A stretch of 64,000 nucleotides of DNA, from contig OMWC01000002.1 of the NCBI GenBank assembly GCA_900314655.1, positions 1-64,000 on the forward strand, in the 5' to 3' direction. Origin of the DNA: an uncultured Prevotellaceae bacterium. Its GTDB lineage: Bacteria; Bacteroidota; Bacteroidia; Bacteroidales; Bacteroidaceae. Made by a program: the position numbers and the translations under genes. Below, in pieces: positions 1-64,000 of the stretch (position 1 is the stretch's first letter; the number at the start of each line of letters is the position of its first letter). The notes under the pieces were generated by a model, which searched no databases, had not been told where the DNA came from, and saw only the letters and a program-made list of their open reading frames with translations.

Positions 1-29
1 GGTAAGTGAAAATTCTGACATGGCAAAAT

Positions 30-54
30 CCTGGGCAACTTTTTGTTGCTCAGG
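30..54. other. Short inverted repeat, possible terminator
   Basis: Two 10-base arms (30-39 and 45-54) pair with one G-T pair around a TTTTT loop. It may end a gene lying left of the window. No T-run follows on the plus strand, so a terminator role is uncertain. The rest of bases 1-137 is AT-rich with no gene visible. Confidence 0.35.
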
Positions 55-137
55 CACTTATAAATAATGTTAAACTATAGTGTTGCGGAATTAAGGTTTT
101 TAGTAATTTTGAACCCGAATTTAAACTTTAACAACTT

Positions 138-923
138 TTGAAAAGGATTGTAGCCGTACTTTATTTAATTACGGTGCTGCTTACTTCATGTGATTTTAAG
201 TTGCGGCCCATTGATTTCTTCAACACGGAGGAAACTTCTGTTGAGATAGAGCGCTACGACCGTTTGGAAAGCCGTTATCTCACGACCGGAGACTTCTCGG
301 CACTTCAGCAGATGGAGACCGACTATCCCATGGAAACGCGGGCGCTTATTGAGAATGTGCTACGCATCGGCGCGATGGATGATCCCAACATTAACAGGAA
401 ATTCCTTTCTTTCTTCCAGGACAGTACGTTGCAGGTACTGATCAGTGACGTGCAAGCTGAATTTGCCAATATTGACGATCTGAACGAACAGTTGAACAAT
501 TGTTTCAGCAAACTCCAGAAGGAAGTCCCCACTTTGGTCATTCCCCGCTTTTATACTCAAATAGGGGCCCTTGACGAGAGCATCATCGTCGGTAACGACA
601 TTATCGGAATTTCACTTGACAAGTATATGGGGTCTGGCTATCCGCTTTATAAGAAGCATTATTCGTCAGCACAGCGCCAGTCGATGAATCGGAATAATAT
701 CGTGCCTGATTGTATGGTGTTCTATCTTCTTAGCCAGTATCCTTTGCAAAATTTTGATAGCAGGTCACAGCGGGAACGCGATTTCCACATGGGTAAGATG
801 ATGTGGGTTTGCAATCGCGTGATGGGCAATCAGTTCTTCAAGATGAAGTTCATCAACGACGTGGACAAATACCAGAAAAAGCACGGCTACACCATCCAGC
901 AGTTGCTGGAGGCAGATGTGTAG
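138..923 (+). CDS. GldB-like lipoprotein
   Basis: Predicted lipoprotein of 261 residues. The signal peptide ends in a lipobox (LLTSC), so the mature protein would start at Cys18 and sit in the cell envelope. The body resembles proteins annotated as gliding-motility lipoprotein GldB in Bacteroidetes, including the central stretch with IIVGNDIIGISLDKYMG. Non-gliding Prevotella and Bacteroides carry such homologues too, so motility should not be inferred. The start is TTG: an in-frame stop lies only nine bases upstream, no ATG precedes the signal peptide, and starting later would lose the lipobox. It converges with the tamB-like gene, 24 bases away. Confidence 0.7.
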   Translation: MKRIVAVLYLITVLLTSCDFKLRPIDFFNTEETSVEIERYDRLESRYLTTGDFSALQQMETDYPMETRALIENVLRIGAMDDPNINRKFLSFFQDSTLQVLISDVQAEFANIDDLNEQLNNCFSKLQKEVPTLVIPRFYTQIGALDESIIVGNDIIGISLDKYMGSGYPLYKKHYSSAQRQSMNRNNIVPDCMVFYLLSQYPLQNFDSRSQRERDFHMGKMMWVCNRVMGNQFFKMKFINDVDKYQKKHGYTIQQLLEADV

Positions 924-947
924 AATCCTAATTCATACTGCAGATGA

Positions 948-3900
948 TTACTTTTTCCGTCCTGAACCGAACAGGTCTTTCAGGCCGTTGAAGTCGCGTT
1001 TCAGAATCACTCCGATACCCTGGGTGTTAAGTGAGTTGCGCGTGAAATAGCGGTCGTTGGTCTGGTTATAGACGCGTACGGCCAGGTTGCCGTTGGGGAA
1101 AAGTAAGTAGCGGATGTCGAAGTCTCCAATGAATGAAGAGTTTTCGGTGTTGGCATTGTCGCGATAACCGAACTGACCATTGATGAGCAGACGATTGTTG
1201 AGCAGGCGTCCTGAAAGGATACCTTCATATTCTGCGTTATAGAATCCTTCATCACCTGTGGAGATATTGGCTCCGAAGTTCCAGTTGCTGTTGTTGGTCA
1301 GTGAGGAGAGTATGTTGTTGATTTGCTGACTTACCGTTCCAGAGAGTAGCGACTGCATAGCCAGTGAGGTTTGGCTCTGCTGCTCATTGGAACGTGTGTC
1401 ACGCTGGTTGTAGAATCGCCCGATGGCCAGCAGGTAGATCACTTGCTGATTCATTTCCTCTTCGCTGTTGATGAGTGAGCGTATCATCTGCTTCATGTCC
1501 GTGCCGAGGGTGGGGAGATCGAGGTCGAACTCCACATGTGGAGACTCCGGTGTGCCGGTGATGTTCATCATACAGTCCACACGTACATTATTGTTTTTAA
1601 AGGAGTTTCCGATTTCCAAGTCTGATAGTGGCACACCCGTCACCGTGTATTGAGCTTTCATATTCAAGGCAGAGTTGTACGGATCTCCACCGAATACTAT
1701 GGTAGAGCCGGGCTGAAACTGGAAATCTTTCTTAATGACGTTTTGGATGGTGAGTTTATAGATACCATGGTCTATGAGGTAGTTGCCATACATCTCGAAT
1801 ACACCTTTATTATAATAGGAGGCCCTGAGGCTGCCTGAGCCGTTGAGCGCGATGTAGTCGCCACTTTGCTTGTCCATCAGCAGACGAAGCGTGAAGTCTT
1901 CTGGCCTGGTGTTGAACAGGAAGTTCATGTGTATGTCGGTAGGGATCTGGGCATGTTTCGGCTGATGGTGATTGAGCGCAGAGTCAAGCCGTTGGGTAAA
2001 ATCATTTTGTATTCCATCAGTCACATCGCGCCATTCAATGAAACCCTGGTCTGAAATGGCATCAGGACTGGCTGCATTGTATTCTATGAACGACCCGCGA
2101 TTAGGCGTGGCATTCACGTCGAAGTCAATGCGTCCCTGGCGGCCTTTGATCTGACAGTTACCTGTGCCGTAGATGGTTCCGAAGAATGTAGCATCTCCAT
2201 AGTCGTGAAAGTCATAAGCCAACAGGTTCTGGGCATTCACATCGAAGTCGAAGGTCAGGTTGGTCAGTTCGTCGTGGTGGATGGCTCCGTTCACGATTCC
2301 GATATGTCCGTCGCGGTCGGTGATGGTGTCTTGCTCAAAATAGATTTCATTGGGCACCATGCGCACCTTACAGTCGTGAAGCGTGTATCGGGTATTGAGC
2401 GGAGTTATGTCCATCTTTCCGTTCGCGATAAGGCTACCTGATAGGTTGATACTGTTTTCACCACTCAGGAATCCGGCCAGCCTGACGTTACCATCGCCAC
2501 GAAGGTCGGTGTTGCGCATAAACGAACTACAGAAATCCTCCACGAATTCAAGGCGTGTCTTTTCGGCCTTGATGTCGAGGTCAAGATAGTTGCGGGCTAT
2601 CGACACGTAACCGTTGATGAGTGTCTTGCCGATATCATCTTCGGCATAGGCCGAAATATCTATCTGGTTGTCTTGCTTGCCGTAGTTCGCATTGACATTG
2701 AGTGTGCCCATCCTTCCGTTCTGGAAGCGGAAGTCATCGACACTCAGGCTTGCATGCGCCGTCAGTTTGTCGAATACCGAACTGAGATAGGCTTTGCCGG
2801 AAGCTTTTCCTGAGAAGTCAACCACATGGAAGTTAAGCAGGTCGAGGATGTATTTCACGTCGATGTCCTGCAAGTCCACGGTCAGGCTATCTTCTTTGTT
2901 GGGGGTAGCCAGTCCATAGACCGTGAGGTGCTGATTGTTGTGGTCGATTGAAAAATAGTCCACCGTGAGGTGCTTGTCGGTATATACGATATCGCTAGGT
3001 CGGATGTGCCACAACGTATCGTTGACAAGGATGTCTGATTCGTGTACGACCGTGTGGATGGCCTGTTTGCCATTCGGGGTTTTGAAGAGTTCGGTGGTGC
3101 AGTTGAGTGTGCCCTTGAAAGGTTTCGCCTTACGGTCATCCCAAGTGATAAGGGTCATGATCTTTCCGTCTTCCTGCCTTGCATCGACCGTATAGTCCAT
3201 CAGGATTCCGTTCAAGCTGAAATTGGGCAGTTTGGCCTTCAGGGCCATTTTGTTTGACTTCTTGTCTGTGCTGGCGGAGAGTTTCACGGGCTTGTTGATG
3301 TCAACGGGTACTCCGAAGAATACGTTGAGCCAGTCACTTTTCAGCAGGGTGGCATCGACGGAGGCCTGGCTGAAGTAATCGTCCCCCGTGATGTCGGCTT
3401 CGGCGAAGTCGCTTTGCAGATGAATGGTATGGCCTTCGACTGTCTGCTCTGCGTTAAGAAAAAGGTGATCGAGATGATAGTCGTGTTGTTGTGAATGCAT
3501 CTCGAAGTCTGTGATGTTGACAGCCCCAATGGCCGTGGAGAGTGATTTGCCTGCTATGTCGGCATCGACATTCATGGCAAAACGCGCGTCACCGAAACGG
3601 TCGGTCAGTTTCAATGCGCTTGGGACCAGATTTCTCACTTTAGCCACAAACTTGGCCTTGGGGCTTTGAGCAGAAATGTCGAAGTCGCCGTCAAGATTAA
3701 TCTGTGCATGTGGATCGTCGATTGACAGGTGGCCGTTGAAAAGTGAACCTTGCAGGTCGCCGTCAATATCGAGATTGCGGTAACTATATCCGTTATAGTC
3801 GAAACGCGAGACGTTACCCACAGCCTTGATGTTTTTCAGGCTAGTGTCACCGTCAATGTCGATTCGTGAAGCCAGCTGGCCGAACTTCTTGTCGTCAAGA

Positions 3901-5159
3901 ATACGCTGCAGATTGATTCCTTCGGTCTCAATACGTGCTGTGAACCGGTTCAGATGAAGCCCCAGTCCGAGGTTGGCATTGCCGGCATCGGTGTCGAGGA
4001 TGCCTTTCATGGATAAATCTTTGTCGGCACCTCCAGCCTCACCACGGAAGGCGATGCTGCCCAGACGCACCAGTTCTTTGGGCATCTGGATATTCTTTAC
4101 CTGCAGGTTGCGCTCCAGGAATTCTATGGTATGGGCACTGAGCTGCAGTTGGTTGATATTGGCAAACCAGCGTTTGTTGGCGGATAGGCTGCCACTGGCA
4201 TCGAGCTTCAGTTCTCCTTCATCCGATTCAATGTTGACTTGATGCAGCTGTAGCATGTTGCTTGTGCCTGAGAAACTGCTCTTGAGTTGCAGGGGATGCC
4301 CGAATGTACTTAATTGTCGGTCCAGAAATGCGAGGTCGGCTGGTGTGATCTTTGATTCGCTGATGCGTCCGGCATATTGGAGCGTGGCCATTTCTATCTT
4401 GCCGTTATTCATTTCATAGGATGCACCTATAGAGTCGATGATCAGTCTGGTCTGTGGCAGCATGGCCCGAAGCTGCGTGAGGGTCGTGCGTTTCTTGTCA
4501 GCCTTGAGCTTGAACGAGAGGTCCTTTAGCGTTAGTCCGGATGCTTCTTCCAGTGAGAGGCGCTTCAGGGTGGCTTCCAGGCCATTGTCGGTGAGTCGTG
4601 GCAACAGCAGATGGGTGCTGATGTTCTTCACGTTGAGATGGTTAGCATTAAACTTCCCGTTTGTCCTTGGCATGTCCAGCCGGTCGTAGGTGAATCCGCT
4701 GTGACGCACGACGACGGTTCCTATACGCAGGTCGAGTGGTGTGTGGCGTGTAGTGTCTTTGGAAGCAAGGGAATCCAGCGCAAACTGGAAGTTGGGCTGG
4801 GAGTGTGCATCTTGTTTGTAAAAAGTACCTTGAAGTCCGAACAATTGAGCCGATGAAATGGATATTTTTCCGTTGAAAAGCGGTATGAGGTCGATTTTGG
4901 TTGATGCACGTGAGGCGCGAATCATTTCCTTTCCGCTTTGATCCTTCATATAGACATCGTCCACAATGATACGGTTGGGAATTACAAAGTTGATGCGGCC
5001 AACGGTGACCTCGGTGCCGAATTTGTCAGAAAGCATCTCACTGGCCTTTTTCCCCATATACCCCTGAAATGCAGGAATATGAAGCAGTATAATAAGTAAA
5101 ATGTACAGACCTATAAGGGCCCATACAATTCCGCTGATGAGGTGTTTTGCTTTCTTCAC
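948..5159 (-). CDS. tamB: TamB-like translocation/assembly protein (DUF490)
   Basis: Very large envelope protein (1403 residues) of the TamB/AsmA-like class. These proteins bridge inner and outer membrane and take part in outer-membrane protein insertion or lipid transport. One N-terminal membrane helix (about residues 9-30) is followed by roughly 1000 residues of beta-rich repeats with little sequence complexity. The C-terminal part (about residue 950 onward) carries the DUF490/TamB domain, including the conserved block near 'GDPYNSALNMKAQYTVTG' and a barrel-like end. The start codon is GTG, chosen because the membrane helix follows at once and no earlier start exists. A TAACTTTG promoter box lies only four bases upstream, so the mRNA may be nearly leaderless. 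The gene is divergent from nqrA. Confidence 0.85.
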   Translation of the reverse strand: MKKAKHLISGIVWALIGLYILLIILLHIPAFQGYMGKKASEMLSDKFGTEVTVGRINFVIPNRIIVDDVYMKDQSGKEMIRASRASTKIDLIPLFNGKISISSAQLFGLQGTFYKQDAHSQPNFQFALDSLASKDTTRHTPLDLRIGTVVVRHSGFTYDRLDMPRTNGKFNANHLNVKNISTHLLLPRLTDNGLEATLKRLSLEEASGLTLKDLSFKLKADKKRTTLTQLRAMLPQTRLIIDSIGASYEMNNGKIEMATLQYAGRISESKITPADLAFLDRQLSTFGHPLQLKSSFSGTSNMLQLHQVNIESDEGELKLDASGSLSANKRWFANINQLQLSAHTIEFLERNLQVKNIQMPKELVRLGSIAFRGEAGGADKDLSMKGILDTDAGNANLGLGLHLNRFTARIETEGINLQRILDDKKFGQLASRIDIDGDTSLKNIKAVGNVSRFDYNGYSYRNLDIDGDLQGSLFNGHLSIDDPHAQINLDGDFDISAQSPKAKFVAKVRNLVPSALKLTDRFGDARFAMNVDADIAGKSLSTAIGAVNITDFEMHSQQHDYHLDHLFLNAEQTVEGHTIHLQSDFAEADITGDDYFSQASVDATLLKSDWLNVFFGVPVDINKPVKLSASTDKKSNKMALKAKLPNFSLNGILMDYTVDARQEDGKIMTLITWDDRKAKPFKGTLNCTTELFKTPNGKQAIHTVVHESDILVNDTLWHIRPSDIVYTDKHLTVDYFSIDHNNQHLTVYGLATPNKEDSLTVDLQDIDVKYILDLLNFHVVDFSGKASGKAYLSSVFDKLTAHASLSVDDFRFQNGRMGTLNVNANYGKQDNQIDISAYAEDDIGKTLINGYVSIARNYLDLDIKAEKTRLEFVEDFCSSFMRNTDLRGDGNVRLAGFLSGENSINLSGSLIANGKMDITPLNTRYTLHDCKVRMVPNEIYFEQDTITDRDGHIGIVNGAIHHDELTNLTFDFDVNAQNLLAYDFHDYGDATFFGTIYGTGNCQIKGRQGRIDFDVNATPNRGSFIEYNAASPDAISDQGFIEWRDVTDGIQNDFTQRLDSALNHHQPKHAQIPTDIHMNFLFNTRPEDFTLRLLMDKQSGDYIALNGSGSLRASYYNKGVFEMYGNYLIDHGIYKLTIQNVIKKDFQFQPGSTIVFGGDPYNSALNMKAQYTVTGVPLSDLEIGNSFKNNNVRVDCMMNITGTPESPHVEFDLDLPTLGTDMKQMIRSLINSEEEMNQQVIYLLAIGRFYNQRDTRSNEQQSQTSLAMQSLLSGTVSQQINNILSSLTNNSNWNFGANISTGDEGFYNAEYEGILSGRLLNNRLLINGQFGYRDNANTENSSFIGDFDIRYLLFPNGNLAVRVYNQTNDRYFTRNSLNTQGIGVILKRDFNGLKDLFGSGRKK

Positions 5160-5163
5160 TTTG

Positions 5164-5171
5164 CAAAGTTA
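5164..5171 (-). promoter_or_regulatory. -7 promoter box of the tamB-like gene
   Basis: On the minus strand this reads TAACTTTG, matching the Bacteroidetes -7 consensus TAnnTTTG. It ends four bases before the GTG start of the tamB-like gene. Confidence 0.5.
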
Positions 5172-5210
5172 CGCTAATTCATCAACAAAAAAGAAGTTTT
5201 TGGATTTTTT

Positions 5211-5243
5211 TTGCCCGAAATGTGAAAATTTTGTCTATCTTTG
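5211..5243 (+). promoter_or_regulatory. Promoter of the nqr operon
   Basis: TTG at 5211-5213 and TATCTTTG at 5236-5243, separated by 22 bases, match the Bacteroidetes sigma-70 promoter. The box lies about 40 bases before the nqrA start. Confidence 0.7.
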
Positions 5244-5283
5244 TGCCACTATTCATGAATATTATCTCTTTTTATACAATGTT

Positions 5284-6630
5284 ATGGCAAATGTTATTAA
5301 GTTACGTAAGGGCTTAGACATTAACCTCAAAGGCAAGGCCGCTGGAGAAAAGACGGTGCTGAAAGCTAGTGAAGTGTATGCACTCACGCCGGATGCGTTT
5401 GTCGGGATGATTCCCAAAGTGGTCGTCAAGGAGGGAGACGTTGTCAAAGCCGGGGATACCTTGTTTGTGAACAAGCAATGTCCCGATGTGAAGTTTGCCT
5501 CACCCGTCAGCGGACAAGTCACCGAAGTGCTTCGGGGTGAGCGCAGGAAGGTGCTTTGCGTAAAGATTAAAGCCGACGCAGAGCAGAAATTTACCGATTA
5601 TGGCAAGAAGGATGTGGCCGCTCTCAGTGGAGAGGAAGTCTGCAAGGCGTTGCTCGAAGCAGGCTTGTTTGGCTACATTGACCAGTTACCGTATGCCGTT
5701 AGCACAACACCTGAATCCAAGCCAAAGGCTATTTTTGTAAGTGCTTTGAGAGACAAGCCTTTAGCTTCGGATTTTGAAGTGGAACTTCAGGGTAACGAAA
5801 AGGATTTCCAGACGGGTCTTACCGCGCTGTCGAAGATGGCCAAGACTTATCTTGGAATCGGAGCGAAGCAGACTGCCGATGCGCTTGTGAATGCCAAGGA
5901 TGTGGAAGTCACGGTTTTCGACGGTAAGTGTCCTGCCGGTAACGTCGGTGTTCAGGTGAACCATCTTGATCCCGTCAACAAGGGTGAAGTGGTATGGACC
6001 GTTGACCCGACGGCTGTGATTTTCTTTGGCCGGCTGTTCAATACCGGCAAAGTGAACCTCACGCGTACGATTGCCGTATGCGGCGATCAGGTGAAGAATC
6101 CCTGCTATCTTGATGTCTTGGTAGGTACACCTTTGGCCGACATCCTCAGTGGAAACGTGGAGGAAGCCAACGTGCGTATCATCAACGGAAACGTGCTCAC
6201 GGGCACAAAAGCCTCGACCGACGACTTCCTCGGAGCCCACTCATCAGAGGTTACCGTGATTTCTGAAGGCGACGAGGCTGACGAGCTGCTCGGCTGGATC
6301 ATGCCACGCACGAAGCAATTCTCCGTGAACCGCAGCTATTTCTCATGGCTTTTCGGCAAGAAGGAGTATTCACTCGACAGCCGCATCAAGGGCGGTGAAC
6401 GCCGCATGATCATGAGTGGCGAATACGACAAGGTGCTTCCGATGGACATCTACGGAGAGTATCTCATCAAGGCCATCATCGCTGAAGACATCGACAAGAT
6501 GGAGCAGCTGGGCATCTATGAGGTGGCTCCCGAAGACTTTGCACTTGCTGAATTCGTGGATTCCTCGAAACTGGAGCTTCAGAAGATAGTGCGCAACGGA
6601 TTGAATATGCTGCGCAAGGAGAATGCATAA
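5284..6630 (+). CDS. nqrA: Na+-translocating NADH:quinone reductase subunit A
   Basis: First gene of a complete six-gene nqr operon. NqrA is the cytoplasmic, membrane-attached quinone-site subunit of the Na+-NQR complex, which oxidises NADH, reduces quinone and pumps sodium out. The protein starts MANVIKLRKGLDINLKGKA, typical of NqrA, and is 448 residues long, the usual size. The open frame extends upstream to 5101, but that stretch overlaps the promoter at 5236-5243, so the ATG at 5284 is chosen. Thirty bases separate it from nqrB. Confidence 0.95.
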   Translation: MANVIKLRKGLDINLKGKAAGEKTVLKASEVYALTPDAFVGMIPKVVVKEGDVVKAGDTLFVNKQCPDVKFASPVSGQVTEVLRGERRKVLCVKIKADAEQKFTDYGKKDVAALSGEEVCKALLEAGLFGYIDQLPYAVSTTPESKPKAIFVSALRDKPLASDFEVELQGNEKDFQTGLTALSKMAKTYLGIGAKQTADALVNAKDVEVTVFDGKCPAGNVGVQVNHLDPVNKGEVVWTVDPTAVIFFGRLFNTGKVNLTRTIAVCGDQVKNPCYLDVLVGTPLADILSGNVEEANVRIINGNVLTGTKASTDDFLGAHSSEVTVISEGDEADELLGWIMPRTKQFSVNRSYFSWLFGKKEYSLDSRIKGGERRMIMSGEYDKVLPMDIYGEYLIKAIIAEDIDKMEQLGIYEVAPEDFALAEFVDSSKLELQKIVRNGLNMLRKENA

Positions 6631-6660
6631 CATCATGTATCTATCAAGTAATCAACTACA

Positions 6661-7812
6661 ATGAGTTTACGAAATTACATCAACAAGATAAAGCCCAACT
6701 TCCAGGAGGGAGGACGGCTTCACGCTTTCCGAAGCGTCTTTGATGGATTTGAGACGTTCCTCTATGTGCCCAACGACACGGCGAAGAGCGGAACACATAT
6801 CCACGACGCCATCGACTCGAAGCGTATCATGAGTATGGTGGTCATCGCGCTCGTGCCGGCTATGCTGTTCGGTATGTACAACGTGGGCTATCAGAACTAT
6901 GCTGCCGCCGGCACACTGGCTTCGGCATCATTCCTCGAAATCTTCTGCTACGGCTTCCTGGCCGTGCTGCCGAAGATTCTCGTCAGTTACATCGTAGGCC
7001 TTGGCATTGAGTTCATCGTGGCTCAGTGGAAAGGGGAGGAGATTCAGGAGGGCTACCTCGTCAGCGGTATCATCATTCCGCTTATCATTCCCGTCAACTG
7101 TCCGCTGTGGATGCTGGCCCTGGCCGTGGCCTTTGCCGTGATTTTCGCCAAGGAAATCTTTGGTGGTACGGGTATGAACATCTTCAATGTGGCCATCGCC
7201 GCACGTATGTTCCTCTTCTTCTCTTATCCGTCGGTAATGACAGGCGATACTGCCTGGGTGGCTACCGACAGCATTTTCGGACTGGGTAACGCGCTGCCCG
7301 ATGGCTTTACGGCTGCCACTCCGCTGGGCGAGGTGGCCCAGGGTGTAGCTCCTCAGACTTCGCTCTGCGATATGGTATGCGGCTTTATTCCCGGTTCCAT
7401 TGGTGAGACCAGCGTCATTGCCATTGCCCTGGGTGCCATTCTGCTGCTCTGGACAGGCATCGCCTCCTGGAAGACTATGCTCAGCGTGTTTGTAGGCGGC
7501 GGTCTGATGGCTGTCTTGTTCCAGTCGTTGGACATGACCAACATCCAGTGGTACGAGCATCTTCTGCTCGGCGGTTTCTGCTTCGGTGCTGTGTTTATGG
7601 CAACCGATCCGGTCACTTCTGCCCGTACCGAGTGTGGCAAGTGGGTGTATGGCTTCCTCATTGGTGCCATTGCCGTGATCGTACGCGTGATGAACCCCGG
7701 TTATCCCGAGGGTATGATGCTCGCCATCTTCTTTGGTAACATGTGTGCGCCGCTTATCGACTACTGCGTCGTGCAGCGCAATATCTCCCGTCGTGCTAAC
7801 CGTATAAAATAA
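6661..7812 (+). CDS. nqrB: Na+-NQR subunit B
   Basis: Integral-membrane subunit of Na+-NQR, 383 residues with about nine to ten hydrophobic segments. It carries a covalently bound FMN and contributes to the sodium channel. The FMN attachment threonine is probably Thr220 in the motif TAATPL; the family motif is of the form S/TxAT. A cytoplasmic N-terminal stretch of about 55 residues precedes the first helix. It is cotranscribed with nqrA and nqrC. Confidence 0.95.
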   Translation: MSLRNYINKIKPNFQEGGRLHAFRSVFDGFETFLYVPNDTAKSGTHIHDAIDSKRIMSMVVIALVPAMLFGMYNVGYQNYAAAGTLASASFLEIFCYGFLAVLPKILVSYIVGLGIEFIVAQWKGEEIQEGYLVSGIIIPLIIPVNCPLWMLALAVAFAVIFAKEIFGGTGMNIFNVAIAARMFLFFSYPSVMTGDTAWVATDSIFGLGNALPDGFTAATPLGEVAQGVAPQTSLCDMVCGFIPGSIGETSVIAIALGAILLLWTGIASWKTMLSVFVGGGLMAVLFQSLDMTNIQWYEHLLLGGFCFGAVFMATDPVTSARTECGKWVYGFLIGAIAVIVRVMNPGYPEGMMLAIFFGNMCAPLIDYCVVQRNISRRANRIK

Positions 7813-7826
7813 GGAGGAACCGTAAG

Positions 7827-8441
7827 ATGAAGACTAACAGTAATACATATACGATTATTTACAGCGCCATCATCGTTGTCGTAGTCGCTTTCCTGTTGGC
7901 ATTCGTGTCGCAGGCCCTGAAGGCTAAGCAGGATGCCAATGTGGCGCTCGACGTGAAGAAGCAGATTCTCAATTCGCTCAACATCCGCGGTCTTGGTGAC
8001 AGCGAGGCTGAAGCCAAGTATGGCGAGGTGGTGAAGAGCGAAGAAGCCGTGGGCGAACAGAAGCTCTATACCTGCGAGATTGACGGCCAGCCCGTCTATG
8101 TCTGCACGGTGAAGGGCATGGGACTCTGGGGCCCCGTCTTTGGCTATATCTCTGTAGCTGCCGACAAGAACACCGTCTATGGCGCATATTTCAACCACGA
8201 CTCTGAGACTGCCGGCCTCGGTGCTGAAATCAAGGACTCTCAGGCTTGGCAGGAGAAGTTCAAGGGCAAGAAGATCAATGCCGACGCCGATCCCGACATC
8301 GAACTCGGCGTAGCCAAGAAGATTGAGGTGCCCGAGAGCGAGGTGGATGCCGTCACTGGAGCCACGCTCACGTCGAACGGTGTCAGCCTGATGCTGAAAG
8401 AGGGACTGAAGCCATTTATGGAAATCTTAAAGAACAAGTAA
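7827..8441 (+). CDS. nqrC: Na+-NQR subunit C
   Basis: Subunit with one N-terminal membrane helix (about residues 10-30) and an FMN-binding domain, 204 residues. The C-terminal motif DAVTGATLTS is the standard site where a threonine carries covalent FMN, attached by the flavin transferase ApbE. The gene lies 14 bases after nqrB, with a purine-rich AAGGAGG just before the start, and 4 bases before nqrD. Confidence 0.95.
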   Translation: MKTNSNTYTIIYSAIIVVVVAFLLAFVSQALKAKQDANVALDVKKQILNSLNIRGLGDSEAEAKYGEVVKSEEAVGEQKLYTCEIDGQPVYVCTVKGMGLWGPVFGYISVAADKNTVYGAYFNHDSETAGLGAEIKDSQAWQEKFKGKKINADADPDIELGVAKKIEVPESEVDAVTGATLTSNGVSLMLKEGLKPFMEILKNK

Positions 8442-8445
8442 CGAT

Positions 8446-9072
8446 ATGAGTAGTTTATTTTCAAAGGAAAACCAGGAAGTTTTCAAGAATCCATTGAACT
8501 TGGACAACCCGATACTTGTTCAGGTGCTTGGAATCTGTTCGGCACTGGCTGTCACAGCTCAGTTGAAGCCGGCTATTGTGATGGGACTGGCCGTGACGAT
8601 CATCACCGCCTTCTCGAATGTGATTATCTCTATTATCCGCAACACGATTCCCACGCGCATCCGCATCATCGTGCAGCTGGTGGTGGTGGCCGCGCTGGTG
8701 ACCATCGTCTCTCAGGTGCTGAAGGCTTTTGCCTACGACGTGAGTGTGCAGCTCTCGGTCTATGTGGGTCTGATTATCACCAACTGTATTCTGATGGGCC
8801 GTCTGGAGGCTTTTGCCATGCAGAACAAGCCTTGGCCATCGTTCCTCGACGGCATTGCCAACGGTATCGGCTATGCGATGATTCTGGTCATCGTGGGCGC
8901 CTTCCGCGAATTCTTCGGATTCGGCACGCTGCTGGGCTTCAAGGTTCTGCCGCAAGCCGTCTATGATGCTGGTTATATGAACAACGGTATGATGACGATG
9001 CCTGCCATGGCGCTGATTCTCGTTGGATGTGTCATCTGGGTACACCGTGCCTGTTTTTATAAGGAGAAGTAA
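8446..9072 (+). CDS. nqrD: Na+-NQR subunit D
   Basis: Six-helix membrane subunit of Na+-NQR, 208 residues. It pairs with NqrE to form the symmetric membrane core that, in known structures, holds an iron centre between the two subunits. Family features include the cytoplasmic N-terminus followed by the helix with '[12 protein letters not shown]' and the conserved 'GRLEAFAM' and 'GAFREFFG' segments. It is tightly packed, ending 2 bases before nqrE. Confidence 0.95.
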
Positions 9073-9074
9073 TT

Positions 9075-9701
9075 ATGGAACATATCATTAATCTGTTTTT
9101 CCGGTCCATCTTCGTGGACAACATGATATTCGCCTTCTTCCTCGGCATGTGTTCTTACCTTGCCGTTTCGAAGAACGTGAAGACTTCATTCGGACTGGGC
9201 ATGGCCGTCACTTTCGTGCTCTTGGTCACCGTGCCCGTCGATTATCTGCTCCAGACGAAGGTGCTGGGTCCCGACTGTCTCATCCCTGGCGTTGACCTCA
9301 GCTATCTGTCGTTCATCCTTTTCATCGCCGTGATTGCCGGTATGGTTCAGCTCGTGGAGATGGTTGTTGAGAAGTATTCTCCTTCGCTCTATGCAGCGCT
9401 GGGCATCTTCCTCCCGCTGATTGCCGTCAACTGTGCCATCATGGGTGCCTCGCTCTTCATGCAGCAGCGCATCAACCTCGATCCGCTCAACTCGCAGTAT
9501 ATCGGCTCCGTCTGGGATGCCATAGCCTACGCTGTAGGTTCGGGTCTCGGCTGGACGCTGGCCATCGTGCTCTTGGGCGCTATCCGCGAGAAAATGCAAT
9601 ACACCGATGTCCCCAAGCCCCTGCAGGGACTCGGCATTACGTTCATCACCGTAGGACTCATGGCCATGGCTATGATGTGCTTCTCGGGTCTTAAAATATA
9701 A
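9075..9701 (+). CDS. nqrE: Na+-NQR subunit E
   Basis: Six-helix membrane subunit of Na+-NQR, 208 residues, paralogous to NqrD and related to RnfA. Conserved blocks include '[13 protein letters not shown]' near the N-terminus, '[16 protein letters not shown]' in the middle and '[10 protein letters not shown]' near the C-terminus. It is cotranscribed in the nqr operon, six bases before nqrF. Confidence 0.95.
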
Positions 9702-9707
9702 TAAGGT

Positions 9708-10973
9708 ATGGGACAGTTTATTTTAGCAAGTATAGGCGTATTCTTGGTAATCATCCTGCTGGTGGTGACCATGCTGCTCATCGCCAAGAAATATCTATCG
9801 CCGAGCGGCAATGTGAATATCGAAATCAATGGCGACCGCACTATCAACGTGCCACAGGGTTCCAGCCTGATGACCACGCTCAACGAGAACGGCATCTTCC
9901 TGCCTTCGGCTTGTGGCGGTAAGGCTTCGTGCGGACAGTGCAAGGTGCAGGTGCTCGAGGGTGGGGGAGAAATCCTCGATTCCGAGAAGTCTCACTTCAC
10001 GCGCAAGGAAATCAAGAACCACTGGCGCCTGGGATGCCAGTGCAAGGTGAAAGGCGATTTGAAGATTCACGTGCCCGAGTCTATTCTCGGCGTGAAGGAG
10101 TATGAGTGTACCGTCATCAGCAACAAGAACGTGGCTACGTTCATCAAGGAGTTCAAGGTGCAGCTGCCCCCGGGCGAGCACATGGACTTCATTCCCGGCT
10201 CCTATGCACAGATCAAGATTCCGGCTTTCACGATGGACTACGACAAGGACATCGACAAGTCGCTCATCGGCGATGAGTATCTGCCCTCGTGGGAGAAGTT
10301 CGGCTTGTTCCCCCTGAAGTGCGTCAATCCCGAGCCTACCATCCGCGCATACTCCATGGCCAACTATCCGGCAGAGGGTGACGTGTTCATGCTCACCGTG
10401 CGTATTGCCACGCCTCCGTTCAAGCCCGACAAGAGTGGCTTCATGGACGTGAATCCGGGTATCGCTTCGTCGTATATCTTCTCGCTGAAACCCGGCGACA
10501 AGGTGACCATGAGCGGTCCGTTCGGTGATTTCCATCCCCACTTCGACTCCAAGCGCGAAATGATCTGGGTAGGTGGTGGTGCAGGTATGGCTCCGCTCCG
10601 TGCGCAGATCATGCACATGACGAAGACGCTTCACACCACTGACCGTGAGATGCACTATTTCTATGGTGCACGTGCGCTCAACGAGGTGTTCTATCTTGAC
10701 GACTTCCTCGGATTGGAGAAGGAGTATCCCAACTTCCACTTCCACCTGGCGCTCGACCGTCCGGATCCCGCAGCCGACGCTGCAGGCGTAAAATATACTC
10801 CGGGCTTTGTGCATCAGGTGATGTACAACACGTATCTGAAGGACCACGAAGCTCCCGAGGACGTGGAGTACTACATGTGTGGTCCCGGCCCGATGTCGAA
10901 CGCCGTCGTGCAGATGCTCGATGGTCTTGGCGTGGAGCCCGAGAGTATCATGTATGATAACTTCGGCGGTTAA
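9708..10973 (+). CDS. nqrF: Na+-NQR subunit F, NADH-oxidising subunit
   Basis: Electron-entry subunit of Na+-NQR, 421 residues. Order of parts: one N-terminal membrane helix (about 3-25); a ferredoxin-like 2Fe-2S domain with its four cysteines in SACGGKASCGQCKV and LGCQCKV; an FAD domain with RAYSMANYP; and a C-terminal NADH domain with GGGAGMAPLRAQ and a YYMCGPGPM motif. All cofactor motifs are intact. It is the last gene of the operon, followed by a hairpin terminator at 10995-11032. Confidence 0.95.
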   Translation: MGQFILASIGVFLVIILLVVTMLLIAKKYLSPSGNVNIEINGDRTINVPQGSSLMTTLNENGIFLPSACGGKASCGQCKVQVLEGGGEILDSEKSHFTRKEIKNHWRLGCQCKVKGDLKIHVPESILGVKEYECTVISNKNVATFIKEFKVQLPPGEHMDFIPGSYAQIKIPAFTMDYDKDIDKSLIGDEYLPSWEKFGLFPLKCVNPEPTIRAYSMANYPAEGDVFMLTVRIATPPFKPDKSGFMDVNPGIASSYIFSLKPGDKVTMSGPFGDFHPHFDSKREMIWVGGGAGMAPLRAQIMHMTKTLHTTDREMHYFYGARALNEVFYLDDFLGLEKEYPNFHFHLALDRPDPAADAAGVKYTPGFVHQVMYNTYLKDHEAPEDVEYYMCGPGPMSNAVVQMLDGLGVEPESIMYDNFGG

Positions 10974-10994
10974 CGCTCCGCTCGTTTTTAATAG

Positions 10995-11032
10995 GAAAGA
11001 GGATGTGCTCAGACTGGGGCGCATCCTCTTTC
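10995..11032 (+). terminator. Terminator after nqrF
   Basis: Arms 10995-11005 (GAAAGAGGATG) and 11022-11032 (CATCCTCTTTC) are perfectly complementary and are followed by TGTTTG. It lies 22 bases after the nqrF stop. Confidence 0.7.
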
Positions 11033-11041
11033 TGTTTGAAT

Positions 11042-11142
11042 GGATGATACTTTGGCCTTCAACGGATGATACTTTGAAGTCCGTCGGATGATACTTTGGA
11101 AGGCAACGGATGATACTTTGAAGGCCCTCGGATGATACTTTG
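11042..11142 (+). repeat. Array A of 22-bp units (five copies)
   Basis: Five copies of the 13-base core GGATGATACTTTG start at 11042, 11064, 11086, 11108 and 11130, exactly 22 bases apart. The nine bases between cores vary but follow patterns such as AAGGCCNTC or GCCTTCAAC. The array lies between the convergent genes nqrF and prs. Related arrays occur at 35621, 50416 and 61454, all on the same strand. Confidence 0.9.
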
Positions 11143-11227
11143 CTTCTGATAAGTGGAAGGCCTGCTTCCGATGGGTGGAAACAGGCCTTCCAATGGGTGG
11201 AAACGTGGCTTCCGTTGGGTGGAAGCG
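11142..11227 (+). repeat. Second 22-bp repeat family next to array A
   Basis: Directly after array A come three 22-bp units and one 20-base partial unit (starts 11142, 11164, 11186, 11208), each of the form GCTTCCGATGGGTGGAA plus a short variable part. The period equals that of array A but the sequence differs. The last unit ends two bases before the prs stop codon. A related single unit lies inside the inverted repeat at 23508-23602. Confidence 0.8.
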
Positions 11228-11229
11228 CG

Positions 11230-12168
11230 TTAGATGATATACTGGTCGCTGATGCTCTTGTTTTCAAGCACGCGGCGGATGGTCTCCGCAAACATGTCGG
11301 CCACGCAGAGCTGCTTCACCTTGGAGCATGTGTTGTTGTAGGGAATAGAGTTGGTGAAGACAATTTCTTCCAATGCACTCTTCTCCACACGCTCGCTGGC
11401 AGGGCCGCTCATCACGCAGTGGGTGGCGCAGGCACGCACGCTCTTGGCTCCTGCAGCCTTCATCACGTCGGCGGCCATCGTGATGGTGCCGGCGGTGTCA
11501 ACCATATCGTCAACCACCACCACGTTCTTGTCTTTCACGTCACCGATGATCTGCATGCTGGAAACGACATTGGCGCGGGCGCGGGTCTTGTTGCAGAGCA
11601 CGAGCGGGCATCCCAGATACTTGGCGTAGGTGTTGGCACGCTTCGAACCGCCCACGTCGGGAGAGGCGATGACAAGGTTGTCGAGTTTCAGGCTCTGCAG
11701 ATAAGGCAGGATGACGCCTGAAGCATAGAGATGGTCAACGGGCACGTCGAAGAATCCCTGAATCTGGTCGGCATGGAGGTCCATCGTGATCACACGGTCA
11801 ACGCCTGCCACGCTCAGCAGGTCGGCCACGAGTTTGGCGCCGATGCTCACGCGGGGCTTGTCCTTGCGGTCCTGGCGTGCCCATCCGAAGTAGGGGATTA
11901 CGGCATTGATGGTCTTGGCCGAAGCGCGCTTGGCGGCGTCGATCATCAGGAGCAGCTCCATCAGATTGTCTGAGTTGGGGAACGTGCTCTGAACGAGGAA
12001 GAGGTCGCGGCCACGGACACTTTCTTCGTAGGAAACTGCAAATTCTCCGTCGGAGAACTTGGTCATGACCATCTTCCCGAGGGGACAGCCGAGACTCTTG
12101 CATATTTTCTCTGCCAGGTACTTTGTGCAAGTACCCGAGAATACCATAAATGAGTTTTGATCAATCAT
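11230..12168 (-). CDS. prs: Ribose-phosphate pyrophosphokinase
   Basis: Cytoplasmic PRPP synthetase (312 residues), which makes phosphoribosyl pyrophosphate from ribose 5-phosphate and ATP for nucleotide, histidine and tryptophan synthesis. Family landmarks are the metal/ATP region DLHADQIQGFF, the flexible-loop region around RQDRKDKPR, and the PRPP-binding motif VVVVDDMVDTAGT. Length is normal. It follows the ThiE-like gene by 33 bases on the same strand with no promoter box between, so the two are probably cotranscribed. Confidence 0.95.
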   Translation of the reverse strand: MIDQNSFMVFSGTCTKYLAEKICKSLGCPLGKMVMTKFSDGEFAVSYEESVRGRDLFLVQSTFPNSDNLMELLLMIDAAKRASAKTINAVIPYFGWARQDRKDKPRVSIGAKLVADLLSVAGVDRVITMDLHADQIQGFFDVPVDHLYASGVILPYLQSLKLDNLVIASPDVGGSKRANTYAKYLGCPLVLCNKTRARANVVSSMQIIGDVKDKNVVVVDDMVDTAGTITMAADVMKAAGAKSVRACATHCVMSGPASERVEKSALEEIVFTNSIPYNNTCSKVKQLCVADMFAETIRRVLENKSISDQYII

Positions 12169-12201
12169 CGTGATATGAATGTACTGTTTGTTAATATTGT
12201 C

Positions 12202-12810
12202 TTATCCTATCGCCTTGCGTATCTTGACAAAGTGGTCTATCAGTTCATGGAAGTCTTGTTCCTGATGAATGTCAAACCGGTTCCACAAGTCGCCGCATAG
12301 CACTACGCCCCCGAATCCCAGGTCTTTCATCATGCGCACGTTGTCGAGATTGATGCCGCCTAGGGCATAGACGTGGCGGTCGATGAGTCCTTCGCGCGAG
12401 GCAGCCTTGAGTTGTTCCATCGTGAAGCAGGCTTTCTTGTCGGGTTCGCTTTGGCTGTCGAAGATGTATTTCAGGAACACATACTCCGATTTTTTCTTGG
12501 CAACCTTGAGCTTGTCGAGCTGCATGCATGTGCGCGAGAAATGCCCTCGGTATCCGTCGGGCAGGGGAGCATCGGGAGATTCGATATGAATGCCGTCCAG
12601 GCCGAATTCGTTTTTGAGGTAATAATGGTCGTGAACGGTGATTTTGCGGTAGTATTCATCAGGCAGTAGAGTCAGCAGACGCTCAGCATACATGGGGGAT
12701 GAGTCCGGTTTGTACAAGTGCAGGTTGTCCATCCCTTCGTCGAAGAGCGTAGCCAGAATTTTGTCTTCCTCCACAAAGAATGTGGGCTTAGTCATTACAA
12801 CGAGTTTCAT
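12202..12810 (-). CDS. ThiE/TenI-like TIM-barrel protein
   Basis: Protein of 202 residues resembling thiamine-phosphate synthase (ThiE/TenI superfamily). Recognisable are the strand with ITVHDHYYLKNEFGLDGIHI and the phosphate-binding-like ALGGINLDNV followed by GFGGVVLCGD. Several ThiE signature residues, such as the IINDR block and the QLR start, are not evident, so it may be a TenI-like or otherwise divergent member rather than a true thiamine enzyme; no other thiamine genes are nearby. The ATG at 12810 is chosen because the frame upstream crosses a promoter box at 12832-12839. It is followed by prs. Confidence 0.65.
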   Translation of the reverse strand: MKLVVMTKPTFFVEEDKILATLFDEGMDNLHLYKPDSSPMYAERLLTLLPDEYYRKITVHDHYYLKNEFGLDGIHIESPDAPLPDGYRGHFSRTCMQLDKLKVAKKKSEYVFLKYIFDSQSEPDKKACFTMEQLKAASREGLIDRHVYALGGINLDNVRMMKDLGFGGVVLCGDLWNRFDIHQEQDFHELIDHFVKIRKAIG

Positions 12811-12831
12811 CTGCCTTTTTGTTTTCTGATG

Positions 12832-12839
12832 CAAAAGTA
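12832..12839 (-). promoter_or_regulatory. -7 promoter box before the ThiE-like gene
   Basis: The minus strand reads TACTTTTG, fitting TAnnTTTG, about 20 bases before the ATG at 12810. Confidence 0.5.
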
Positions 12840-12900
12840 TGAAAAATCCGTCGGATATGCAATAGTGAAAGGATAAAAATTCTAAATAATGGCTATTAAC

Positions 12901-12932
12901 TTGTTCTATCATAAGAATTATCCGTATCTTTG
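12901..12932 (+). promoter_or_regulatory. Promoter of nspC
   Basis: TTG at 12901-12903 and TATCTTTG at 12925-12932, 21 bases apart. Only five bases separate the box from the nspC ATG, so the transcript should have almost no leader. Confidence 0.65.
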
Positions 12933-12937
12933 TAGGT

Positions 12938-14104
12938 ATGAAAATCAATCTTGACAGTTTTGAGGGCATCAGTCGCCCGATGTACGTGCTGGAGGAAGAA
13001 AGGCTCAGGGCCAATCTTCAGCTCATCTCAAGCGTGGCCCGCGAGGCCGATGTGGAAATCATTCTCGCATTCAAGGCCTATGCGCTGTGGAAAACGTTTC
13101 CTGTGTTTCGTGAGTATATCCGTTCCACTACGGCCAGTTCGCTCTTCGAGGCCCGGCTTGCCTACGAAGAGTTTGGAGCCAAGGCCCACACCTATTCGCC
13201 TGCATATACCGACGATGAGATTGACCGCATAGCCAACTGCTCGAGTCATCTCACCTTCAACTCGCTTTCTCAATACGCGCGTTATTATAATAAGGTGAAA
13301 GGGCGCGTCTCGGTAGGACTCAGGGTGAATCCTGAATATTCTGAGGTGGGGACCGACCTTTATAACCCTTGTGCGCCAGGCACCAGGTTTGGCGTGACGG
13401 CCGACAAACTCCCCGCGCAGCTGCCCGAGGGCATTGAGGGATTCCATTGCCATTGCCATTGCGAGAGTGGGGCAGACGTGTTTGAGCGTACACTGCAGCA
13501 TATAGAAGAGAAGTTTGCGCGGTGGTTCCCGCAACTGAAGTGGATCAACTTTGGTGGTGGCCACCTGATGACTCGCAAGGACTACGACGTGGACCTGTTG
13601 ATCCGCATCCTGAAAGGTGTTCATGAGCGCTATCCCTGGCTGAAAATCATCCTGGAGCCCGGCAGCGCATTCGGCTGGCAGACGGGGCCGCTGGTCAGCC
13701 ACGTGGTTGACATCGTGGAAGACCATGGCATCCGCACGGCCATTCTCGATGTGAGTTTCACCTGCCACATGCCAGACTGCCTCGAAATGCCATACTATCC
13801 CAAAGTGCGCGGCGCGGAGACCGTTGAATCTGCCGACGGAATGCCCCCAACGGATGCTCCCCATCTCTACCGTTTGGGGGGTAACAGCTGCTTGAGCGGC
13901 GACTTCATGGGCTACTGGAAGTTTGACCATGAATTGGTGGTCGGAGAAAATATTATATTGGAAGATATGCTCCATTATACGACGGTAAAGACCACCATGT
14001 TTAACGGTATCTCACATCCTGCCATAGCGTTAGCACGAACCGACGGGCATCTGGTTATGCTGAAAGAGTTTACCTACGATGATTACAAAAATAGAATGGA
14101 TTGA
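12938..14104 (+). CDS. nspC: Carboxynorspermidine decarboxylase
   Basis: PLP-dependent enzyme (388 residues) of the alanine racemase-like fold that decarboxylates carboxynorspermidine or carboxyspermidine in the alternative polyamine pathway. The PLP lysine is probably Lys46 in LAFKAYALWKTF. Other family landmarks are VGLRVNPEYSEV, FHCHCHCESGAD, the phosphate-binding region INFGGGHLMT, and LGGNSCLSGDFMG near the C-terminus. It is monocistronic here; the partner dehydrogenase gene is not in the window. The start is supported by the promoter five bases upstream and by the usual N-terminal PMYVLEE. Confidence 0.92.
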   Translation: MKINLDSFEGISRPMYVLEEERLRANLQLISSVAREADVEIILAFKAYALWKTFPVFREYIRSTTASSLFEARLAYEEFGAKAHTYSPAYTDDEIDRIANCSSHLTFNSLSQYARYYNKVKGRVSVGLRVNPEYSEVGTDLYNPCAPGTRFGVTADKLPAQLPEGIEGFHCHCHCESGADVFERTLQHIEEKFARWFPQLKWINFGGGHLMTRKDYDVDLLIRILKGVHERYPWLKIILEPGSAFGWQTGPLVSHVVDIVEDHGIRTAILDVSFTCHMPDCLEMPYYPKVRGAETVESADGMPPTDAPHLYRLGGNSCLSGDFMGYWKFDHELVVGENIILEDMLHYTTVKTTMFNGISHPAIALARTDGHLVMLKEFTYDDYKNRMD

Positions 14105-14123
14105 AAAAAACTTTCAAAAACAT

Positions 14124-14154
14124 TTGGCGGTTTCAAAAATTGTACGTACCTTTG
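14124..14154 (+). promoter_or_regulatory. Promoter of the four-tRNA cluster
   Basis: TTG at 14124-14126 and TACCTTTG at 14147-14154 with a 20-base spacer. The same arrangement, and a similar following sequence, precedes the tRNA-Ser gene near 56997. Confidence 0.7.
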
Positions 14155-14196
14155 CACTCGCATTTAGAGAAATGCACTTCCAGAAGGGAGTAAATT

Positions 14197-14269
14197 GCGG
14201 AAATAGCTCAGTTGGTAGAGCACAACCTTGCCAAGGTTGGGGTCGCGGGTCCGAGTCCCGTTTTCCGCT
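14197..14269 (+). tRNA. tRNA-Gly (anticodon GCC)
   Basis: Cloverleaf of 73 bases: acceptor arms GCGGAAA and TTTCCGC, anticodon loop TTGCCAA on a CC-TTGCCAA-GG core, T arm around GGTCCGAGTCC. CCA is not encoded. An identical copy lies at 14573. Confidence 0.95.
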
Positions 14270-14317
14270 CACATTCTGTAACAAGCGAAGATGGAGCGAG
14301 GGCTCTTTTCTCGAATT

Positions 14318-14402
14318 GCCCAGGTGGCGGAATTGGTAGACGCGCACGTTTCAGGTGCGTGTGCAGCGATGCGTGCAGGTTCGAGTCCTGTTCTGGGCAC
14401 CA
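14318..14402 (+). tRNA. tRNA-Leu (anticodon CAG)
   Basis: Class II tRNA with a long variable arm. Acceptor GCCCAGG pairs with TCTGGGC; the anticodon stem CACGT/GCGTG encloses the loop TTCAGGT, giving CAG. The 3' ACCA is encoded, unlike the neighbouring tRNAs. Confidence 0.93.
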
Positions 14403-14447
14403 AGCACTGGCTTGCATATTCGCAACGTTACAGAAAGTGTTTTTGTT

Positions 14448-14531
14448 GGAGAGGTGGCGGAATTGGTAGACGCGCTACTTTGAGGGGGTAGTGTCAATTG
14501 CGACGTGGGAGTTCGAGTCTCCTCCTCTTCA
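14448..14531 (+). tRNA. tRNA-Leu (anticodon GAG)
   Basis: Class II tRNA. Acceptor GGAGAGG pairs with CCTCTTC; the anticodon stem CTACT/GGTAG encloses the loop TTGAGGG, giving GAG. CCA is not encoded. Confidence 0.93.
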
Positions 14532-14572
14532 CATAAACAGATTTAGATATCGTCATTACGATATAACGCAAT

Positions 14573-14645
14573 GCGGAAATAGCTCAGTTGGTAGAGCACA
14601 ACCTTGCCAAGGTTGGGGTCGCGGGTCCGAGTCCCGTTTTCCGCT
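14573..14645 (+). tRNA. tRNA-Gly (anticodon GCC), second copy
   Basis: Identical over all 73 bases to the tRNA-Gly at 14197-14269. A run of T follows directly after its 3' end, and the next gene starts 35 bases downstream. Confidence 0.95.
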
Positions 14646-14680
14646 CTTTTTTTAGGATAAGAAAAATACAACCCAAACAA

Positions 14681-15220
14681 ATGAACTTATACTTAAGATA
14701 TTTTGACAAAGAGACACTTGTGCCTACTGTCGAAGATGCTATAGATTTTCTGGCTTCCATTCCTGAGATCAACATGAATCCTGATCTCGAGGCTGATATC
14801 CGCGACTATTGCGACAGTGATGTGTTTTATCCGAAACGCTATAAGGTGCGTCCACGCATTTACTTTATCATTATAAAGACTGAGGCTGCCACGATGCTTG
14901 ACTTCAAGGAGAAAAAGGCATTGCGTCCGGCCGACGGTGCGCGCAAGGAGATGGTAGCTCCGGCCGTGGCCCGGCTGAACGAAGAGCGCGAGGGTTGGTA
15001 CGAGGGAATGCTCGACTTCAAGCGCGTGGTAATGGTGCCCTCCACGGGCAAGCATGAATACCGCGACACGCATTTCGTGGCTAACGTGAAGGCCATTTCC
15101 GGTCTGGATGCCTATAACCGTATCGTAGATCATCTGCGCAGCCGTGTTGACGGGCGTAGCCAGTTCCCTTCAGCCAAGGGCAAGAACTTCAAGTTCCGCT
15201 ATCTCGGAATGTGGAAATAA
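14681..15220 (+). CDS. Conserved Bacteroidales protein of unknown function
   Basis: Cytoplasmic-looking protein of 179 residues without signal peptide or membrane helix. I do not recognise a domain. Visible features are an acidic N-terminal half with DLEADIRDYCDSD, a hydrophobic strand YFIIIKTEAATM, and a C-terminal half rich in Arg/Lys. The ATG at 14681 is chosen because the longer frame would begin inside the upstream tRNA-Gly. It lies directly before ssb (22-base gap) on the same strand. Confidence 0.7.
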   Translation: MNLYLRYFDKETLVPTVEDAIDFLASIPEINMNPDLEADIRDYCDSDVFYPKRYKVRPRIYFIIIKTEAATMLDFKEKKALRPADGARKEMVAPAVARLNEEREGWYEGMLDFKRVVMVPSTGKHEYRDTHFVANVKAISGLDAYNRIVDHLRSRVDGRSQFPSAKGKNFKFRYLGMWK

Positions 15221-15242
15221 AAACTGTTGAGGAGGCCGCTAT

Positions 15243-15647
15243 ATGAATAAGGTAATGCTGATTGGAAATGTTGGAAAAGAACCTGAAGTTCGCTATTATG
15301 AACCAGATCAGGCTGTCGCACAGGTAAGTTTGGCAACATCAGAACGTGGCTATACACTTCAGAACGGAACCCAGGTGCCTGACCGTACGGACTGGCATAA
15401 CCTGGTGTTCTACCGTCAGTTGGCCAAGATTGTGGAACGCTATGTCCACAAGGGTGACAAGCTCTATGTAGAAGGTCGCATCCGTTATAGAATGTATGAC
15501 ACGCAGAAAGGCGAGCGCCGCTATGTGACAGAGATCCATGTGGACAATATGGAGATGCTTTCGCCGAAACCTCAGACTACCGACTCCGACATGGCCTCTG
15601 AACCTGCTCCTCAGCCTCAGGCTAATGATAATCAGATGCCCTTCTGA
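15243..15647 (+). CDS. ssb: Single-stranded DNA-binding protein
   Basis: SSB of 134 residues: an OB-fold domain over about residues 1-105, starting MNKVMLIGNVGKEPEVRYY, then a short acidic/Gln-Pro-rich tail ending NDNQMPF, the usual tip that binds partner proteins. It coats single-stranded DNA in replication and repair. AGGAGG lies shortly before the ATG. Its stop codon overlaps the next start by one base (TGATG), implying translational coupling. Confidence 0.93.
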   Translation: MNKVMLIGNVGKEPEVRYYEPDQAVAQVSLATSERGYTLQNGTQVPDRTDWHNLVFYRQLAKIVERYVHKGDKLYVEGRIRYRMYDTQKGERRYVTEIHVDNMEMLSPKPQTTDSDMASEPAPQPQANDNQMPF

Positions 15648-16972
15648 TGGATATATCTTTTATACAACAAACGCTCAGTGAGGTGCACTGGATTGCACCC
15701 ACTACCGGTGTCATCATAGCAGCCGTACTGGCTGCTATACTTCTTGTATTCTCCGGCTTTGCCAGTGGTTCGGAAATCGCATTCTTCAGTCTCTCACCGC
15801 AGGATCTTAATGAAATGGATTCTGAGCATAACTCAACGGATGCACAGGTGAAGAAACTCCGTGATGACAGCGAACGCACGTTGGCCACGATTCTCATCAC
15901 CAACAACTTCGTGAACGTGACCATCATCATGCTCTGCAACTATATCTTTGCCCATATCGTGGATTTCGGCAAGGCTGTGTGGTTACAGTTCCTCTGCATC
16001 ACGGTGCTGCTCACATTCCTGCTGCTCCTTTTCGGAGAGATTATGCCTAAAATCTTTGCCCGCCAGAATCCGTTGGCTTTCTGCCGCAGGATGGTCGGCC
16101 CTCTGATGGCCTTGCGTAGCTTCTTCTGGCCACTTGGGAGCATTCTCCTGCGCAGCGGTATCTTGGCTGAGAAAGTAGTGCCCCAGGATAATCACGTGCT
16201 GAGCGTGGACGATCTGGAACAGGCGCTGGAACTGACCGACAAAAACGAAATCAAAGAGGAGCAGAGCATGCTTCAGGGCATCATCCGCTTCGGTGATGAA
16301 ACCGTAAAGGAAGTGATGACCAGCCGCCAGGATGTGGTTGACATCGATATCAAGAGCTCGTATGCCGATGTGCTGAAGTGTATCGTCGAGAACAACTACA
16401 GCCGTATTCCTGTCTATCAGAATAATTCCGATAATATCCGTGGCGTGCTTTATATCAAAGACCTGCTGCCACATCTTTCCAAACCCTCTGCTTTCCGTTG
16501 GCAGACTCTTATACGTCCGCCTTACTTCGTTCCTGAGACCAAGAAGATTGACGACTTGCTACGTGAGTTTCAGGATAATAAGGTGCACATCGCCATTGTG
16601 GTGGATGAATTCGGCGGCACCAGCGGCATTGTCACACTTGAAGATATCCTGGAAGAAATCGTAGGCGAGATCAATGATGAGTATGACGAGGAAGAAAAAA
16701 CTTATACCCGTCTGAACCGCAACACCTACGTATTTGATGGTAAGACGCTGCTCAGCGATTTCTGCAGAATCCTGAATGTAAATGACGATGAGTTTAGCGA
16801 AGTGGAAGGAGATGCTGACACCGTGGCAGGTTTGCTCCTTGAGATAAAAGGAGATTTCCCCGAGGTTCACGAGAAGCTGTCATACAAGAACTATTTATTC
16901 GAAATTTTGGAAATTGAGGAGCGACGTATAGCAAAAGTGAAGATAATTGTTCGCGATTCGAACACTAATTAG
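15647..16972 (+). CDS. GldE/CorC-type transmembrane protein with CBS domains
   Basis: Membrane protein of 441 residues with the domain order CNNM/DUF21 (about 1-190, three to four helices), a CBS pair (about 215-340, including EVMTSRQDVVDID and IAIVVDEFGGTSGIVTLEDILEEIVGEI), and a C-terminal CorC_HlyC transporter-associated domain. In Bacteroidetes such proteins are often named GldE and lie beside ssb, as here. The likely role is in ion (Mg/Co) transport or envelope regulation; gliding is not implied. It overlaps ssb by one base. Confidence 0.85.
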   Translation: MDISFIQQTLSEVHWIAPTTGVIIAAVLAAILLVFSGFASGSEIAFFSLSPQDLNEMDSEHNSTDAQVKKLRDDSERTLATILITNNFVNVTIIMLCNYIFAHIVDFGKAVWLQFLCITVLLTFLLLLFGEIMPKIFARQNPLAFCRRMVGPLMALRSFFWPLGSILLRSGILAEKVVPQDNHVLSVDDLEQALELTDKNEIKEEQSMLQGIIRFGDETVKEVMTSRQDVVDIDIKSSYADVLKCIVENNYSRIPVYQNNSDNIRGVLYIKDLLPHLSKPSAFRWQTLIRPPYFVPETKKIDDLLREFQDNKVHIAIVVDEFGGTSGIVTLEDILEEIVGEINDEYDEEEKTYTRLNRNTYVFDGKTLLSDFCRILNVNDDEFSEVEGDADTVAGLLLEIKGDFPEVHEKLSYKNYLFEILEIEERRIAKVKIIVRDSNTN

Positions 16973-17012
16973 AAGAGATATGTTAAATAATGAAAAAATT
17001 TCAGCTCAAAAG

Positions 17013-17043
17013 TTGCAAATTACATAAAAGCGTTGTATCTTTG
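17013..17043 (+). promoter_or_regulatory. Orphan promoter
   Basis: TTG at 17013-17015 and TATCTTTG at 17036-17043 with a 20-base spacer form a good Bacteroidetes promoter pointing to the right, although no plus-strand gene follows. Confidence 0.6.
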
Positions 17044-17047
17044 CAGC

Positions 17048-17148
17048 ACAAATAAGACATTTAATAAGGATTAGTTTTTTTTAGTGGTTAATTTAGTTTT
17101 AGTAAGTATGTAGATAAGCCTGTCGTGAGACAGGCTTATCTTATTATT
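17048..17148 (+). ncRNA. Candidate small RNA
   Basis: A transcript from the promoter at 17013-17043 would run about 95 bases and end at the 12-bp perfect hairpin 17113-17140 followed by TTATTATTG. There is no open frame of note inside, and the next gene is on the opposite strand. It could regulate in trans, or be a leftover leader. The sequence between promoter and hairpin is U-rich and weakly structured. Confidence 0.4.
17113..17140. terminator. Hairpin terminator between convergent transcripts
   Basis: Perfect 12-bp stem (GATAAGCCTGTC with GACAGGCTTATC) and a four-base loop. The T-richer side follows on the plus strand, favouring termination of rightward transcripts. It lies 11 bases beyond the helicase stop and may also serve that operon. 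Confidence 0.65.
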
Positions 17149-17151
17149 GTA

Positions 17152-18459
17152 CTATTCGGTTTTGTTTTGTCCGGCTTTGTTGTCTTTTTTATTGCGTCTT
17201 CCGCGGTTGTGGGGTTTTCCATGCCGGTTGTTTCTTCCCCGTCCGCCGCTTCTGCCGTGACCTTTGCCGCCTCGTCCGCGTTGCCGGTTTCCATTTCTGC
17301 GCATGGGTTTGTATTCCGGTCCTTCGCCGAGTTCTTTCGGCAGGGGAAGCTTCTCCACTTCCTTTCCCAGGAATTTCTCTATGTCCATAAAGTCCCCAAT
17401 CTCATACCCACGCACAAGGGTGATGGCTTCACCGTCGCGGTCGGCTCTCGCCGTACGGCCAATGCGGTGCACGTAGTCCTCTGCATCATGCGGCACATCA
17501 TAGTTGATGACCATGGCAATATCGTCAATGTCGATGCCGCGGGCCACGATGTCGGTAGCCACCAGCACGTCAATCTGTCCGCTCTTGAACTTATACATCA
17601 CCTCATCGCGTTCAGCCTGCGTCAGGTCGGAATGCATCTCACCGCAACTCACCTTCATGCGGAGCAGATCGTGGTAGATGTCTTTCACCTTCAGTTTGCT
17701 GCTGGAGAACACGATGACACGCTTCATTTCACGCTCCTTGAAGAGATGGCGCATGATACCCATTTTCTGGTTCTCGTGACAAACGTAGGCCATCTGATGA
17801 ATCTTCTCAGCCGGTTTGCTGACGGCGAGCTTGATGGTTACGGGATTCTTCAATAAGGTATGGGCCAGCTGTTCTATCTTCTGAGGCATCGTGGCCGAGA
17901 ACATAATGGTCTGACAAGTCTCGGGAAGCAGTTTGGCAATAGAGAGGATATCATCCGAGAATCCCATGTCGAGCATGCGGTCAGCCTCGTCGAGCACAAA
18001 GAAACTGACGTGGCTCAAGTCCACGTTTCCCATCGTGATATGGCTGATGAAGCGTCCTGGAGTTGCAATAATGACATCCGCTCCCATCTTCATTGCCTGA
18101 TACTCCTGATCGTAGCGATTACCGTCGTTGCCCCCGTAAACAGCCACCGAACTCACCTCGGGCATATAATAGGCAAAGCCTTGCATGGCCTGGTCAATCT
18201 GCTGTGCGAGTTCGCGTGTCGGACTCATGATGATACAGTTGATTTTATCCTTCGGATAGCCTCCATCGTCGAGCATGGATAGGATGGGCAGCAGGTAGGC
18301 GGCCGTCTTGCCCGTGCCCGTCTGTGCCACACCAAGCACATCACGTCCGTTGAGGATTTCGGGAATACACTTTTCCTGTACAGGCGTACAGGTGGTGAAA
18401 TTCATATCGTCGAGCGCATCGAGCGCATTGTCGTTGAGATCTAAATAATAAAAATCCAA
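17152..18459 (-). CDS. DEAD-box RNA helicase
   Basis: ATP-dependent RNA helicase of 435 residues, RhlE-like, probably acting in ribosome assembly or RNA turnover. Motifs in order: Q motif CTPVQEKCIP, motif I AQTGTGKT, Ia PTRELAQQ, DEAD (VLDEADRML), SAT (FSATMP), and the C-terminal ARGIDIDD and HRIGRTAR. The last 45 residues are a basic Gly/Arg/Asn tail that likely binds RNA. The start is TTG; an in-frame TAA lies just upstream and the next Met falls inside the Q-motif region. It is the last gene of the lon-tgt-lptF/G-helicase run. Confidence 0.92.
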   Translation of the reverse strand: MDFYYLDLNDNALDALDDMNFTTCTPVQEKCIPEILNGRDVLGVAQTGTGKTAAYLLPILSMLDDGGYPKDKINCIIMSPTRELAQQIDQAMQGFAYYMPEVSSVAVYGGNDGNRYDQEYQAMKMGADVIIATPGRFISHITMGNVDLSHVSFFVLDEADRMLDMGFSDDILSIAKLLPETCQTIMFSATMPQKIEQLAHTLLKNPVTIKLAVSKPAEKIHQMAYVCHENQKMGIMRHLFKEREMKRVIVFSSSKLKVKDIYHDLLRMKVSCGEMHSDLTQAERDEVMYKFKSGQIDVLVATDIVARGIDIDDIAMVINYDVPHDAEDYVHRIGRTARADRDGEAITLVRGYEIGDFMDIEKFLGKEVEKLPLPKELGEGPEYKPMRRNGNRQRGRGGKGHGRSGGRGRNNRHGKPHNRGRRNKKDNKAGQNKTE

Positions 18460-18492
18460 AATATAATCTTTCTTTTACGATGTTTGTAATTA

Positions 18493-19755
18493 TCAATTCG
18501 GAGCCTGCCGGTAGCAGAAATAGGCTATGACGGCAAACACGATGTTGGGAATCCAGGCTGCAAGTATGGCCGGTGTACCGGCATTGATGGCAAAGGTGGC
18601 GGATACCGTCTGCAGCAGTATGTAGCTGAAGCTAAGTGCCAGACCTATACCCAGATACAAGCCCATTCCTCCTTTTCGTTTGCGCGACGAAAGCGATACT
18701 CCGATGGTGGTCAGGATAAACGAAGCAAATGAGGTGGCTATTCGCTTATGGTACTCCACCTCGTATTGCACGACATTGCTCGAACCACGGTCAATCTGGC
18801 GGTTGATATACTCTCTCAGTTCAGGACTCGTGAATGTCTCTTGCTGACCTTTCGAGAACACCAGGTCGGTGGGTTCCATGAGGATGAGTGTGTCCTTCAC
18901 GCCACCGCTTGAGATTTTCTCGCGCAGTCCTTTCATTTCACGTATACGCCAGTTGTTCACCTTCCAGTGGAACTTGGAGTCGGAAATGGTGTCATATTGT
19001 ATCTCGCTGGCTGTCATGTGGCTCACCAGCTTCTTGTTCTCAAACTTGTCAAGATTGAATCCGTAGCCGCGCTTCATGTTGTTGTCGTAGTGCTGAATGT
19101 AGGCAATGATACCTTTACCTACCTGAAGCTGTACATTGTCGGCCGAGTTGTTGCGCTTCTTATTCTTGTATAGCGACTCAAAGTTCTGCCTTACCACGGT
19201 TCCTTTCGGAATTACGTACGATCCCAGATAGAATGTGAGCACGGAGATGAGGGCAGCCGATATCATGTAGGGACGCATCAGGCGCTTGAAACTGATGCCT
19301 GCAGCCAGGATGGATATAATCTCGGAGTTTCCCGCCATCTTCGACGTGAAGAAAATCACGGCAATGAAGACGAAAAGCGGTGAGAAAAGATTGGAGTAGT
19401 AGGGTATGAAGTTTACATAATAGTCGAATACAATGGCCTTCAAGGGGGCATTGTATTCGGTGAATTTCGAAAGGTTCTCATTCACGTCGAACACGATCGA
19501 AATGGAGATAATCAGCGCGATGGCAAAGAAGTAGGTGGTGAGGAACTTCTTGATGATATACCAGTCGATGGTCCTGATGTAGCGCCGCGGATTGAGCCAG
19601 CGCAACTTATGGCCGATCCATGCCACGACGGGTAGCAGCCATTTCATCTTGATGCCTATCCATTTCAGAATACGCCTGAGCCAGCCGAAGTGATTCTTCA
19701 GCCAGCGTCCTGCCTTGAGCAGTTTGAGCCACCGCTTTATTTTTCTGTATTCCAT
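18493..19755 (-). CDS. LptF/LptG family LPS export permease with basic N-terminal extension
   Basis: Inner-membrane permease of the LptF/LptG (YjgP/YjgQ) family, 420 residues, part of the machine moving lipopolysaccharide to the outer membrane. Six membrane helices are seen, three near 70-190 and three near 330-415, with a periplasmic beta-rich domain between. The usual protein begins near IRTIDWYIIKKFL; here about 60 residues rich in Trp, Lys and Arg precede it. The ATG directly abuts the tgt stop codon (TAAATG), which supports this long start by translational coupling. Confidence 0.88.
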   Translation of the reverse strand: MEYRKIKRWLKLLKAGRWLKNHFGWLRRILKWIGIKMKWLLPVVAWIGHKLRWLNPRRYIRTIDWYIIKKFLTTYFFAIALIISISIVFDVNENLSKFTEYNAPLKAIVFDYYVNFIPYYSNLFSPLFVFIAVIFFTSKMAGNSEIISILAAGISFKRLMRPYMISAALISVLTFYLGSYVIPKGTVVRQNFESLYKNKKRNNSADNVQLQVGKGIIAYIQHYDNNMKRGYGFNLDKFENKKLVSHMTASEIQYDTISDSKFHWKVNNWRIREMKGLREKISSGGVKDTLILMEPTDLVFSKGQQETFTSPELREYINRQIDRGSSNVVQYEVEYHKRIATSFASFILTTIGVSLSSRKRKGGMGLYLGIGLALSFSYILLQTVSATFAINAGTPAILAAWIPNIVFAVIAYFCYRQAPN

Positions 19756-20883
19756 TTAGATTCGTCTTCCTAAATTGTCAATTACCGAAGCCTTCCATTG
19801 GGTGAAGTCTCCCTTCAGGATATGCTGGCGCGCATCCGACACGAGGCGCAGATAGAATGCCAGGTTATGGATGGATGCTATCTGCATGGCCAGGAGTTCC
19901 TGGGCTTTGAAGAGATGGTGCAGATAGGCCTTTGAGTGCAGCCGGTCAATGTCGCATCCGTCGGGGTCGATGGGAGAGAAGTCGTCTTCCCATTTCTTGT
20001 TGCGCATGTTCATCGTGCCTTCATAGGTGAAGAGCATCGCGTTGCGTCCGTTGCGCGTGGGCATCACACAGTCGAACATGTCCACGCCGCGCTCGATGGC
20101 TTCGAGGATGTTCTGCGGTGTGCCCACACCCATCAGGTAGCGGGGCTTGTCCTTGGGCAGGATGGCATTCACCACCTCAATCATGTCGTACATCACCTCC
20201 GTGGGTTCACCCACGGCGAGACCGCCGATGGCATTGCCGTCGGCTCCTTTGTCGGCTATATATTTTGCTGCTTCCTGACGTAGGTCCTTGTAGGTGCAGC
20301 CCTGCACGATGGGGAAGAGCGTCTGCTCATATCCATAGAGGGGCTCTGTCTCGCTGAAGCGCTTGATGCAGCGGTCGAGCCAGCGTTGCGTCAGTTGCAG
20401 GCTGTTCTTTGCATACTGATAGTCGCTTTGTCCAGGTGGGCATTCGTCGAAAGCCATCATGATGTCGGCTCCGATGATGCGCTGCGTGTCCATCACATTC
20501 TCTGGTGTGAAGATATGCTTTGAGCCGTCAATATGCGAACGGAACTCGCATCCTTCTTCGCGCAGCTTGCGAATGCCTGTCAGCGAAAACACCTGAAAGC
20601 CGCCAGAGTCAGTCAATATCGGACGATCCCAGGTGTTGAACTGATGCAGGCCTCCAGCCTTGCGGATGATGTCGAGGCCCGGACGAAGGTACAAATGATA
20701 GGTGTTGCCCAAGATGATCTGCGCCTTCACCTGTTCGCGAAGTTCGGAGAAATGCACGCCTTTCACGGAGCCCACCGTGCCGACTGGCATGAAGATAGGC
20801 GTCTCAATCTGGCCGTGGGCGGTGGTTATCAGTCCCGCACGGGCATCGCTGGCTGTGTCAGTATGTTGCAGTTCGAATGTCAT
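19756..20883 (-). CDS. tgt: tRNA-guanine transglycosylase
   Basis: Exchanges guanine for a queuine precursor at the wobble position of GUN-anticodon tRNAs (375 residues, usual size). Catalytic residues are visible: Asp91 in TDSGGFQVFS and Asp271 in DCVMPTRNGRN; substrate loop GGLAVGEP. The zinc site, normally CxCxxC followed by a His about 25 residues later, reads D308-x-C310-x-x-D313, with the His at 339 kept, so two of the three cysteines are replaced by Asp. queC, which makes the queuosine precursor, lies at 49.7 kb. It is cotranscribed with lon (6-base gap). Confidence 0.93.
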   Translation of the reverse strand: MTFELQHTDTASDARAGLITTAHGQIETPIFMPVGTVGSVKGVHFSELREQVKAQIILGNTYHLYLRPGLDIIRKAGGLHQFNTWDRPILTDSGGFQVFSLTGIRKLREEGCEFRSHIDGSKHIFTPENVMDTQRIIGADIMMAFDECPPGQSDYQYAKNSLQLTQRWLDRCIKRFSETEPLYGYEQTLFPIVQGCTYKDLRQEAAKYIADKGADGNAIGGLAVGEPTEVMYDMIEVVNAILPKDKPRYLMGVGTPQNILEAIERGVDMFDCVMPTRNGRNAMLFTYEGTMNMRNKKWEDDFSPIDPDGCDIDRLHSKAYLHHLFKAQELLAMQIASIHNLAFYLRLVSDARQHILKGDFTQWKASVIDNLGRRI

Positions 20884-20889
20884 AGTCTT

Positions 20890-23358
20890 CTATTTGCCCC
20901 TTACTCCTTGTTCTTCAGAAATCTCGAACGGAATGGGATTCTTCACGATTTCATTCGTCAGCGCAAAGTTCCACACGTCCTGCACGTTTTCCACATAGTG
21001 GAATTCCACTCCCTTCAGATAGACCTCAGGAATCTCGTCAATGTCCTTCTTGTTGTCGCGGCACATGATGATGTCGGTGATGCCGGCGCGCTTGGCAGCC
21101 AGGATTTTCTCCTTGATGCCGCCCACGGGCAATACCTTTCCGCGGAGCGTAATCTCGCCAGTCATGGCCGTGTTCTTGCGCACCTTGCGCTGCGTAAGTG
21201 CCGAAGCGATGGAGGTGGCAATGGTGATGCCGGCTGACGGACCGTCTTTGGGCGTAGCCCCTTCGGGCACGTGAATATGGATGTTATAGTTGTCGAAGAT
21301 GCGATAGTCGATATTCAGGATATCGGCATGAGCCTTCACATACTCCAGCGCAAGCACGGCACTCTCCTTCATCACGTCGCCGAGGTTTCCGGTCAGCGTC
21401 AGCTTGGAGCCCTTGCCTTTCGATAGCGATGTCTCGATGAAGAGGATTTCTCCTCCCACCGACGTCCAGGCCAGTCCGGTCACCACTCCGGCATACTCGT
21501 TGCCCTGGTAGATGTCGCGATAGAAAGGTGGCTTGCCGAGCAGACCTTCAAGAACCTCCGGCGTAATCTTCTCAAACGGCAGCGAACCGTCGGTGGCCTT
21601 CTTCAGCGCCAGTTTGCGCATGGCCTTGTCAATCTGCTTCTCCAATTGGCGCACACCGCTTTCACGGGTGTATTGCTCGATGATCTTTTCGATAGCAGCC
21701 TTGTTGAAAGAGAGTTTCTTGTCAGATTCGAGTCCTGTGTTCTCCTTCACCTTCGGGATGAGATGGCGCTTGGCAATCTCAATCTTTTCTTCCGTGATAT
21801 AGCCACTCACCTCGATAATCTCCATACGGTCGAGCAGCGGTCGCGGAATCGTGTTCAGGTCGTTGGCCGTGGCAATGAAAAGCACCTTTGAGAGATCGTA
21901 GTCCACGTCGAGATAATTGTCGTGGAAAGCAGCGTTCTGCTCCGGGTCGAGTACTTCGAGCAAAGCGCTCGAGGGATCGCCGTTGATGGTGTTCTGCGTC
22001 ACCTTGTCAATCTCGTCAAGAATGAATACAGGGTTGGATGAACCGGCTTTCTGGATGCTCTTGATGATACGTCCGGGCATGGCACCCACGTAGGTGCGGC
22101 GGTGTCCGCGGATTTCGCTCTCGTCGTGCAGGCCGCCCAGAGAGATGCGCACGTACTTGCGCTTCATCGAGGCAGCAATGCTCTTGCCGAGCGATGTCTT
22201 ACCTACGCCCGGAGGACCGTAGAGGCAGATGATCGGACTCTTCAGGTCGCCGCGCAGCTGCAGTACGGCCATGTATTCCAGGATGCGCTCCTTTACCTTC
22301 TCCATGCCGTAGTGGTCTTTGTCGAGTACCTTTTGTGCACGTTTCAGGTCGATGTCGTCTTCCGTGTATTCATTCCACGGCAGGCTGACCATCGTCTGCA
22401 GGTAGTTCAGCTGAACGCTGTACTCGGGTCCCTGCGGATTGAGCATGTCGAGCTTGTCGAGTTCCTTGTAGAAAACCTTTTCCACATCCTCTCCCCATTT
22501 GCGGGTCATGGCCTTCTCCACGAGTTCTTTCCTTTCGGGTGATCCTTCGCCGTTGCCCAGTTCTTCCTTGATGTTCTTGATTTGCTGCTGCAGGAAGTAT
22601 TCGCGCTGCTGCTCGTCGAGATCCTCGCGGGTACGCGAGCGGATGTTCTGCTTCAGTTCCAGGAACTGGATGTCGCGGTGGAGCAGGCGGAGGGCAGCAA
22701 AGAGCCGCTCCTTGCCGTCTTTGAATCGAAGAAGCTGAATCTTTTCGGGAACGGTGAAAGGCATGGACGAACACACGAAGTTCACGCGGATGATGCCATT
22801 CGTGATATTCTGGATGGCAAACTCCGCCTCGTTGGGCATGTCTTCGTTCTTCTTCACGTAGTCGATGGCTGTCTGGCGGAAATCTTCCAGGGCCGTGGCA
22901 TATTCGATGTCTTTGAGGCTTGGCAGTATTTCAGGCGCATTCGTCACCAATCCTTTCATGTAGGGTCGGGTTGACGTGATTTCCTCCAGATGGCAGCGTC
23001 CGAGACCTTGCACGATGACCGTCACGTTTCCTTCGCCTCCAGGGAGGTCCAGCACGCGGACGATGCGTGCAAACACACCGATGTCGTAGAGATCCTTAAA
23101 CGATGGATTGTCCACTTCCTGATTCTTCTGGCAGAACACGCAGAATAGCGTGTCGGGCCTCTTGTCGAGTCGCTTCACGAGATTCAGGCTCTGCTGCCTG
23201 CCTATGAGTATCGGGGTTACCACACCAGGGAAAAGAATCAGGTTGCGGGTGGCCAATATGGGGTATTCACCGTCATTCCCTCCTTCGAAGAGTTTCACGA
23301 TGTCACCTTCATAATCGGCTATCATTGAGAATGACGTTGTGTTGTCGCTTTTGCTCAT
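20890..23358 (-). CDS. lon: ATP-dependent Lon protease
   Basis: Cytoplasmic AAA+ protease that degrades misfolded and regulatory proteins; 822 residues from the ATG at 23358. Domain order: N-terminal substrate-binding domain (about 30-230), coiled-coil linker with [20 protein letters not shown]+ with Walker [10 protein letters not shown] and Walker [10 protein letters not shown], then the Ser-Lys protease domain with catalytic serine in [15 protein letters not shown] longer frame to 23460 exists but runs through the promoter box at 23398-23405, so the ATG at 23358 is preferred. It is first in the operon with tgt. Confidence 0.95.
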
Positions 23359-23397
23359 AATATTTATATTATCCTTATTCCTTATTAAAATAGGTTG

Positions 23398-23405
23398 CAA
23401 AGTTA
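23398..23405 (-). promoter_or_regulatory. -7 promoter box of the lon operon
   Basis: The minus strand reads TAACTTTG, 40 bases before the lon ATG. It fixes the start of lon downstream of this point. Confidence 0.6.
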
Positions 23406-23507
23406 CGCCTTTTTTTTCACATACCGAAATGAAAAGCGGTTTATTTGCATTCTTTGACACGAAAGAGGCGTTCCAAAGAATGAATCCTTTCCTCTCAAAG
23501 ACGAAAC

Positions 23508-23602
23508 CGACTACAAACTAATTTACTTTGTTCTTCAATCTATCATCGGAAGCATTGCTTCTGATGGGTGGAAGCTGAACAAACTAAATTAGTTTGTAGT
23601 CG
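23508..23602. repeat. 26-bp inverted repeat element
   Basis: Arms 23508-23533 and 23577-23602 are complementary over 26 bases with one mismatch and begin and end with CGACTACAAACTAATTT. The 43-base centre contains TATCATC (inverse of the array-A core) and GCTTCTGATGGGTGGAAGC, a unit of the second 22-bp family at 11142. The rest of 23603-23656 holds nothing recognisable. Confidence 0.8.
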
Positions 23603-23656
23603 ATGTTATAATCGGGTGGATTTCACCTTATGAATAATCCCCTTGCCGATGATGGA

Positions 23657-23722
23657 TCAGAGGATGCAGATAAAGCAGACCAATAGGGTGGCTGCAAGTG
23701 TCCAGTTGATGATTTCGCTCAT
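23657..23722 (-). CDS. Possible 21-residue membrane peptide
   Basis: A minus-strand frame encodes MSEIINWTLAATLLVCFICI plus Leu and a stop. It is mostly one hydrophobic helix, as in many small membrane subunits. A promoter-like TACTTTTG (minus strand, near 23798) lies upstream with a leader of about 60 bases. No homologue is recognised and the ribosome site is weak, as is usual in Bacteroidetes. It may be a chance frame. Confidence 0.35.
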   Translation of the reverse strand: MSEIINWTLAATLLVCFICIL

Positions 23723-23851
23723 ATTAAATATGGTTTTATTGTTCAACACACATTTTCTTTATTCGCTGCGAACCGGTTGCTTGCCGATTGCGATGCAAAA
23801 GTACGGCCTTTGACTTGAATACATGCCGCGAAAGGGATTTTTTCGGTCCAA

Positions 23852-23916
23852 CTTGTTGCGACACACCCCTTCGTTTGCGACAAACGGGGCGAATGCCTCC
23901 GGAAATTGTCGCAACA
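23852..23916. repeat. Nested inverted repeats upstream of the ATP synthase operon
   Basis: Outer arms TTGTTGCGACA (23852-23862) and TGTCGCAACAA (23906-23916) are perfect. Inside, CGTTTG (23871-23876) pairs with CAAACG (23880-23885), extended by CCC/GGG. The remaining DNA from 23723 to 24014 shows no convincing gene. Confidence 0.6.
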
Positions 23917-24015
23917 ACGTTTCCCATGCGGCCTGAAAATGGATACTGATTGCTGGTTAATTTGGTGAATAAACAGTGCTTTTGTGGAAGTTTTGCTTTT
24001 TTTTCTTTGAAAAGT

Positions 24016-24046
24016 TTGTCGTTATCAAAAATATTTTTTAATTTTG
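24016..24046 (+). promoter_or_regulatory. Promoter of the ATP synthase operon
   Basis: TTG at 24016-24018 and TAATTTTG at 24039-24046, spacer 20 bases, about 40 bases before atpD. Confidence 0.65.
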
Positions 24047-24075
24047 CGTTCACTAATAGCAATTACACAACTTAA

Positions 24076-25614
<1,539 letters not shown>

Positions 25615-25660
25615 TGGATTATAGTTTATAGTTATATAGTTTATGGTTTATAGTAATCAG
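25615..25660 (+). repeat. TTATAGT-like short tandem repeats
   Basis: The 60-base gap between atpD and atpC is made largely of imperfect copies of a seven-base word (TTATAGT, TTATGGT). No function is apparent. Confidence 0.5.
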
Positions 25661-25674
25661 ACAACGAATTATTT

Positions 25675-25914
25675 ATGCTTAAACTGAAAATCGTTTCACC
25701 CGAGAGAATCGTCTTCAACGGAGAAGTGGAGAGCGTCACGGTGCCTGGCACGGCCGGTGAGTTTGAGATACTGGTAGATCATGCACCCATCATCTCCTCT
25801 CTGGAGACGGGTACGGTGACTTACGTCACAAGTGAAGGCCGTTTGTCGCTCCCCGTGAGAGGCGGTTTCGTATCCGTTCAAAAGAATGAGGTTAACGTCT
25901 GTGTGGAAGTATGA
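25675..25914 (+). CDS. atpC: ATP synthase F1 subunit epsilon
   Basis: Central-stalk subunit of 79 residues. It consists of the N-terminal beta-sandwich only (start LKLKIVSPERIVFNGEVESV, then PGTAGEFEILVDHAPIIS) and lacks the C-terminal helical hairpin that inhibits ATP hydrolysis in many bacteria. Short forms of this kind are common in Bacteroidetes. Its stop overlaps the next start by four bases (ATGA). Confidence 0.92.
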   Translation: MLKLKIVSPERIVFNGEVESVTVPGTAGEFEILVDHAPIISSLETGTVTYVTSEGRLSLPVRGGFVSVQKNEVNVCVEV

Positions 25915-26306
25915 TCGACGTGGACAGGATTGCTAAGCGCTATGCAGGAATCGGGCTTATGCTCGTCATCTGCCTGTGGCTCTCAGGTATTCTCCTGGCT
26001 TCTTTCCGCCCCGAATGGAATCTGATGCCGCCGATATGGATCAGCACGGCGTTCTGCGTGTTCTTCCTCCTGGGCTTTGCCATTCTCTGGAGATGGGTCA
26101 TGAAGCGTCACGAGGATTCCTTGACCACCCTCTATAGCGTAGTGTCGGGCTTCCGCATGCTGATGGCACTGTTCACGCTGTTCATCGTCTTCCTGGTCGT
26201 AGGCCGTTCCGCCATGCTGCCTTATGTGCTGGTGTTCATGGTCTTTTATCTGGTGATGGTGGCTTTCCATACAGTCTATTTCTCACGGATTACGAACCGT
26301 CAATAA
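25911..26306 (+). CDS. Small four-helix membrane protein in the ATP synthase operon
   Basis: 131 residues with four predicted membrane helices (about 12-30, 40-62, 78-98, 103-123) and a basic C-terminus. Its position between epsilon and subunit a suggests an AtpI-like role in assembling the c ring or in ion supply, but no diagnostic motif is seen. It overlaps atpC by four bases, so the two are translated together. Confidence 0.7.
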   Translation: MIDVDRIAKRYAGIGLMLVICLWLSGILLASFRPEWNLMPPIWISTAFCVFFLLGFAILWRWVMKRHEDSLTTLYSVVSGFRMLMALFTLFIVFLVVGRSAMLPYVLVFMVFYLVMVAFHTVYFSRITNRQ

Positions 26307-26353
26307 CTCTTTGTAAAACAATAAATTAGAATCATTACATTAAATCATATTAA

Positions 26354-27394
26354 ATGAATCGCATCAAGTCAATATTGCTCATTCTCATGGTGATGTGCAT
26401 GCCGCTCCATCTGTTGGCCGCTGAGGGCAATGGGGAAGAGAAGTCCATCGACATCCCCGAGATTGTGCTCCACCACTTGTCGGATGCCTACGAGTGGCAC
26501 ATTGCGGGCGATGTGAGCATTCCGCTGCCCATCATCCTGAGAAGCAGTGCCACGGGAGAATGGACGTTCTGCACGGAGAAGTCGCTGCCCGGCAACTTCT
26601 TCTTCGACGAGACGCACCATGGCAAAATCTACGAGAAGATGCCCGACGGCTCCACCAAGCGCCCGCTCGACCTGAGCATCACCAAGGCGGTGTGCCAGAT
26701 CTGGATTGTGGCCATCATCCTGATAGCCGTGTTCCTCGGCGTGTCGCGGTGGTACAAGAAGCACGATTCCACCAGCGAGGCTCCCAAGGGATTTGTGGGT
26801 GCGATGGAGATGCTCGTGATGTATATCCACGACGACGTGATCAAGGCCTGCGTCGGTGAGAAGCATTATAAGAGGTATGCCCCTTATCTGCTCACCGTCT
26901 TCTTCTTCATCCTCGTGACCAATCTGCTCGGTCTGCTGCCCATCTTCCCCGGTGGAGCCAACGTGACGGGCAACATCAACATCACGTTCTTCCTCGCCCT
27001 CTGCACGATGCTCCTGGTCAACATCTTCGGCAACAAGGAATACTGGAAGGAAATCTTCTGGCCCGAGGTGCCCCTGTTCCTCAAGGCGTATCCTGCACCG
27101 CTCATTCCCGTCATCGAGGTGGTAGGCATCTTCACCAAGCCCTTCGCACTGATGGTCCGTCTCTTTGCCAACATGATGGCCGGACACGCCATCATCCTGA
27201 GTTTCACGTGCGTGATATTACTGGGCTGGACGATGGGCGTAGGCATGGGTCTCGGTCTCAATCTCTTCAGCGCCATCATGCTCCTCTTCATGAACTGTGT
27301 GGAGCTGCTGGTGGCCTTTGTTCAGGCTTACGTGTTCACGCTGCTCTCGGCCGTGTTCATCGGTCTGGCGCATCCTGAGCACCATGAAGCATAA
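26354..27394 (+). CDS. atpB: ATP synthase F0 subunit a
   Basis: Membrane stator subunit that carries the ion half-channels, 346 residues. An N-terminal signal-like helix (about 5-22) and a 90-residue hydrophilic region precede the conserved core. The essential arginine lies in MVRLFANMMAGH. The long N-terminal extension is typical of Bacteroidetes subunit a. It is in the operon before atpE. Confidence 0.95.
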   Translation: MNRIKSILLILMVMCMPLHLLAAEGNGEEKSIDIPEIVLHHLSDAYEWHIAGDVSIPLPIILRSSATGEWTFCTEKSLPGNFFFDETHHGKIYEKMPDGSTKRPLDLSITKAVCQIWIVAIILIAVFLGVSRWYKKHDSTSEAPKGFVGAMEMLVMYIHDDVIKACVGEKHYKRYAPYLLTVFFFILVTNLLGLLPIFPGGANVTGNINITFFLALCTMLLVNIFGNKEYWKEIFWPEVPLFLKAYPAPLIPVIEVVGIFTKPFALMVRLFANMMAGHAIILSFTCVILLGWTMGVGMGLGLNLFSAIMLLFMNCVELLVAFVQAYVFTLLSAVFIGLAHPEHHEA

Positions 27395-27468
27395 AACTCT
27401 GATACATAACAAGTAAAACGAAAGAATACAAACATTTAATTTAATAACAATTTAAAAACTTAAAGATT

Positions 27469-27705
27469 ATGATTTCATTATTATTAGCAGCAGAAGGTCT
27501 GGGCGCATTAGGTTGCGGTCTCGGCGCAGGTATTGCAACAGTAGGTGCAGGTATGGGTATCGGTAAGATTGGTGGCAGCGCCATGGACGCTATCGCCCGT
27601 CAGCCCGAAGCTACCGGCAAGATCCAGACAAACATGATTCTTACTTCAGCTTTCGTTGAGGGTGTGGCTCTGTTTGCCGTGGTGGCTTGCGCATTCCTTA
27701 TCTAA
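27469..27705 (+). CDS. atpE: ATP synthase F0 subunit c
   Basis: Two-helix rotor-ring subunit (78 residues) with the loop ARQPEATGKI. The ion-carrying residue is Glu64 in AFVEGVALF. The residues that bind sodium in Na+-type rings (Gln in helix 1, Ser and Tyr after the Glu) are replaced by Ile31, Gly65 and Phe68, so a proton-type ring is inferred. It is likely strongly expressed, with a 74-base AT-rich stretch before it. Confidence 0.95.
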   Translation: MISLLLAAEGLGALGCGLGAGIATVGAGMGIGKIGGSAMDAIARQPEATGKIQTNMILTSAFVEGVALFAVVACAFLI

Positions 27706-27755
27706 TCCGGAAGGAAGCATTCACGAATTGAATTTCTCATCAACAACGATTGCAA

Positions 27756-28274
27756 ATGGATTTACAGAATTTGCCAGCAATACTCACTCCTGACCTGGGA
27801 CTCCTGTTCTGGATGCTTCTGGCATTTCTCGTCATCTTCTTCGTGCTCGCCAAGTTTGGCTTTCCCGTTATCACCAAGATGGTGGAAGAGCGCAAAGCCT
27901 ACATCGACGACAGCCTGAAGAAGGCCCACGAGGCTAACGAGAAGCTTGCCAACATTCAGCAAGAAGGGGAGAACCTGCTCAAGGAGGCCCGCGAGCGCCA
28001 GCAGCAGATACTCTCTGAGGCTGCGCAGACCCGCGACGCCATCGTGGAGCAGGCCCAGTCGAAGGCCCGTGAGGAGAGCTCGCGCATCATCACCGAAGCC
28101 AAGGCGCAGATCGAGGCCGAGAAGCAGAATGCCATTGCCGACATTCGCAAGCAGGTGGCCGAGCTCAGCGTCCAGGTGGCCGAGAAGGTGCTTCGCAAGC
28201 AGCTCTCCACGGATGCCGCTCAGATGCAGTATGTTGATAAGTTGCTGGATGAGGTTTCTTCTAACGTTCAATAG
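27756..28274 (+). CDS. atpF: ATP synthase F0 subunit b
   Basis: Peripheral-stalk subunit: one N-terminal membrane helix (about residues 15-35) and a long charged coiled coil to residue 172. The ATG at 27756 is preferred to the TTG six bases earlier, giving 172 residues. It lies between atpE and atpH (11-base gap), as expected. Confidence 0.93.
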   Translation: MDLQNLPAILTPDLGLLFWMLLAFLVIFFVLAKFGFPVITKMVEERKAYIDDSLKKAHEANEKLANIQQEGENLLKEARERQQQILSEAAQTRDAIVEQAQSKAREESSRIITEAKAQIEAEKQNAIADIRKQVAELSVQVAEKVLRKQLSTDAAQMQYVDKLLDEVSSNVQ

Positions 28275-28285
28275 CATTGTAGAGT

Positions 28286-28819
28286 ATGGATATAGGCGTC
28301 ATTTCCGTTCGCTATGCGCGGGCCCTCCTGAAGAGTGCTGTGCAGACGAAGTGCGATGACCAGGTGTACACCGACATGGCCACGCTGGCCAAGTCGTACG
28401 TGGACGTTCCACAGCTGCGCACCACCATCAACAACCCCACCATCCCGCAGGAATCCAAGCGGCAGCTCCTCATCACCGCATGCGGACCGGCCGTCACGCC
28501 GCTCACCGAGCGCTTCGTGGACCTGGTGCTCAAGGAGGGTAGGGAGTCGTTCATGGTTTTCATTGCATCATCCTACATCACCCTCTACCGGAAACAGAAG
28601 AACATTATCCATGGCCGGCTTATCACCGCTACAACCGTCAGCCCCGAGACCGAGCAGAGGATGCGCAGCATCGTCGAGTCGAAGACTCAGGGCACGGTGG
28701 AATTCCTTACCGAGGTGAACCCCGACATCATCGGCGGATTCATCCTCGAGTACGACACTTACAGACTGGATGCCAGCGTGCAGTCGCAGCTGCGGAGCAT
28801 CCTGAAGAACTTGAAATAA
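28286..28819 (+). CDS. atpH: ATP synthase F1 subunit delta
   Basis: Stator subunit (177 residues) that fixes the F1 head to the b stalk. It begins with the usual ISVRYARALLKSA helix, and the C-terminal part carries NPDIIGGFILEYDTYRLDASV, the family signature. Gene order b-delta-alpha-gamma is conserved. Confidence 0.93.
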   Translation: MDIGVISVRYARALLKSAVQTKCDDQVYTDMATLAKSYVDVPQLRTTINNPTIPQESKRQLLITACGPAVTPLTERFVDLVLKEGRESFMVFIASSYITLYRKQKNIIHGRLITATTVSPETEQRMRSIVESKTQGTVEFLTEVNPDIIGGFILEYDTYRLDASVQSQLRSILKNLK

Positions 28820-28837
28820 AATAAGTAAATAATCAGA

Positions 28838-30421
<1,584 letters not shown>

Positions 30422-30427
30422 TAGCCT

Positions 30428-31393
30428 ATGCCGAGTCTGAAAGAGATAAAAGGCCGTATTGCCTCAGTCAACAGCACGCGCAAGATCACCTCTGCCATGA
30501 AGATGGTGGCTTCATCCAAGCTCCACCATGCACAGGTGGCCATCGAGAACATGCTCCCCTACGAGGAAATGCTCGAGCACATCCTCAAGACCTTCCTGGC
30601 CTCGGATGCCGAGCTCCGCAGCACCTTCCTCCAGGAGCGGCCCGTTAAGCGTGTGGCCTTGATTGTCTATTCCAGCAACTCCTCGCTCTGCGGCGGATTC
30701 AACGCCAACGTCATCAAGGAGATGCAGAAGACACTCGACCAGTACGAGCATCTCGGCAAGGATAATATCATCGTTTATCCCATCGGCCGCAAGGTAGCCG
30801 AGAAGGTCACAAAGCTCGGATTCAAGCCCGCAGGCAACTTCGTGGCCCTGGCCGACAAGCCCAACGTGGACGGCTGCATCAGCATCGCCCAGGAGCTCGG
30901 AGCCATGTATGCCAAGGGCGAGGTCGATCGCGTGGAGATGATCTACCACCACTTCAAGAGTGCCGGTTCGCAGATCCTCACCCACAAGACCTTCCTGCCC
31001 ATCGACATCGAGAGCGAGCTCAATGCCGACAAGGAGCGCGACCTCACCTCCAACGTAGCCACGCGCGAGGCCGTGGAGTATCTCCGCAATCGCGACCGCC
31101 AGCAGGCTGCCAAGGAGCGCCAGGCCGCCAAGCCTCTCAACGACAACTACATCGTGGAGCCCGATCTCCATTCGGTGCTCAACAAGCTCGTTCCGAAGCT
31201 GGCCCACCTCATGCTCTACACCGCGCTGCTCGACTCCGTGGCCTCGGAGCATGCCGCCCGCATGGTGGCCATGCAGACGGCTACCGACAATGCCGACGAA
31301 CTCTTGCGCGAACTCAATCTGCAGTACAACAAGAGTCGTCAGCAGGCTATTACCAGCGAACTGCTCGACATCGTGGGAGGTTCCCAGAACTAA
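30428..31393 (+). CDS. atpG: ATP synthase F1 subunit gamma
   Basis: Central rotor shaft, 321 residues. The N-terminal helix starts PSLKEIKGRIASVNSTRKITSAM and the C-terminal helix ends near SRQQAITSELLDIVGG, both typical. The middle region, with an acidic/basic stretch near 195-235, is longer than in E. coli. It is the last gene of the operon; copy 1 of a palindromic repeat follows at 31418 and may end transcription. Confidence 0.95.
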   Translation: MPSLKEIKGRIASVNSTRKITSAMKMVASSKLHHAQVAIENMLPYEEMLEHILKTFLASDAELRSTFLQERPVKRVALIVYSSNSSLCGGFNANVIKEMQKTLDQYEHLGKDNIIVYPIGRKVAEKVTKLGFKPAGNFVALADKPNVDGCISIAQELGAMYAKGEVDRVEMIYHHFKSAGSQILTHKTFLPIDIESELNADKERDLTSNVATREAVEYLRNRDRQQAAKERQAAKPLNDNYIVEPDLHSVLNKLVPKLAHLMLYTALLDSVASEHAARMVAMQTATDNADELLRELNLQYNKSRQQAITSELLDIVGGSQN

Positions 31394-31417
31394 GCGCCTC
31401 CCGCCTTGTCATCGAAA

Positions 31418-31494
31418 GACGAGAATCTTCAAAAATCTTACATTAATAATAATCCGCTGATGGATTTTCGTAAGATTTTTGGAGATTTTTGTTT
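31418..31494. repeat. 75-bp palindromic repeat, copy 1
   Basis: The arm GAGAATCTTCAAAAATCTTAC and the arm GTAAGATTTTTGGAGATTTTT form a long imperfect hairpin around an AT-rich loop containing AATCCGCTGATGGATT. Two more copies lie at 34306 and 35738. It ends in T-runs and could terminate the ATP synthase operon. Confidence 0.8.
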
Positions 31495-31544
31495 ATATTA
31501 TTGATGCGCAGAGAGATTTTTTTTGTGATTTTTGATGATTTTTC

Positions 31545-31575
31545 TTGCAAGTTTGCGGAAAATGTGGTAAATTTG
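31545..31575 (+). promoter_or_regulatory. Promoter of the leucine-rich-repeat gene
   Basis: TTG at 31545-31547 and TAAATTTG at 31568-31575, spacer 20 bases. It would give a leader of about 250 bases before the gene at 31830, containing a TAACACG/CGTGTTA hairpin (about 31618-31640), a GCCCC/GGGGC hairpin (about 31702) and a GC-rich fold near 31745-31765. No other gene is seen in 31394-31829. Confidence 0.5.
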
Positions 31576-31829
31576 CAACATAATGAGGAATTTATTTCAA
31601 TATAGGCCAACATTTTTTAACACGGAATACTTGCGTGTTACGGAATTTTGTGTAACACACACACACAGGTAAACCTCTTCTTTATTATTCAGCCAGACAC
31701 TGGCCCCAACCTTGGGGGCAGGGCTTCTCGCGCGGACATACCGTCGCAGCGGGGAGCGCTGCCCCTGATGAGCATGATTACGAGTATATGAATCAAATAA
31801 TATATTAACCCCTAAGATTTAATTTAACA

Positions 31830-34265
31830 ATGAAGAAACAATTACTCCTATTGGCCGTAGCCCTCTTTGCTACAGCTACGGCAGTACGGGCGCAAGAACC
31901 TGTACGAATCAACTCATCGAACTTTCCCGATTCTAAATTCCGAGAAATCGTGAAGGGAAAGGACATCGACAAAAACCAGGACGGATGGCTCGAAACGGGA
32001 GAGCTTGCTGCAGTGACCACCCTCACGGCGCGCAGCAAGAGCATCGAGTCACTGAAGGGCGTAGAGCATTTCTTCAAGCTGACGGCGCTGCACTGCGAAA
32101 ATAACTTCCTTTCGAGCCTCGACGTCTCGATGATCACTACATTGAAAGGCCTCTATTGCAGCCAAAACCGACTGACAAGCCTCGACGTCTCGAAGAACAC
32201 GGCGCTGCAATATTTGTATTGCTACGAAAATAAGCTGACGAGCCTCGACTTGACCAACAACAAGGCCTTGACCAACCTGTCTTGCTATATCAACCAGATA
32301 GGTCATTCCGATATGCTGAAGCTGGTGAACAGTCTGCCTACGGTGGCCAAAGGCTACTTCCATGGCATCAGCATATCAAGTAGCAGAGAGAAAAACGTGC
32401 TCCCGAAGTCGTGCGTGGAGATTGCCCAGGGCAAGGGTTGGAATGTGCTGGCGAAAGACGGTTCGTCCAACGTTGATTACGAAGGCAGCGAAGACCCCAT
32501 CGCCATCAACGCCACGAACTTCCCCGATGAGAACTTCCGCGCCATCGTGGCTGGTACCAGCATCGACAAGAATGCCGACGGCTACCTTTCTGACGAGGAG
32601 ATTGCCGCTGTGACGAAGCTGTATGTAAGCGAAAAGAACATTGCATCGTTGAAGGGAATAGAGTTCTTTACGGCACTGACTCTTTTGTACTGCTACAATA
32701 ACCAGCTGACAAGTCTTGATGTGAGTAAGAATACGGTGCTGGAAACATTGTTCTGCTCCCGCAATCATCTGACCAGTCTTGACGTGAGCAAGAACACGGC
32801 ACTGACTCTTTTGTCCTGCTCCTCCAACCAGCTGGCAAGCCTTGACGTGAGCAAGAATACGGCTTTGACTGAGTTGAACTGCGCAAATAACCAAATCAAA
32901 GAAAAGCAGATGCTGGCGCTGGTGAACAGTCTACCGACGGTGACTGAGGGATATTTCGACGTCATCAACACGAAAGACAGCAATGAGCAGAACGTCTGCA
33001 CCAAGCCGCAGGTGAAAATCGCTACGGACAAGGGCTGGAAGGTGTATGCCTACAACGGTGAAAAATGGGAAGAATATGATGGCAGCGACCCGGGCATCGC
33101 CATCGACGCCACGAACTTCCCCGATGAGACCTTCCGCTCCGTCGTGGCTGGAACCGACATCGACAAGGATGCTGACGGCTACCTTTCTGACGAGGAGATT
33201 GCCGCAGTGACGAAGCTGGATGTAAGCGAAAAGAACATTGCATCGCTGAAGGGAATAGAGTTCTTTACGGCTTTGCAAAATTTGTACTGCTACAATAACC
33301 AGCTGACAAGCCTTGACGTAAGCAAGAACACGGCGCTGAAAGTATTGTACTGCTTCGATAACCAGCTGGCAAGCCTTGACGTGAGCAAGAATACGGCACT
33401 GACAAAATTGTACTGCGACGGAAACGAGCTGACAAGCCTTGACGTGAGCAAGAACACGGCACTAAAAGATTTGTGGTGCTACGGAAACCAGCTGACCAGC
33501 CTTGACGTGAGCAAGAACACAAAACTGGAATCATTGTCATGCGGCAATAACCAGCTGACGAGCCTTGACGTGAGCAAGAATTCGGCACTGATAGACTTGG
33601 ACTGCAACGGAAACCAGCTGACAAGCCTTGACGTGAGCAAGAACACGGCTCTGCAATATTTGAGGTGCTACAACAACCAGCTGACAAGCCTTGACGTGAG
33701 CAAGAATACGGCACTGGTACAATTGTGGTGCTCCAACAACCAGCTGACCGCCTTAGACGTATCTAAGAACACGGCACTGACAGAATTGGATTTATCCTTC
33801 AACCAGCTTAAGAGCCTTGACGTGAGCAAGAACACGGCACTGGAAGAATTGTATTGCTACGGAAACCAGCTGACGAGCCTTGACGTGAGCAAGAACACGG
33901 CGCTGATATTCTTGGCATGCTTCAACAACCAAATCAAGGAGGACCAGATGCTGAAGCTGGTGAACAGTCTGCCCACGGTGACTAATGGACAATTCTATGT
34001 CATCAACACGAAGAACAGCAACGAGCAGAACGTCTGCACCAAGCCACAGGTGAAAATCGCTACGGACAAGGGCTGGAAGGTGTATGACTATAACGGCGGA
34101 AGCGTTCAGGAATATGCTGGCAGCGAGCCATCGGCTATCGGCAGCATCGAGGTTTCTGCTGAGGAGAAGGGCCTCTGGTACTCGCTCGACGGCAAGCGCC
34201 TCAGCGGTAAGCCCACGAAGAAGGGTATCTACGTGCGCAATGGCCGCAAAGTGGTAGTGAAGTAG
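31830..34265 (+). CDS. Secreted leucine-rich-repeat protein
   Basis: Exported protein of 811 residues. A signal peptide (about 1-22, ending VRAQ) is followed by three modules. Each begins with a 40-residue block containing an EF-hand-like loop (DKNQDGWLETGE, DKNADGYLSDEE, DKDADGYLSDEE; starts near 23, 222 and 421) and continues with leucine-rich repeats of about 21 residues (LTSLDVSKNTAL plus a variable part such as YCYNNQ). The third module has around a dozen repeats, nearly identical at the DNA level. The C-terminus (YSLDGKRLSGKPTKKGIYVRNG) matches the short tail common in Prevotella secreted proteins. Probably cell-surface or secreted, binding protein or glycan; the target is unknown. Confidence 0.88.
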   Translation: MKKQLLLLAVALFATATAVRAQEPVRINSSNFPDSKFREIVKGKDIDKNQDGWLETGELAAVTTLTARSKSIESLKGVEHFFKLTALHCENNFLSSLDVSMITTLKGLYCSQNRLTSLDVSKNTALQYLYCYENKLTSLDLTNNKALTNLSCYINQIGHSDMLKLVNSLPTVAKGYFHGISISSSREKNVLPKSCVEIAQGKGWNVLAKDGSSNVDYEGSEDPIAINATNFPDENFRAIVAGTSIDKNADGYLSDEEIAAVTKLYVSEKNIASLKGIEFFTALTLLYCYNNQLTSLDVSKNTVLETLFCSRNHLTSLDVSKNTALTLLSCSSNQLASLDVSKNTALTELNCANNQIKEKQMLALVNSLPTVTEGYFDVINTKDSNEQNVCTKPQVKIATDKGWKVYAYNGEKWEEYDGSDPGIAIDATNFPDETFRSVVAGTDIDKDADGYLSDEEIAAVTKLDVSEKNIASLKGIEFFTALQNLYCYNNQLTSLDVSKNTALKVLYCFDNQLASLDVSKNTALTKLYCDGNELTSLDVSKNTALKDLWCYGNQLTSLDVSKNTKLESLSCGNNQLTSLDVSKNSALIDLDCNGNQLTSLDVSKNTALQYLRCYNNQLTSLDVSKNTALVQLWCSNNQLTALDVSKNTALTELDLSFNQLKSLDVSKNTALEELYCYGNQLTSLDVSKNTALIFLACFNNQIKEDQMLKLVNSLPTVTNGQFYVINTKNSNEQNVCTKPQVKIATDKGWKVYDYNGGSVQEYAGSEPSAIGSIEVSAEEKGLWYSLDGKRLSGKPTKKGIYVRNGRKVVVK

Positions 34266-34275
34266 GGCGTTCCGT

Positions 34276-34300
34276 CGGATGATACTTTGACGGACGCTGA
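34276..34300 (+). repeat. Single 22-bp unit of the array family
   Basis: One GGATGATACTTTG core, ten bases after the stop of the repeat-protein gene, followed by CGGACGCTGAATGAAGACG leading into palindrome copy 2. The same join occurs at 35709-35740. Confidence 0.8.
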
Positions 34301-34305
34301 ATGAA

Positions 34306-34377
34306 GACGAAAATCTTCAAAAATCTGACAAAAATAATCCGCAGAAGGATTCGTGCCAGATTTTTGAAGATTTTTGT
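34306..34377. repeat. 75-bp palindromic repeat, copy 2
   Basis: Arms GAAAATCTTCAAAAATCTG and CAGATTTTTGAAGATTTTTG with a shorter loop than the other copies. It lies between the repeat-protein gene and the P-loop ATPase gene and may act as a terminator. Confidence 0.8.
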
Positions 34378-34489
34378 TTGTATGAACTACTGCAAATCGG
34401 AATGTTAAGGTATTTGATTCCGGAAAAATCATTTAGACGTTTCTTTGAATTTTTCCTAAGGATTATTTGGAAGAAATAGGAATAATGTT

Positions 34490-34535
34490 TATCTTTGCAC
34501 CGACTACGAAAAAAGTCGTAACGAAAAAAGTCGTA
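34490..34535 (+). promoter_or_regulatory. Promoter and tandem-repeat leader of the P-loop ATPase gene
   Basis: TATCTTTG at 34490-34497 is followed by two adjacent 15-base copies of ACGAAAAAAGTCGTA (34506-34520 and 34521-34535), ending two bases before the ATG. Each copy is itself nearly palindromic (ACGA...TCGT). It could be an operator or an RNA element; the A-runs are prone to slippage. Confidence 0.55.
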
Positions 34536-34537
34536 AC

Positions 34538-35602
34538 ATGGAGAATCCCTTTAAGTTTGGTACAGTTGTTGAGGCAGAGTATTTCACCGACAGAGTGAAA
34601 GAGGTGAATTATATCAATCAGTTCATTCAGAGTCCTAACCATCTTATCCTGATAAGTCCACGGCGATTCGGCAAGAGCAGCGTTGTGGCAAAGGCCATTA
34701 CCCAGAGCGGGCGAAAAAGCATTACGGTGAATATACAACAAGTGGTATCTGTAGCTGACTTAGCTGCAAAGTTGATGCGAGAGTTTTTCAAAGTACATCC
34801 GATGGAACGGATACGTCATCTGATAACTCATTTCCGTATCATACCGACGGTTACCACGAATGCTTTGACTGGTACGGTAGATGTGTCTTTCCAGCCTGGG
34901 GTGGATGCTACTATACTTCTTGAAGATGTGATGGAACTGATGGAGAAAGCCCATACCGAATCTGACAGGCTCGTCGTTGTTCTTGATGAATTCCAGGAGA
35001 TTCTCGACCTTGCACCTCGTTTAGATAAGAAACTGAGGGCTATCATGCAGGAGCAGAAGCACATCAACTATATCCTACTGGGCAGTCAAGAGAGTATGAT
35101 GACTGACATATTTGAAAAGAAGAAATCTCCATTTTATCATTTTGGTGAGCTGATGCGACTGGGGAAATTACCGCGCGATAACTTCCACGAATACTTGACC
35201 GTCCGTTTGGAGAATTGTTTTCCCAACAATCACGACGAACTGGCTGACGATATCTTAGACTACACAGGTAGTCATCCTTACTATACCCAGCAACTGGCTT
35301 CGAATGTGTGGCAAATCGGCATGCTTCAGCCTGAGCAGAAGGATGTACTGCACGTTGCTGTTGACCGCATTGTCACTACACACGGATTAGACTATGAACG
35401 TCTGTGGTTGAATTTCAAACGAACCAACAAATGGATATTACAGCGGTTGGCTTCTAATGGAAACCTGCAAACAGGAGAACATCGTACAAGCACAGTTTAC
35501 AGTGCCCTGAAACGCTTGCAGAAAGACGGCTATGTGATTTATTCTGACCGTTACGAAATAGAGGACCCGTTTTTCAAAGAGTGGATTCTTAGAGGAATAT
35601 AA
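34538..35602 (+). CDS. P-loop ATPase of the ATPase_2 (AAA-like) family
   Basis: Cytoplasmic ATPase of 354 residues. Walker A reads SPRRFGKSSVV (about 41-51), Walker B LVVVLDEFQEI (about 147-157), and a sensor-like LLGSQESMM follows. The C-terminal 80 residues look like a winged-helix domain (ILQRLASNGNLQTG, YSALKRLQKDGYVI). Bacteroidales carry many paralogues of this STAND/ATPase_2 type with unclear roles, sometimes in mobile or defence loci. No partner gene lies beside it; it is flanked by repeats on both sides. Confidence 0.8.
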   Translation: MENPFKFGTVVEAEYFTDRVKEVNYINQFIQSPNHLILISPRRFGKSSVVAKAITQSGRKSITVNIQQVVSVADLAAKLMREFFKVHPMERIRHLITHFRIIPTVTTNALTGTVDVSFQPGVDATILLEDVMELMEKAHTESDRLVVVLDEFQEILDLAPRLDKKLRAIMQEQKHINYILLGSQESMMTDIFEKKKSPFYHFGELMRLGKLPRDNFHEYLTVRLENCFPNNHDELADDILDYTGSHPYYTQQLASNVWQIGMLQPEQKDVLHVAVDRIVTTHGLDYERLWLNFKRTNKWILQRLASNGNLQTGEHRTSTVYSALKRLQKDGYVIYSDRYEIEDPFFKEWILRGI

Positions 35603-35620
35603 GTTTGAAGTGAATCCAGC

Positions 35621-35721
35621 GGATGATACTTTGCCTTCCAACGGATGATACTTTGACCTTCAACGGATGATACTTTGAAGGCCGTCGGATGATACTTTGA
35701 AGGCCGTCGGATGATACTTTG
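35621..35721 (+). repeat. Array C of 22-bp units (five copies)
   Basis: Cores GGATGATACTTTG start at 35621, 35643, 35665, 35687 and 35709, exactly 22 bases apart. The third and fourth units are identical. The array begins 18 bases after the ATPase stop and runs into palindrome copy 3. Confidence 0.9.
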
Positions 35722-35737
35722 ACAGACGCTGAATGAA

Positions 35738-35815
35738 GACGAAAATCTTCAAAAATCTTACATTAATAATAATCCGCTGAGGGATTTTCGTAAGATTTTT
35801 GGAGATTTTTGTTTG
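35738..35815. repeat. 75-bp palindromic repeat, copy 3
   Basis: Almost identical to copy 1 (31418-31494) including its loop; preceded by the same GACGCTGAATGAAGAC link as copy 2. Confidence 0.8.
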
Positions 35816-35843
35816 TTTATCGGGGAGTGTAGGGTGTTTTTAT

Positions 35844-35976
35844 GGGTGACGGGTGACGGGGTGACGCCTACTTTCTATAACATTTATTTATTTACACGCG
35901 CGTGAGAACAATTAGAGTAATATTCTATATTTTATAAAAGTTATGAAAAGTAGGCGTCACCCGTCACCCGTCACCC
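35844..35976. repeat. 30-bp inverted repeat with AT-rich centre
   Basis: Left arm 35844-35874 (GGGTGACGGGTGACGG...) and right arm 35947-35976 are complementary over 30 bases with one extra G on the left. Each arm contains tandem GGGTGAC words. The 72-base centre is AT-rich with a central ACGCGCGT. The right arm ends three bases before the stop of the VirE gene. Confidence 0.8.
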
Positions 35977-35978
35977 TT

Positions 35979-37370
35979 TTATTCCCTTTTTTTACTTTCC
36001 ATTTCTTCATAGGATAGTTCCTTCACATAGTATCTTTTGCCGTGTTTTGTGTGCTTTGACGTGAATCCCAACCGTTTCATAGCCATGCCGATTTTGGTGG
36101 GCGAGAGACTTTCACGCAGACCGGAGTTGATCTTGAGGAGGATTTCGGTGGTGGTGAGATAGATGCCCTGCTCGCCGGGCTTGGGCACGGCAAAGTAGTG
36201 CTGGATGAGCTCCAGCTCCTTGTCGGTGTCCTCGAAGTTGCGGTTGCGCTCGTTGAGGTTGTTGGTCTCCTGGCGGGTGAGGTAGTGGCGGAAGTTGACG
36301 TCCATGGAGAGGTTGTAGGCCTGGTAGAAGAGGGCCTCGTGGCGGTAGTCGAAGCGGTTGGGGTCGTCGATGCTCTCCACGACGAAGGGTAGCCATCGGC
36401 GCGAGCCGGTGGGGTCGTTGAGGAAGTGCTCGTTGTTGCCCGTGGCACAGAAGGAGCAGATGCGGCGGCGCACCTCGAAGTGGCGGGCGTAGGCGGGTCG
36501 GTCCTGCACGGTTTCGAGCGTGATCATGGCCTTGAGCTGGTTTTGCTCCTTGCGCGAGAGGGAGTCGATCTCTTCGAGGCAGATGAGCCAGTTGCAGGTC
36601 ATCTGCAGGCGGTCGTCCTTGTTGATGACGGTGTTGTCGGTCTTCACGTAGAAGTAGCGCCTGAGCTCCGGGGGCAGGAGGTTGCGGAAGAAGGTGCTTT
36701 TGTAGGCTCCCTGCTCGCCGATGAGCGTGAGCACGGTCTGGTTGGTGACTCCCCTCATGAGGATGCCCCTGACCATGCCTACGAGCCAGCGGCGGAAGCA
36801 TTCGGTCCATTCCTGCTGGGCTTCCTGCTGGGTCTGCCCGCCGGTGGGACGGATGTGCACGTGGTCGGCCACGTCCTTGATGTAGTCGTGGTCGGTGTCG
36901 AAGAAGTAGGCCAGGCTGTTATGGTCGAGCCAGTCGCAGATGGGGTCGGTGAGATGCGTGAAGTGGCTGTTGATGATAGCCTCGATGTCCTTGATGTTGC
37001 AGCGGTAGTAGTGGGAGCAGCACTGGTAGAGCGTGTTCACCTCGCGGTCGTTGAGGTCGTGCCATTCATTGCCGTACTCGCCGTCGCCGTCGGTGACGAT
37101 CGTGCTCTGTGAGAAGGGGTCGAGGCTGTCGCCGAGCCAGCGCACTTCGGGCTTCATGGTGATGCCGTTGAGCCTGCTCACGATCATCATCGAGAGGGCC
37201 TGGCGCAGCTGCTCCATCGTGGCCAGGGGCAGCTTGTCGGTGTCGGTCTGCTCCTTCTTCTTCTTTCTGCCTTTCCTGCCCTTGCCGTTGCGCTTGGGCT
37301 CTTCGTCGGTTTTGTGTTCATCGTTGTCGTGCTCGTTCGTTTCGAAATCTTTGTAGTCATCTGATACCAT
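35979..37370 (-). CDS. VirE/VapE family P-loop protein
   Basis: Protein of 463 residues with the virulence-associated E (VapE/VirE) helicase-like domain seen in phage and mobile-element genes. Order: a charged, low-complexity N-terminus (about 1-45, Lys/Glu-rich); an unclassified region to about 215; then the ATPase core with Walker A GEQGAYKSTF (Tyr in place of the usual Gly before Lys, as in many Bacteroidales members), Walker B WLICLEEID, and FCATGNNEHFLNDPTGSRRW. The N-terminal primase-like VirE_N domain found in many Bacteroides proteins is not visible. Part of a module with DUF4248, amidase and HU-like genes. Confidence 0.85.
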   Translation of the reverse strand: MVSDDYKDFETNEHDNDEHKTDEEPKRNGKGRKGRKKKKEQTDTDKLPLATMEQLRQALSMMIVSRLNGITMKPEVRWLGDSLDPFSQSTIVTDGDGEYGNEWHDLNDREVNTLYQCCSHYYRCNIKDIEAIINSHFTHLTDPICDWLDHNSLAYFFDTDHDYIKDVADHVHIRPTGGQTQQEAQQEWTECFRRWLVGMVRGILMRGVTNQTVLTLIGEQGAYKSTFFRNLLPPELRRYFYVKTDNTVINKDDRLQMTCNWLICLEEIDSLSRKEQNQLKAMITLETVQDRPAYARHFEVRRRICSFCATGNNEHFLNDPTGSRRWLPFVVESIDDPNRFDYRHEALFYQAYNLSMDVNFRHYLTRQETNNLNERNRNFEDTDKELELIQHYFAVPKPGEQGIYLTTTEILLKINSGLRESLSPTKIGMAMKRLGFTSKHTKHGKRYYVKELSYEEMESKKRE

Positions 37371-37521
37371 AATTGTTGATTCTTTAAGAGGTGATACTTA
37401 TGTTTTTTACAGAAAATGAAGTGGCGGCGAAACTGTCTCCAACATGTGTGAGATAATTCCGCCGCCAGGGTCCGGTAGTTTTTGCCGGTTGGTGTAGCCT
37501 TGAAGGGCTTAGGGGATGTCC

Positions 37522-37653
37522 TCACGATGAAGGCTCGTGCTCCGAGTTGAGAGCCGATACTGAGCGTGATGCCGGGGCATAGTTAGCCGCCTTGGCTTCC
37601 GCCTGTGCCTTTATCGCTAGGGAGTTACGGTACATTTGGGTTCCTTCCTTCAT
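37522..37653 (-). CDS. Possible 43-residue protein upstream of the VirE gene
   Basis: A minus-strand frame starting MKEGTQMYRNSLAIKAQAEA lies 11 bases after a TAACTTTG promoter box (37665-37672, minus strand) and ends 151 bases before the VirE start. The composition is plausible for a real small protein (Ala/Ser-rich, charged), but no family is recognised. The promoter probably drives the VirE gene too. Confidence 0.35.
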   Translation of the reverse strand: MKEGTQMYRNSLAIKAQAEAKAANYAPASRSVSALNSEHEPSS

Positions 37654-37664
37654 TAATCGTAGTG

Positions 37665-37672
37665 CAAAGTTA
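37665..37672 (-). promoter_or_regulatory. -7 promoter box before the small ORF and VirE gene
   Basis: The minus strand reads TAACTTTG, matching TAnnTTTG. Confidence 0.5.
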
Positions 37673-37730
37673 CTGCTTTTTCTGTTTTCGTGCAATAGAT
37701 TCACATAAATTAACGGTAGATTTTATTTGG

Positions 37731-38047
37731 GAGTCGCCTGCGGCGAGAAATGGGTTTAGGAGTCGCCTTCGGCGAGAAATCTTACAAATTAAGTACAAAT
37801 AAATAGATTTGTTTTGATTGTAGTCGCCTGCGGCGAGAAATCTTACAAATAAGTACAAATTGATTAATATATTTTGTTATGATTTGTGTGATTTCTGCCC
37901 GTAGGGCACTCTATCATGGTTCGCCCAGGGCTTCCACGATGGCGCGCTATTTTGTAGTCGCCTGCGGCGAGAAATCTTACAAATAAGTACAAATTGATTA
38001 ATATATTTTGTTATGATTTGTGTGATTTCTGCCCGAAGGGCACTCTA
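37731..38047. repeat. REP-like repeats with a tandem 128-bp duplication
   Basis: Short hairpin words GTCGCCTGCGGCGAGAAAT (at about 37733, 37753, 37821, 37955) and, in opposite orientation, ATTTCTGCCCGTAGGGCAC (near 37889 and 38024) bracket AT-rich spacers. A 128-bp segment at 37820-37947 is repeated at 37954-38081 with two differences; the second copy includes the 3' end of the DUF4248 gene, so the first contains a relic of that 3' end. Bases 37371-37521 hold nothing else recognisable. Confidence 0.85.
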
Positions 38048-38266
38048 TCATGGTTCGCCGAGGGCTTCCACGATGGCGCGCACTTGGGCGGGGGTGAAGA
38101 TACGGGCCTTGGGACGGTAGCCCAGGGCGATGAGACGCTGGCGCAGACCCGGGTAGCGGTCTATCCAGTGGTTGAGCTTCTTGCGCGCCGTGCTGTCGGC
38201 AGAAGCGGGGCTGTATTGGGCGGCCAGTTCGGCTATGCCGTAGGCCTTGATCTTGAATGTTTCCAT
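38048..38266 (-). CDS. DUF4248 family protein
   Basis: Small protein of 72 residues, starting METFKIKAYGIAELAAQYSP, recognised as DUF4248. Function is unknown; the composition suggests a helix-turn-helix-like DNA-binding protein (helices around 8-20, 26-45, 55-68). In Bacteroidales it is usually found near VirE, HU-like and amidase genes, as here. A TAAATTTG box lies four bases before the ATG, so the transcript may be leaderless. Partial copies of its 3' end lie in the flanking repeats. Confidence 0.8.
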   Translation of the reverse strand: METFKIKAYGIAELAAQYSPASADSTARKKLNHWIDRYPGLRQRLIALGYRPKARIFTPAQVRAIVEALGEP

Positions 38267-38270
38267 ACTG

Positions 38271-38278
38271 CAAATTTA
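38271..38278 (-). promoter_or_regulatory. -7 promoter box of the DUF4248 gene
   Basis: The minus strand reads TAAATTTG, ending four bases before the ATG. Confidence 0.5.
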
Positions 38279-38386
38279 CGAAATAATCTGCTCATTTCCA
38301 AATGTTTAGGCACGAATTATTGCGCTTTATCGCTCGCTTTCGAACCCTCGAAGGACGGTATGTGAAAACGGGCCTCGCCGATGTTG

Positions 38387-38394
38387 TATCTTTG
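38387..38394 (+). promoter_or_regulatory. -7 promoter box of the amidase transcript
   Basis: TATCTTTG, ending four bases before the ATG of the candidate leader ORF (38399) and 114 bases before the amidase ATG. Confidence 0.6.
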
Positions 38395-38398
38395 CAGT

Positions 38399-38512
38399 AT
38401 GAAATCAATATTAATAATGGAACACAAAGACACAAAGAGACAAAGGGCTGCGCAAAGGGGAAAACTTTGTGATTTAGTGTCTTTGTGTTCAGTTAAACAA
38501 AAGAAAGTATGA
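38399..38512 (+). CDS. Candidate 37-residue leader ORF overlapping the amidase
   Basis: A frame starting MKSILIMEHKDTKRQRAAQR spans the whole leader and its TGA overlaps the amidase ATG (ATGA). It begins four bases after the promoter box. The leader DNA also forms a 14-bp perfect hairpin (38420-38433 with 38477-38490, GAACACAAAGACAC). Translation of this frame would open or couple to the amidase start. The peptide is strongly basic; no homologue is known to me. Confidence 0.45.
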   Translation: MKSILIMEHKDTKRQRAAQRGKLCDLVSLCSVKQKKV

Positions 38513-38916
38513 GAACCATCACTCTGATTATCATTCACTGCTCGGCCACGCCTGAGGGCAAGAGCCTGAGCTTCGAGGCCTGCAAGCGCGACCACATGGA
38601 GAACCGGCACTTCCGTGACATCGGCTACCATTACTACATCACGCGCGACGGACATATCCATGCCGGACGACCGGAAGAGCAGACGGGCGCCCACTGCAAG
38701 AACCACAACAGCCACTCGATTGGCATCTGCTACGAAGGCGGACTCGACCGCCAGGGCCGACCGGCCGACACGCGCACCAAGGCGCAGAAGGAGGCGCTGC
38801 TGGATCTGCTCTTCTCGCTCCGGCTGGATTATCCGCAGGCCATCGTCGTGGGTCATCACGACCTGGATCCGCGCAAGCCCTGTCCGTGCTTCGATGCAGC
38901 GAAAGAGTATAAGTAG
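38509..38916 (+). CDS. N-acetylmuramoyl-L-alanine amidase (Amidase_2)
   Basis: Peptidoglycan amidase of 135 residues, type T7 lysozyme/PGRP, cutting the bond between muramic acid and L-alanine with a zinc ion. Zinc and catalytic residues are visible in LIIIHCSAT, IGYHYYI and VVGHHDLDPRKPCPCFD. There is no signal peptide, as in phage lysins. The stop codon TAG is supplied by the first bases of a REP-like repeat (TAGTCGCCTGCGG). Part of the VirE/DUF4248/HU module; such amidases recur in this setting across Bacteroidales, possibly remnants of a phage-like element. Confidence 0.9.
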   Translation: MRTITLIIIHCSATPEGKSLSFEACKRDHMENRHFRDIGYHYYITRDGHIHAGRPEEQTGAHCKNHNSHSIGICYEGGLDRQGRPADTRTKAQKEALLDLLFSLRLDYPQAIVVGHHDLDPRKPCPCFDAAKEYK

Positions 38917-39165
38917 TCGCCTGCGGCGAGAAATGGGTTTAGGAGTCGCCTTCGGCGAGAAATCTTTCAAATATGTACAAATCAATAAAAAAGATTTTGA
39001 TTTGATTTGTGTGATTTCTGCCCGTAGGGCACTCCTCATGGTTCGCCCAGGGCTTCCACGATGGCGCGCTATTTTGGAGTCGCCTTCGGCGAGAAATCTT
39101 TCAAATTAAGTACAAATAAATAGATTTTGTTATGATTTGTATGATTTCTGCCCGTAGGGCACTCA
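38914..39165. repeat. REP-like repeats downstream of the amidase
   Basis: Further copies of the GTCGCCT(G/T)CGGCGAGAAAT word (about 38915, 38945, 39078) and the opposite ATTTCTGCCCGTAGGGCAC word (about 39012, 39144), including a second relic of the DUF4248 3' end (about 39037-39070). The first 45 bases repeat the sequence at 37731-37785, so the DUF4248-amidase block is flanked by direct repeats. Bases 39166-39210 are an AT-rich leader. Confidence 0.85.
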
Positions 39166-39210
39166 TATAACCAATCAATTATTCATTTATTAATTAACAT
39201 TTAATCAATT

Positions 39211-39675
39211 ATGGCACTTTACAGTTTGTATCAGAACAAGAATGAGAAAATGACGGGAAGCTTCCAGAAATGGTACGCCCGTCCAGTAGTAACCGACACG
39301 AAGTCGCTCACCGACGTTGCCCTGGAGATCCAGGAGAACACCACGGCCAAGGAGGCTGACGCCTACGCCGTGCTGAAGGAGATGAAGAACGTGCTCATCA
39401 AGTGGCTCAAGCAGGGCTATCGCATCAAGATTGAGGGGCTGGGCAGCTTCAAGCTGGGCCTGCGCTCGAAGGGTGCTGACTCGGTGGAGAAGTTCAGCGT
39501 GGCTGAGAACATCAAGTCCACGCGCGTGATCTTCACTCCTGAGGTGGAAGTGGATGCCGTGACTGGCAAGCGCTTCAAGCCCCTGATCCGCAGCGTGCGC
39601 TGGAGCAACGTGGAAAGCCTTGCCAACAAGGATGCCGTGAACGCGAAGAAGGATGATGAGACCCCTGAACCCTAA
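39211..39675 (+). CDS. HU-like DNA-binding protein
   Basis: DNABII-type protein of 154 residues, the Bacteroidales 'histone-like, HU-related' form. The HU-like core spans about 10-120: an N-terminal helical part, a beta-arm region with IKIEGLGSFKLGL, and an arm-like stretch RVIFTPEVEVDAVTGKRF. The C-terminus is charged and extended. It likely bends or coats DNA. It is followed 17 bases later by the smalltalk peptide gene, a standing pair in this order of bacteria. Confidence 0.88.
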   Translation: MALYSLYQNKNEKMTGSFQKWYARPVVTDTKSLTDVALEIQENTTAKEADAYAVLKEMKNVLIKWLKQGYRIKIEGLGSFKLGLRSKGADSVEKFSVAENIKSTRVIFTPEVEVDAVTGKRFKPLIRSVRWSNVESLANKDAVNAKKDDETPEP

Positions 39676-39692
39676 TCGTGAAGCGTGAAGCT

Positions 39693-39788
39693 ATGGACAA
39701 GAAAGAAATCATCAAGTATGTCATCCAGCTGCTCATCGCCATCCTGACGGCCATCGGCACTACGCTCGGCGTGAGCTCGTGTATCTAA
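39693..39788 (+). CDS. Smalltalk-type small protein
   Basis: Very short gene: 31 residues, MDKKEIIKYVIQLLIAILTA followed by IGTTLGVSSCI. It matches the 'smalltalk' small-protein family of Bacteroidetes, which has a charged start, one hydrophobic helix and a C-terminal GV(S/T)SC. The end resembles a lipobox placed at the C-terminus. Function is unknown. It lies directly after the HU-like gene and is followed by a hairpin at 39826-39860. Confidence 0.8.
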   Translation: MDKKEIIKYVIQLLIAILTAIGTTLGVSSCI

Positions 39789-39825
39789 TCTCTGCGCCCG
39801 ACCTCGGTTGCTCTATCTGCCTGTT

Positions 39826-39860
39826 CACTCTGCGCAATGCTTCATGCAAAGCGCAGAGTG
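39826..39860 (+). terminator. Hairpin after the HU-like/smalltalk pair
   Basis: Ten-base perfect arms CACTCTGCGC and GCGCAGAGTG with a 15-base loop; a weak T-run (GGCTTTTC) follows. Confidence 0.55.
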
Positions 39861-39936
39861 ATGGCTTTTCAGGGCTGCTGATCGGCACTTTGGAAGAAAA
39901 TACATCCATTCTTTTCGGAAACTCGAAATTTTCCAC

Positions 39937-39944
39937 TATCTTTG
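39937..39944 (+). promoter_or_regulatory. -7 promoter box before the gene at 39975
   Basis: TATCTTTG, 30 bases before the ATG. Confidence 0.6.
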
Positions 39945-39974
39945 CACCTAAAATATAATAAGTAATCAATTAAT

Positions 39975-40589
39975 ATGGGATTTTTCAGTAAATTATTCGG
40001 AAAGAAACAAGAGAACAGCGTGGCCGGAATGGAGAACTACATGACGCTCATCCGCGTCTATTTCCAGGCTGCCATCGCTGAGAATGTGGGTATTACGAAT
40101 CTTGCCGCACTTCCTGACCTGCGGGTGTTCAAGACTACGCTCCACGTGCCGACGGTGAACAACAAACTCGGAGTGGGCGAGAAAAAGCAGTGCAAGAAGA
40201 TGCTCAAGGATATCTATAAGACCGACGACAACTTCTTCACGGAGATTGACAAGAGTATCAAGAAAGGCTGCCGCAAGATGCAGGACGTGCAGACGTACTT
40301 GATTCAGTTTCAGGCGTTTACCAACGACCTGATGATGCTCACGGGCAACCTGATGAAATTCAAGCTGCGCGTGCCGAGCTTCTTCAAGGGGGCCATCCGC
40401 ACGATGACCGAGAAGACCGTGCACGACATCTTCACCAAGAACGACTATTCGGATGCGAGCGTGGTGAAGACGGTGCTCTCCGTGCGCCAGCTCGACAAGC
40501 GGCTGGGCTTCTCGGAGCAATGGGTGACCGATTTTCTCTATCAGGTGGTGATGTTGGCCAAGAAGGAACCAAGAAAGAAAGAGGAATAA
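39975..40589 (+). CDS. Unknown conserved protein
   Basis: 204 residues, no signal peptide; it begins MGFFSKLFGKKQ, a short amphipathic start that could touch the membrane, and is mostly alpha-helical with charged surface. I recognise no domain. The next gene, a C69 dipeptidase, starts three bases after its stop, so the two are cotranscribed, but the functional link is unclear. Confidence 0.65.
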   Translation: MGFFSKLFGKKQENSVAGMENYMTLIRVYFQAAIAENVGITNLAALPDLRVFKTTLHVPTVNNKLGVGEKKQCKKMLKDIYKTDDNFFTEIDKSIKKGCRKMQDVQTYLIQFQAFTNDLMMLTGNLMKFKLRVPSFFKGAIRTMTEKTVHDIFTKNDYSDASVVKTVLSVRQLDKRLGFSEQWVTDFLYQVVMLAKKEPRKKEE

Positions 40590-40592
40590 GCG

Positions 40593-42236
40593 ATGAAGAA
40601 GATCGTATGTATGATTGTGGCCGCCTGCTGCTATTCGCTTTCGGGCCTGGCCTGCACCAATTTCATCGTGGGTAAGAAGGCATCGGCCGACGGGTCGGTG
40701 ATGTGTACCTACAATGCCGATTCCTACGGAATGTTTACGGGGCTTTGCCATTATCCTGCCGGCACGCATGCCAAAGGGGAGATGCGCAAGATTATCGACT
40801 ACGACACCTACGTGTGTCACGGCGAGATACCCGAAGCACCCGTCACTTACAACGTGATCGGCAACATCAACGAGTATCAGGTGAGCATCGGCGAGACCAC
40901 TTTCGGAGGCCGTGAGGAACTGGTGGATTCTACGGGAATGATCGACTATGGTTCGCTGATGTATCTGGGATTGCAGCGTGCCAAGACGGCCCGCGAAGCG
41001 ATCGACGTGATGACTTCGCTCGTGGACAAATATGGCTACAATTCGGAGGGTGAGACTTTCACCATCTGCGATCCCAACGAAGCCTGGATCATGGAGATGA
41101 TTGGCAAAGGTCCTGGCCGCACGGGTGCCGTATGGGTGGCCATCCGCATTCCCGACGACGCCATCTGCGCCCATGCCAACCAGAGCCGTATCACGACCTT
41201 CGACCAGAAAGACAAGAAGAACGTGCTCTATTCGAAGGACGTGATTAAGTTCGCCCGCGAGAAAGGTTTCTTCAGCGGCAAGGACAAGGACTTCTCCTTC
41301 AATGCTGCCTATGCCTATCCCGACTTCGGCGGACGTCGCTACTGTGAGGCCCGTGTATGGAGTTTCTTCAACCATTTCTCCAAGGACATGGATCGCTATC
41401 TGCCTTACGCTATGGGCAAGGTGAAGGAAGCCGAGTCGATGCCGCTCTGGATTATTCCGAACAAGAAAGTTTCGCTGCAAGACGTACAGGCCTGTATGCG
41501 CGACCATTATGAGGGCACGCCCTTCTCGCTTGATTCCGATATCGGCGGCGGTGTGTGGCAGATGCCTTATCGTCCTACGCCGTTGAGTTTCAAGGTGGAT
41601 GGCAAGGAGTATTTCAATGAGCGTCCTACCAGCACCCAGCAGACTGGATTCTCGTATGTGGCCCAGCTTCGCGGATGGCTGCCGCGTCAGATTGGCGGTA
41701 TCCTGTGGTTTGGCAACGACGACGGCAACATGGTGGCCTACACACCGGTCTATTGTTCTGCCGTTCGCCAGCCGGAATGCTACAACACGCCGGGAGCCGA
41801 TGCCGTGACATTCTCCGACAAGAATGCTTTCTGGGTGTGCAACTGGGTGAGCAATATGGTCTATCCGCGTTATTCAGCGATGTTCCCCGCGCTGCAGGCC
41901 GTTCGCGATTCGCTCGAGCAGAGTTACTTCAAGGAAGTGCCTGCCGTGGATCTGAAAGCACAGCAGTTGCTGGCTTCGTCGGAAAAACAAGCCATCGACT
42001 ATCTCACGGCATATACCTGCCAGAAAGGTGATGAAATGATCAGCCGCTGGCGCCAACTGGCCATCTATCTGATTGTGAAGTTCAACGATATGGCTGAGAA
42101 GAAGGAGGTTAACGGACGTTTTGAAACCACTCCCGAGGGTGTCTCGAAAGTGGCTCGTCCTGGTTATCCCGAGGCCACAGCCCGCAAACTTGTAGAGCAG
42201 ACTGGTGACCGCTATGCGATGCCTGACTGGAAATAA
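40593..42236 (+). CDS. Secreted C69-family dipeptidase
   Basis: Ntn-hydrolase dipeptidase of 547 residues. The signal peptide ends SLSGLA and the mature protein starts with Cys21 (CTNFIVGKKASADGSV), the expected N-terminal nucleophile created on processing. Conserved blocks include EYQVSIGETTFGGREEL and FTICDPNEAWIMEMIG. Probably periplasmic or outer-membrane-side peptide degradation for amino-acid supply. It is cotranscribed with the preceding unknown gene; converges with the kinase gene at 42243. Confidence 0.92.
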   Translation: MKKIVCMIVAACCYSLSGLACTNFIVGKKASADGSVMCTYNADSYGMFTGLCHYPAGTHAKGEMRKIIDYDTYVCHGEIPEAPVTYNVIGNINEYQVSIGETTFGGREELVDSTGMIDYGSLMYLGLQRAKTAREAIDVMTSLVDKYGYNSEGETFTICDPNEAWIMEMIGKGPGRTGAVWVAIRIPDDAICAHANQSRITTFDQKDKKNVLYSKDVIKFAREKGFFSGKDKDFSFNAAYAYPDFGGRRYCEARVWSFFNHFSKDMDRYLPYAMGKVKEAESMPLWIIPNKKVSLQDVQACMRDHYEGTPFSLDSDIGGGVWQMPYRPTPLSFKVDGKEYFNERPTSTQQTGFSYVAQLRGWLPRQIGGILWFGNDDGNMVAYTPVYCSAVRQPECYNTPGADAVTFSDKNAFWVCNWVSNMVYPRYSAMFPALQAVRDSLEQSYFKEVPAVDLKAQQLLASSEKQAIDYLTAYTCQKGDEMISRWRQLAIYLIVKFNDMAEKKEVNGRFETTPEGVSKVARPGYPEATARKLVEQTGDRYAMPDWK

Positions 42237-42242
42237 GGCCCG

Positions 42243-43328
42243 TCAGGGCCAGGGATAGCTGCCCGGCTTCATGGTGATGAAGAACTGCCCGTGACGGAGT
42301 GTCACGATGCCCGGCGACAGTTCCTGTTCTATAGAAAAAGTATTCCAGCCCAAGCGCTGGATAATGGCATAAGCCGTTGCTCCGCCTTCAATGATAAGAT
42401 GAAGTGGGGCAGCGGCTTTTGCTTTGATGAGTTTGACGGCTAATGATGCCATCACCTCTCTCAGGCGAACGGCGTATGGCTGTCCGCCCTGTGACGGCTG
42501 CGCAATGCGGACGGCCATTCTCGGATGTTCGGTGAATTGTTGTTTCAGCGATTCAATCCAGTCTTTGGGGGCAGCTCCGTGGAAGACATCGTCGGGCATC
42601 ATGGCCTCGGGGAGTTTCCACGGGTTGGGACGACTCTGCGTGCTTCCCTGGATGAGTAGCACCGGCGATTCGATAACTGGCATCTTGCCTTCAGACGACC
42701 GTTCCCTGCATTCGAAATTTTCTTCCAGGAGCAGATTGAACGTATCGGCTGCACCTGCTATCAATGTGGAATGGTCTGCTTTGCGAAGCTGCATCCGCAG
42801 TTCTTCTTCCGTCGAAGCATCCGCAATATTGATTCCATTGCGTAGAGCGCCCTGGAGAGAAAGTGATTGGGTGCCGGGCAGGCGTTCCTCTACCAGCGAC
42901 GAATTGGCGGGGAACTCGGGATCGTAGTAGAATTGACTCTGGTCGAGCGGAAGATCATCAAGATAATAGACCCCATCGCGTATGATGCGGCCCTTAGATG
43001 GGTTCTGTGCCATCAGAAGGGCTTTGTCTTTGTCGAGCTCAAACATCATGGCCCTTGTCTCAGCCACGATATGCCCACGCAAGGCGCTGTCGGTCTTTTT
43101 GAAAATGAGGTGTTCGCCGGGATTATTGATTCGCTGAAGAATGCTTTCAATGGCTTTGACGGCCTGTTTCTTGGTAGCCTGCCGGGTGTCGGTGGCTATA
43201 ACGAGCACGTCAGACTGAGGTAAGTTCTTGCTTACCTGCATCACCATATTGACATGCAAGTCCTTGCTCCATGCCAAACCTGCCATTTCGGCTGCTCCTG
43301 TCAGATCGTCAGCAATTACAATCAGCAT
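42243..43328 (-). CDS. Four-carbon acid sugar kinase family protein (DUF1537)
   Basis: Kinase of 361 residues of the DUF1537 family, which phosphorylates acid sugars such as D-threonate, D-erythronate or related compounds. The N-terminal domain starts MLIVIADDLTGAAEMAGLAW with the signature ADDLTGA; FKKTDSALRGH is a second landmark. The C-terminal nucleotide-binding domain contains LIIEGGATAYAI. It is shorter than the usual 400-450 residues. It overlaps the PdxA-type gene by seven bases, a known pairing for acid-sugar breakdown. The exact substrate cannot be read from sequence. Confidence 0.88.
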   Translation of the reverse strand: MLIVIADDLTGAAEMAGLAWSKDLHVNMVMQVSKNLPQSDVLVIATDTRQATKKQAVKAIESILQRINNPGEHLIFKKTDSALRGHIVAETRAMMFELDKDKALLMAQNPSKGRIIRDGVYYLDDLPLDQSQFYYDPEFPANSSLVEERLPGTQSLSLQGALRNGINIADASTEEELRMQLRKADHSTLIAGAADTFNLLLEENFECRERSSEGKMPVIESPVLLIQGSTQSRPNPWKLPEAMMPDDVFHGAAPKDWIESLKQQFTEHPRMAVRIAQPSQGGQPYAVRLREVMASLAVKLIKAKAAAPLHLIIEGGATAYAIIQRLGWNTFSIEQELSPGIVTLRHGQFFITMKPGSYPWP

Positions 43329-44434
43329 GTCTTGTTTTCTTTCCGGTAAATGGCCATCTTGGTGGCATAGTCTATGCTGAGCAGCATGGCATCAGGGGCA
43401 GCCACGCCCTGAAGGGCTACGTCGAAGGCTGTTCCGTGGTCCACGCTGACGCGGATGATGGGCAGTCCGAGGGTGATGTTCACACCTTTGGCGGTCTCCA
43501 TCTTGCCAGTCTCCTTGTTCCATTGGAAGCCGCACATCTTAAAGGCGATGTGTCCCTGGTCGTGATACATGGCCACACAACCATCGAACTTGCCGCTTCG
43601 GGCCTTGGCAAAGATAGAATCGGGCGGCACGGGGCCTTCCACGTTCCATCCCCGTTGGCGCATTTCCTCTACGGCGGGGATGATTTCCTTCTCTTCCTCC
43701 CATCCGAAGAGGCCGTTTTCAGAGGCATGGGGATTCAGTCCGGCAATGCCGATATGTGGATTCTCGATACCGAACTGGCGGCAGGCATCCATGATGAGCT
43801 CGGTCACTTCGATGACGCGGTCTTTCTTCACGCGGTCGCAAGCTTCGCGGAGCGAGCAGTGGGTGGAAACGTGAATCACCCGAAGGAACTCGTCGGCCAG
43901 CAGCATGGCGTATTTCTTCGTACCCGTGTAGTGGGCATATATCTCCGTATGGCCGTCGAAATTGTGTCCGGCCTTGTGGAGGGCTTCTTTGTTGAGTGGG
44001 GCGGTGACGGTTCCATCCACCTCGTCGGCCATGGCCAGTTCGATGGCCTTGATGACAGATAGGAAGGCGGCATGTCCGCATTGCTCCTGTACAACGCCCG
44101 GCTGGAATGTGCTCATGTCGATGCACTCAAGGTCGATCACATCAACAACGCCCTGTTCGAAACGGGCTTCCGAGACTTCCTTGATAGGACGTATCTTGAT
44201 GTCGTAGCCCAGTTTTTCGGCAGTCCATTGCATCACCTTGGCATCGCCCGTGACTAATGGGCGACATTGCTCGTAGGTTTCTGGTAATAGGAGCGACTTG
44301 AGGATAATCTCAGGTCCGATGCCGGCAGGGTCGCCCATAGTGATGGCAAGTATGGGAAGAGGATGACCCTCCCCCGTGCCCCTCCCTATAGGGAGGGGAG
44401 TAGATGGTTTATTTTGGTTGTTTGCTGATTCCAT
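43322..44434 (-). CDS. PdxA-type 4-phospho-acid-sugar dehydrogenase
   Basis: NAD-dependent dehydrogenase of the PdxA family (370 residues). Core starts ITMGDPAGIGPEI; metal and substrate histidines in GHNFDGHTEIYAH and further on in VAMYHDQGHI. Next to a DUF1537 kinase it is more likely PdxA2, oxidising a 4-phospho-threonate or erythronate to dihydroxyacetone phosphate, than the vitamin B6 enzyme, though the latter cannot be excluded. The first 25 residues are unusual: residues about 13-19 are encoded by a CCCTATAGGG palindrome repeat. Confidence 0.88.
   Translation of the reverse strand: MESANNQNKPSTPLPIGRGTGEGHPLPILAITMGDPAGIGPEIILKSLLLPETYEQCRPLVTGDAKVMQWTAEKLGYDIKIRPIKEVSEARFEQGVVDVIDLECIDMSTFQPGVVQEQCGHAAFLSVIKAIELAMADEVDGTVTAPLNKEALHKAGHNFDGHTEIYAHYTGTKKYAMLLADEFLRVIHVSTHCSLREACDRVKKDRVIEVTELIMDACRQFGIENPHIGIAGLNPHASENGLFGWEEEKEIIPAVEEMRQRGWNVEGPVPPDSIFAKARSGKFDGCVAMYHDQGHIAFKMCGFQWNKETGKMETAKGVNITLGLPIIRVSVDHGTAFDVALQGVAAPDAMLLSIDYATKMAIYRKENKTC
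44379..44398. repeat. CCCTATAGGG palindrome inside the PdxA-type gene
   Basis: A perfect 20-base palindrome centred on CCCTATAGGG lies in the N-terminal coding region of the dehydrogenase gene and is translated in frame as part of PLPIGRG. A sister copy is at 44480-44497. Confidence 0.85.
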
Positions 44435-44479
44435 GTTTTTATTCTGTTTTATAGTTTATTACATTTTAAGGTAATAACT

Positions 44480-44497
44480 CCCTCCCTATAGGGAGGG
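44480..44497. repeat. CCCTATAGGG palindrome at the symporter stop codon
   Basis: An 18-base perfect palindrome. The stop codon TAG of the symporter gene lies in its centre, and the last residues HPSPSL are encoded by the repeat and its flank. Confidence 0.85.
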
Positions 44498-46066
44498 TGA
44501 GGGGTGGGTCTCTTTTTCTCGTTTACGCTCTTCCAAATAGCCATAGACCGTGAGTTCCTTGTTGGCCAACGGGGTCTTGAAGCAAAGGCTGGCCAGATAG
44601 CCTACGATGAGCACGATGAGATGACTATATACACCGAGCATCAGCGTGTGGTGGCTGAAGTTGTAGTCACCAAGGTCGAGCATGAGTTTCTTGGTGCCGT
44701 CGGCTGCTTCTACGGAGGTGGTGGTCAGAATGGCATAGGCCGTGAAGATGACGGCACAGGCAATGCCGATATAGACGCCTTGCCAGTTGGCGCGGCGGGA
44801 GAAAAGTCCGAGCAGGAAGATACCCACGATACCGGCCGACACGATGGCATAGAGGCCGAAGAGCGTTCCGAGCACACCCTCGCCGCCCCATGAAACGTAA
44901 AGCAACGCAATGAAAATACTCAGGATGCCGATTACGAGTACGGAGGCGCGACCCACAAGCAGTTTCTGCTTATCGGTGGCATTCTTCTTCAGACGGCCGT
45001 AGTAATCCTCCACGATGACGGCCGAAATGCAATTCACGTCGCTGTCGATGCTGGAGATGGCACCAGCCACAAGAGCTGCGATAATTAGACCACAGATACC
45101 CACGGGAAGCTCGTTGGCGATGAAGTAGGGGAACACCTGGTCGCTCTTCAGGGCTGCAACTTCGGGTGAAGGATTCAGGTGATAATACACGAATAGGCAT
45201 GTACCCACAAACATGAACAAAGCCCATGCAGGCACGCTCATCAACACACCCATATAACTGGCCTTCTTGGCACTCTTCTCGTCCTTGGCCGCCAAGTAGC
45301 GTTGCACGATGCTCTGGTCGGTACCGTATTTCTGAACGGCATAGAAAATACCATTGACCACGAGCACAATGAACGTGCGCTCATGGAAGTTCCAGTCGTA
45401 GGGGCCGAAGTCAATCTTATCGTATTCGCCTGCCACCTGGAAGATGGTGGCCGCACCGCCATCGGTAAGCCAGAACAGGATGCCCACGGCGAGCACACCG
45501 CCAAGGATAAGCAGGAATCCCTGCACCACATCCATCCAGATAATGGCCTCCATTCCGCCGAGATAGGTGAGCAGAATGATGACGATGCCGATGAATACGA
45601 TGATATAGGTAATGTCAACGCCCGTGAAGGTAGCCATGGCCATTCCCATCAGATAGAGAATGGTTCCCATCTTGGCAAAGTGCTCCAAGACGAAGGCCAG
45701 CGAACTGTAGTAGCGGGCCAGGGCTCCGAAACGGCGTTCGAAATACTCATAGGTGGAAAGCCGGATGACGCGGCGGAACAGCGGCACGATGAACCATATC
45801 ATTCCGAGGAGCACGATGGGCACCATCAGGCCCTGAACGAGCAGGATCCAGTTGCCGGCATAGGCAGCTCCGGGATAGGCCAGGAAGGTGACGCTCGAAA
45901 TAATGGTTGCAAACATGGACATGCCTACAGCCCATGCGGGCACGCTGCCGTTGGCTGCGAAATAGGCTTTGGTGGAGTTCTGCTTACGCGAGAACCATAC
46001 GCCAACGCCTACTGCCGCCAAGAGCGACAGTATGACGATGACCATATCAATCCAGTGGAGTTTCAT
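44486..46066 (-). CDS. Sodium:solute symporter (SSS family)
   Basis: Inner-membrane transporter of 526 residues with about 13 helices; SSS-family signs include the N-terminal WAVGMSMFATIISSVTFLAYPG and GGMEAIIWMDVVQGFLL. It imports a small organic substrate with sodium; in this operon the substrate is probably an acid sugar or related metabolite. It is second in the operon after the DapA-family gene (69-base gap). Its C-terminus has been altered by a palindromic repeat that supplies the stop codon. Confidence 0.9.
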   Translation of the reverse strand: MKLHWIDMVIVILSLLAAVGVGVWFSRKQNSTKAYFAANGSVPAWAVGMSMFATIISSVTFLAYPGAAYAGNWILLVQGLMVPIVLLGMIWFIVPLFRRVIRLSTYEYFERRFGALARYYSSLAFVLEHFAKMGTILYLMGMAMATFTGVDITYIIVFIGIVIILLTYLGGMEAIIWMDVVQGFLLILGGVLAVGILFWLTDGGAATIFQVAGEYDKIDFGPYDWNFHERTFIVLVVNGIFYAVQKYGTDQSIVQRYLAAKDEKSAKKASYMGVLMSVPAWALFMFVGTCLFVYYHLNPSPEVAALKSDQVFPYFIANELPVGICGLIIAALVAGAISSIDSDVNCISAVIVEDYYGRLKKNATDKQKLLVGRASVLVIGILSIFIALLYVSWGGEGVLGTLFGLYAIVSAGIVGIFLLGLFSRRANWQGVYIGIACAVIFTAYAILTTTSVEAADGTKKLMLDLGDYNFSHHTLMLGVYSHLIVLIVGYLASLCFKTPLANKELTVYGYLEERKREKETHPSPSL

Positions 46067-46135
46067 TTTCAGGTTAGGGGTTTTTAGCAGTCGGGGGTGT
46101 TGCTGTGGTACAGCAACATACAGGGACTTTTGGGG

Positions 46136-47044
46136 TTAAAGATTATTGACGATGGGGGCTGCCTTTTCGCGGATGCGGGCGGCTACTTCGGGCTGCAGTT
46201 CGGTGAGTGGGGGCAGCATGTGTTCTTCGCAGAGTCCGCACATTTTCATGATGACTTTCAGTCCAGCCAGGCTCTCGCCTAAGGTGAGGCCTTCGGTATT
46301 AATCTTGCCGATCTCGATGGTCTCTTGTTGCAGGCGTTCGCACTCGGCCATGTCGCCGTTGATGCCGGCTTCGTAGAGGTCTTGGTACATCTGCGGCAGA
46401 TAGTTGCCCACACTTGGCACGATGCCGTCGGCTCCATTCTTCAGCGAAACGGCCGAATTGGCGGCACATCCGCAGAAGTATGAGAAGTCTTCGCGGTCGG
46501 CAAAGAGTTTCAGGGCTTCTTCCAGACGGGGCACGTTGTTCTCCGAATCCTTCAGTCCCACGATGTTGGGATGATGGCTCAGCCGCTCAATCACGTCCAG
46601 CGGAATGCTCATGTGGGTGGTGATGGTGATGTTGTAGAGCATCAGGGGCACCTTGAGCGCATCTGCCAGCGTCAGGTAGTAGTTCTCCATCTGGGCGGGA
46701 GTCAGCGCGTAGTAAGAGGGCAGGGTAGCGGCAATCACGTCGGCACCGGCCTCGACGAAACGCTCAGCGGCAGCCAGTTGCTCGCTCACGCAGTTGCCTG
46801 CCAGTCCGGTATAGATGGTGACGCGTCCCTGAGCGGCTTTCTTGGCGGCGGCAATCATCTGTACTCCGCCCTCGGTGCTCACGGAATTGCCTTCGCCGGT
46901 GGTTCCCATAATGAGGGGAGCCACGCCACAACGGGCCATATTGTCAACAATACGTTCTACGGCAAGGGTGTCGATACTTCCATCCTTGCTTACAGGAGTC
47001 ACCATGGGCACTACCACGCCATGGTATTTCTTCATTTTCTTCAT
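46136..47044 (-). CDS. DapA/NanA-family lyase
   Basis: TIM-barrel class I aldolase family member (302 residues). The Schiff-base lysine is Lys165 in VGLKDSENN and the partner tyrosine Tyr137 in MLYNIT; GTTGEGNS binds the substrate carboxylate. The sequence YNIT instead of YNVP or YNIP suggests it is neither the lysine-pathway enzyme nor sialate lyase. As first gene of an operon with symporter, PdxA-type dehydrogenase and DUF1537 kinase, it probably cleaves or dehydrates an acid-sugar-type substrate. Confidence 0.85.
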   Translation of the reverse strand: MKKMKKYHGVVVPMVTPVSKDGSIDTLAVERIVDNMARCGVAPLIMGTTGEGNSVSTEGGVQMIAAAKKAAQGRVTIYTGLAGNCVSEQLAAAERFVEAGADVIAATLPSYYALTPAQMENYYLTLADALKVPLMLYNITITTHMSIPLDVIERLSHHPNIVGLKDSENNVPRLEEALKLFADREDFSYFCGCAANSAVSLKNGADGIVPSVGNYLPQMYQDLYEAGINGDMAECERLQQETIEIGKINTEGLTLGESLAGLKVIMKMCGLCEEHMLPPLTELQPEVAARIREKAAPIVNNL

Positions 47045-47110
47045 TCTGTTTTTTTGATTTGTTAGTCTTTATTTATGAAATGACGGTGAAAGGCTCTCTT
47101 TGTACCCACC

Positions 47111-47144
47111 AAAAAGAGGGGCGGCTCAAAGAAAAGCCGTCCCT
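47111..47144 (-). terminator. Terminator of pgk
   Basis: Arms 47117-47126 and 47135-47144 pair over ten bases with one G-T. On the minus strand the hairpin is followed by CTTTTT. It lies 37 bases beyond the pgk stop. Confidence 0.8.
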
Positions 47145-47180
47145 CAATCCTGAAATAAGTTGAATAATAAGTTAGTTGTA

Positions 47181-48449
47181 TTATTCGTTGATAGCTGCCA
47201 CACCGGGAAGCACCTTGCCCTCGATGGCCTCAAGCAGAGCACCACCACCGGTAGAGATGTAGCTTACCTGGTCGGCCAGACCAAACTTGTTGACGCAAGC
47301 CACGGAGTCACCACCGCCGATCAGCGAGAATGCACCTTCCTTGGTGGCCTTGGCAATAGCCTCACCGATAGCGCGGCTTCCGGGAGTGAACTCATCGCAC
47401 TCGAACACACCGGCAGGACCGTTCCAAAGGATGGTCTTGGCGCCCTCGATAGCCTTGGCGAAAGCCTTCTGGCTCTCAGGACCGGCATCTACACCCTCGA
47501 ATCCGTCGGGAACCTCAGTGGCGGGACAAGTGATGATCTCAGCACCTTCCTTCACGGTCATCGTTCCGAAGTCGAGGCCGTTGGTAGCGGTGCAATCGCT
47601 GCCGAGCACCAGTTCCACGCCGTTCTTCTTGGCCAGTTCCTCAACGCCCAGGGCAACGTCCAGCTTGTCGAGCTCAACGATAGAGTTACCAATCTTGCCG
47701 TCGTGAGCCTTTGCGAAGGTGTAAGTCATACCGCCGCAAAGAATCAGCTTGTCAACCTTGCCGAGCAGGTTCTCAATGATACCGATCTTGGTAGAAACCT
47801 TCGAACCACCCATGATAGCCACGAAGGGGCGCTTGATGTTGCCGAGAACGGCGTCAACTGCCTTCACTTCCTTCTCCATCAGATAGCCCAGCATGCGGCT
47901 GTCCTTGTCGAAGAACTCATCGATTACGGCTGTTGAAGCGTGCTTGCGGTGAGCTGTTCCGAAAGCGTCCATCACGTAAGCGTCAGCATAGGAAGCCAGC
48001 TTCTTGGCGAATTCCTTCTGGCTGGCCTTCATGGCCTTCTTGGCCTCGTCGTATTCGGGAGTTCCCTTCTCCACGCCTACGGGCTTGCCTTCCTCCTCGG
48101 GATAGTAGCGCAGGTTCTCCAGCAGCAGAGCCTCGCCCATCTTCAGGGCAGCAGCCTCTTCTGAAGCGTTGGCGCAATCAGCAGCAAATTTCACGTCAAC
48201 ACCGAGAGCCTTGCTCACGGCGGGAACGATCTGCTTCAATGACAGTTTGGGATTAACCTTACCCTTGGGCTTGCCCATGTGAGACATCATGATGACAGCA
48301 CCGCCGTCAGCGAGAATCTTCTTCAGCGTGGGAAGAGCACCGCGGATGCGGGTGTCGTCGGTTACATTACCATTTTCATCGAGGGGCACATTGAAGTCCA
48401 CACGAACGATTGCCTTCTTACCGGCAAAGTTAAATTGATCAATTGTCAT
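47181..48449 (-). CDS. pgk: Phosphoglycerate kinase
   Basis: Glycolytic enzyme transferring phosphate from 1,3-bisphosphoglycerate to ADP, 422 residues, usual size. Family landmarks: [21 protein letters not shown] near the start, [23 protein letters not shown], and the nucleotide-binding GGGDSVACV near the end. It is monocistronic, with a TAACTTTG box on the minus strand at 48499-48506 and a clear terminator. Confidence 0.97.
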
Positions 48450-48608
48450 AATACCTTAATAATTTATGATGTTAATACCTTATTCTATATAAGCACGGCA
48501 AAGTTACAATAAAAAGTTGGAATTAGTAAGCACCGGGCTTATAAATTCAAACTTTTTTGCAGTTCGCCGCATTAAATGTAACGTATGGTTTGCAATTAAT
48601 ACTGTCAA

Positions 48609-49226
48609 TCAACGCTTCAAGTCAAGACCCAGGCGTATGCCGTCGTAGTTCTTGGTCAGTTCGCCTACGCTGTTGAGCGTGGTGTTGCCGCTGATGGCAG
48701 CTACCGTCTGAAGGGCAGAAAGCAGTTTCTTTGACTCAAATAGCAGGGAGATGCCCTGGGCATTGCGGTTCACGTAGCCCTTGATGTTGAGCAGCAGCGT
48801 CTTCATCTGGATGCTCTGGTCCGCGGGGTTGAAAGTGTAGGTTCCGCTCAGAGGATGGCCGTCGATCTTTCCGGCAAACTGACCGTTCTCGGCAAACTGA
48901 AAATACGTGTTGGCAGTCGTGATGCCGAGTTTCTGATAGGTCGGCGTCAGCTCTTCCTTGGCTCGCGTGGCAGCGATGTGTCCGCCGGCCTTGGCAAGGA
49001 GATTCTCCGTGGTAAAGGCACAGCCGGGCTGATAGTACGACCAGTTGCCCACGAGGTCGGCCTGCGTGAGCTTGTTGTAACCGATTACGTCGTAGATGAT
49101 GTTTGAAATGGTGTTTGCATTGGTGGCTGCTCCGAGAATGGAACCGAGCATGTTGCCGTTCTGGCCTCCCATGCAGCTGCAGAGTGCAAATACGGCACTG
49201 GCTGCAAATAGCGAGATTTTCTTCAT
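48609..49226 (-). CDS. DUF4923 family lipoprotein
   Basis: Predicted lipoprotein of 205 residues: the signal peptide ends FALCSC, so Cys18 would be lipidated. The mature part matches the DUF4923 family of Bacteroidales, a lipocalin-like beta-barrel pattern with VGNWSYYQPGCAF and GTYTFNPADQSIQM. Function is unknown; probably on the envelope. It has its own TAGATTTG-type promoter box upstream on the minus strand and is divergent from ridA. Confidence 0.8.
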   Translation of the reverse strand: MKKISLFAASAVFALCSCMGGQNGNMLGSILGAATNANTISNIIYDVIGYNKLTQADLVGNWSYYQPGCAFTTENLLAKAGGHIAATRAKEELTPTYQKLGITTANTYFQFAENGQFAGKIDGHPLSGTYTFNPADQSIQMKTLLLNIKGYVNRNAQGISLLFESKKLLSALQTVAAISGNTTLNSVGELTKNYDGIRLGLDLKR

Positions 49227-49327
49227 TGTTATTGTAAATAGTATGATTTATTTTGCAAATCTACGAGATTATTTTTAAAAATCCAAAATCCTTACACTTT
49301 TTTCAATCGATTTCAGATAAAAAAGCG

Positions 49328-49335
49328 TATCTTTG
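49328..49335 (+). promoter_or_regulatory. -7 promoter box of ridA-queC
   Basis: TATCTTTG, 26 bases before the ridA ATG. Confidence 0.6.
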
Positions 49336-49361
49336 CACGGAATATTTAAAATAAATGCAAT

Positions 49362-49736
49362 ATGAAAGCAATCAAGACAGATAATGCGCCTGCGGCCATT
49401 GGCCCTTACAGTCAGGCTATTGAAACCGGCGGACTGGTATTTGCCAGCGGACAACTTCCCATCAACCCCGCAACGGGTGCGTTTCCTGAGGGCATCAAAG
49501 AGCAGACCCGCCAATGCCTCACCAATGCGAAGGCCATCCTGGAGGCTGCCGGACTGAGTATGAAGAACGTGGTGAAGACCACGGTGCTGCTGGCCGACAT
49601 TGCCGATTTTGCGGCCATGAACGAGGTCTATGCAGAGTTTTTCGAAGAGCCCTATCCGGCTCGTAGCGCCTTTGCTGTGAAGGCCGTGCCTAAGGGCGCA
49701 CTCGTAGAAATAGAATGTATTGCAGAGAAGAAATGA
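49362..49736 (+). CDS. ridA: RidA family enamine/imine deaminase
   Basis: Small cytoplasmic protein of 124 residues that hydrolyses reactive 2-aminoacrylate and similar imines made by PLP enzymes. Typical blocks are APAAIGPYSQAIETGGLVF and the C-terminal ARSAFAVKAVPKGALVEIEC, containing the arginine that binds substrate. Its stop overlaps queC by four bases (ATGA). Confidence 0.93.
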   Translation: MKAIKTDNAPAAIGPYSQAIETGGLVFASGQLPINPATGAFPEGIKEQTRQCLTNAKAILEAAGLSMKNVVKTTVLLADIADFAAMNEVYAEFFEEPYPARSAFAVKAVPKGALVEIECIAEKK

Positions 49737-50386
49737 AAGACAGTATCCTGATCCTGAGCGGTGGAATGGATTCCACCACGCTTCTTTATGATTACCGGGA
49801 GCGCATCGCGCTGGCCATTTCGTTCAACTACGGCAGTAACCACAACGACCGCGAGATACCCTTTGCCGAATATCATTGCCAGCAGTTAGGCATCGAGCAC
49901 ATCACGATTCCGCTGGCATTCATGGGCGAATATTTCAAGAGTTCACTCCTGGAAGGCTCTGATGCCATTCCCGAAGGCCATTATGCCGAAGAGAATATGA
50001 AGTCAACGGTGGTTCCGTTCCGCAACGGCATCATGCTCGCCATTGCAGCCGGCATGGCCGAAAGTCGCGGCCTGAAATATGTGATGATGGCCAATCACGG
50101 GGGTGACCACACGATCTATCCCGATTGCCGTCCGGAGTTCGTGAAGGCCATGAGCGAAGCCACCCGAACCGGCACTTTCCCGGGCATCGAGATTCTGGCG
50201 CCCTATACCAACATCACCAAAGGCGACATTGCCCGCCGCGGCAAGGAATTGGGTATCGACTACACGAAGACGTGGAGTTGCTACAAGGGTGGTGAGCATC
50301 ATTGCGGCAAATGCGGCACCTGCGTGGAGCGCAAGGAAGCCCTTGCAGAAGCCGGTATAGAGGATTTCACCATCTACGACGACTAA
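49733..50386 (+). CDS. queC: 7-cyano-7-deazaguanine synthase
   Basis: ATP-dependent enzyme (217 residues) that converts 7-carboxy-7-deazaguanine to preQ0 in queuosine synthesis. The PP-loop is SGGMDSTT near the N-terminus; the zinc cysteines are in CYKGGEHHCGKCGTC near the C-terminus. The ATG at 49733, overlapping the ridA stop, is chosen over an upstream in-frame start inside ridA. It feeds the pathway used by tgt at 19.8 kb. Confidence 0.94.
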   Translation: MKDSILILSGGMDSTTLLYDYRERIALAISFNYGSNHNDREIPFAEYHCQQLGIEHITIPLAFMGEYFKSSLLEGSDAIPEGHYAEENMKSTVVPFRNGIMLAIAAGMAESRGLKYVMMANHGGDHTIYPDCRPEFVKAMSEATRTGTFPGIEILAPYTNITKGDIARRGKELGIDYTKTWSCYKGGEHHCGKCGTCVERKEALAEAGIEDFTIYDD

Positions 50387-50390
50387 AACG

Positions 50391-50516
50391 AAAGTATCAT
50401 CCGTTGCCTTCCAGCGGATGATACTTTGCTTTTCAACGGATGATACTTTGACCTCCAACGGATGATACTTTGAAGGCCATCGGATGATACTTTGGAAGGC
50501 AACGGATGATACTTTA
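50391..50516 (+). repeat. Array D of 22-bp units (five copies plus one inverted partial copy)
   Basis: Cores GGATGATACTTTG start at 50416, 50438, 50460, 50482 and 50504, 22 bases apart; the last reads CTTTA instead of CTTTG. A partial inverted copy (AAAGTATCATCC) opens the array at 50391. It lies between the convergent genes queC and the TonB receptor. The altered base in the last copy creates the receptor stop codon. Confidence 0.9.
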
Positions 50517-52607
50517 GAATCGGGCAATGATGCCTGCCGTAAACCAGAATCCTGGTTGCGGTACATTGCCATAATCCACATAATCCTTTTTATTTAGCAG
50601 ATTGTTGGCCTCTGCGTAGATGTCGTATCGGGGTGCATTCCACGACAGGCGGGCATCCATGAGCGAGTAGGGGGCGTAGTCCTGTATTTGGTCCTGCATG
50701 TCGGTATAGCTGCCGGCGCGATCCTGAAAACGGTATTTCACGTTCAGATTCAGCTGGCTGACAAGATGCAGCTGCAGCGAGGCCACCAGCTTGTGGCGCA
50801 GGTATTCCAGTTTCGACTGCGACTTGATCTGCTCTTCGTTCTGGTCTTTCTCCTGATTCATGTAGCAATACGACAAGTCAAGTTTTTTCAACACGTCTTG
50901 CTGCGGTATCCACGCCTTGAAATCGAAGTGCAGGATGGCTTCCAGTCCGAGCATGTTGACCTTCGTATAGTTCATGCTTTTCCACACGGGTTCAGCATCG
51001 CTCGTGTTCATAATCCAGTCGATCATGTTGCGCGTGTGGTGATAGAATCCGCTGACGCTGGCCTGCATCGTTCTTGACTGGTACTTGATACCCGTTTCTA
51101 CGGCAGAGAGTTCTTCGGGCTTCAGGTATTTGTCGGCCTTGTGGCCACCCACGCTGTAGTACAGTTCGGTGACGGAGGGCATCCTCAACGAGGTGTTCCA
51201 TGAGGCATAGAGCTTCCAATTCTCAGAGAATCGGTAGCTGGCATCCACGCCTGGATAGAGTTTAAAGTTCATCTCGTTCCATGTATTCTTAACGGCAATG
51301 AAACCAGCACTTAACGTGAATCGGTTCAACAGGATGTTATGTTCCAGATGGAAGCTGATGTTGGAGCGGTTAAGTCCGAATTCGTAGTCGCGGTCTGTTC
51401 CGCTGATATGTTTTGTGTGGTTGAGAGGTTCTCCGAGATTTCCGCTGATCACATCCTCGTTTCGGAATTCTGCACCCAGGGCCGTGCGGCCCAACGCCCA
51501 GTCGAACCAGCTGTTCAGATTCACACCGAACACATCGGAGCGGTGATAGTTGAACGGATACTTGTCCGAGGCATTGCGGATAAGTTCGAAACGGTCCTGC
51601 GAGCGGTTCCAGTAGATAGCCGGCTTAAAGTGAAACCAGCCGCCCTTTGTTTTAGCTTGGATGGCCGTGAACCACTTGGTGGTCTTCTCGTATTGGTTGT
51701 CAAACTTTTTGCTATAGAATGTGTTGCTGCCGAAGCCTTTCGTGGAGAGTCCGGCGTGCCATCTCACTTGCAGACTCTGGTCTTCGAAGCGTCCCTGATA
51801 GAATGCTTTTCCGCCGCTGTAGTCCATGTTCAGTCCACCGTCCTTATTTCGGCTGTAACCATCGCTGCGGGTGAACGAAGCGCTCAGTTGATTGCTCCAA
51901 CGGCCGCTGGAGATGTTTCCGTAACCTCCTGCGGAGAGATAGCCGAACGATCCGCCTTCCATGTGGAGGGTGGCTTCGCGGGATGATCCTGCTGTTCTGG
52001 TTATTCCAGAAGTTCCGGAATTCCTGGTAACAATGTTGATGGCTCCTGCCAGACTGGAAGTTCCATAGACTCTGCCGGCGGGACCCTCAAGCACTTCGAT
52101 GCGCTCTATCTCGCTGATATCTACGGGGAAATCAAAACTGTTGTGACCGGTCTGCGGATCGCAGATGTTGATGCCGTTGAGCAGGATGGTGATTTGCTCT
52201 TGGGTTCCTCCTCGGATTCCGATGTCGGTCTGCGCGCCAATGGGCCCTCGCTGGCGGACATCCACTCCTGCTGCATACTTGAGCAAATCGTTAATACTTT
52301 GTACTGGCGCCGCCTGAATCTCGTCGCGGCTCAGCACAGTGACCATTCTCGCCGCTTGCCCTAACGCAAGCGGGGCACGCGAGCCCGAGACTTCCACGTC
52401 GTCGAGCACGACCTCATATTGAGGCTGGTCTTTCTCGGTCAGATCCGTGCGGATGCTGACGCCGTCGGCTTTGGCATAGGTGAGCGTAGCCACACTCAGT
52501 GTGCCCACAATCACCTCGCGGCCCAGACAGCTGAAGAGCGAATAGCCCTTGTTGCTGAACTGCTTAAAGCGCAAGACCTCGCGTTTGTTAAAGATTGATT
52601 TGTACAT
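50514..52607 (-). CDS. TonB-dependent outer-membrane receptor
   Basis: Outer-membrane gated channel of 697 residues, BtuB/CirA-like. A signal-like N-terminus (about 1-45) is followed by a plug domain with VLSRDEIQAAPVQSINDLLKYAAGVDVRQ and IRGGTQEQITILLNG, then a 22-strand-type barrel ending in FTAGIIARF. The ligand is unknown; no cobalamin riboswitch fold is seen in the short leader. The ATG at 52607 is chosen because the longer frame runs through the promoter. A hairpin with a T-run sits between promoter and start. Confidence 0.88.
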   Translation of the reverse strand: MYKSIFNKREVLRFKQFSNKGYSLFSCLGREVIVGTLSVATLTYAKADGVSIRTDLTEKDQPQYEVVLDDVEVSGSRAPLALGQAARMVTVLSRDEIQAAPVQSINDLLKYAAGVDVRQRGPIGAQTDIGIRGGTQEQITILLNGINICDPQTGHNSFDFPVDISEIERIEVLEGPAGRVYGTSSLAGAINIVTRNSGTSGITRTAGSSREATLHMEGGSFGYLSAGGYGNISSGRWSNQLSASFTRSDGYSRNKDGGLNMDYSGGKAFYQGRFEDQSLQVRWHAGLSTKGFGSNTFYSKKFDNQYEKTTKWFTAIQAKTKGGWFHFKPAIYWNRSQDRFELIRNASDKYPFNYHRSDVFGVNLNSWFDWALGRTALGAEFRNEDVISGNLGEPLNHTKHISGTDRDYEFGLNRSNISFHLEHNILLNRFTLSAGFIAVKNTWNEMNFKLYPGVDASYRFSENWKLYASWNTSLRMPSVTELYYSVGGHKADKYLKPEELSAVETGIKYQSRTMQASVSGFYHHTRNMIDWIMNTSDAEPVWKSMNYTKVNMLGLEAILHFDFKAWIPQQDVLKKLDLSYCYMNQEKDQNEEQIKSQSKLEYLRHKLVASLQLHLVSQLNLNVKYRFQDRAGSYTDMQDQIQDYAPYSLMDARLSWNAPRYDIYAEANNLLNKKDYVDYGNVPQPGFWFTAGIIARF

Positions 52608-52615
52608 AATTTTAT

Positions 52616-52658
52616 TAAAAAATCCGCCCTGCTGTCGTGCAGAGCGGATGCAAAGGTA
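52616..52658 (-). promoter_or_regulatory. Promoter and terminator-like hairpin in the TonB receptor leader
   Basis: The minus strand reads TACCTTTG (52651-52658), then an 11-bp hairpin (arms 52639-52649 and 52622-52632, ATCCGC...GCGGAT), then TTTTTT. The hairpin starts at about the predicted transcript start and ends 14 bases before the ATG. Confidence 0.6.
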
Positions 52659-52701
52659 CGAAAAATCTTCCAAATAGCCGCATCAATCAGCCATTAATTC
52701 T

Positions 52702-53955
52702 TTAATCGAAGAATCCCGGTTGCTTGTATTCAATGCCGAGTTCGCGGTCAACGGTGGCCAGGATTCCCTGTACCTGTCCGAGGGCGAACATACGTCCGAG
52801 CAGGGTATAGCCTGCATTGTGGCCGTGGCTCGACTCGTCCATGATGCCGCCGGGTTCGTCGGTGAAGGTCATGCCGTGGTCCACGCGCATGGGTAGGCTG
52901 GGATTCTCTTTTTCAAAGATACGGCACAATTCGATGATATCGGCACGTCCTCCCAGGTGGCTGGCCTCAGTGAAGTCGCCGTTGGGGAAGATGTGGCATG
53001 AACGCAAGTGAACGAAGTGGGTGCGTGAAGCAAACTTACGGGCCAGTTCCACCACGTTGTTGTAGGCTCCGGCCGAAAGGCTGCCTGCGCAGAAAGTCAG
53101 GCCGTTGTGCTTGTTGGGCACGGCATCAAGGAACCACTGGATATCCTCTTCCGTTCGCACGATGCGCGGCAATCCGAGGATTTCGATGGGGGGATCGTCG
53201 GGGTGTACGCACATGTTCATGTTGCACTCCTCACAGGTAGGCATGATGGCCTCCAGGAAGTATTTCATGTTGGCACGCAGCTGAGCCTTGTCGATGCCCT
53301 TATAGAGATCAAGGAACTCGCGGAACTTCTGGATAGGAGCTTCGTCGTTCTCGCTGAAGTTACCAGAGACGAATCCCTGGGTCTTGATGACGATGTTTTC
53401 CACCAGTTTATGGTCTTTCTCTGGCGTCATGGTCTTTGCCAGTTCATCGCATTCGGCCAACACATTGCGACCTTCGCCCCATCCCTCAGGGAATTTGAAC
53501 TTTGCCCACTCTTCGCGTGCGCCTTCGCGCTTCAAAATGTAGATGTCAAAATAGGCAAACTCGGCATAGTTGAAATAAAGGTTGGTGGCTCCGTTTGGAT
53601 TGTTGTGGAACAGGTCGGTGCGCGCCCAGTCGAGCACGGGCATGAAGTTGTAGCAGATGCAGTGGATGCCTTCGGCCGACAGGTTGCGCAGGCTCTCCTT
53701 GTAGACCTCTATCTGTTGGTCGCGGTCGGGACCGCCATACTTGATGGTCTCCACCACGGGCAGACTCTCCACCACGCTCCAGCGCATGCCGTAGGATTCA
53801 ATATACTCTCGCAGGTCGCGAATCTTCTCACGTGTCCACACTTCGCCGAGGGGCACGTCGTGCAGGGCCGTGACGATGCCCTCCACACCGATTTGTTTCA
53901 GCATGGCAAGCGTGATCTTGTCTTTCTTGCCAAACCATCTCCAAGTTCTTTCCAT
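52702..53955 (-). CDS. uxuA: Mannonate dehydratase
   Basis: Converts D-mannonate to 2-keto-3-deoxygluconate in hexuronate (glucuronate) breakdown; 417 residues. Family features include MERTWRWFGKKDKITLAMLKQ at the start and the metal-binding pattern with MCVHPDDPP, LRSCHIFPNGDF and MRVDHGMTF. It fits growth on glucuronate side chains of xylan. It follows rlmH by 38 bases on the same strand. Confidence 0.95.
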   Translation of the reverse strand: MERTWRWFGKKDKITLAMLKQIGVEGIVTALHDVPLGEVWTREKIRDLREYIESYGMRWSVVESLPVVETIKYGGPDRDQQIEVYKESLRNLSAEGIHCICYNFMPVLDWARTDLFHNNPNGATNLYFNYAEFAYFDIYILKREGAREEWAKFKFPEGWGEGRNVLAECDELAKTMTPEKDHKLVENIVIKTQGFVSGNFSENDEAPIQKFREFLDLYKGIDKAQLRANMKYFLEAIMPTCEECNMNMCVHPDDPPIEILGLPRIVRTEEDIQWFLDAVPNKHNGLTFCAGSLSAGAYNNVVELARKFASRTHFVHLRSCHIFPNGDFTEASHLGGRADIIELCRIFEKENPSLPMRVDHGMTFTDEPGGIMDESSHGHNAGYTLLGRMFALGQVQGILATVDRELGIEYKQPGFFD

Positions 53956-53993
53956 AGTCTTATGTCTTTAATGAGTAATAATGATTGTCGTTG

Positions 53994-54464
53994 CTATTCG
54001 TGGTGATAGGGCTCACCTTTAATAATAGTACAGGCGCGATAGATTTGCTCGGTGAAGATGAGCCTGACCATCTGGTGAGAGAAAGTCATCCGCGACAGAG
54101 AAACTTTCTCATTGGCCCGTTGGTACAGGGCAGGGGAGAAGCCATAGGGGCCGCCGATGATAAATACCAGCCGACGGGCTGAGAGTTGTTTCTTCTGCAG
54201 CCAGCTGGCAAACTCCAAGCTGCGCATTTCCACGCCGTGTTCATCCAGCAATACCACTGTGTCTGCAGGCTGCAGCAGTTTGAGAATCAGCTCGCCTTCA
54301 CGCTCTTTCTGCAGCTCCTCGGTCAGCGCTTTCGTGTTCTTCAGTTCTGGGATCGTTACCAGTTCGAACGGCATGTAGTGACCGATACGTTCCACGTAGT
54401 CGTTGATACCCGCCACGAAGTGCTTGTTGACCGTCTTGCCGACCAGAATCAGTAGTGTCTTCAC
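53994..54464 (-). CDS. rlmH: 23S rRNA pseudouridine-1915 N3-methyltransferase
   Basis: SPOUT-class methyltransferase (156 residues) that modifies helix 69 of 23S rRNA. Landmarks: LLDEHGVEMRSLEFA, IIGGPYGFS, and the C-terminal SRMTFSHQMVRLIFTEQIYRA. Normal length. It lies 17 bases after the DUF4491 gene. Confidence 0.95.
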   Translation of the reverse strand: MKTLLILVGKTVNKHFVAGINDYVERIGHYMPFELVTIPELKNTKALTEELQKEREGELILKLLQPADTVVLLDEHGVEMRSLEFASWLQKKQLSARRLVFIIGGPYGFSPALYQRANEKVSLSRMTFSHQMVRLIFTEQIYRACTIIKGEPYHHE

Positions 54465-54481
54465 AAATCTTTCAGTTTGCC

Positions 54482-54883
54482 TTAGTTCTCCTTGTAGGAA
54501 GCAGGATGAGGGGGATTGTCCTTGTATACGGGACAGAGGCTCTCGTTCTCGTCCATGTCTTCATATTCATGCTTACGCTTGGGGTTCATGGGGAACCATC
54601 CTTTCTTCACGCGCTTCTTCTGGGCAAAGAGTTCACCAATGCCCCACAGCAGTGAGGCTCCGCATACCCCGAAAATAGACGACATCACAATGCCCATCTT
54701 CTCTGACTCAAAGGCATTCGGAATGATGAATGCTGCGCAAATAAAAATGATTCCACCCACGAGCCAAAGCCACCAGTAGCGTGTCCCCGTGTAGTATTCA
54801 GTCTTAATCACCAGGGGGTGACACAAGCCGATAATCAGAAACGTACAGACGGCAATAATCACTCCCGTAAAATAGATTTCCAT
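54482..54883 (-). CDS. DUF4491 family membrane protein
   Basis: Small inner-membrane protein (133 residues) with three hydrophobic segments (about 6-28, 36-58, 64-85) and a charged C-terminal tail with KRKHEYEDMDENE. The first half matches DUF4491 (FTGVIIAVCTFLIIGLCHPLVIKTEYY). Function is unknown. It is first in a run with rlmH and uxuA. Confidence 0.8.
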   Translation of the reverse strand: MEIYFTGVIIAVCTFLIIGLCHPLVIKTEYYTGTRYWWLWLVGGIIFICAAFIIPNAFESEKMGIVMSSIFGVCGASLLWGIGELFAQKKRVKKGWFPMNPKRKHEYEDMDENESLCPVYKDNPPHPASYKEN

Positions 54884-54977
54884 ATCCGTTTATTATTTTT
54901 GCCCCCAAAATTACGTCAAAAAATCCAAATATCAAAACTTTTTTTGATGAACCTTTCGCAGATACAATAAAAAATAC

Positions 54978-54985
54978 TATCTTTG
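54978..54985 (+). promoter_or_regulatory. -7 promoter box of the phosphohexomutase gene
   Basis: TATCTTTG, 46 bases before the ATG at 55032. Confidence 0.6.
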
Positions 54986-55031
54986 TACACAAATCAAAAG
55001 AATTCAAATATCTAATTACACTAATTCTATT

Positions 55032-56777
55032 ATGGAAAATAACGAAGCATTAATCAAACAGTGCGAGGAAAAAGCACGCGAGTGGCTTTCACCAGCTTTT
55101 GACGAAGAAACACGTAAGGAAGTTCAGGCCATGCTCGACAATGAGGACAAGACGGCCCTCATCGATGCATTCTATCAGAACCTGGAGTTCGGTACGGGTG
55201 GTCTGCGCGGTATCATGGGTGCTGGCACCAACCGTATGAACAAGTATATCGTGGGTATGGCCACACAGGGCTTTGCCAACTATATACTGAAGGCTTTCCC
55301 CGGAAAGCAGTGCTCAGTGGTGGTGGGTCACGACTGCCGCAACAACGGACGTATGTTTGCTGAGTCGGTGGCCGACATCTTCTCTGCCAACGGCATCAAG
55401 GTATATCTCTTCGAGAGTCTGCGTCCTACGCCAGAGATTTCGTTTGCCATCCGTCAGTTGGGCGCACAGGCTGGTGTCAACGTTACGGCATCACACAACC
55501 CCAAGGAGTATAACGGTTACAAGGCTTACTGGGAAGACGGTGCACAGGTGCTGGCTCCCCACGACAAGGGCATCATCGACGAGGTGAACAAGGTGAAGAT
55601 CCAGGACGTGAAGTTCGAAGGCAACAAGGAACTCATCGAGATTATCGGCGGTGAGATGGACTGGGACTACCTGCAGGCCGTGAAAGAGGCTATGGTTGAC
55701 CAGGATGTCATCCTGCGCCACAAGGATCTCAACATCGTTTACTCTCCGATGCACGGCACGGGCCGCGTCATCATTCCCGAGGCCCTGCGCTCATGGGGCT
55801 TCCAGAACATCCACGTGGTGCCCGAGCAGATGGTTATCGACGGTAACTTCCCCACGGTCGTTTCGCCAAATCCTGAGAATGCAGAGGCTATGACGCTCGG
55901 CATGAAGCTGGGCACACGCCTGAATGCCGACCTCGTGATTGCCAGTGACCCCGATGCCGACCGTCTGGCCATCGTGTGCCGCAATGACAAGGGCGAATGG
56001 GAAATCCTGAACGGCAACCAGACCTGCATGATGTTCTGCTGGTATATCATTGCCAACAAGAAGAAACTCGGCCAGCTGAAGGGCAACGAGTTCCTCGTGA
56101 AGACCATCGTGACCACCGAGGAGATTGCCGAGATTGCCAAGAAGAATGGCGTGGAGCTGAAAGACTGCTACACGGGCTTCAAGTGGATTGCCAACGAGAT
56201 TCGCATCAACGAGGGCAAGAAGAAGTATATCGGCGGCGGCGAAGAGTCGTTCGGATTCCTGCCGTTCGACAAGGTGCGCGACAAGGATTCACCCGCTTCC
56301 ATCTGTCTCATCTGCGAAATCGCTGCATGGGCCAAGGATAACGGCATGACGCTCTACGACCTGCTGATGAACATCTACGTGGAGTACGGCTTCTCGAAGG
56401 AGGCCACCATCAATGTGGTTCGTCCCGGTAAGACCGGTGCCGACGAGATCAAGGCCATGATGGAGAACTTCCGTAAGAATCCTCCCACGGAACTCGGCGG
56501 TTCGAAGGTATGCTGCTGGAAGGACTACAAGACCTTGGAGCAGACTAATGCCGACGGCACGAAGACCAAGATTGACATGCCCGACACTTCCAACGTGCTG
56601 CAGTGGTTCTGCGAAGACGGTACGAAGGTGAGCGTGCGTCCTTCTGGCACCGAGCCCAAGATCAAGTTCTACACCGAGGTGAAGGATCCTTCCATGAAGT
56701 GCGCTGGATGCTACGAGCGCTGCACGAAGGATGCCGTGGCCAAGATTGAGGCTATCAAGAAGAGCCTGAATCTCTGA
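55032..56777 (+). CDS. Phospho-sugar mutase (PgcA-type)
   Basis: Alpha-D-phosphohexomutase of 581 residues, likely phosphoglucomutase/phosphomannomutase. The active-site serine lies in VTASHNPKEYNGYK; metal-binding DPDADR and the sugar-binding GGGEESFGF are intact; the C-terminal phosphate loop is RPSGTEPKIKFY. It interconverts glucose 1- and 6-phosphate for glycogen, sugar nucleotides or mannan use. Monocistronic, with its own promoter and terminator. Confidence 0.93.
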   Translation: MENNEALIKQCEEKAREWLSPAFDEETRKEVQAMLDNEDKTALIDAFYQNLEFGTGGLRGIMGAGTNRMNKYIVGMATQGFANYILKAFPGKQCSVVVGHDCRNNGRMFAESVADIFSANGIKVYLFESLRPTPEISFAIRQLGAQAGVNVTASHNPKEYNGYKAYWEDGAQVLAPHDKGIIDEVNKVKIQDVKFEGNKELIEIIGGEMDWDYLQAVKEAMVDQDVILRHKDLNIVYSPMHGTGRVIIPEALRSWGFQNIHVVPEQMVIDGNFPTVVSPNPENAEAMTLGMKLGTRLNADLVIASDPDADRLAIVCRNDKGEWEILNGNQTCMMFCWYIIANKKKLGQLKGNEFLVKTIVTTEEIAEIAKKNGVELKDCYTGFKWIANEIRINEGKKKYIGGGEESFGFLPFDKVRDKDSPASICLICEIAAWAKDNGMTLYDLLMNIYVEYGFSKEATINVVRPGKTGADEIKAMMENFRKNPPTELGGSKVCCWKDYKTLEQTNADGTKTKIDMPDTSNVLQWFCEDGTKVSVRPSGTEPKIKFYTEVKDPSMKCAGCYERCTKDAVAKIEAIKKSLNL

Positions 56778-56801
56778 TCCCGCCCTTTCGTAAACATTCA
56801 G

Positions 56802-56840
56802 GCGTGGGGCAGGGGAGCATTCCCCTGTCTCACGCTTTTT
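56802..56840 (+). terminator. Terminator of the phosphohexomutase gene
   Basis: GCGTGGGGCAGGGGA pairs with TCCCCTGTCTCACGC and is followed by TTTTT. Confidence 0.85.
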
Positions 56841-56915
56841 CTATCGTTTATCCCTATATATTAATAAGGTGAAGCCCCGTGGAGTCAAAATTCTGAAAAA
56901 TATTTCGGGAAATAT

Positions 56916-56946
56916 TTGGCGGTTCGGATTTTTTACACTACCTTTG
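56916..56946 (+). promoter_or_regulatory. Promoter of tRNA-Ser and tRNA-Glu
   Basis: TTG at 56916-56918 and TACCTTTG at 56939-56946, spacer 20 bases. The stretch from box to tRNA (CACTCGCA) resembles that of the tRNA cluster at 14.2 kb. Confidence 0.7.
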
Positions 56947-56996
56947 CACTCGCAATTGAGAAATCAGTTGTTTCGGCAAATCGAACGAACCTCCTT

Positions 56997-57083
56997 GGAA
57001 GGATGGGTGAGTGGCTGAAACCAGCAGTTTGCTAAACTGCCGTGCGGGTAACCGTACCGGGGGTTCGAATCCCCCTCCTTCCG
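56997..57083 (+). tRNA. tRNA-Ser (anticodon GCT)
   Basis: Class II tRNA of 87 bases. Acceptor GGAAGGA pairs with TCCTTCC; the anticodon stem GCAGT/ACTGC encloses TTGCTAA. CCA is not encoded. Confidence 0.95.
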
Positions 57084-57114
57084 CAGAGGGGACGGGTCGA
57101 AGAGCTGAATAGAT

Positions 57115-57186
57115 GGTCGGTTCATCTAACGGTTAGGATACAAGATTCTCAATCTTGGCATAAGGGTTCGATTCCCTTACCGACTA
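57115..57186 (+). tRNA. tRNA-Glu (anticodon CTC)
   Basis: Acceptor GGTCGGT pairs with ACCGACT; the anticodon stem CAAGA/TCTTG encloses TTCTCAA, giving CTC. CCA is not encoded. Confidence 0.9.
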
Positions 57187-57200
57187 CAACTTCTGATAAT

Positions 57201-57239
57201 AACCCTGTAAGTTTAAAAGACTTGCAGGGTTGTTTTTTT
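57201..57239 (+). terminator. Terminator after the tRNA pair
   Basis: Twelve-base arms (57201-57212 and 57220-57231, AACCCTGTAAGT with ACTTGCAGGGTT) and a run of seven T. It ends 21 bases before the GH8 gene, which has no clear promoter of its own and may depend on read-through or a hidden start. Confidence 0.8.
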
Positions 57240-57260
57240 GAAAAACCATTGATACGCTAT

Positions 57261-59423
57261 ATGAAAACAAGTAAATGCCTTATTGTCGTGGCCATGTTCG
57301 CCTGGAGCATGATGGCCGCAGCCCAATGGCCCAGAGGCCTGCAGGGTCCCCTGGAGAAGGGCGCTTTTGAGACTGGTCAGTATCGTAACCTTTTCGTTGA
57401 GATGGGCTACAGGCCCAACGAGGTGGAGCAGAAGTTGAAAGAAGTGTTCAACGATGTGTTCCACGGTCCCAACAAGGTGTATTTCGAAGTTGGCGACACC
57501 ATGGGTTACGTCAGCGACATCAAGAACCACGATGTGCGCACGGAAGGTATGTCGTATGGCATGATGATTGCCGTAGAGATGGGCGAAAAAGATATCTTCG
57601 ACCGTCTGTGGCGCTGGGCTAAGAAATACATGCAGCATCAGGAAGGACCGCGTGAGGGATATTTCGCCTGGAGCTGCAAGACCGACGGCACCCGCAACGC
57701 CCAAGGCGCAGCCTCCGATGGTGAACTGTATTTCATCACCGCGCTGATCTTCGCCTCCAACCAGTGGGGTAATGACACCGGTATCAACTACAAGGCCGAG
57801 GCACAACACATCCTAAATTGCATTCAACCCAGAGAATATAAACCTGAACCTCGTCCCGCAGGCTTTGGCGGCTTTGGTGGCCAGCAGCCCTCAACTGCCA
57901 AGATGTATCTGATAGACCCCGAGACGAAGCTCATCACCTTTACGCCCGATGGTTTCGGTCAGCGCTTCACCGACCCCAGCTACCACATTCCTGCTTTCTA
58001 TGAGGTATGGGCGAAATGGGCTGACGATGGTCGCAGCGACTACTGGATGGAATGCGCCCGGAAAAGCCGTGAGCTGCTTCACAAGTGTACGCATGAGCAG
58101 ACAGGCCTGAACGGCGACCAGTGCCAGTTTGACGGTTCTGAGATGCAGATGCCTCGCTTCCCTGGTATGCCGCAGCGTCCAGAAGGAGCACCGCGTAGGA
58201 ATGGCAACAATAATTTCCGCTACGATTCATGGCGCGTGCCCATGAACATTGCCCTCGACTATGAATGGAGCTGCGCTGATGCTGAATGGCAGCGTGCCTA
58301 TGGCGAGCGCATTCAGAACTTCCTCTACTCGCAGGGTATAGATACCTTCGTAGATCAATACCGCGTGGATGGCTCACTTCCTGAAGGAAACGAGATTCTG
58401 CAGGCAGGCGGGTTCCGCAAGCTGCGCCACAGCATCGGACTTGTGGCTACGTCGGCAGCCGCATCCGTGATGTGCAGCCACGACAAGCGCCGCGAATTCA
58501 TCAAAGCCCTTTGGGAAGCCAAGCACGAACCCTTCGAAGACGGATACTTCGATGCCTACTACGACGGACTGCTTCGCCTTTTCGCCTTCATGCATCTGAG
58601 TGGCCACTATCGCGTCATCTTCCCTCCATCAGAGCGCCAATTCAAAGTGGGGCATCTCTCGGCAACCGTCGATACCGGTGCCGGTGGAAAGATTCTCTCG
58701 CTCTGCTACGACGGCAAGGAAGTGCTGTCGCAATCCAGCATGCCCGAATCCTTTGGAAGCACGTTCTGGACCAGTCCGCAGAATGAATGGAACTGGCCAC
58801 CCGTGCCAGAGTTTGACAAGTATCGCTACCGTATCGATCAAGACGGTGACACGCTCACTATCACCAGCAGCGAGTCGAAACGTCTGGGTATGCGTGTGAG
58901 CAAACGCTTCCATACCGACAAGCGCAGCCAGTCGCTCACGGTGGATTATTCCGTTATCAATACCGGCAAACAATCCCGCAAAGTGGCCCCTTGGGAGATT
59001 ACACGTGTGCCCAATGATGGCTGGATTTTTTTCGATTCATCCGTCGCTGACATCACTCCCGCAGGACTGATGCCGTTCACTGCTTCCGAAGGTGCCGCAT
59101 GGTATAAGACCGACACGGCCAACGAGAACCGTAAGATCAATGCCGACGGCAAAGGTTGGCTGGCCTATCTTAACAACGGGCTGCTCCTGGTGAAGCAGTT
59201 TGAGGATCTTTCAGTCGATGCTCCGGCACCTGGAGAGGCTGAGATACAGGTCTATGTGAACCGTGGCAAGACTTATATAGAGCTCGAAAGCCAAGGTGCT
59301 TATGTGACCTTGGCTCCCGGTGAACGTCTTACGTGGAGCGTCAGATGGCATCTTCAACCCTATAGCGGTGAAGCCCCGTCAAAGAAAGTTTTGAAAGCTG
59401 TGAAGAAATTGCTGAAGCGTTAA
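57261..59423 (+). CDS. GH8 exo-oligoxylanase-like enzyme fused to a DUF4380-like domain
   Basis: Secreted enzyme of 720 residues. After a signal peptide (about 1-21) comes a GH8 domain (about 25-450) like reducing-end xylose-releasing exo-oligoxylanase. Likely catalytic residues are Glu95 (RTEGMSYGM), Asp153 (AASDGELYF) and Asp322 (RYDSWRVPM); the first two have the 58-residue spacing known in the Bacillus enzyme. Two Gly/Pro-rich insertions (about 190-212 and 298-320) are unusual. The C-terminal part (about 480-700) is beta-rich and resembles DUF4380. The ATG at 57261 is chosen because the longer frame runs through the two tRNAs. It faces the GH10 gene; both degrade xylan. Confidence 0.85.
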   Translation: MKTSKCLIVVAMFAWSMMAAAQWPRGLQGPLEKGAFETGQYRNLFVEMGYRPNEVEQKLKEVFNDVFHGPNKVYFEVGDTMGYVSDIKNHDVRTEGMSYGMMIAVEMGEKDIFDRLWRWAKKYMQHQEGPREGYFAWSCKTDGTRNAQGAASDGELYFITALIFASNQWGNDTGINYKAEAQHILNCIQPREYKPEPRPAGFGGFGGQQPSTAKMYLIDPETKLITFTPDGFGQRFTDPSYHIPAFYEVWAKWADDGRSDYWMECARKSRELLHKCTHEQTGLNGDQCQFDGSEMQMPRFPGMPQRPEGAPRRNGNNNFRYDSWRVPMNIALDYEWSCADAEWQRAYGERIQNFLYSQGIDTFVDQYRVDGSLPEGNEILQAGGFRKLRHSIGLVATSAAASVMCSHDKRREFIKALWEAKHEPFEDGYFDAYYDGLLRLFAFMHLSGHYRVIFPPSERQFKVGHLSATVDTGAGGKILSLCYDGKEVLSQSSMPESFGSTFWTSPQNEWNWPPVPEFDKYRYRIDQDGDTLTITSSESKRLGMRVSKRFHTDKRSQSLTVDYSVINTGKQSRKVAPWEITRVPNDGWIFFDSSVADITPAGLMPFTASEGAAWYKTDTANENRKINADGKGWLAYLNNGLLLVKQFEDLSVDAPAPGEAEIQVYVNRGKTYIELESQGAYVTLAPGERLTWSVRWHLQPYSGEAPSKKVLKAVKKLLKR

Positions 59424-59427
59424 TGCA

Positions 59428-59468
59428 GAAAGAAGGCCAGGAAGATATTTGATTCCTGGCCTTCTTTC
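59428..59468. terminator. Bidirectional terminator between GH8 and GH10 genes
   Basis: Perfect 16-bp arms (59428-59443 and 59453-59468, GAAAGAAGGCCAGGAA and its complement) with a nine-base loop, between two convergent stops. Confidence 0.85.
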
Positions 59469-59474
59469 GGTCTA

Positions 59475-61343
59475 TTAGCGTGTCTTGTTTATCTTCTTTC
59501 CGTTTACGATGTAGATACCGGCTGGCAGGCTGCCGAAGTCGGTGCCTTCGGGAAGGCGTATGCCTGTCAGGGTGTAGATGCCTTTTGCGCTGTTGGAATT
59601 GTCTTCGGCAGAGATGTCCTCAATGTCCGCGAGGTCAGCGCCCAGGCCTTTGGCTACGCCTGCATAGGTATGTTTACGGTAATAGGTGTTGAGTGTCCAG
59701 AGGCCCACGGGTTCACCTGCACGCCATCCGCTGTTCGTAGGCGAGTCGGTAGGACACCACAGGCAGATGCCCCACTGCTGTGCCGGTGGTATAATGCGCA
59801 GGTATTCCTTGATGATCCACTCGTAGAAGTCGGCCATCTTCTGGTGCTCGGCTTCGGTCATCTGAGAGGTTTGCACAGATTTTGCCCATCTGTCGGAACC
59901 GCGCACATAGCCCATATCAAACTCGCTGACGCGGCATAGCTTTCCGCTGTTGGCCATGAGTTGGAACATCTGTGTGATGTGCTTCTTGATTTTATTTTGA
60001 ATCGTTGCATTCTCAAAGCATGAGATGTGCATCTGCGTACCGATGCCGTCAATCTTGGTTACGCCGTCGGCTTCCCATTTCTTGATCCAGTTGATGAGCG
60101 ACTTTAGCTTTTTGTTGTCGTCCCAATCGGACTCAAGGTTATAGTCGTTGATGAAGAGTTTCACGTCTGAAGGTCCATACTTGCGGGCCAGACGGCAAGC
60201 CTGGCGCACGTAGTCGAGGTCGCCCAGGTAATCCTGCCAGTAGAATGCATCGCCGCCCACGTCCCATGTGGCATTAGGATTGCCACCAGGGCTATACGCC
60301 TCTGAGTGCTGCAACGTATAGTTTCCAGAACCGTCGTTTCCGTTGCCACCTATGGCTTCATTGACCAGATCCCATGCCTTCACCTTTCCGCCGCAGGCTT
60401 CCATCATGCCCTTGATCCATTTATCCATGGCATAGACGAGCGTGTCGTGCATCTCTTCCTTGGTCTGTGGCACGGTACTGGCCTTGTAGCCCTCAAACTT
60501 GATGCTCTTAATATAGACGTCGCCAACATAGTTTGGAACATGCAGCAGGATGAAGCTGCCGTCCATGGTGGGTGTGACGGATACCTGTACATCCTGCCAC
60601 TCCGAGGTGAACGAGATATTGAAATTGGCACCGCCGTTCCAGTCGCCCAGGCGCCCATCGAGTTTGCCTGACTTTGAACCCTTCACGGTAAATGTCATCT
60701 TATAACTCTTACCCTTCTCGAGGATGATGTTGCTCATGGGTACGAACTGCACTTGCCAAGGATACGATTTCGTGGTTGTTACCATCAGGCCATTCGTGGC
60801 ATCAAACTTGATGGAATAGCCCCAATCAGTTTCTGTGGCTTGCCAGCCCACGCTCTTGTCGGAGCGGAAATCCTTGCTGACGATCAGGTCATACACTTCA
60901 GTGCCTGGTACAGCTTTGTCGGCCAGCAGTTTCAGCAACCACCCCTTGGCCTGCTGCGAATGCCATGCCAGCGTGTGGCCATATACGTTGAGTCCGGCTG
61001 CGGTGGCTGCGTTCACGTAGTTCTTCACCGTGGTGAAGTTCATATTGCCATTGCCGTCAACGCAACTTGACATCTTCATGGCATTTCCGGCCACGGTCTC
61101 GTCAAAGTTGTCGTTGGTCAGTCCTTTTACGGTGGAGTTGCTCAGGTAGTTGTTCACCGTTGTACCTACGCCCAGCTTGAAGTTGGGATACTTCTCGCGG
61201 TCCACATAGCTTTTCAGCGGCCCGTAGTCTTTCAGGTAGCTATAGTTAGGGTCATTGGGATTGCCCATCTCATAGTTTTTCTGGGCATGGGTTCCCGTAG
61301 CAGTGAGCAGCATGACGGCTGCCAGGAGTAAATTCTTTCTCAT
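59475..61343 (-). CDS. GH10 endo-1,4-beta-xylanase with inserted carbohydrate-binding module
   Basis: Secreted xylanase of 622 residues. Signal peptide about 1-20 (ends THA). The GH10 barrel is interrupted: the first part runs to about residue 150 (with YGHTLAWHSQ), a beta-sandwich insert of CBM4/22 type follows (about 155-290), and the barrel resumes with the acid/base Glu329 (WDLVNEAI) and nucleophile Glu474 (RVSEFDMGY). This split layout is known from Prevotella xylanase Xyn10C. The C-terminus (GIYTLTGIRLPEG to VNGKK) is the short tail common in secreted Prevotella proteins. A TAACTTTG box lies upstream (61371-61378, minus strand). Confidence 0.93.
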   Translation of the reverse strand: MRKNLLLAAVMLLTATGTHAQKNYEMGNPNDPNYSYLKDYGPLKSYVDREKYPNFKLGVGTTVNNYLSNSTVKGLTNDNFDETVAGNAMKMSSCVDGNGNMNFTTVKNYVNAATAAGLNVYGHTLAWHSQQAKGWLLKLLADKAVPGTEVYDLIVSKDFRSDKSVGWQATETDWGYSIKFDATNGLMVTTTKSYPWQVQFVPMSNIILEKGKSYKMTFTVKGSKSGKLDGRLGDWNGGANFNISFTSEWQDVQVSVTPTMDGSFILLHVPNYVGDVYIKSIKFEGYKASTVPQTKEEMHDTLVYAMDKWIKGMMEACGGKVKAWDLVNEAIGGNGNDGSGNYTLQHSEAYSPGGNPNATWDVGGDAFYWQDYLGDLDYVRQACRLARKYGPSDVKLFINDYNLESDWDDNKKLKSLINWIKKWEADGVTKIDGIGTQMHISCFENATIQNKIKKHITQMFQLMANSGKLCRVSEFDMGYVRGSDRWAKSVQTSQMTEAEHQKMADFYEWIIKEYLRIIPPAQQWGICLWCPTDSPTNSGWRAGEPVGLWTLNTYYRKHTYAGVAKGLGADLADIEDISAEDNSNSAKGIYTLTGIRLPEGTDFGSLPAGIYIVNGKKINKTR

Positions 61344-61370
61344 GATGTAAACGAATAGTTATTACCGCCA

Positions 61371-61378
61371 CAAAGTTA
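61371..61378 (-). promoter_or_regulatory. -7 promoter box of the GH10 gene
   Basis: The minus strand reads TAACTTTG, 27 bases before the GH10 ATG. Confidence 0.55.
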
Positions 61379-61453
61379 ATCATTATTGTTGAAATAATTG
61401 CATATTTTGAAATTTTTAATAGTGGAGAAGCGTTCATCCGTACCTTATTCATT

Positions 61454-61554
61454 GGATGATACTTAGGCCTTCAACGGATGATACTTTGAAGCCCGTCGGA
61501 TGATACTTTGAAGGTCAACGGATGATACTTTGAAGACCGTCGGATGATACTTTG
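61454..61554 (+). repeat. Array E of 22-bp units (five copies)
   Basis: Cores GGATGATACTTTG start at 61454 (written CTTAG at its end), 61476, 61498, 61520 and 61542, 22 bases apart. It lies between the 3' end of the peptidase gene and the promoter of the GH10 gene. Confidence 0.9.
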
Positions 61555-61574
61555 GATTTGCGATGATTCTTACG

Positions 61575-62051
61575 TCAAGAAAAGAGTCTAAGCCAGATGC
61601 GGCGGTAGAAAGCCAGCAAATAACGGCGGATAGGGAAGAGACGGGTCCAGAACCAGGAATAAATGCGCCATTTCAGACCGTCAGTACGGTCAAGAGTCTC
61701 GCGTCCTTTACGATAGAATCCGACGACGGCTCCCTGAATGTCCTGCAGTTTGCATTGCTCAGTGCCTAAGTTGCCGTCGCCACGAAGCACAACGTCGTCA
61801 CCTTGGATGGAAATGATACGGTGAAGTACGAAATGTTTTGGCTTTATTTCGGCCAGCACGGGATCACCAACCTTCGGGTTAAGAGGCTTGGTGAGCAGCG
61901 CTTTATCGCGACCGTCTTCCAGGAATGGACGCATACTGAAGCCTTTCAGACGGAGGGTCACAGTGTGGCCTTCGTTGAGCATCTTCACAATTTCCGGCAG
62001 CAGGATGGCATTGGGAAACTGCACTTCATTGATTCTTATATCGTCAGTCAT
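61575..62051 (-). CDS. S24/S26-like peptidase
   Basis: Protein of 158 residues like signal peptidase I of the SipW/ER type. The catalytic serine is probably Ser39 in LKGFSMRPFL; the general base appears to be His77 in VLHRIISI, as in Ser-His members, rather than the Lys of classical bacterial enzymes. No membrane helix precedes the serine; the C-terminal 45 residues are basic and aromatic (WFWTRLFPIRRYL) and may anchor to the membrane. It follows the HPr-kinase-like gene by 15 bases; the pair recurs in Bacteroidales near peptide-modification genes. Confidence 0.75.
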   Translation of the reverse strand: MTDDIRINEVQFPNAILLPEIVKMLNEGHTVTLRLKGFSMRPFLEDGRDKALLTKPLNPKVGDPVLAEIKPKHFVLHRIISIQGDDVVLRGDGNLGTEQCKLQDIQGAVVGFYRKGRETLDRTDGLKWRIYSWFWTRLFPIRRYLLAFYRRIWLRLFS

Positions 62052-62066
62052 CTTGGATACGTATGT

Positions 62067-62960
62067 TTAGTGCTGAGCAATAGCTGCATGACAGACGCGG
62101 GCTGCTTCTTCGTTGGGCAGGCAGTGGAGTGTGTAGATGCCTACGCGCTCTATGACGCGTGTCACGTTGTTGCAGATGGCATTGAAGATGTCCTTGTCCC
62201 ACTTCATGGAGGAGCAGGAGGGCAGGAAAGAGGCAAAAGCCTCAATAGGGGGTAACTTCTCGATACTGTTTTCAGGAGCACGGTCAATGCGGGTGATAGC
62301 TCCAAGACGGGCTTTCACGTTGCGGTAGCAGGGCGTCTTTCCGCTCCAGGGACTGCCATAGATGAAGCATTCGTCGTCGATGATGCGCACGATGGGGTTG
62401 TCGTCGTTCATCAAGTCGCATCCGGGAATGTAGCGCAACCACATGCTTACCTGTGTGCTCTTGCCCGTACCACTCTTGGCAATGAAGGCATAGCCATATC
62501 CGTTCTGCCTGACTAAAGAGGCGTGAATAAGCAGTGTCTGCTGAAGACTACCTGCAAAGGCGAAGATGAGCATCATTGCATTGTTGAGTCCGAAGCAGCG
62601 CATGTTATAGTTGCCGTTGAGAGCAACACGGCAGTCGCTAAAGTCTTTGTTTGACTTGAGCAGGCAGCAGTCTGCGCCATTGATGTCCTTGATGATGTAT
62701 TGATAACCTCCATCGGGCAACCGGTCAACAATGGTGTCGCCGTTGCCGGTGTCGAACTTGCCGATTCGTTCGCGTCCTTGACCTTTCACGGCTGGCAGCT
62801 GGTCGTCAACGGTAAGCTGGAAGAAACAATTGTCGTCGGGGAAAGCATCAACACGAAAAGGCTCAAACGACGGAAGGAGCCTCATGCTGTTGTAGCGAGA
62901 CTCCTTGAATATAATGCTTACATTGAAATCGGCAATGCGGAACTTATTGATGTTGTCCAT
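62067..62960 (-). CDS. HPr(Ser) kinase-like P-loop protein
   Basis: Protein of 297 residues with the HPrK-type kinase fold in its C-terminal half: LLIHASLV (His146), P-loop AKSGTGKSTQ (161-170), and an acidic MNDDNPIV strand. The N-terminal 120 residues are unclassified. Classical HprK regulators have a different N-domain and a conserved signature that is missing here, so this is one of the HprK-like proteins found beside S26 peptidases and PqqD-like proteins, some in RiPP (lasso-like) clusters. No PqqD gene is visible here. It is the middle gene of a three-gene run. Confidence 0.75.
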   Translation of the reverse strand: MDNINKFRIADFNVSIIFKESRYNSMRLLPSFEPFRVDAFPDDNCFFQLTVDDQLPAVKGQGRERIGKFDTGNGDTIVDRLPDGGYQYIIKDINGADCCLLKSNKDFSDCRVALNGNYNMRCFGLNNAMMLIFAFAGSLQQTLLIHASLVRQNGYGYAFIAKSGTGKSTQVSMWLRYIPGCDLMNDDNPIVRIIDDECFIYGSPWSGKTPCYRNVKARLGAITRIDRAPENSIEKLPPIEAFASFLPSCSSMKWDKDIFNAICNNVTRVIERVGIYTLHCLPNEEAARVCHAAIAQH

Positions 62961-62970
62961 CGGCGATGCT

Positions 62971-63477
62971 TTATTTCTTAGGTGGACGTGGTGCGTTTTT
63001 TGCCGCCTTACGTTGTGCCTTTGCTGCTTTTCGGGCCTCTTTCTTGGTCATTTCATCTTCTGCATTCTGTGTGTCATTAGGGGTGATACACTTGAAGCGG
63101 AACTGATCCTGCGAGAGATGCTTCACGTTGAAATTACCTGCTTTGGTGTATTTGGCCGAAAGCTTTGTGTATTTCTTATAAGCTTTCTTCTCGTTCGGTG
63201 AGAAGCAGATGATGCAGGTGCGGTTAGGCATTCCATGTTCTGCGAGATAGTCGCGCAGCTGATAGGAATAGTTGTCGCGGCTCACGAGGAAATTATTCTT
63301 TTCGTTGAGCCATGCGCTGTCAAGTACTTGTACATCAGTGAAATAAACAGTAGAGTCGTTGAAGCTTGCTGCAAAGCCGAACGCATAGGTCTTGACCATT
63401 TTGTTCTTGGCATGCGACTGTAGGCCCATGCAGAGCAAAAGGGTCAGAATGAATCCTGAAATAATAATTCTTTTCAC
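62971..63477 (-). CDS. Small exported protein of unknown function
   Basis: Exported protein of 168 residues with a signal peptide (about 1-23, ending SHAK) and GTG start. The mature part has a short alpha/beta pattern with YAFGFAASFNDSTVYFTDV and CIICFSPNEKKAYKKYTKL; the last 30 residues are strongly basic (KKEARKAAKAQRKAAK). I recognise no domain; it looks like a conserved Prevotella protein. It lies ten bases before the HPr-kinase-like gene and 39 bases after rpoD, so may share the rpoD transcript. Confidence 0.7.
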   Translation of the reverse strand: MKRIIISGFILTLLLCMGLQSHAKNKMVKTYAFGFAASFNDSTVYFTDVQVLDSAWLNEKNNFLVSRDNYSYQLRDYLAEHGMPNRTCIICFSPNEKKAYKKYTKLSAKYTKAGNFNVKHLSQDQFRFKCITPNDTQNAEDEMTKKEARKAAKAQRKAAKNAPRPPKK

Positions 63478-63516
63478 GCTAAAATATTTGTCTGTTTATA
63501 TTTAAATGTGACCCGC

Positions 63517-64000
63517 CTATTGTCCGAGGTAGGTCTTGAGCATTTTGCTCTTGGTGTTGTGGCGGAGTCGGCGAATGGCTTTCTCCTTGATCTGGCGCAC
63601 GCGCTCACGGGTGAGTCCGAAGCGCTCGCCGATTTCTTCGAGCGTCATTTCCGGCTGACCTATGCCGAAGAAGCATTCTATGATATTGCGCTCGCGCTCG
63701 TTGAGGAGCGTCAATGCACGTGAGATTTCGTCGCGCAGCGATTCCATCACGAGCGTGCGGTCGGCCATGGGCGCGTCATCGTTGACCATGATGTCGAGCA
63801 GGCTGTTGTCTTCGCCTTCCACGAATGGCGCGTCCACGCTGATGTGGCGGCCGTTCACCTTCATGGCATCGATGATCTTGTCTTCAGGAAGGTCTATCTT
63901 CTCGGCAATCTCTCCCACGCTGGGACGGCGCTCGTGCTCTTGCTCAAACTTATTGAGCACACGGTTAATCTTGCTGACCGAACCTACCTGATTGAGTGGC
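63517..64000 (-). CDS. rpoD: RNA polymerase sigma factor RpoD (partial)
   Basis: The C-terminal 160 residues of a primary sigma-70 factor; the 5' part lies beyond the right edge. Visible are the end of region 3 (PLNQVGSVSKINRVLNKFEQ), the linker, and region 4 with the helix-turn-helix TLEEIGERFGLTRERVRQIK that reads the -33 promoter element. The reading frame stays open to the window end, so the GTG at 63960 is not the true start. Bacteroidetes use this sigma for TTG...TAnnTTTG promoters, seen throughout this window. Confidence 0.95.
   Translation of the reverse strand, partial: PLNQVGSVSKINRVLNKFEQEHERRPSVGEIAEKIDLPEDKIIDAMKVNGRHISVDAPFVEGEDNSLLDIMVNDDAPMADRTLVMESLRDEISRALTLLNERERNIIECFFGIGQPEMTLEEIGERFGLTRERVRQIKEKAIRRLRHNTKSKMLKTYLGQ

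Follow-up and report, generated by a model that had tools for sequence, protein, structure and literature searches.

A REPIN/BIME-like hairpin repeat on both sides of a DUF4248 and amidase gene pair in an uncultured Prevotellaceae bacterium

Introduction

Two arrays of short hairpins flank a DUF4248 gene and an amidase gene in an uncultured Prevotellaceae bacterium, and each array holds a relic of the DUF4248 3' end, which raises the question of whether the gene or the repeat multiplied at this locus. An earlier note on this DNA took the arrays as a sign that the DUF4248 gene had been duplicated and lost repeatedly, and suggested a link to a REP-associated transposase. We addressed this question in the stretch that contains the locus (contig OMWC01000002.1, positions 1 to 64,000; 64,000 nucleotides, hereafter the window), in the rest of the genome, and in other genomes that carry the motif.

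Results

Anatomy of the two arrays

The window holds 11 hairpins in two arrays (37731-38045, n = 6, and 38914-39164, n = 5) that flank the DUF4248 and amidase genes (Table 1). Each hairpin consists of AG, a 5-bp stem, a 3-nt loop, the second half of the stem and GAAAT, the stem being TCGCC/GGCGA in copies on the + strand and TGCCC/GGGCA in copies on the - strand. The + copies, GTCGCCTNCGGCGAGAAAT (at the first positions of H1, H2, H3, H5, H7, H8 and H10), and their diverged partner on the - strand, GAGTGCCCTNCGGGCAGAAAT (at those of H4, H6, H9 and H11), pair around AT-rich spacers to form modules of about 90 nt (a, b, c and d), and + and - hairpins alternate along both arrays. The short hairpin in two versions of opposite orientation, with AT-rich spacers, that the earlier note had described was thus present in full, as were the tandem duplication of a unit containing the DUF4248 3' end (37818-37947 and 37952-38081, 130 nt at 98% identity, with two differences and a period of 134 nt), the further relic beyond the amidase, and a shared array start that forms direct repeats around the gene pair (37732-37789 and 38915-38972, 58 nt at 98%), including an identical leader hairpin. 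In an alignment of 56 nt, the truncated module behind H2 shared 92.9% identity with module d. Each of the four array boundaries is a hairpin end, the right end of array 2 has no gene tail, and H7, with which array 2 opens, supplies the TAG stop codon of the amidase gene.

A member of a second repeat family precedes the amidase gene (38405-38505) and is an inverted CACAAAGACACAAAG element roughly 80 bp long. More than 20 further matches to it occur genome-wide, and G398, which at 84-88% nucleotide identity was the closest genome found, has conserved it at the corresponding position.

Table 1. Features of the hairpin arrays and the genes between them (window coordinates).
Feature	Position	Strand	Composition	Remarks
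H1, TCGCC-type hairpin, array 1 start	37731..37751	+		29-nt leader common to H7
H2 + truncated module	37760..37820	+	spacer kept, right hairpin deleted	cut at ..GATTG right before H3
Module a	37821..37911		H3 37821-37841 +, AT-rich spacer, H4 37891-37911 -	98.9% identical to module b
Relic 1, DUF4248 3' end	37914..37947	-	34 nt	joined to TATTTTG + next hairpin; identical to relic 2
Module b	37955..38045		H5 37955-37975 +, spacer, H6 38025-38045 -	
DUF4248 gene, intact, single copy at locus	38048..38266	-	72 aa	PF14053, E 2.9e-23; G398 orthologue
N-acetylmuramoyl-L-alanine amidase gene	38509..38916	+		PF01510, E 3.1e-20
H7, array 2 start	38914..38934	+		direct repeat of H1
Module c	38943..39034		H8 38943-38963 +, spacer, H9 39014-39034 -	
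Relic 2, DUF4248 3' end	39036..39069	-		same TATTTTG junction as relic 1
Module d, array 2 end	39077..39164		H10 39077-39097 +, spacer, H11 39144-39164 -	

Origin of the DUF4248 relics

The relics, one between modules a and b and the other between c and d, derive from the 3' end of the DUF4248 gene (38048-38081) and hold just its last 34 nt, which adjoin a hairpin. The gene-end relics seen in each array, the 58-bp direct repeats around the block and the presence of four DUF4248 genes in the genome would fit a tandem duplication of the DUF4248-amidase block whose later copies decayed to 3' ends and direct repeats. We consider this account highly improbable, however, as the relics never exceed 34 nt next to a hairpin and always have the same junction, array 2 starts and stops at hairpin termini instead of gene ends, and the further DUF4248 genes compared, both here and in G398, have 42-52% amino acid identity and are thus distant paralogues.

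The orthologous VapE-DUF4248-amidase-HU genes of G398 lie in the same order, with one DUF4248 gene at the locus and neither array. There, the spacer reads ..TTAACTGAAGGGCG followed by the DUF4248 stop codon, and the amidase ends in EYLKN*, as opposed to EYK* in the window. Both relics contain CCCAGGG, as does the DUF4248 gene of G398, and the window gene now reads CCGAGGG, so that the relics predate this substitution. The array-free G398 locus, the hairpin-bounded arrays and the missing gene tail are together consistent with a hairpin-bounded unit that moved and was amplified locally in tandem, and not with duplication and decay of the gene. The amidase-HU spacer of G398 contains a lone TCGCCTCCGGCGA hairpin, so that the ancestral site 2 may already have been occupied. 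It is the repeat that was amplified, taking the gene's tail along, and the duplication and loss of the DUF4248 gene that the earlier note had proposed is not supported.

At C21 (L040 8537-9733), a further module separates an HU gene from a second DUF4248 gene. A general association of the module with DUF4248 was rejected as chance, since it was seen at 2 of the 6 sites in this genome (the window and C21) and at 0 carrier loci in other genomes, the latter figure resting on the window's own DUF4248 protein as query.

The VapE-DUF4248-amidase-HU block corresponds to 35872-39788 in the window and to L268 9481-12971 in G398, where it is shifted onward by about 20 kb, to a point past the counterpart of window position 59417; this offset indicates that the whole 3.9-kb block changed place between the species. 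Another dispersed repeat is represented by four window stretches of about 80-100 bp each (11042-11142, 35619-35722, 50414-50510 and 61454-61554), all of which match L268 9351-9445, beside the VapE block.

A pair of unequal hairpins

Across the loci, the unit is an inverted pair, 85-130 bp in length, of two different hairpins (TCGCC..GGCGA and a variable stem), each followed by GAAATC and CAAATC repeats of about 10 bp, around an AT-rich spacer. In a test anchored on the left hairpin and the conserved GATTTCT, in which pairing was not required, the right hairpin had a perfect stem of at least 5 bp at the exact spot in 67 of 73 cases, against 0.4% of shuffles. These right stems were of at least ten types (TGCCC, TGCGC, TGTCAC, TGCCCC, TACCCC, TGTCC, TGCAC, TGTCCC, TGCCAC and TGCCTC) and never TCGCC, indicating that pairing is kept while the sequence changes. 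The two hairpins were unequal in every module (79/79); as most carrier loci were chosen by their TCGCC hairpin, the constancy of the left arm is not to be read from this set, but a TCGCC/TCGCC pair would have shown in it. One module of G388 has TCGCC on neither side, and its hairpins are still unequal. Predicted single-strand folds (z about -4 to -7.5) took the form of one long stem or a four-way "clover". A multi-copy, intergenic, inverted pair of short hairpins around a spacer that itself pairs is the anatomy of a REPIN, and we regard the pair as a REPIN/BIME-like element.

An insert of about 35 nt, GCTTTCCCT..TTCGCGAACAGTGACCGTTGGTT, recurs in the right arm, always at GATTT^CTG, and forms a second, nested hairpin; it is present in many modules of loci L126, L130, L134, L138, L149, L150 and L170.

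A location in gene spacers at the sites read, together with a conserved fold, could also mark a structured RNA (a terminator or a stabiliser of mRNA 3' ends) that is selected in place and is not mobile. This appears quite unlikely to us, however, because a scan for intrinsic terminators found none at the hairpins, which have no T-tract, a search of Rfam gave no family (the best scores being far under the gathering scores), and the element is patchily distributed, with different sites occupied in related species. The REPIN/BIME-like element may have effects on neighbouring mRNA or DNA.

Dispersal within and between genomes

Pattern searches of the whole genome with a degenerate motif (up to 3 mismatches) returned 24 matches, a number far above chance, as the reversed control gave 1. 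The motif was found in six places in the 3.5-Mb genome (the window contig, C50, and C9, C44, C15, C24 and C21), which excludes a confinement to this site, the outcome that the earlier note had said would refute its reading. The other five places hold bipartite elements within gene spacers, and the BIME-like inverted pairs of that note accordingly extend genome-wide, with two hairpin types and an intergenic position at the sites read.

Among relatives, the motif was patchy (12 of 149 carried it), with multiple copies in G006, G041, G063, G070 and G085 and at least 10 copies in some relatives. A search of 84,980 species genomes gave at least 119 stretches with the motif, and among the matches listed almost all were rumen Prevotellaceae/Bacteroidales MAGs. 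No match was found when viral contigs were searched for the motif, or when the window stretch was compared with plasmids. The C9 copy is common to three species, where it lacks outer repeats. Clean empty sites were ruled out at C15 and C44, as relatives carry other intergenic sequence there and the copies are thus not clean insertions.

Several contigs of G041 end inside or beside a module (L088-L091, L105, L107), as expected of a multi-copy MITE with high identity. In G070 (L078-L083), long mosaics of several different palindromes were seen, each palindrome being followed by GAAATC or GAAATT with matching CAAAATC or CAAAATT repeats, such that the tail base changes in step with the repeats.

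Relation to RAYT transposases

A REPIN is a doublet of REP sequences that forms a hairpin (Bertels and Rainey 2011, PMC3116915), and REPINs show compensatory changes in the hairpin spacer, tandem clusters that include flanking sequence, and a clover fold (PMC3116915). Our element shares the inverted doublet, the compensatory change, the clusters with flanking sequence and the clover fold, and the genome has three matches to Y1_Tnp, one of them below the family cut-off, all of which would suit a classical system whose hairpins are mobilised by a resident RAYT (TnpA_REP). We nevertheless judge such a system very unlikely here. The motif was absent within about 1.5 kb of the Y1_Tnp loci, and the three resident matches adjoin other palindromes. 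No convincing RAYT was found in 214 module loci (there was one weak, distant match); Y1_Tnp was present in 6 of 10 carriers versus 16 of 29 non-carriers, and the carriers G398 and G063 (99% complete), and G388, had none. Adjacency and co-occurrence were therefore both negative, the transposase link put forward in the earlier note was not borne out, and no transposase was found to be tied to the element.

At the left ends, only AG, which the search pattern itself specified, was constant; GTAG occurred in 10 of 144, compared with TTAG in 41, GGAG in 29 and TGAG in 27. The element thus resembles a REPIN in anatomy, yet it lacks two features that define membership of this class, a cognate RAYT flanked by the repeat and a conserved GTAG/CGTC tag at the foot.

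The Y1_Tnp genes at L042 400-1700 and L043 9150-9860 are flanked by palindromes of their own (CTCACAGGGGG..CCCCCTGTGAG and GCCGAATTTGCAATTCGGC), and these are likely true RAYT/REP pairs.

Modules carried within MITEs

In relatives, modules were often nested between the outer terminal repeats of MITEs, of which at least two kinds are well supported. Of 134 modules, 33 lie in type-a MITEs, which have GTAACTATTCAGC..GCTGAATAGTTAC ends, and around 20 of these 33 show exact direct repeats of 8 bp. A further 6 lie in type-b MITEs, which have CTCAACTTTCG..CGAAACTTGA ends, most with repeats of 8-10 bp; C24 of this genome is an intact type-b MITE flanked by ATAAATAA. Another 5 of the 134 have ends of two further types, where duplications are not clear, and 72, including those of the window, show none of the four outer repeats. 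Outer terminal inverted repeats combined with target-site duplication, the mark of a MITE, thus characterise C24 and about a third of the copies in relatives; the window arrays have no known outer terminal repeat, and the stand-alone copies, the window's included, have no convincing outer repeat or target duplication. Within each MITE family the position of the module is fixed, so that each family probably acquired it a single time, with later copies arising as the MITE itself multiplied.

IS66 elements are characterised by GTAA.. ends and 8-bp direct repeats (PMC11946415). Type-a carriers in relatives likewise begin GTAAC and have exact 8-bp duplications, in contrast to the window copies, which have no such ends. 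A search of four genomes around the few ends that matched revealed no autonomous IS66 partner.

As an identical core occurs in several MITE types and this genome holds an intact type-b MITE, all stand-alone copies, those of the window among them, might be MITEs stripped of their outer repeats, with the hairpin pair as decayed interior. We find this doubtful, given that 72 of 134 modules have none of the four outer repeats, that stand-alone copies end sharply at AG..CT, and that the C9 copy has no outer repeats in any of its three species. A more speculative proposal, which we regard as rather unlikely, is that the asymmetric pair is a portable four-way-junction part, in DNA or RNA, with one fixed and one co-varying arm, which at least two and possibly four unrelated MITE families of rumen Prevotellaceae would have acquired in independent events, and which would also spread alone, without a RAYT.

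Discussion

The reading that we favour, and consider probable, is that of a non-autonomous, non-coding REPIN/BIME-like element that was amplified locally together with the DUF4248 tail and serves as the core of MITEs elsewhere in the Prevotellaceae. In this lineage, one element would have settled directly behind the DUF4248 stop codon and been amplified in tandem with the adjoining last 34 bp of the gene, probably to three units, one of which may later have been shortened. A hairpin-bounded stretch of two units would next have given rise to a copy 1.1 kb away, at the 3' end of the amidase gene and with unchanged orientation, and a TAG of this copy would have become the amidase stop codon. The array copies would afterwards have diverged by 5-13%, and gene conversion between them may also have played a part. 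Elsewhere in the Prevotellaceae, the element would travel as a MITE core, mobilised in trans by transposases with specificity for the outer terminal repeats, and transposition may be the cause of its dispersal.

BIMEs are mosaics of the Y and Z REP sequences of E. coli, in which two distinct hairpin motifs, inverted with respect to each other, alternate in arrays. The arrays described here share this alternation of two distinct inverted motifs, but their stems are shorter (5 bp), unrelated in sequence and without a GTAG-type end. With REPINs, the element has in common an inverted doublet of about 100 bp, an AT spacer, long-hairpin and clover folds, compensatory changes, and tandem clusters that take in flanking sequence; unlike REPINs, it has neither a linked RAYT nor a REP tag, its hairpins are always unequal, and the unit is also found inside MITEs. 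REPs with the GTAG/CGTC tag are short intergenic palindromes, some with 5-bp stems (PMC3733652), and are similar in both respects to our hairpins, in which, however, the tag tetranucleotide is not conserved.

The small mobile hairpin repeats described here form a family that is widespread in rumen Prevotellaceae, and literature searches on such repeats in Prevotella or Bacteroidales gave no description of it. Its REPIN appearance without the defining transposase and tag tests the reach of the REPIN model, and the free variation of the second hairpin, which remains paired without ever matching the first, makes a role of the clover fold directly testable. The DUF4248 tails at this locus show, in addition, that false "gene relics", which mimic gene duplication, can be a by-product of such a repeat.
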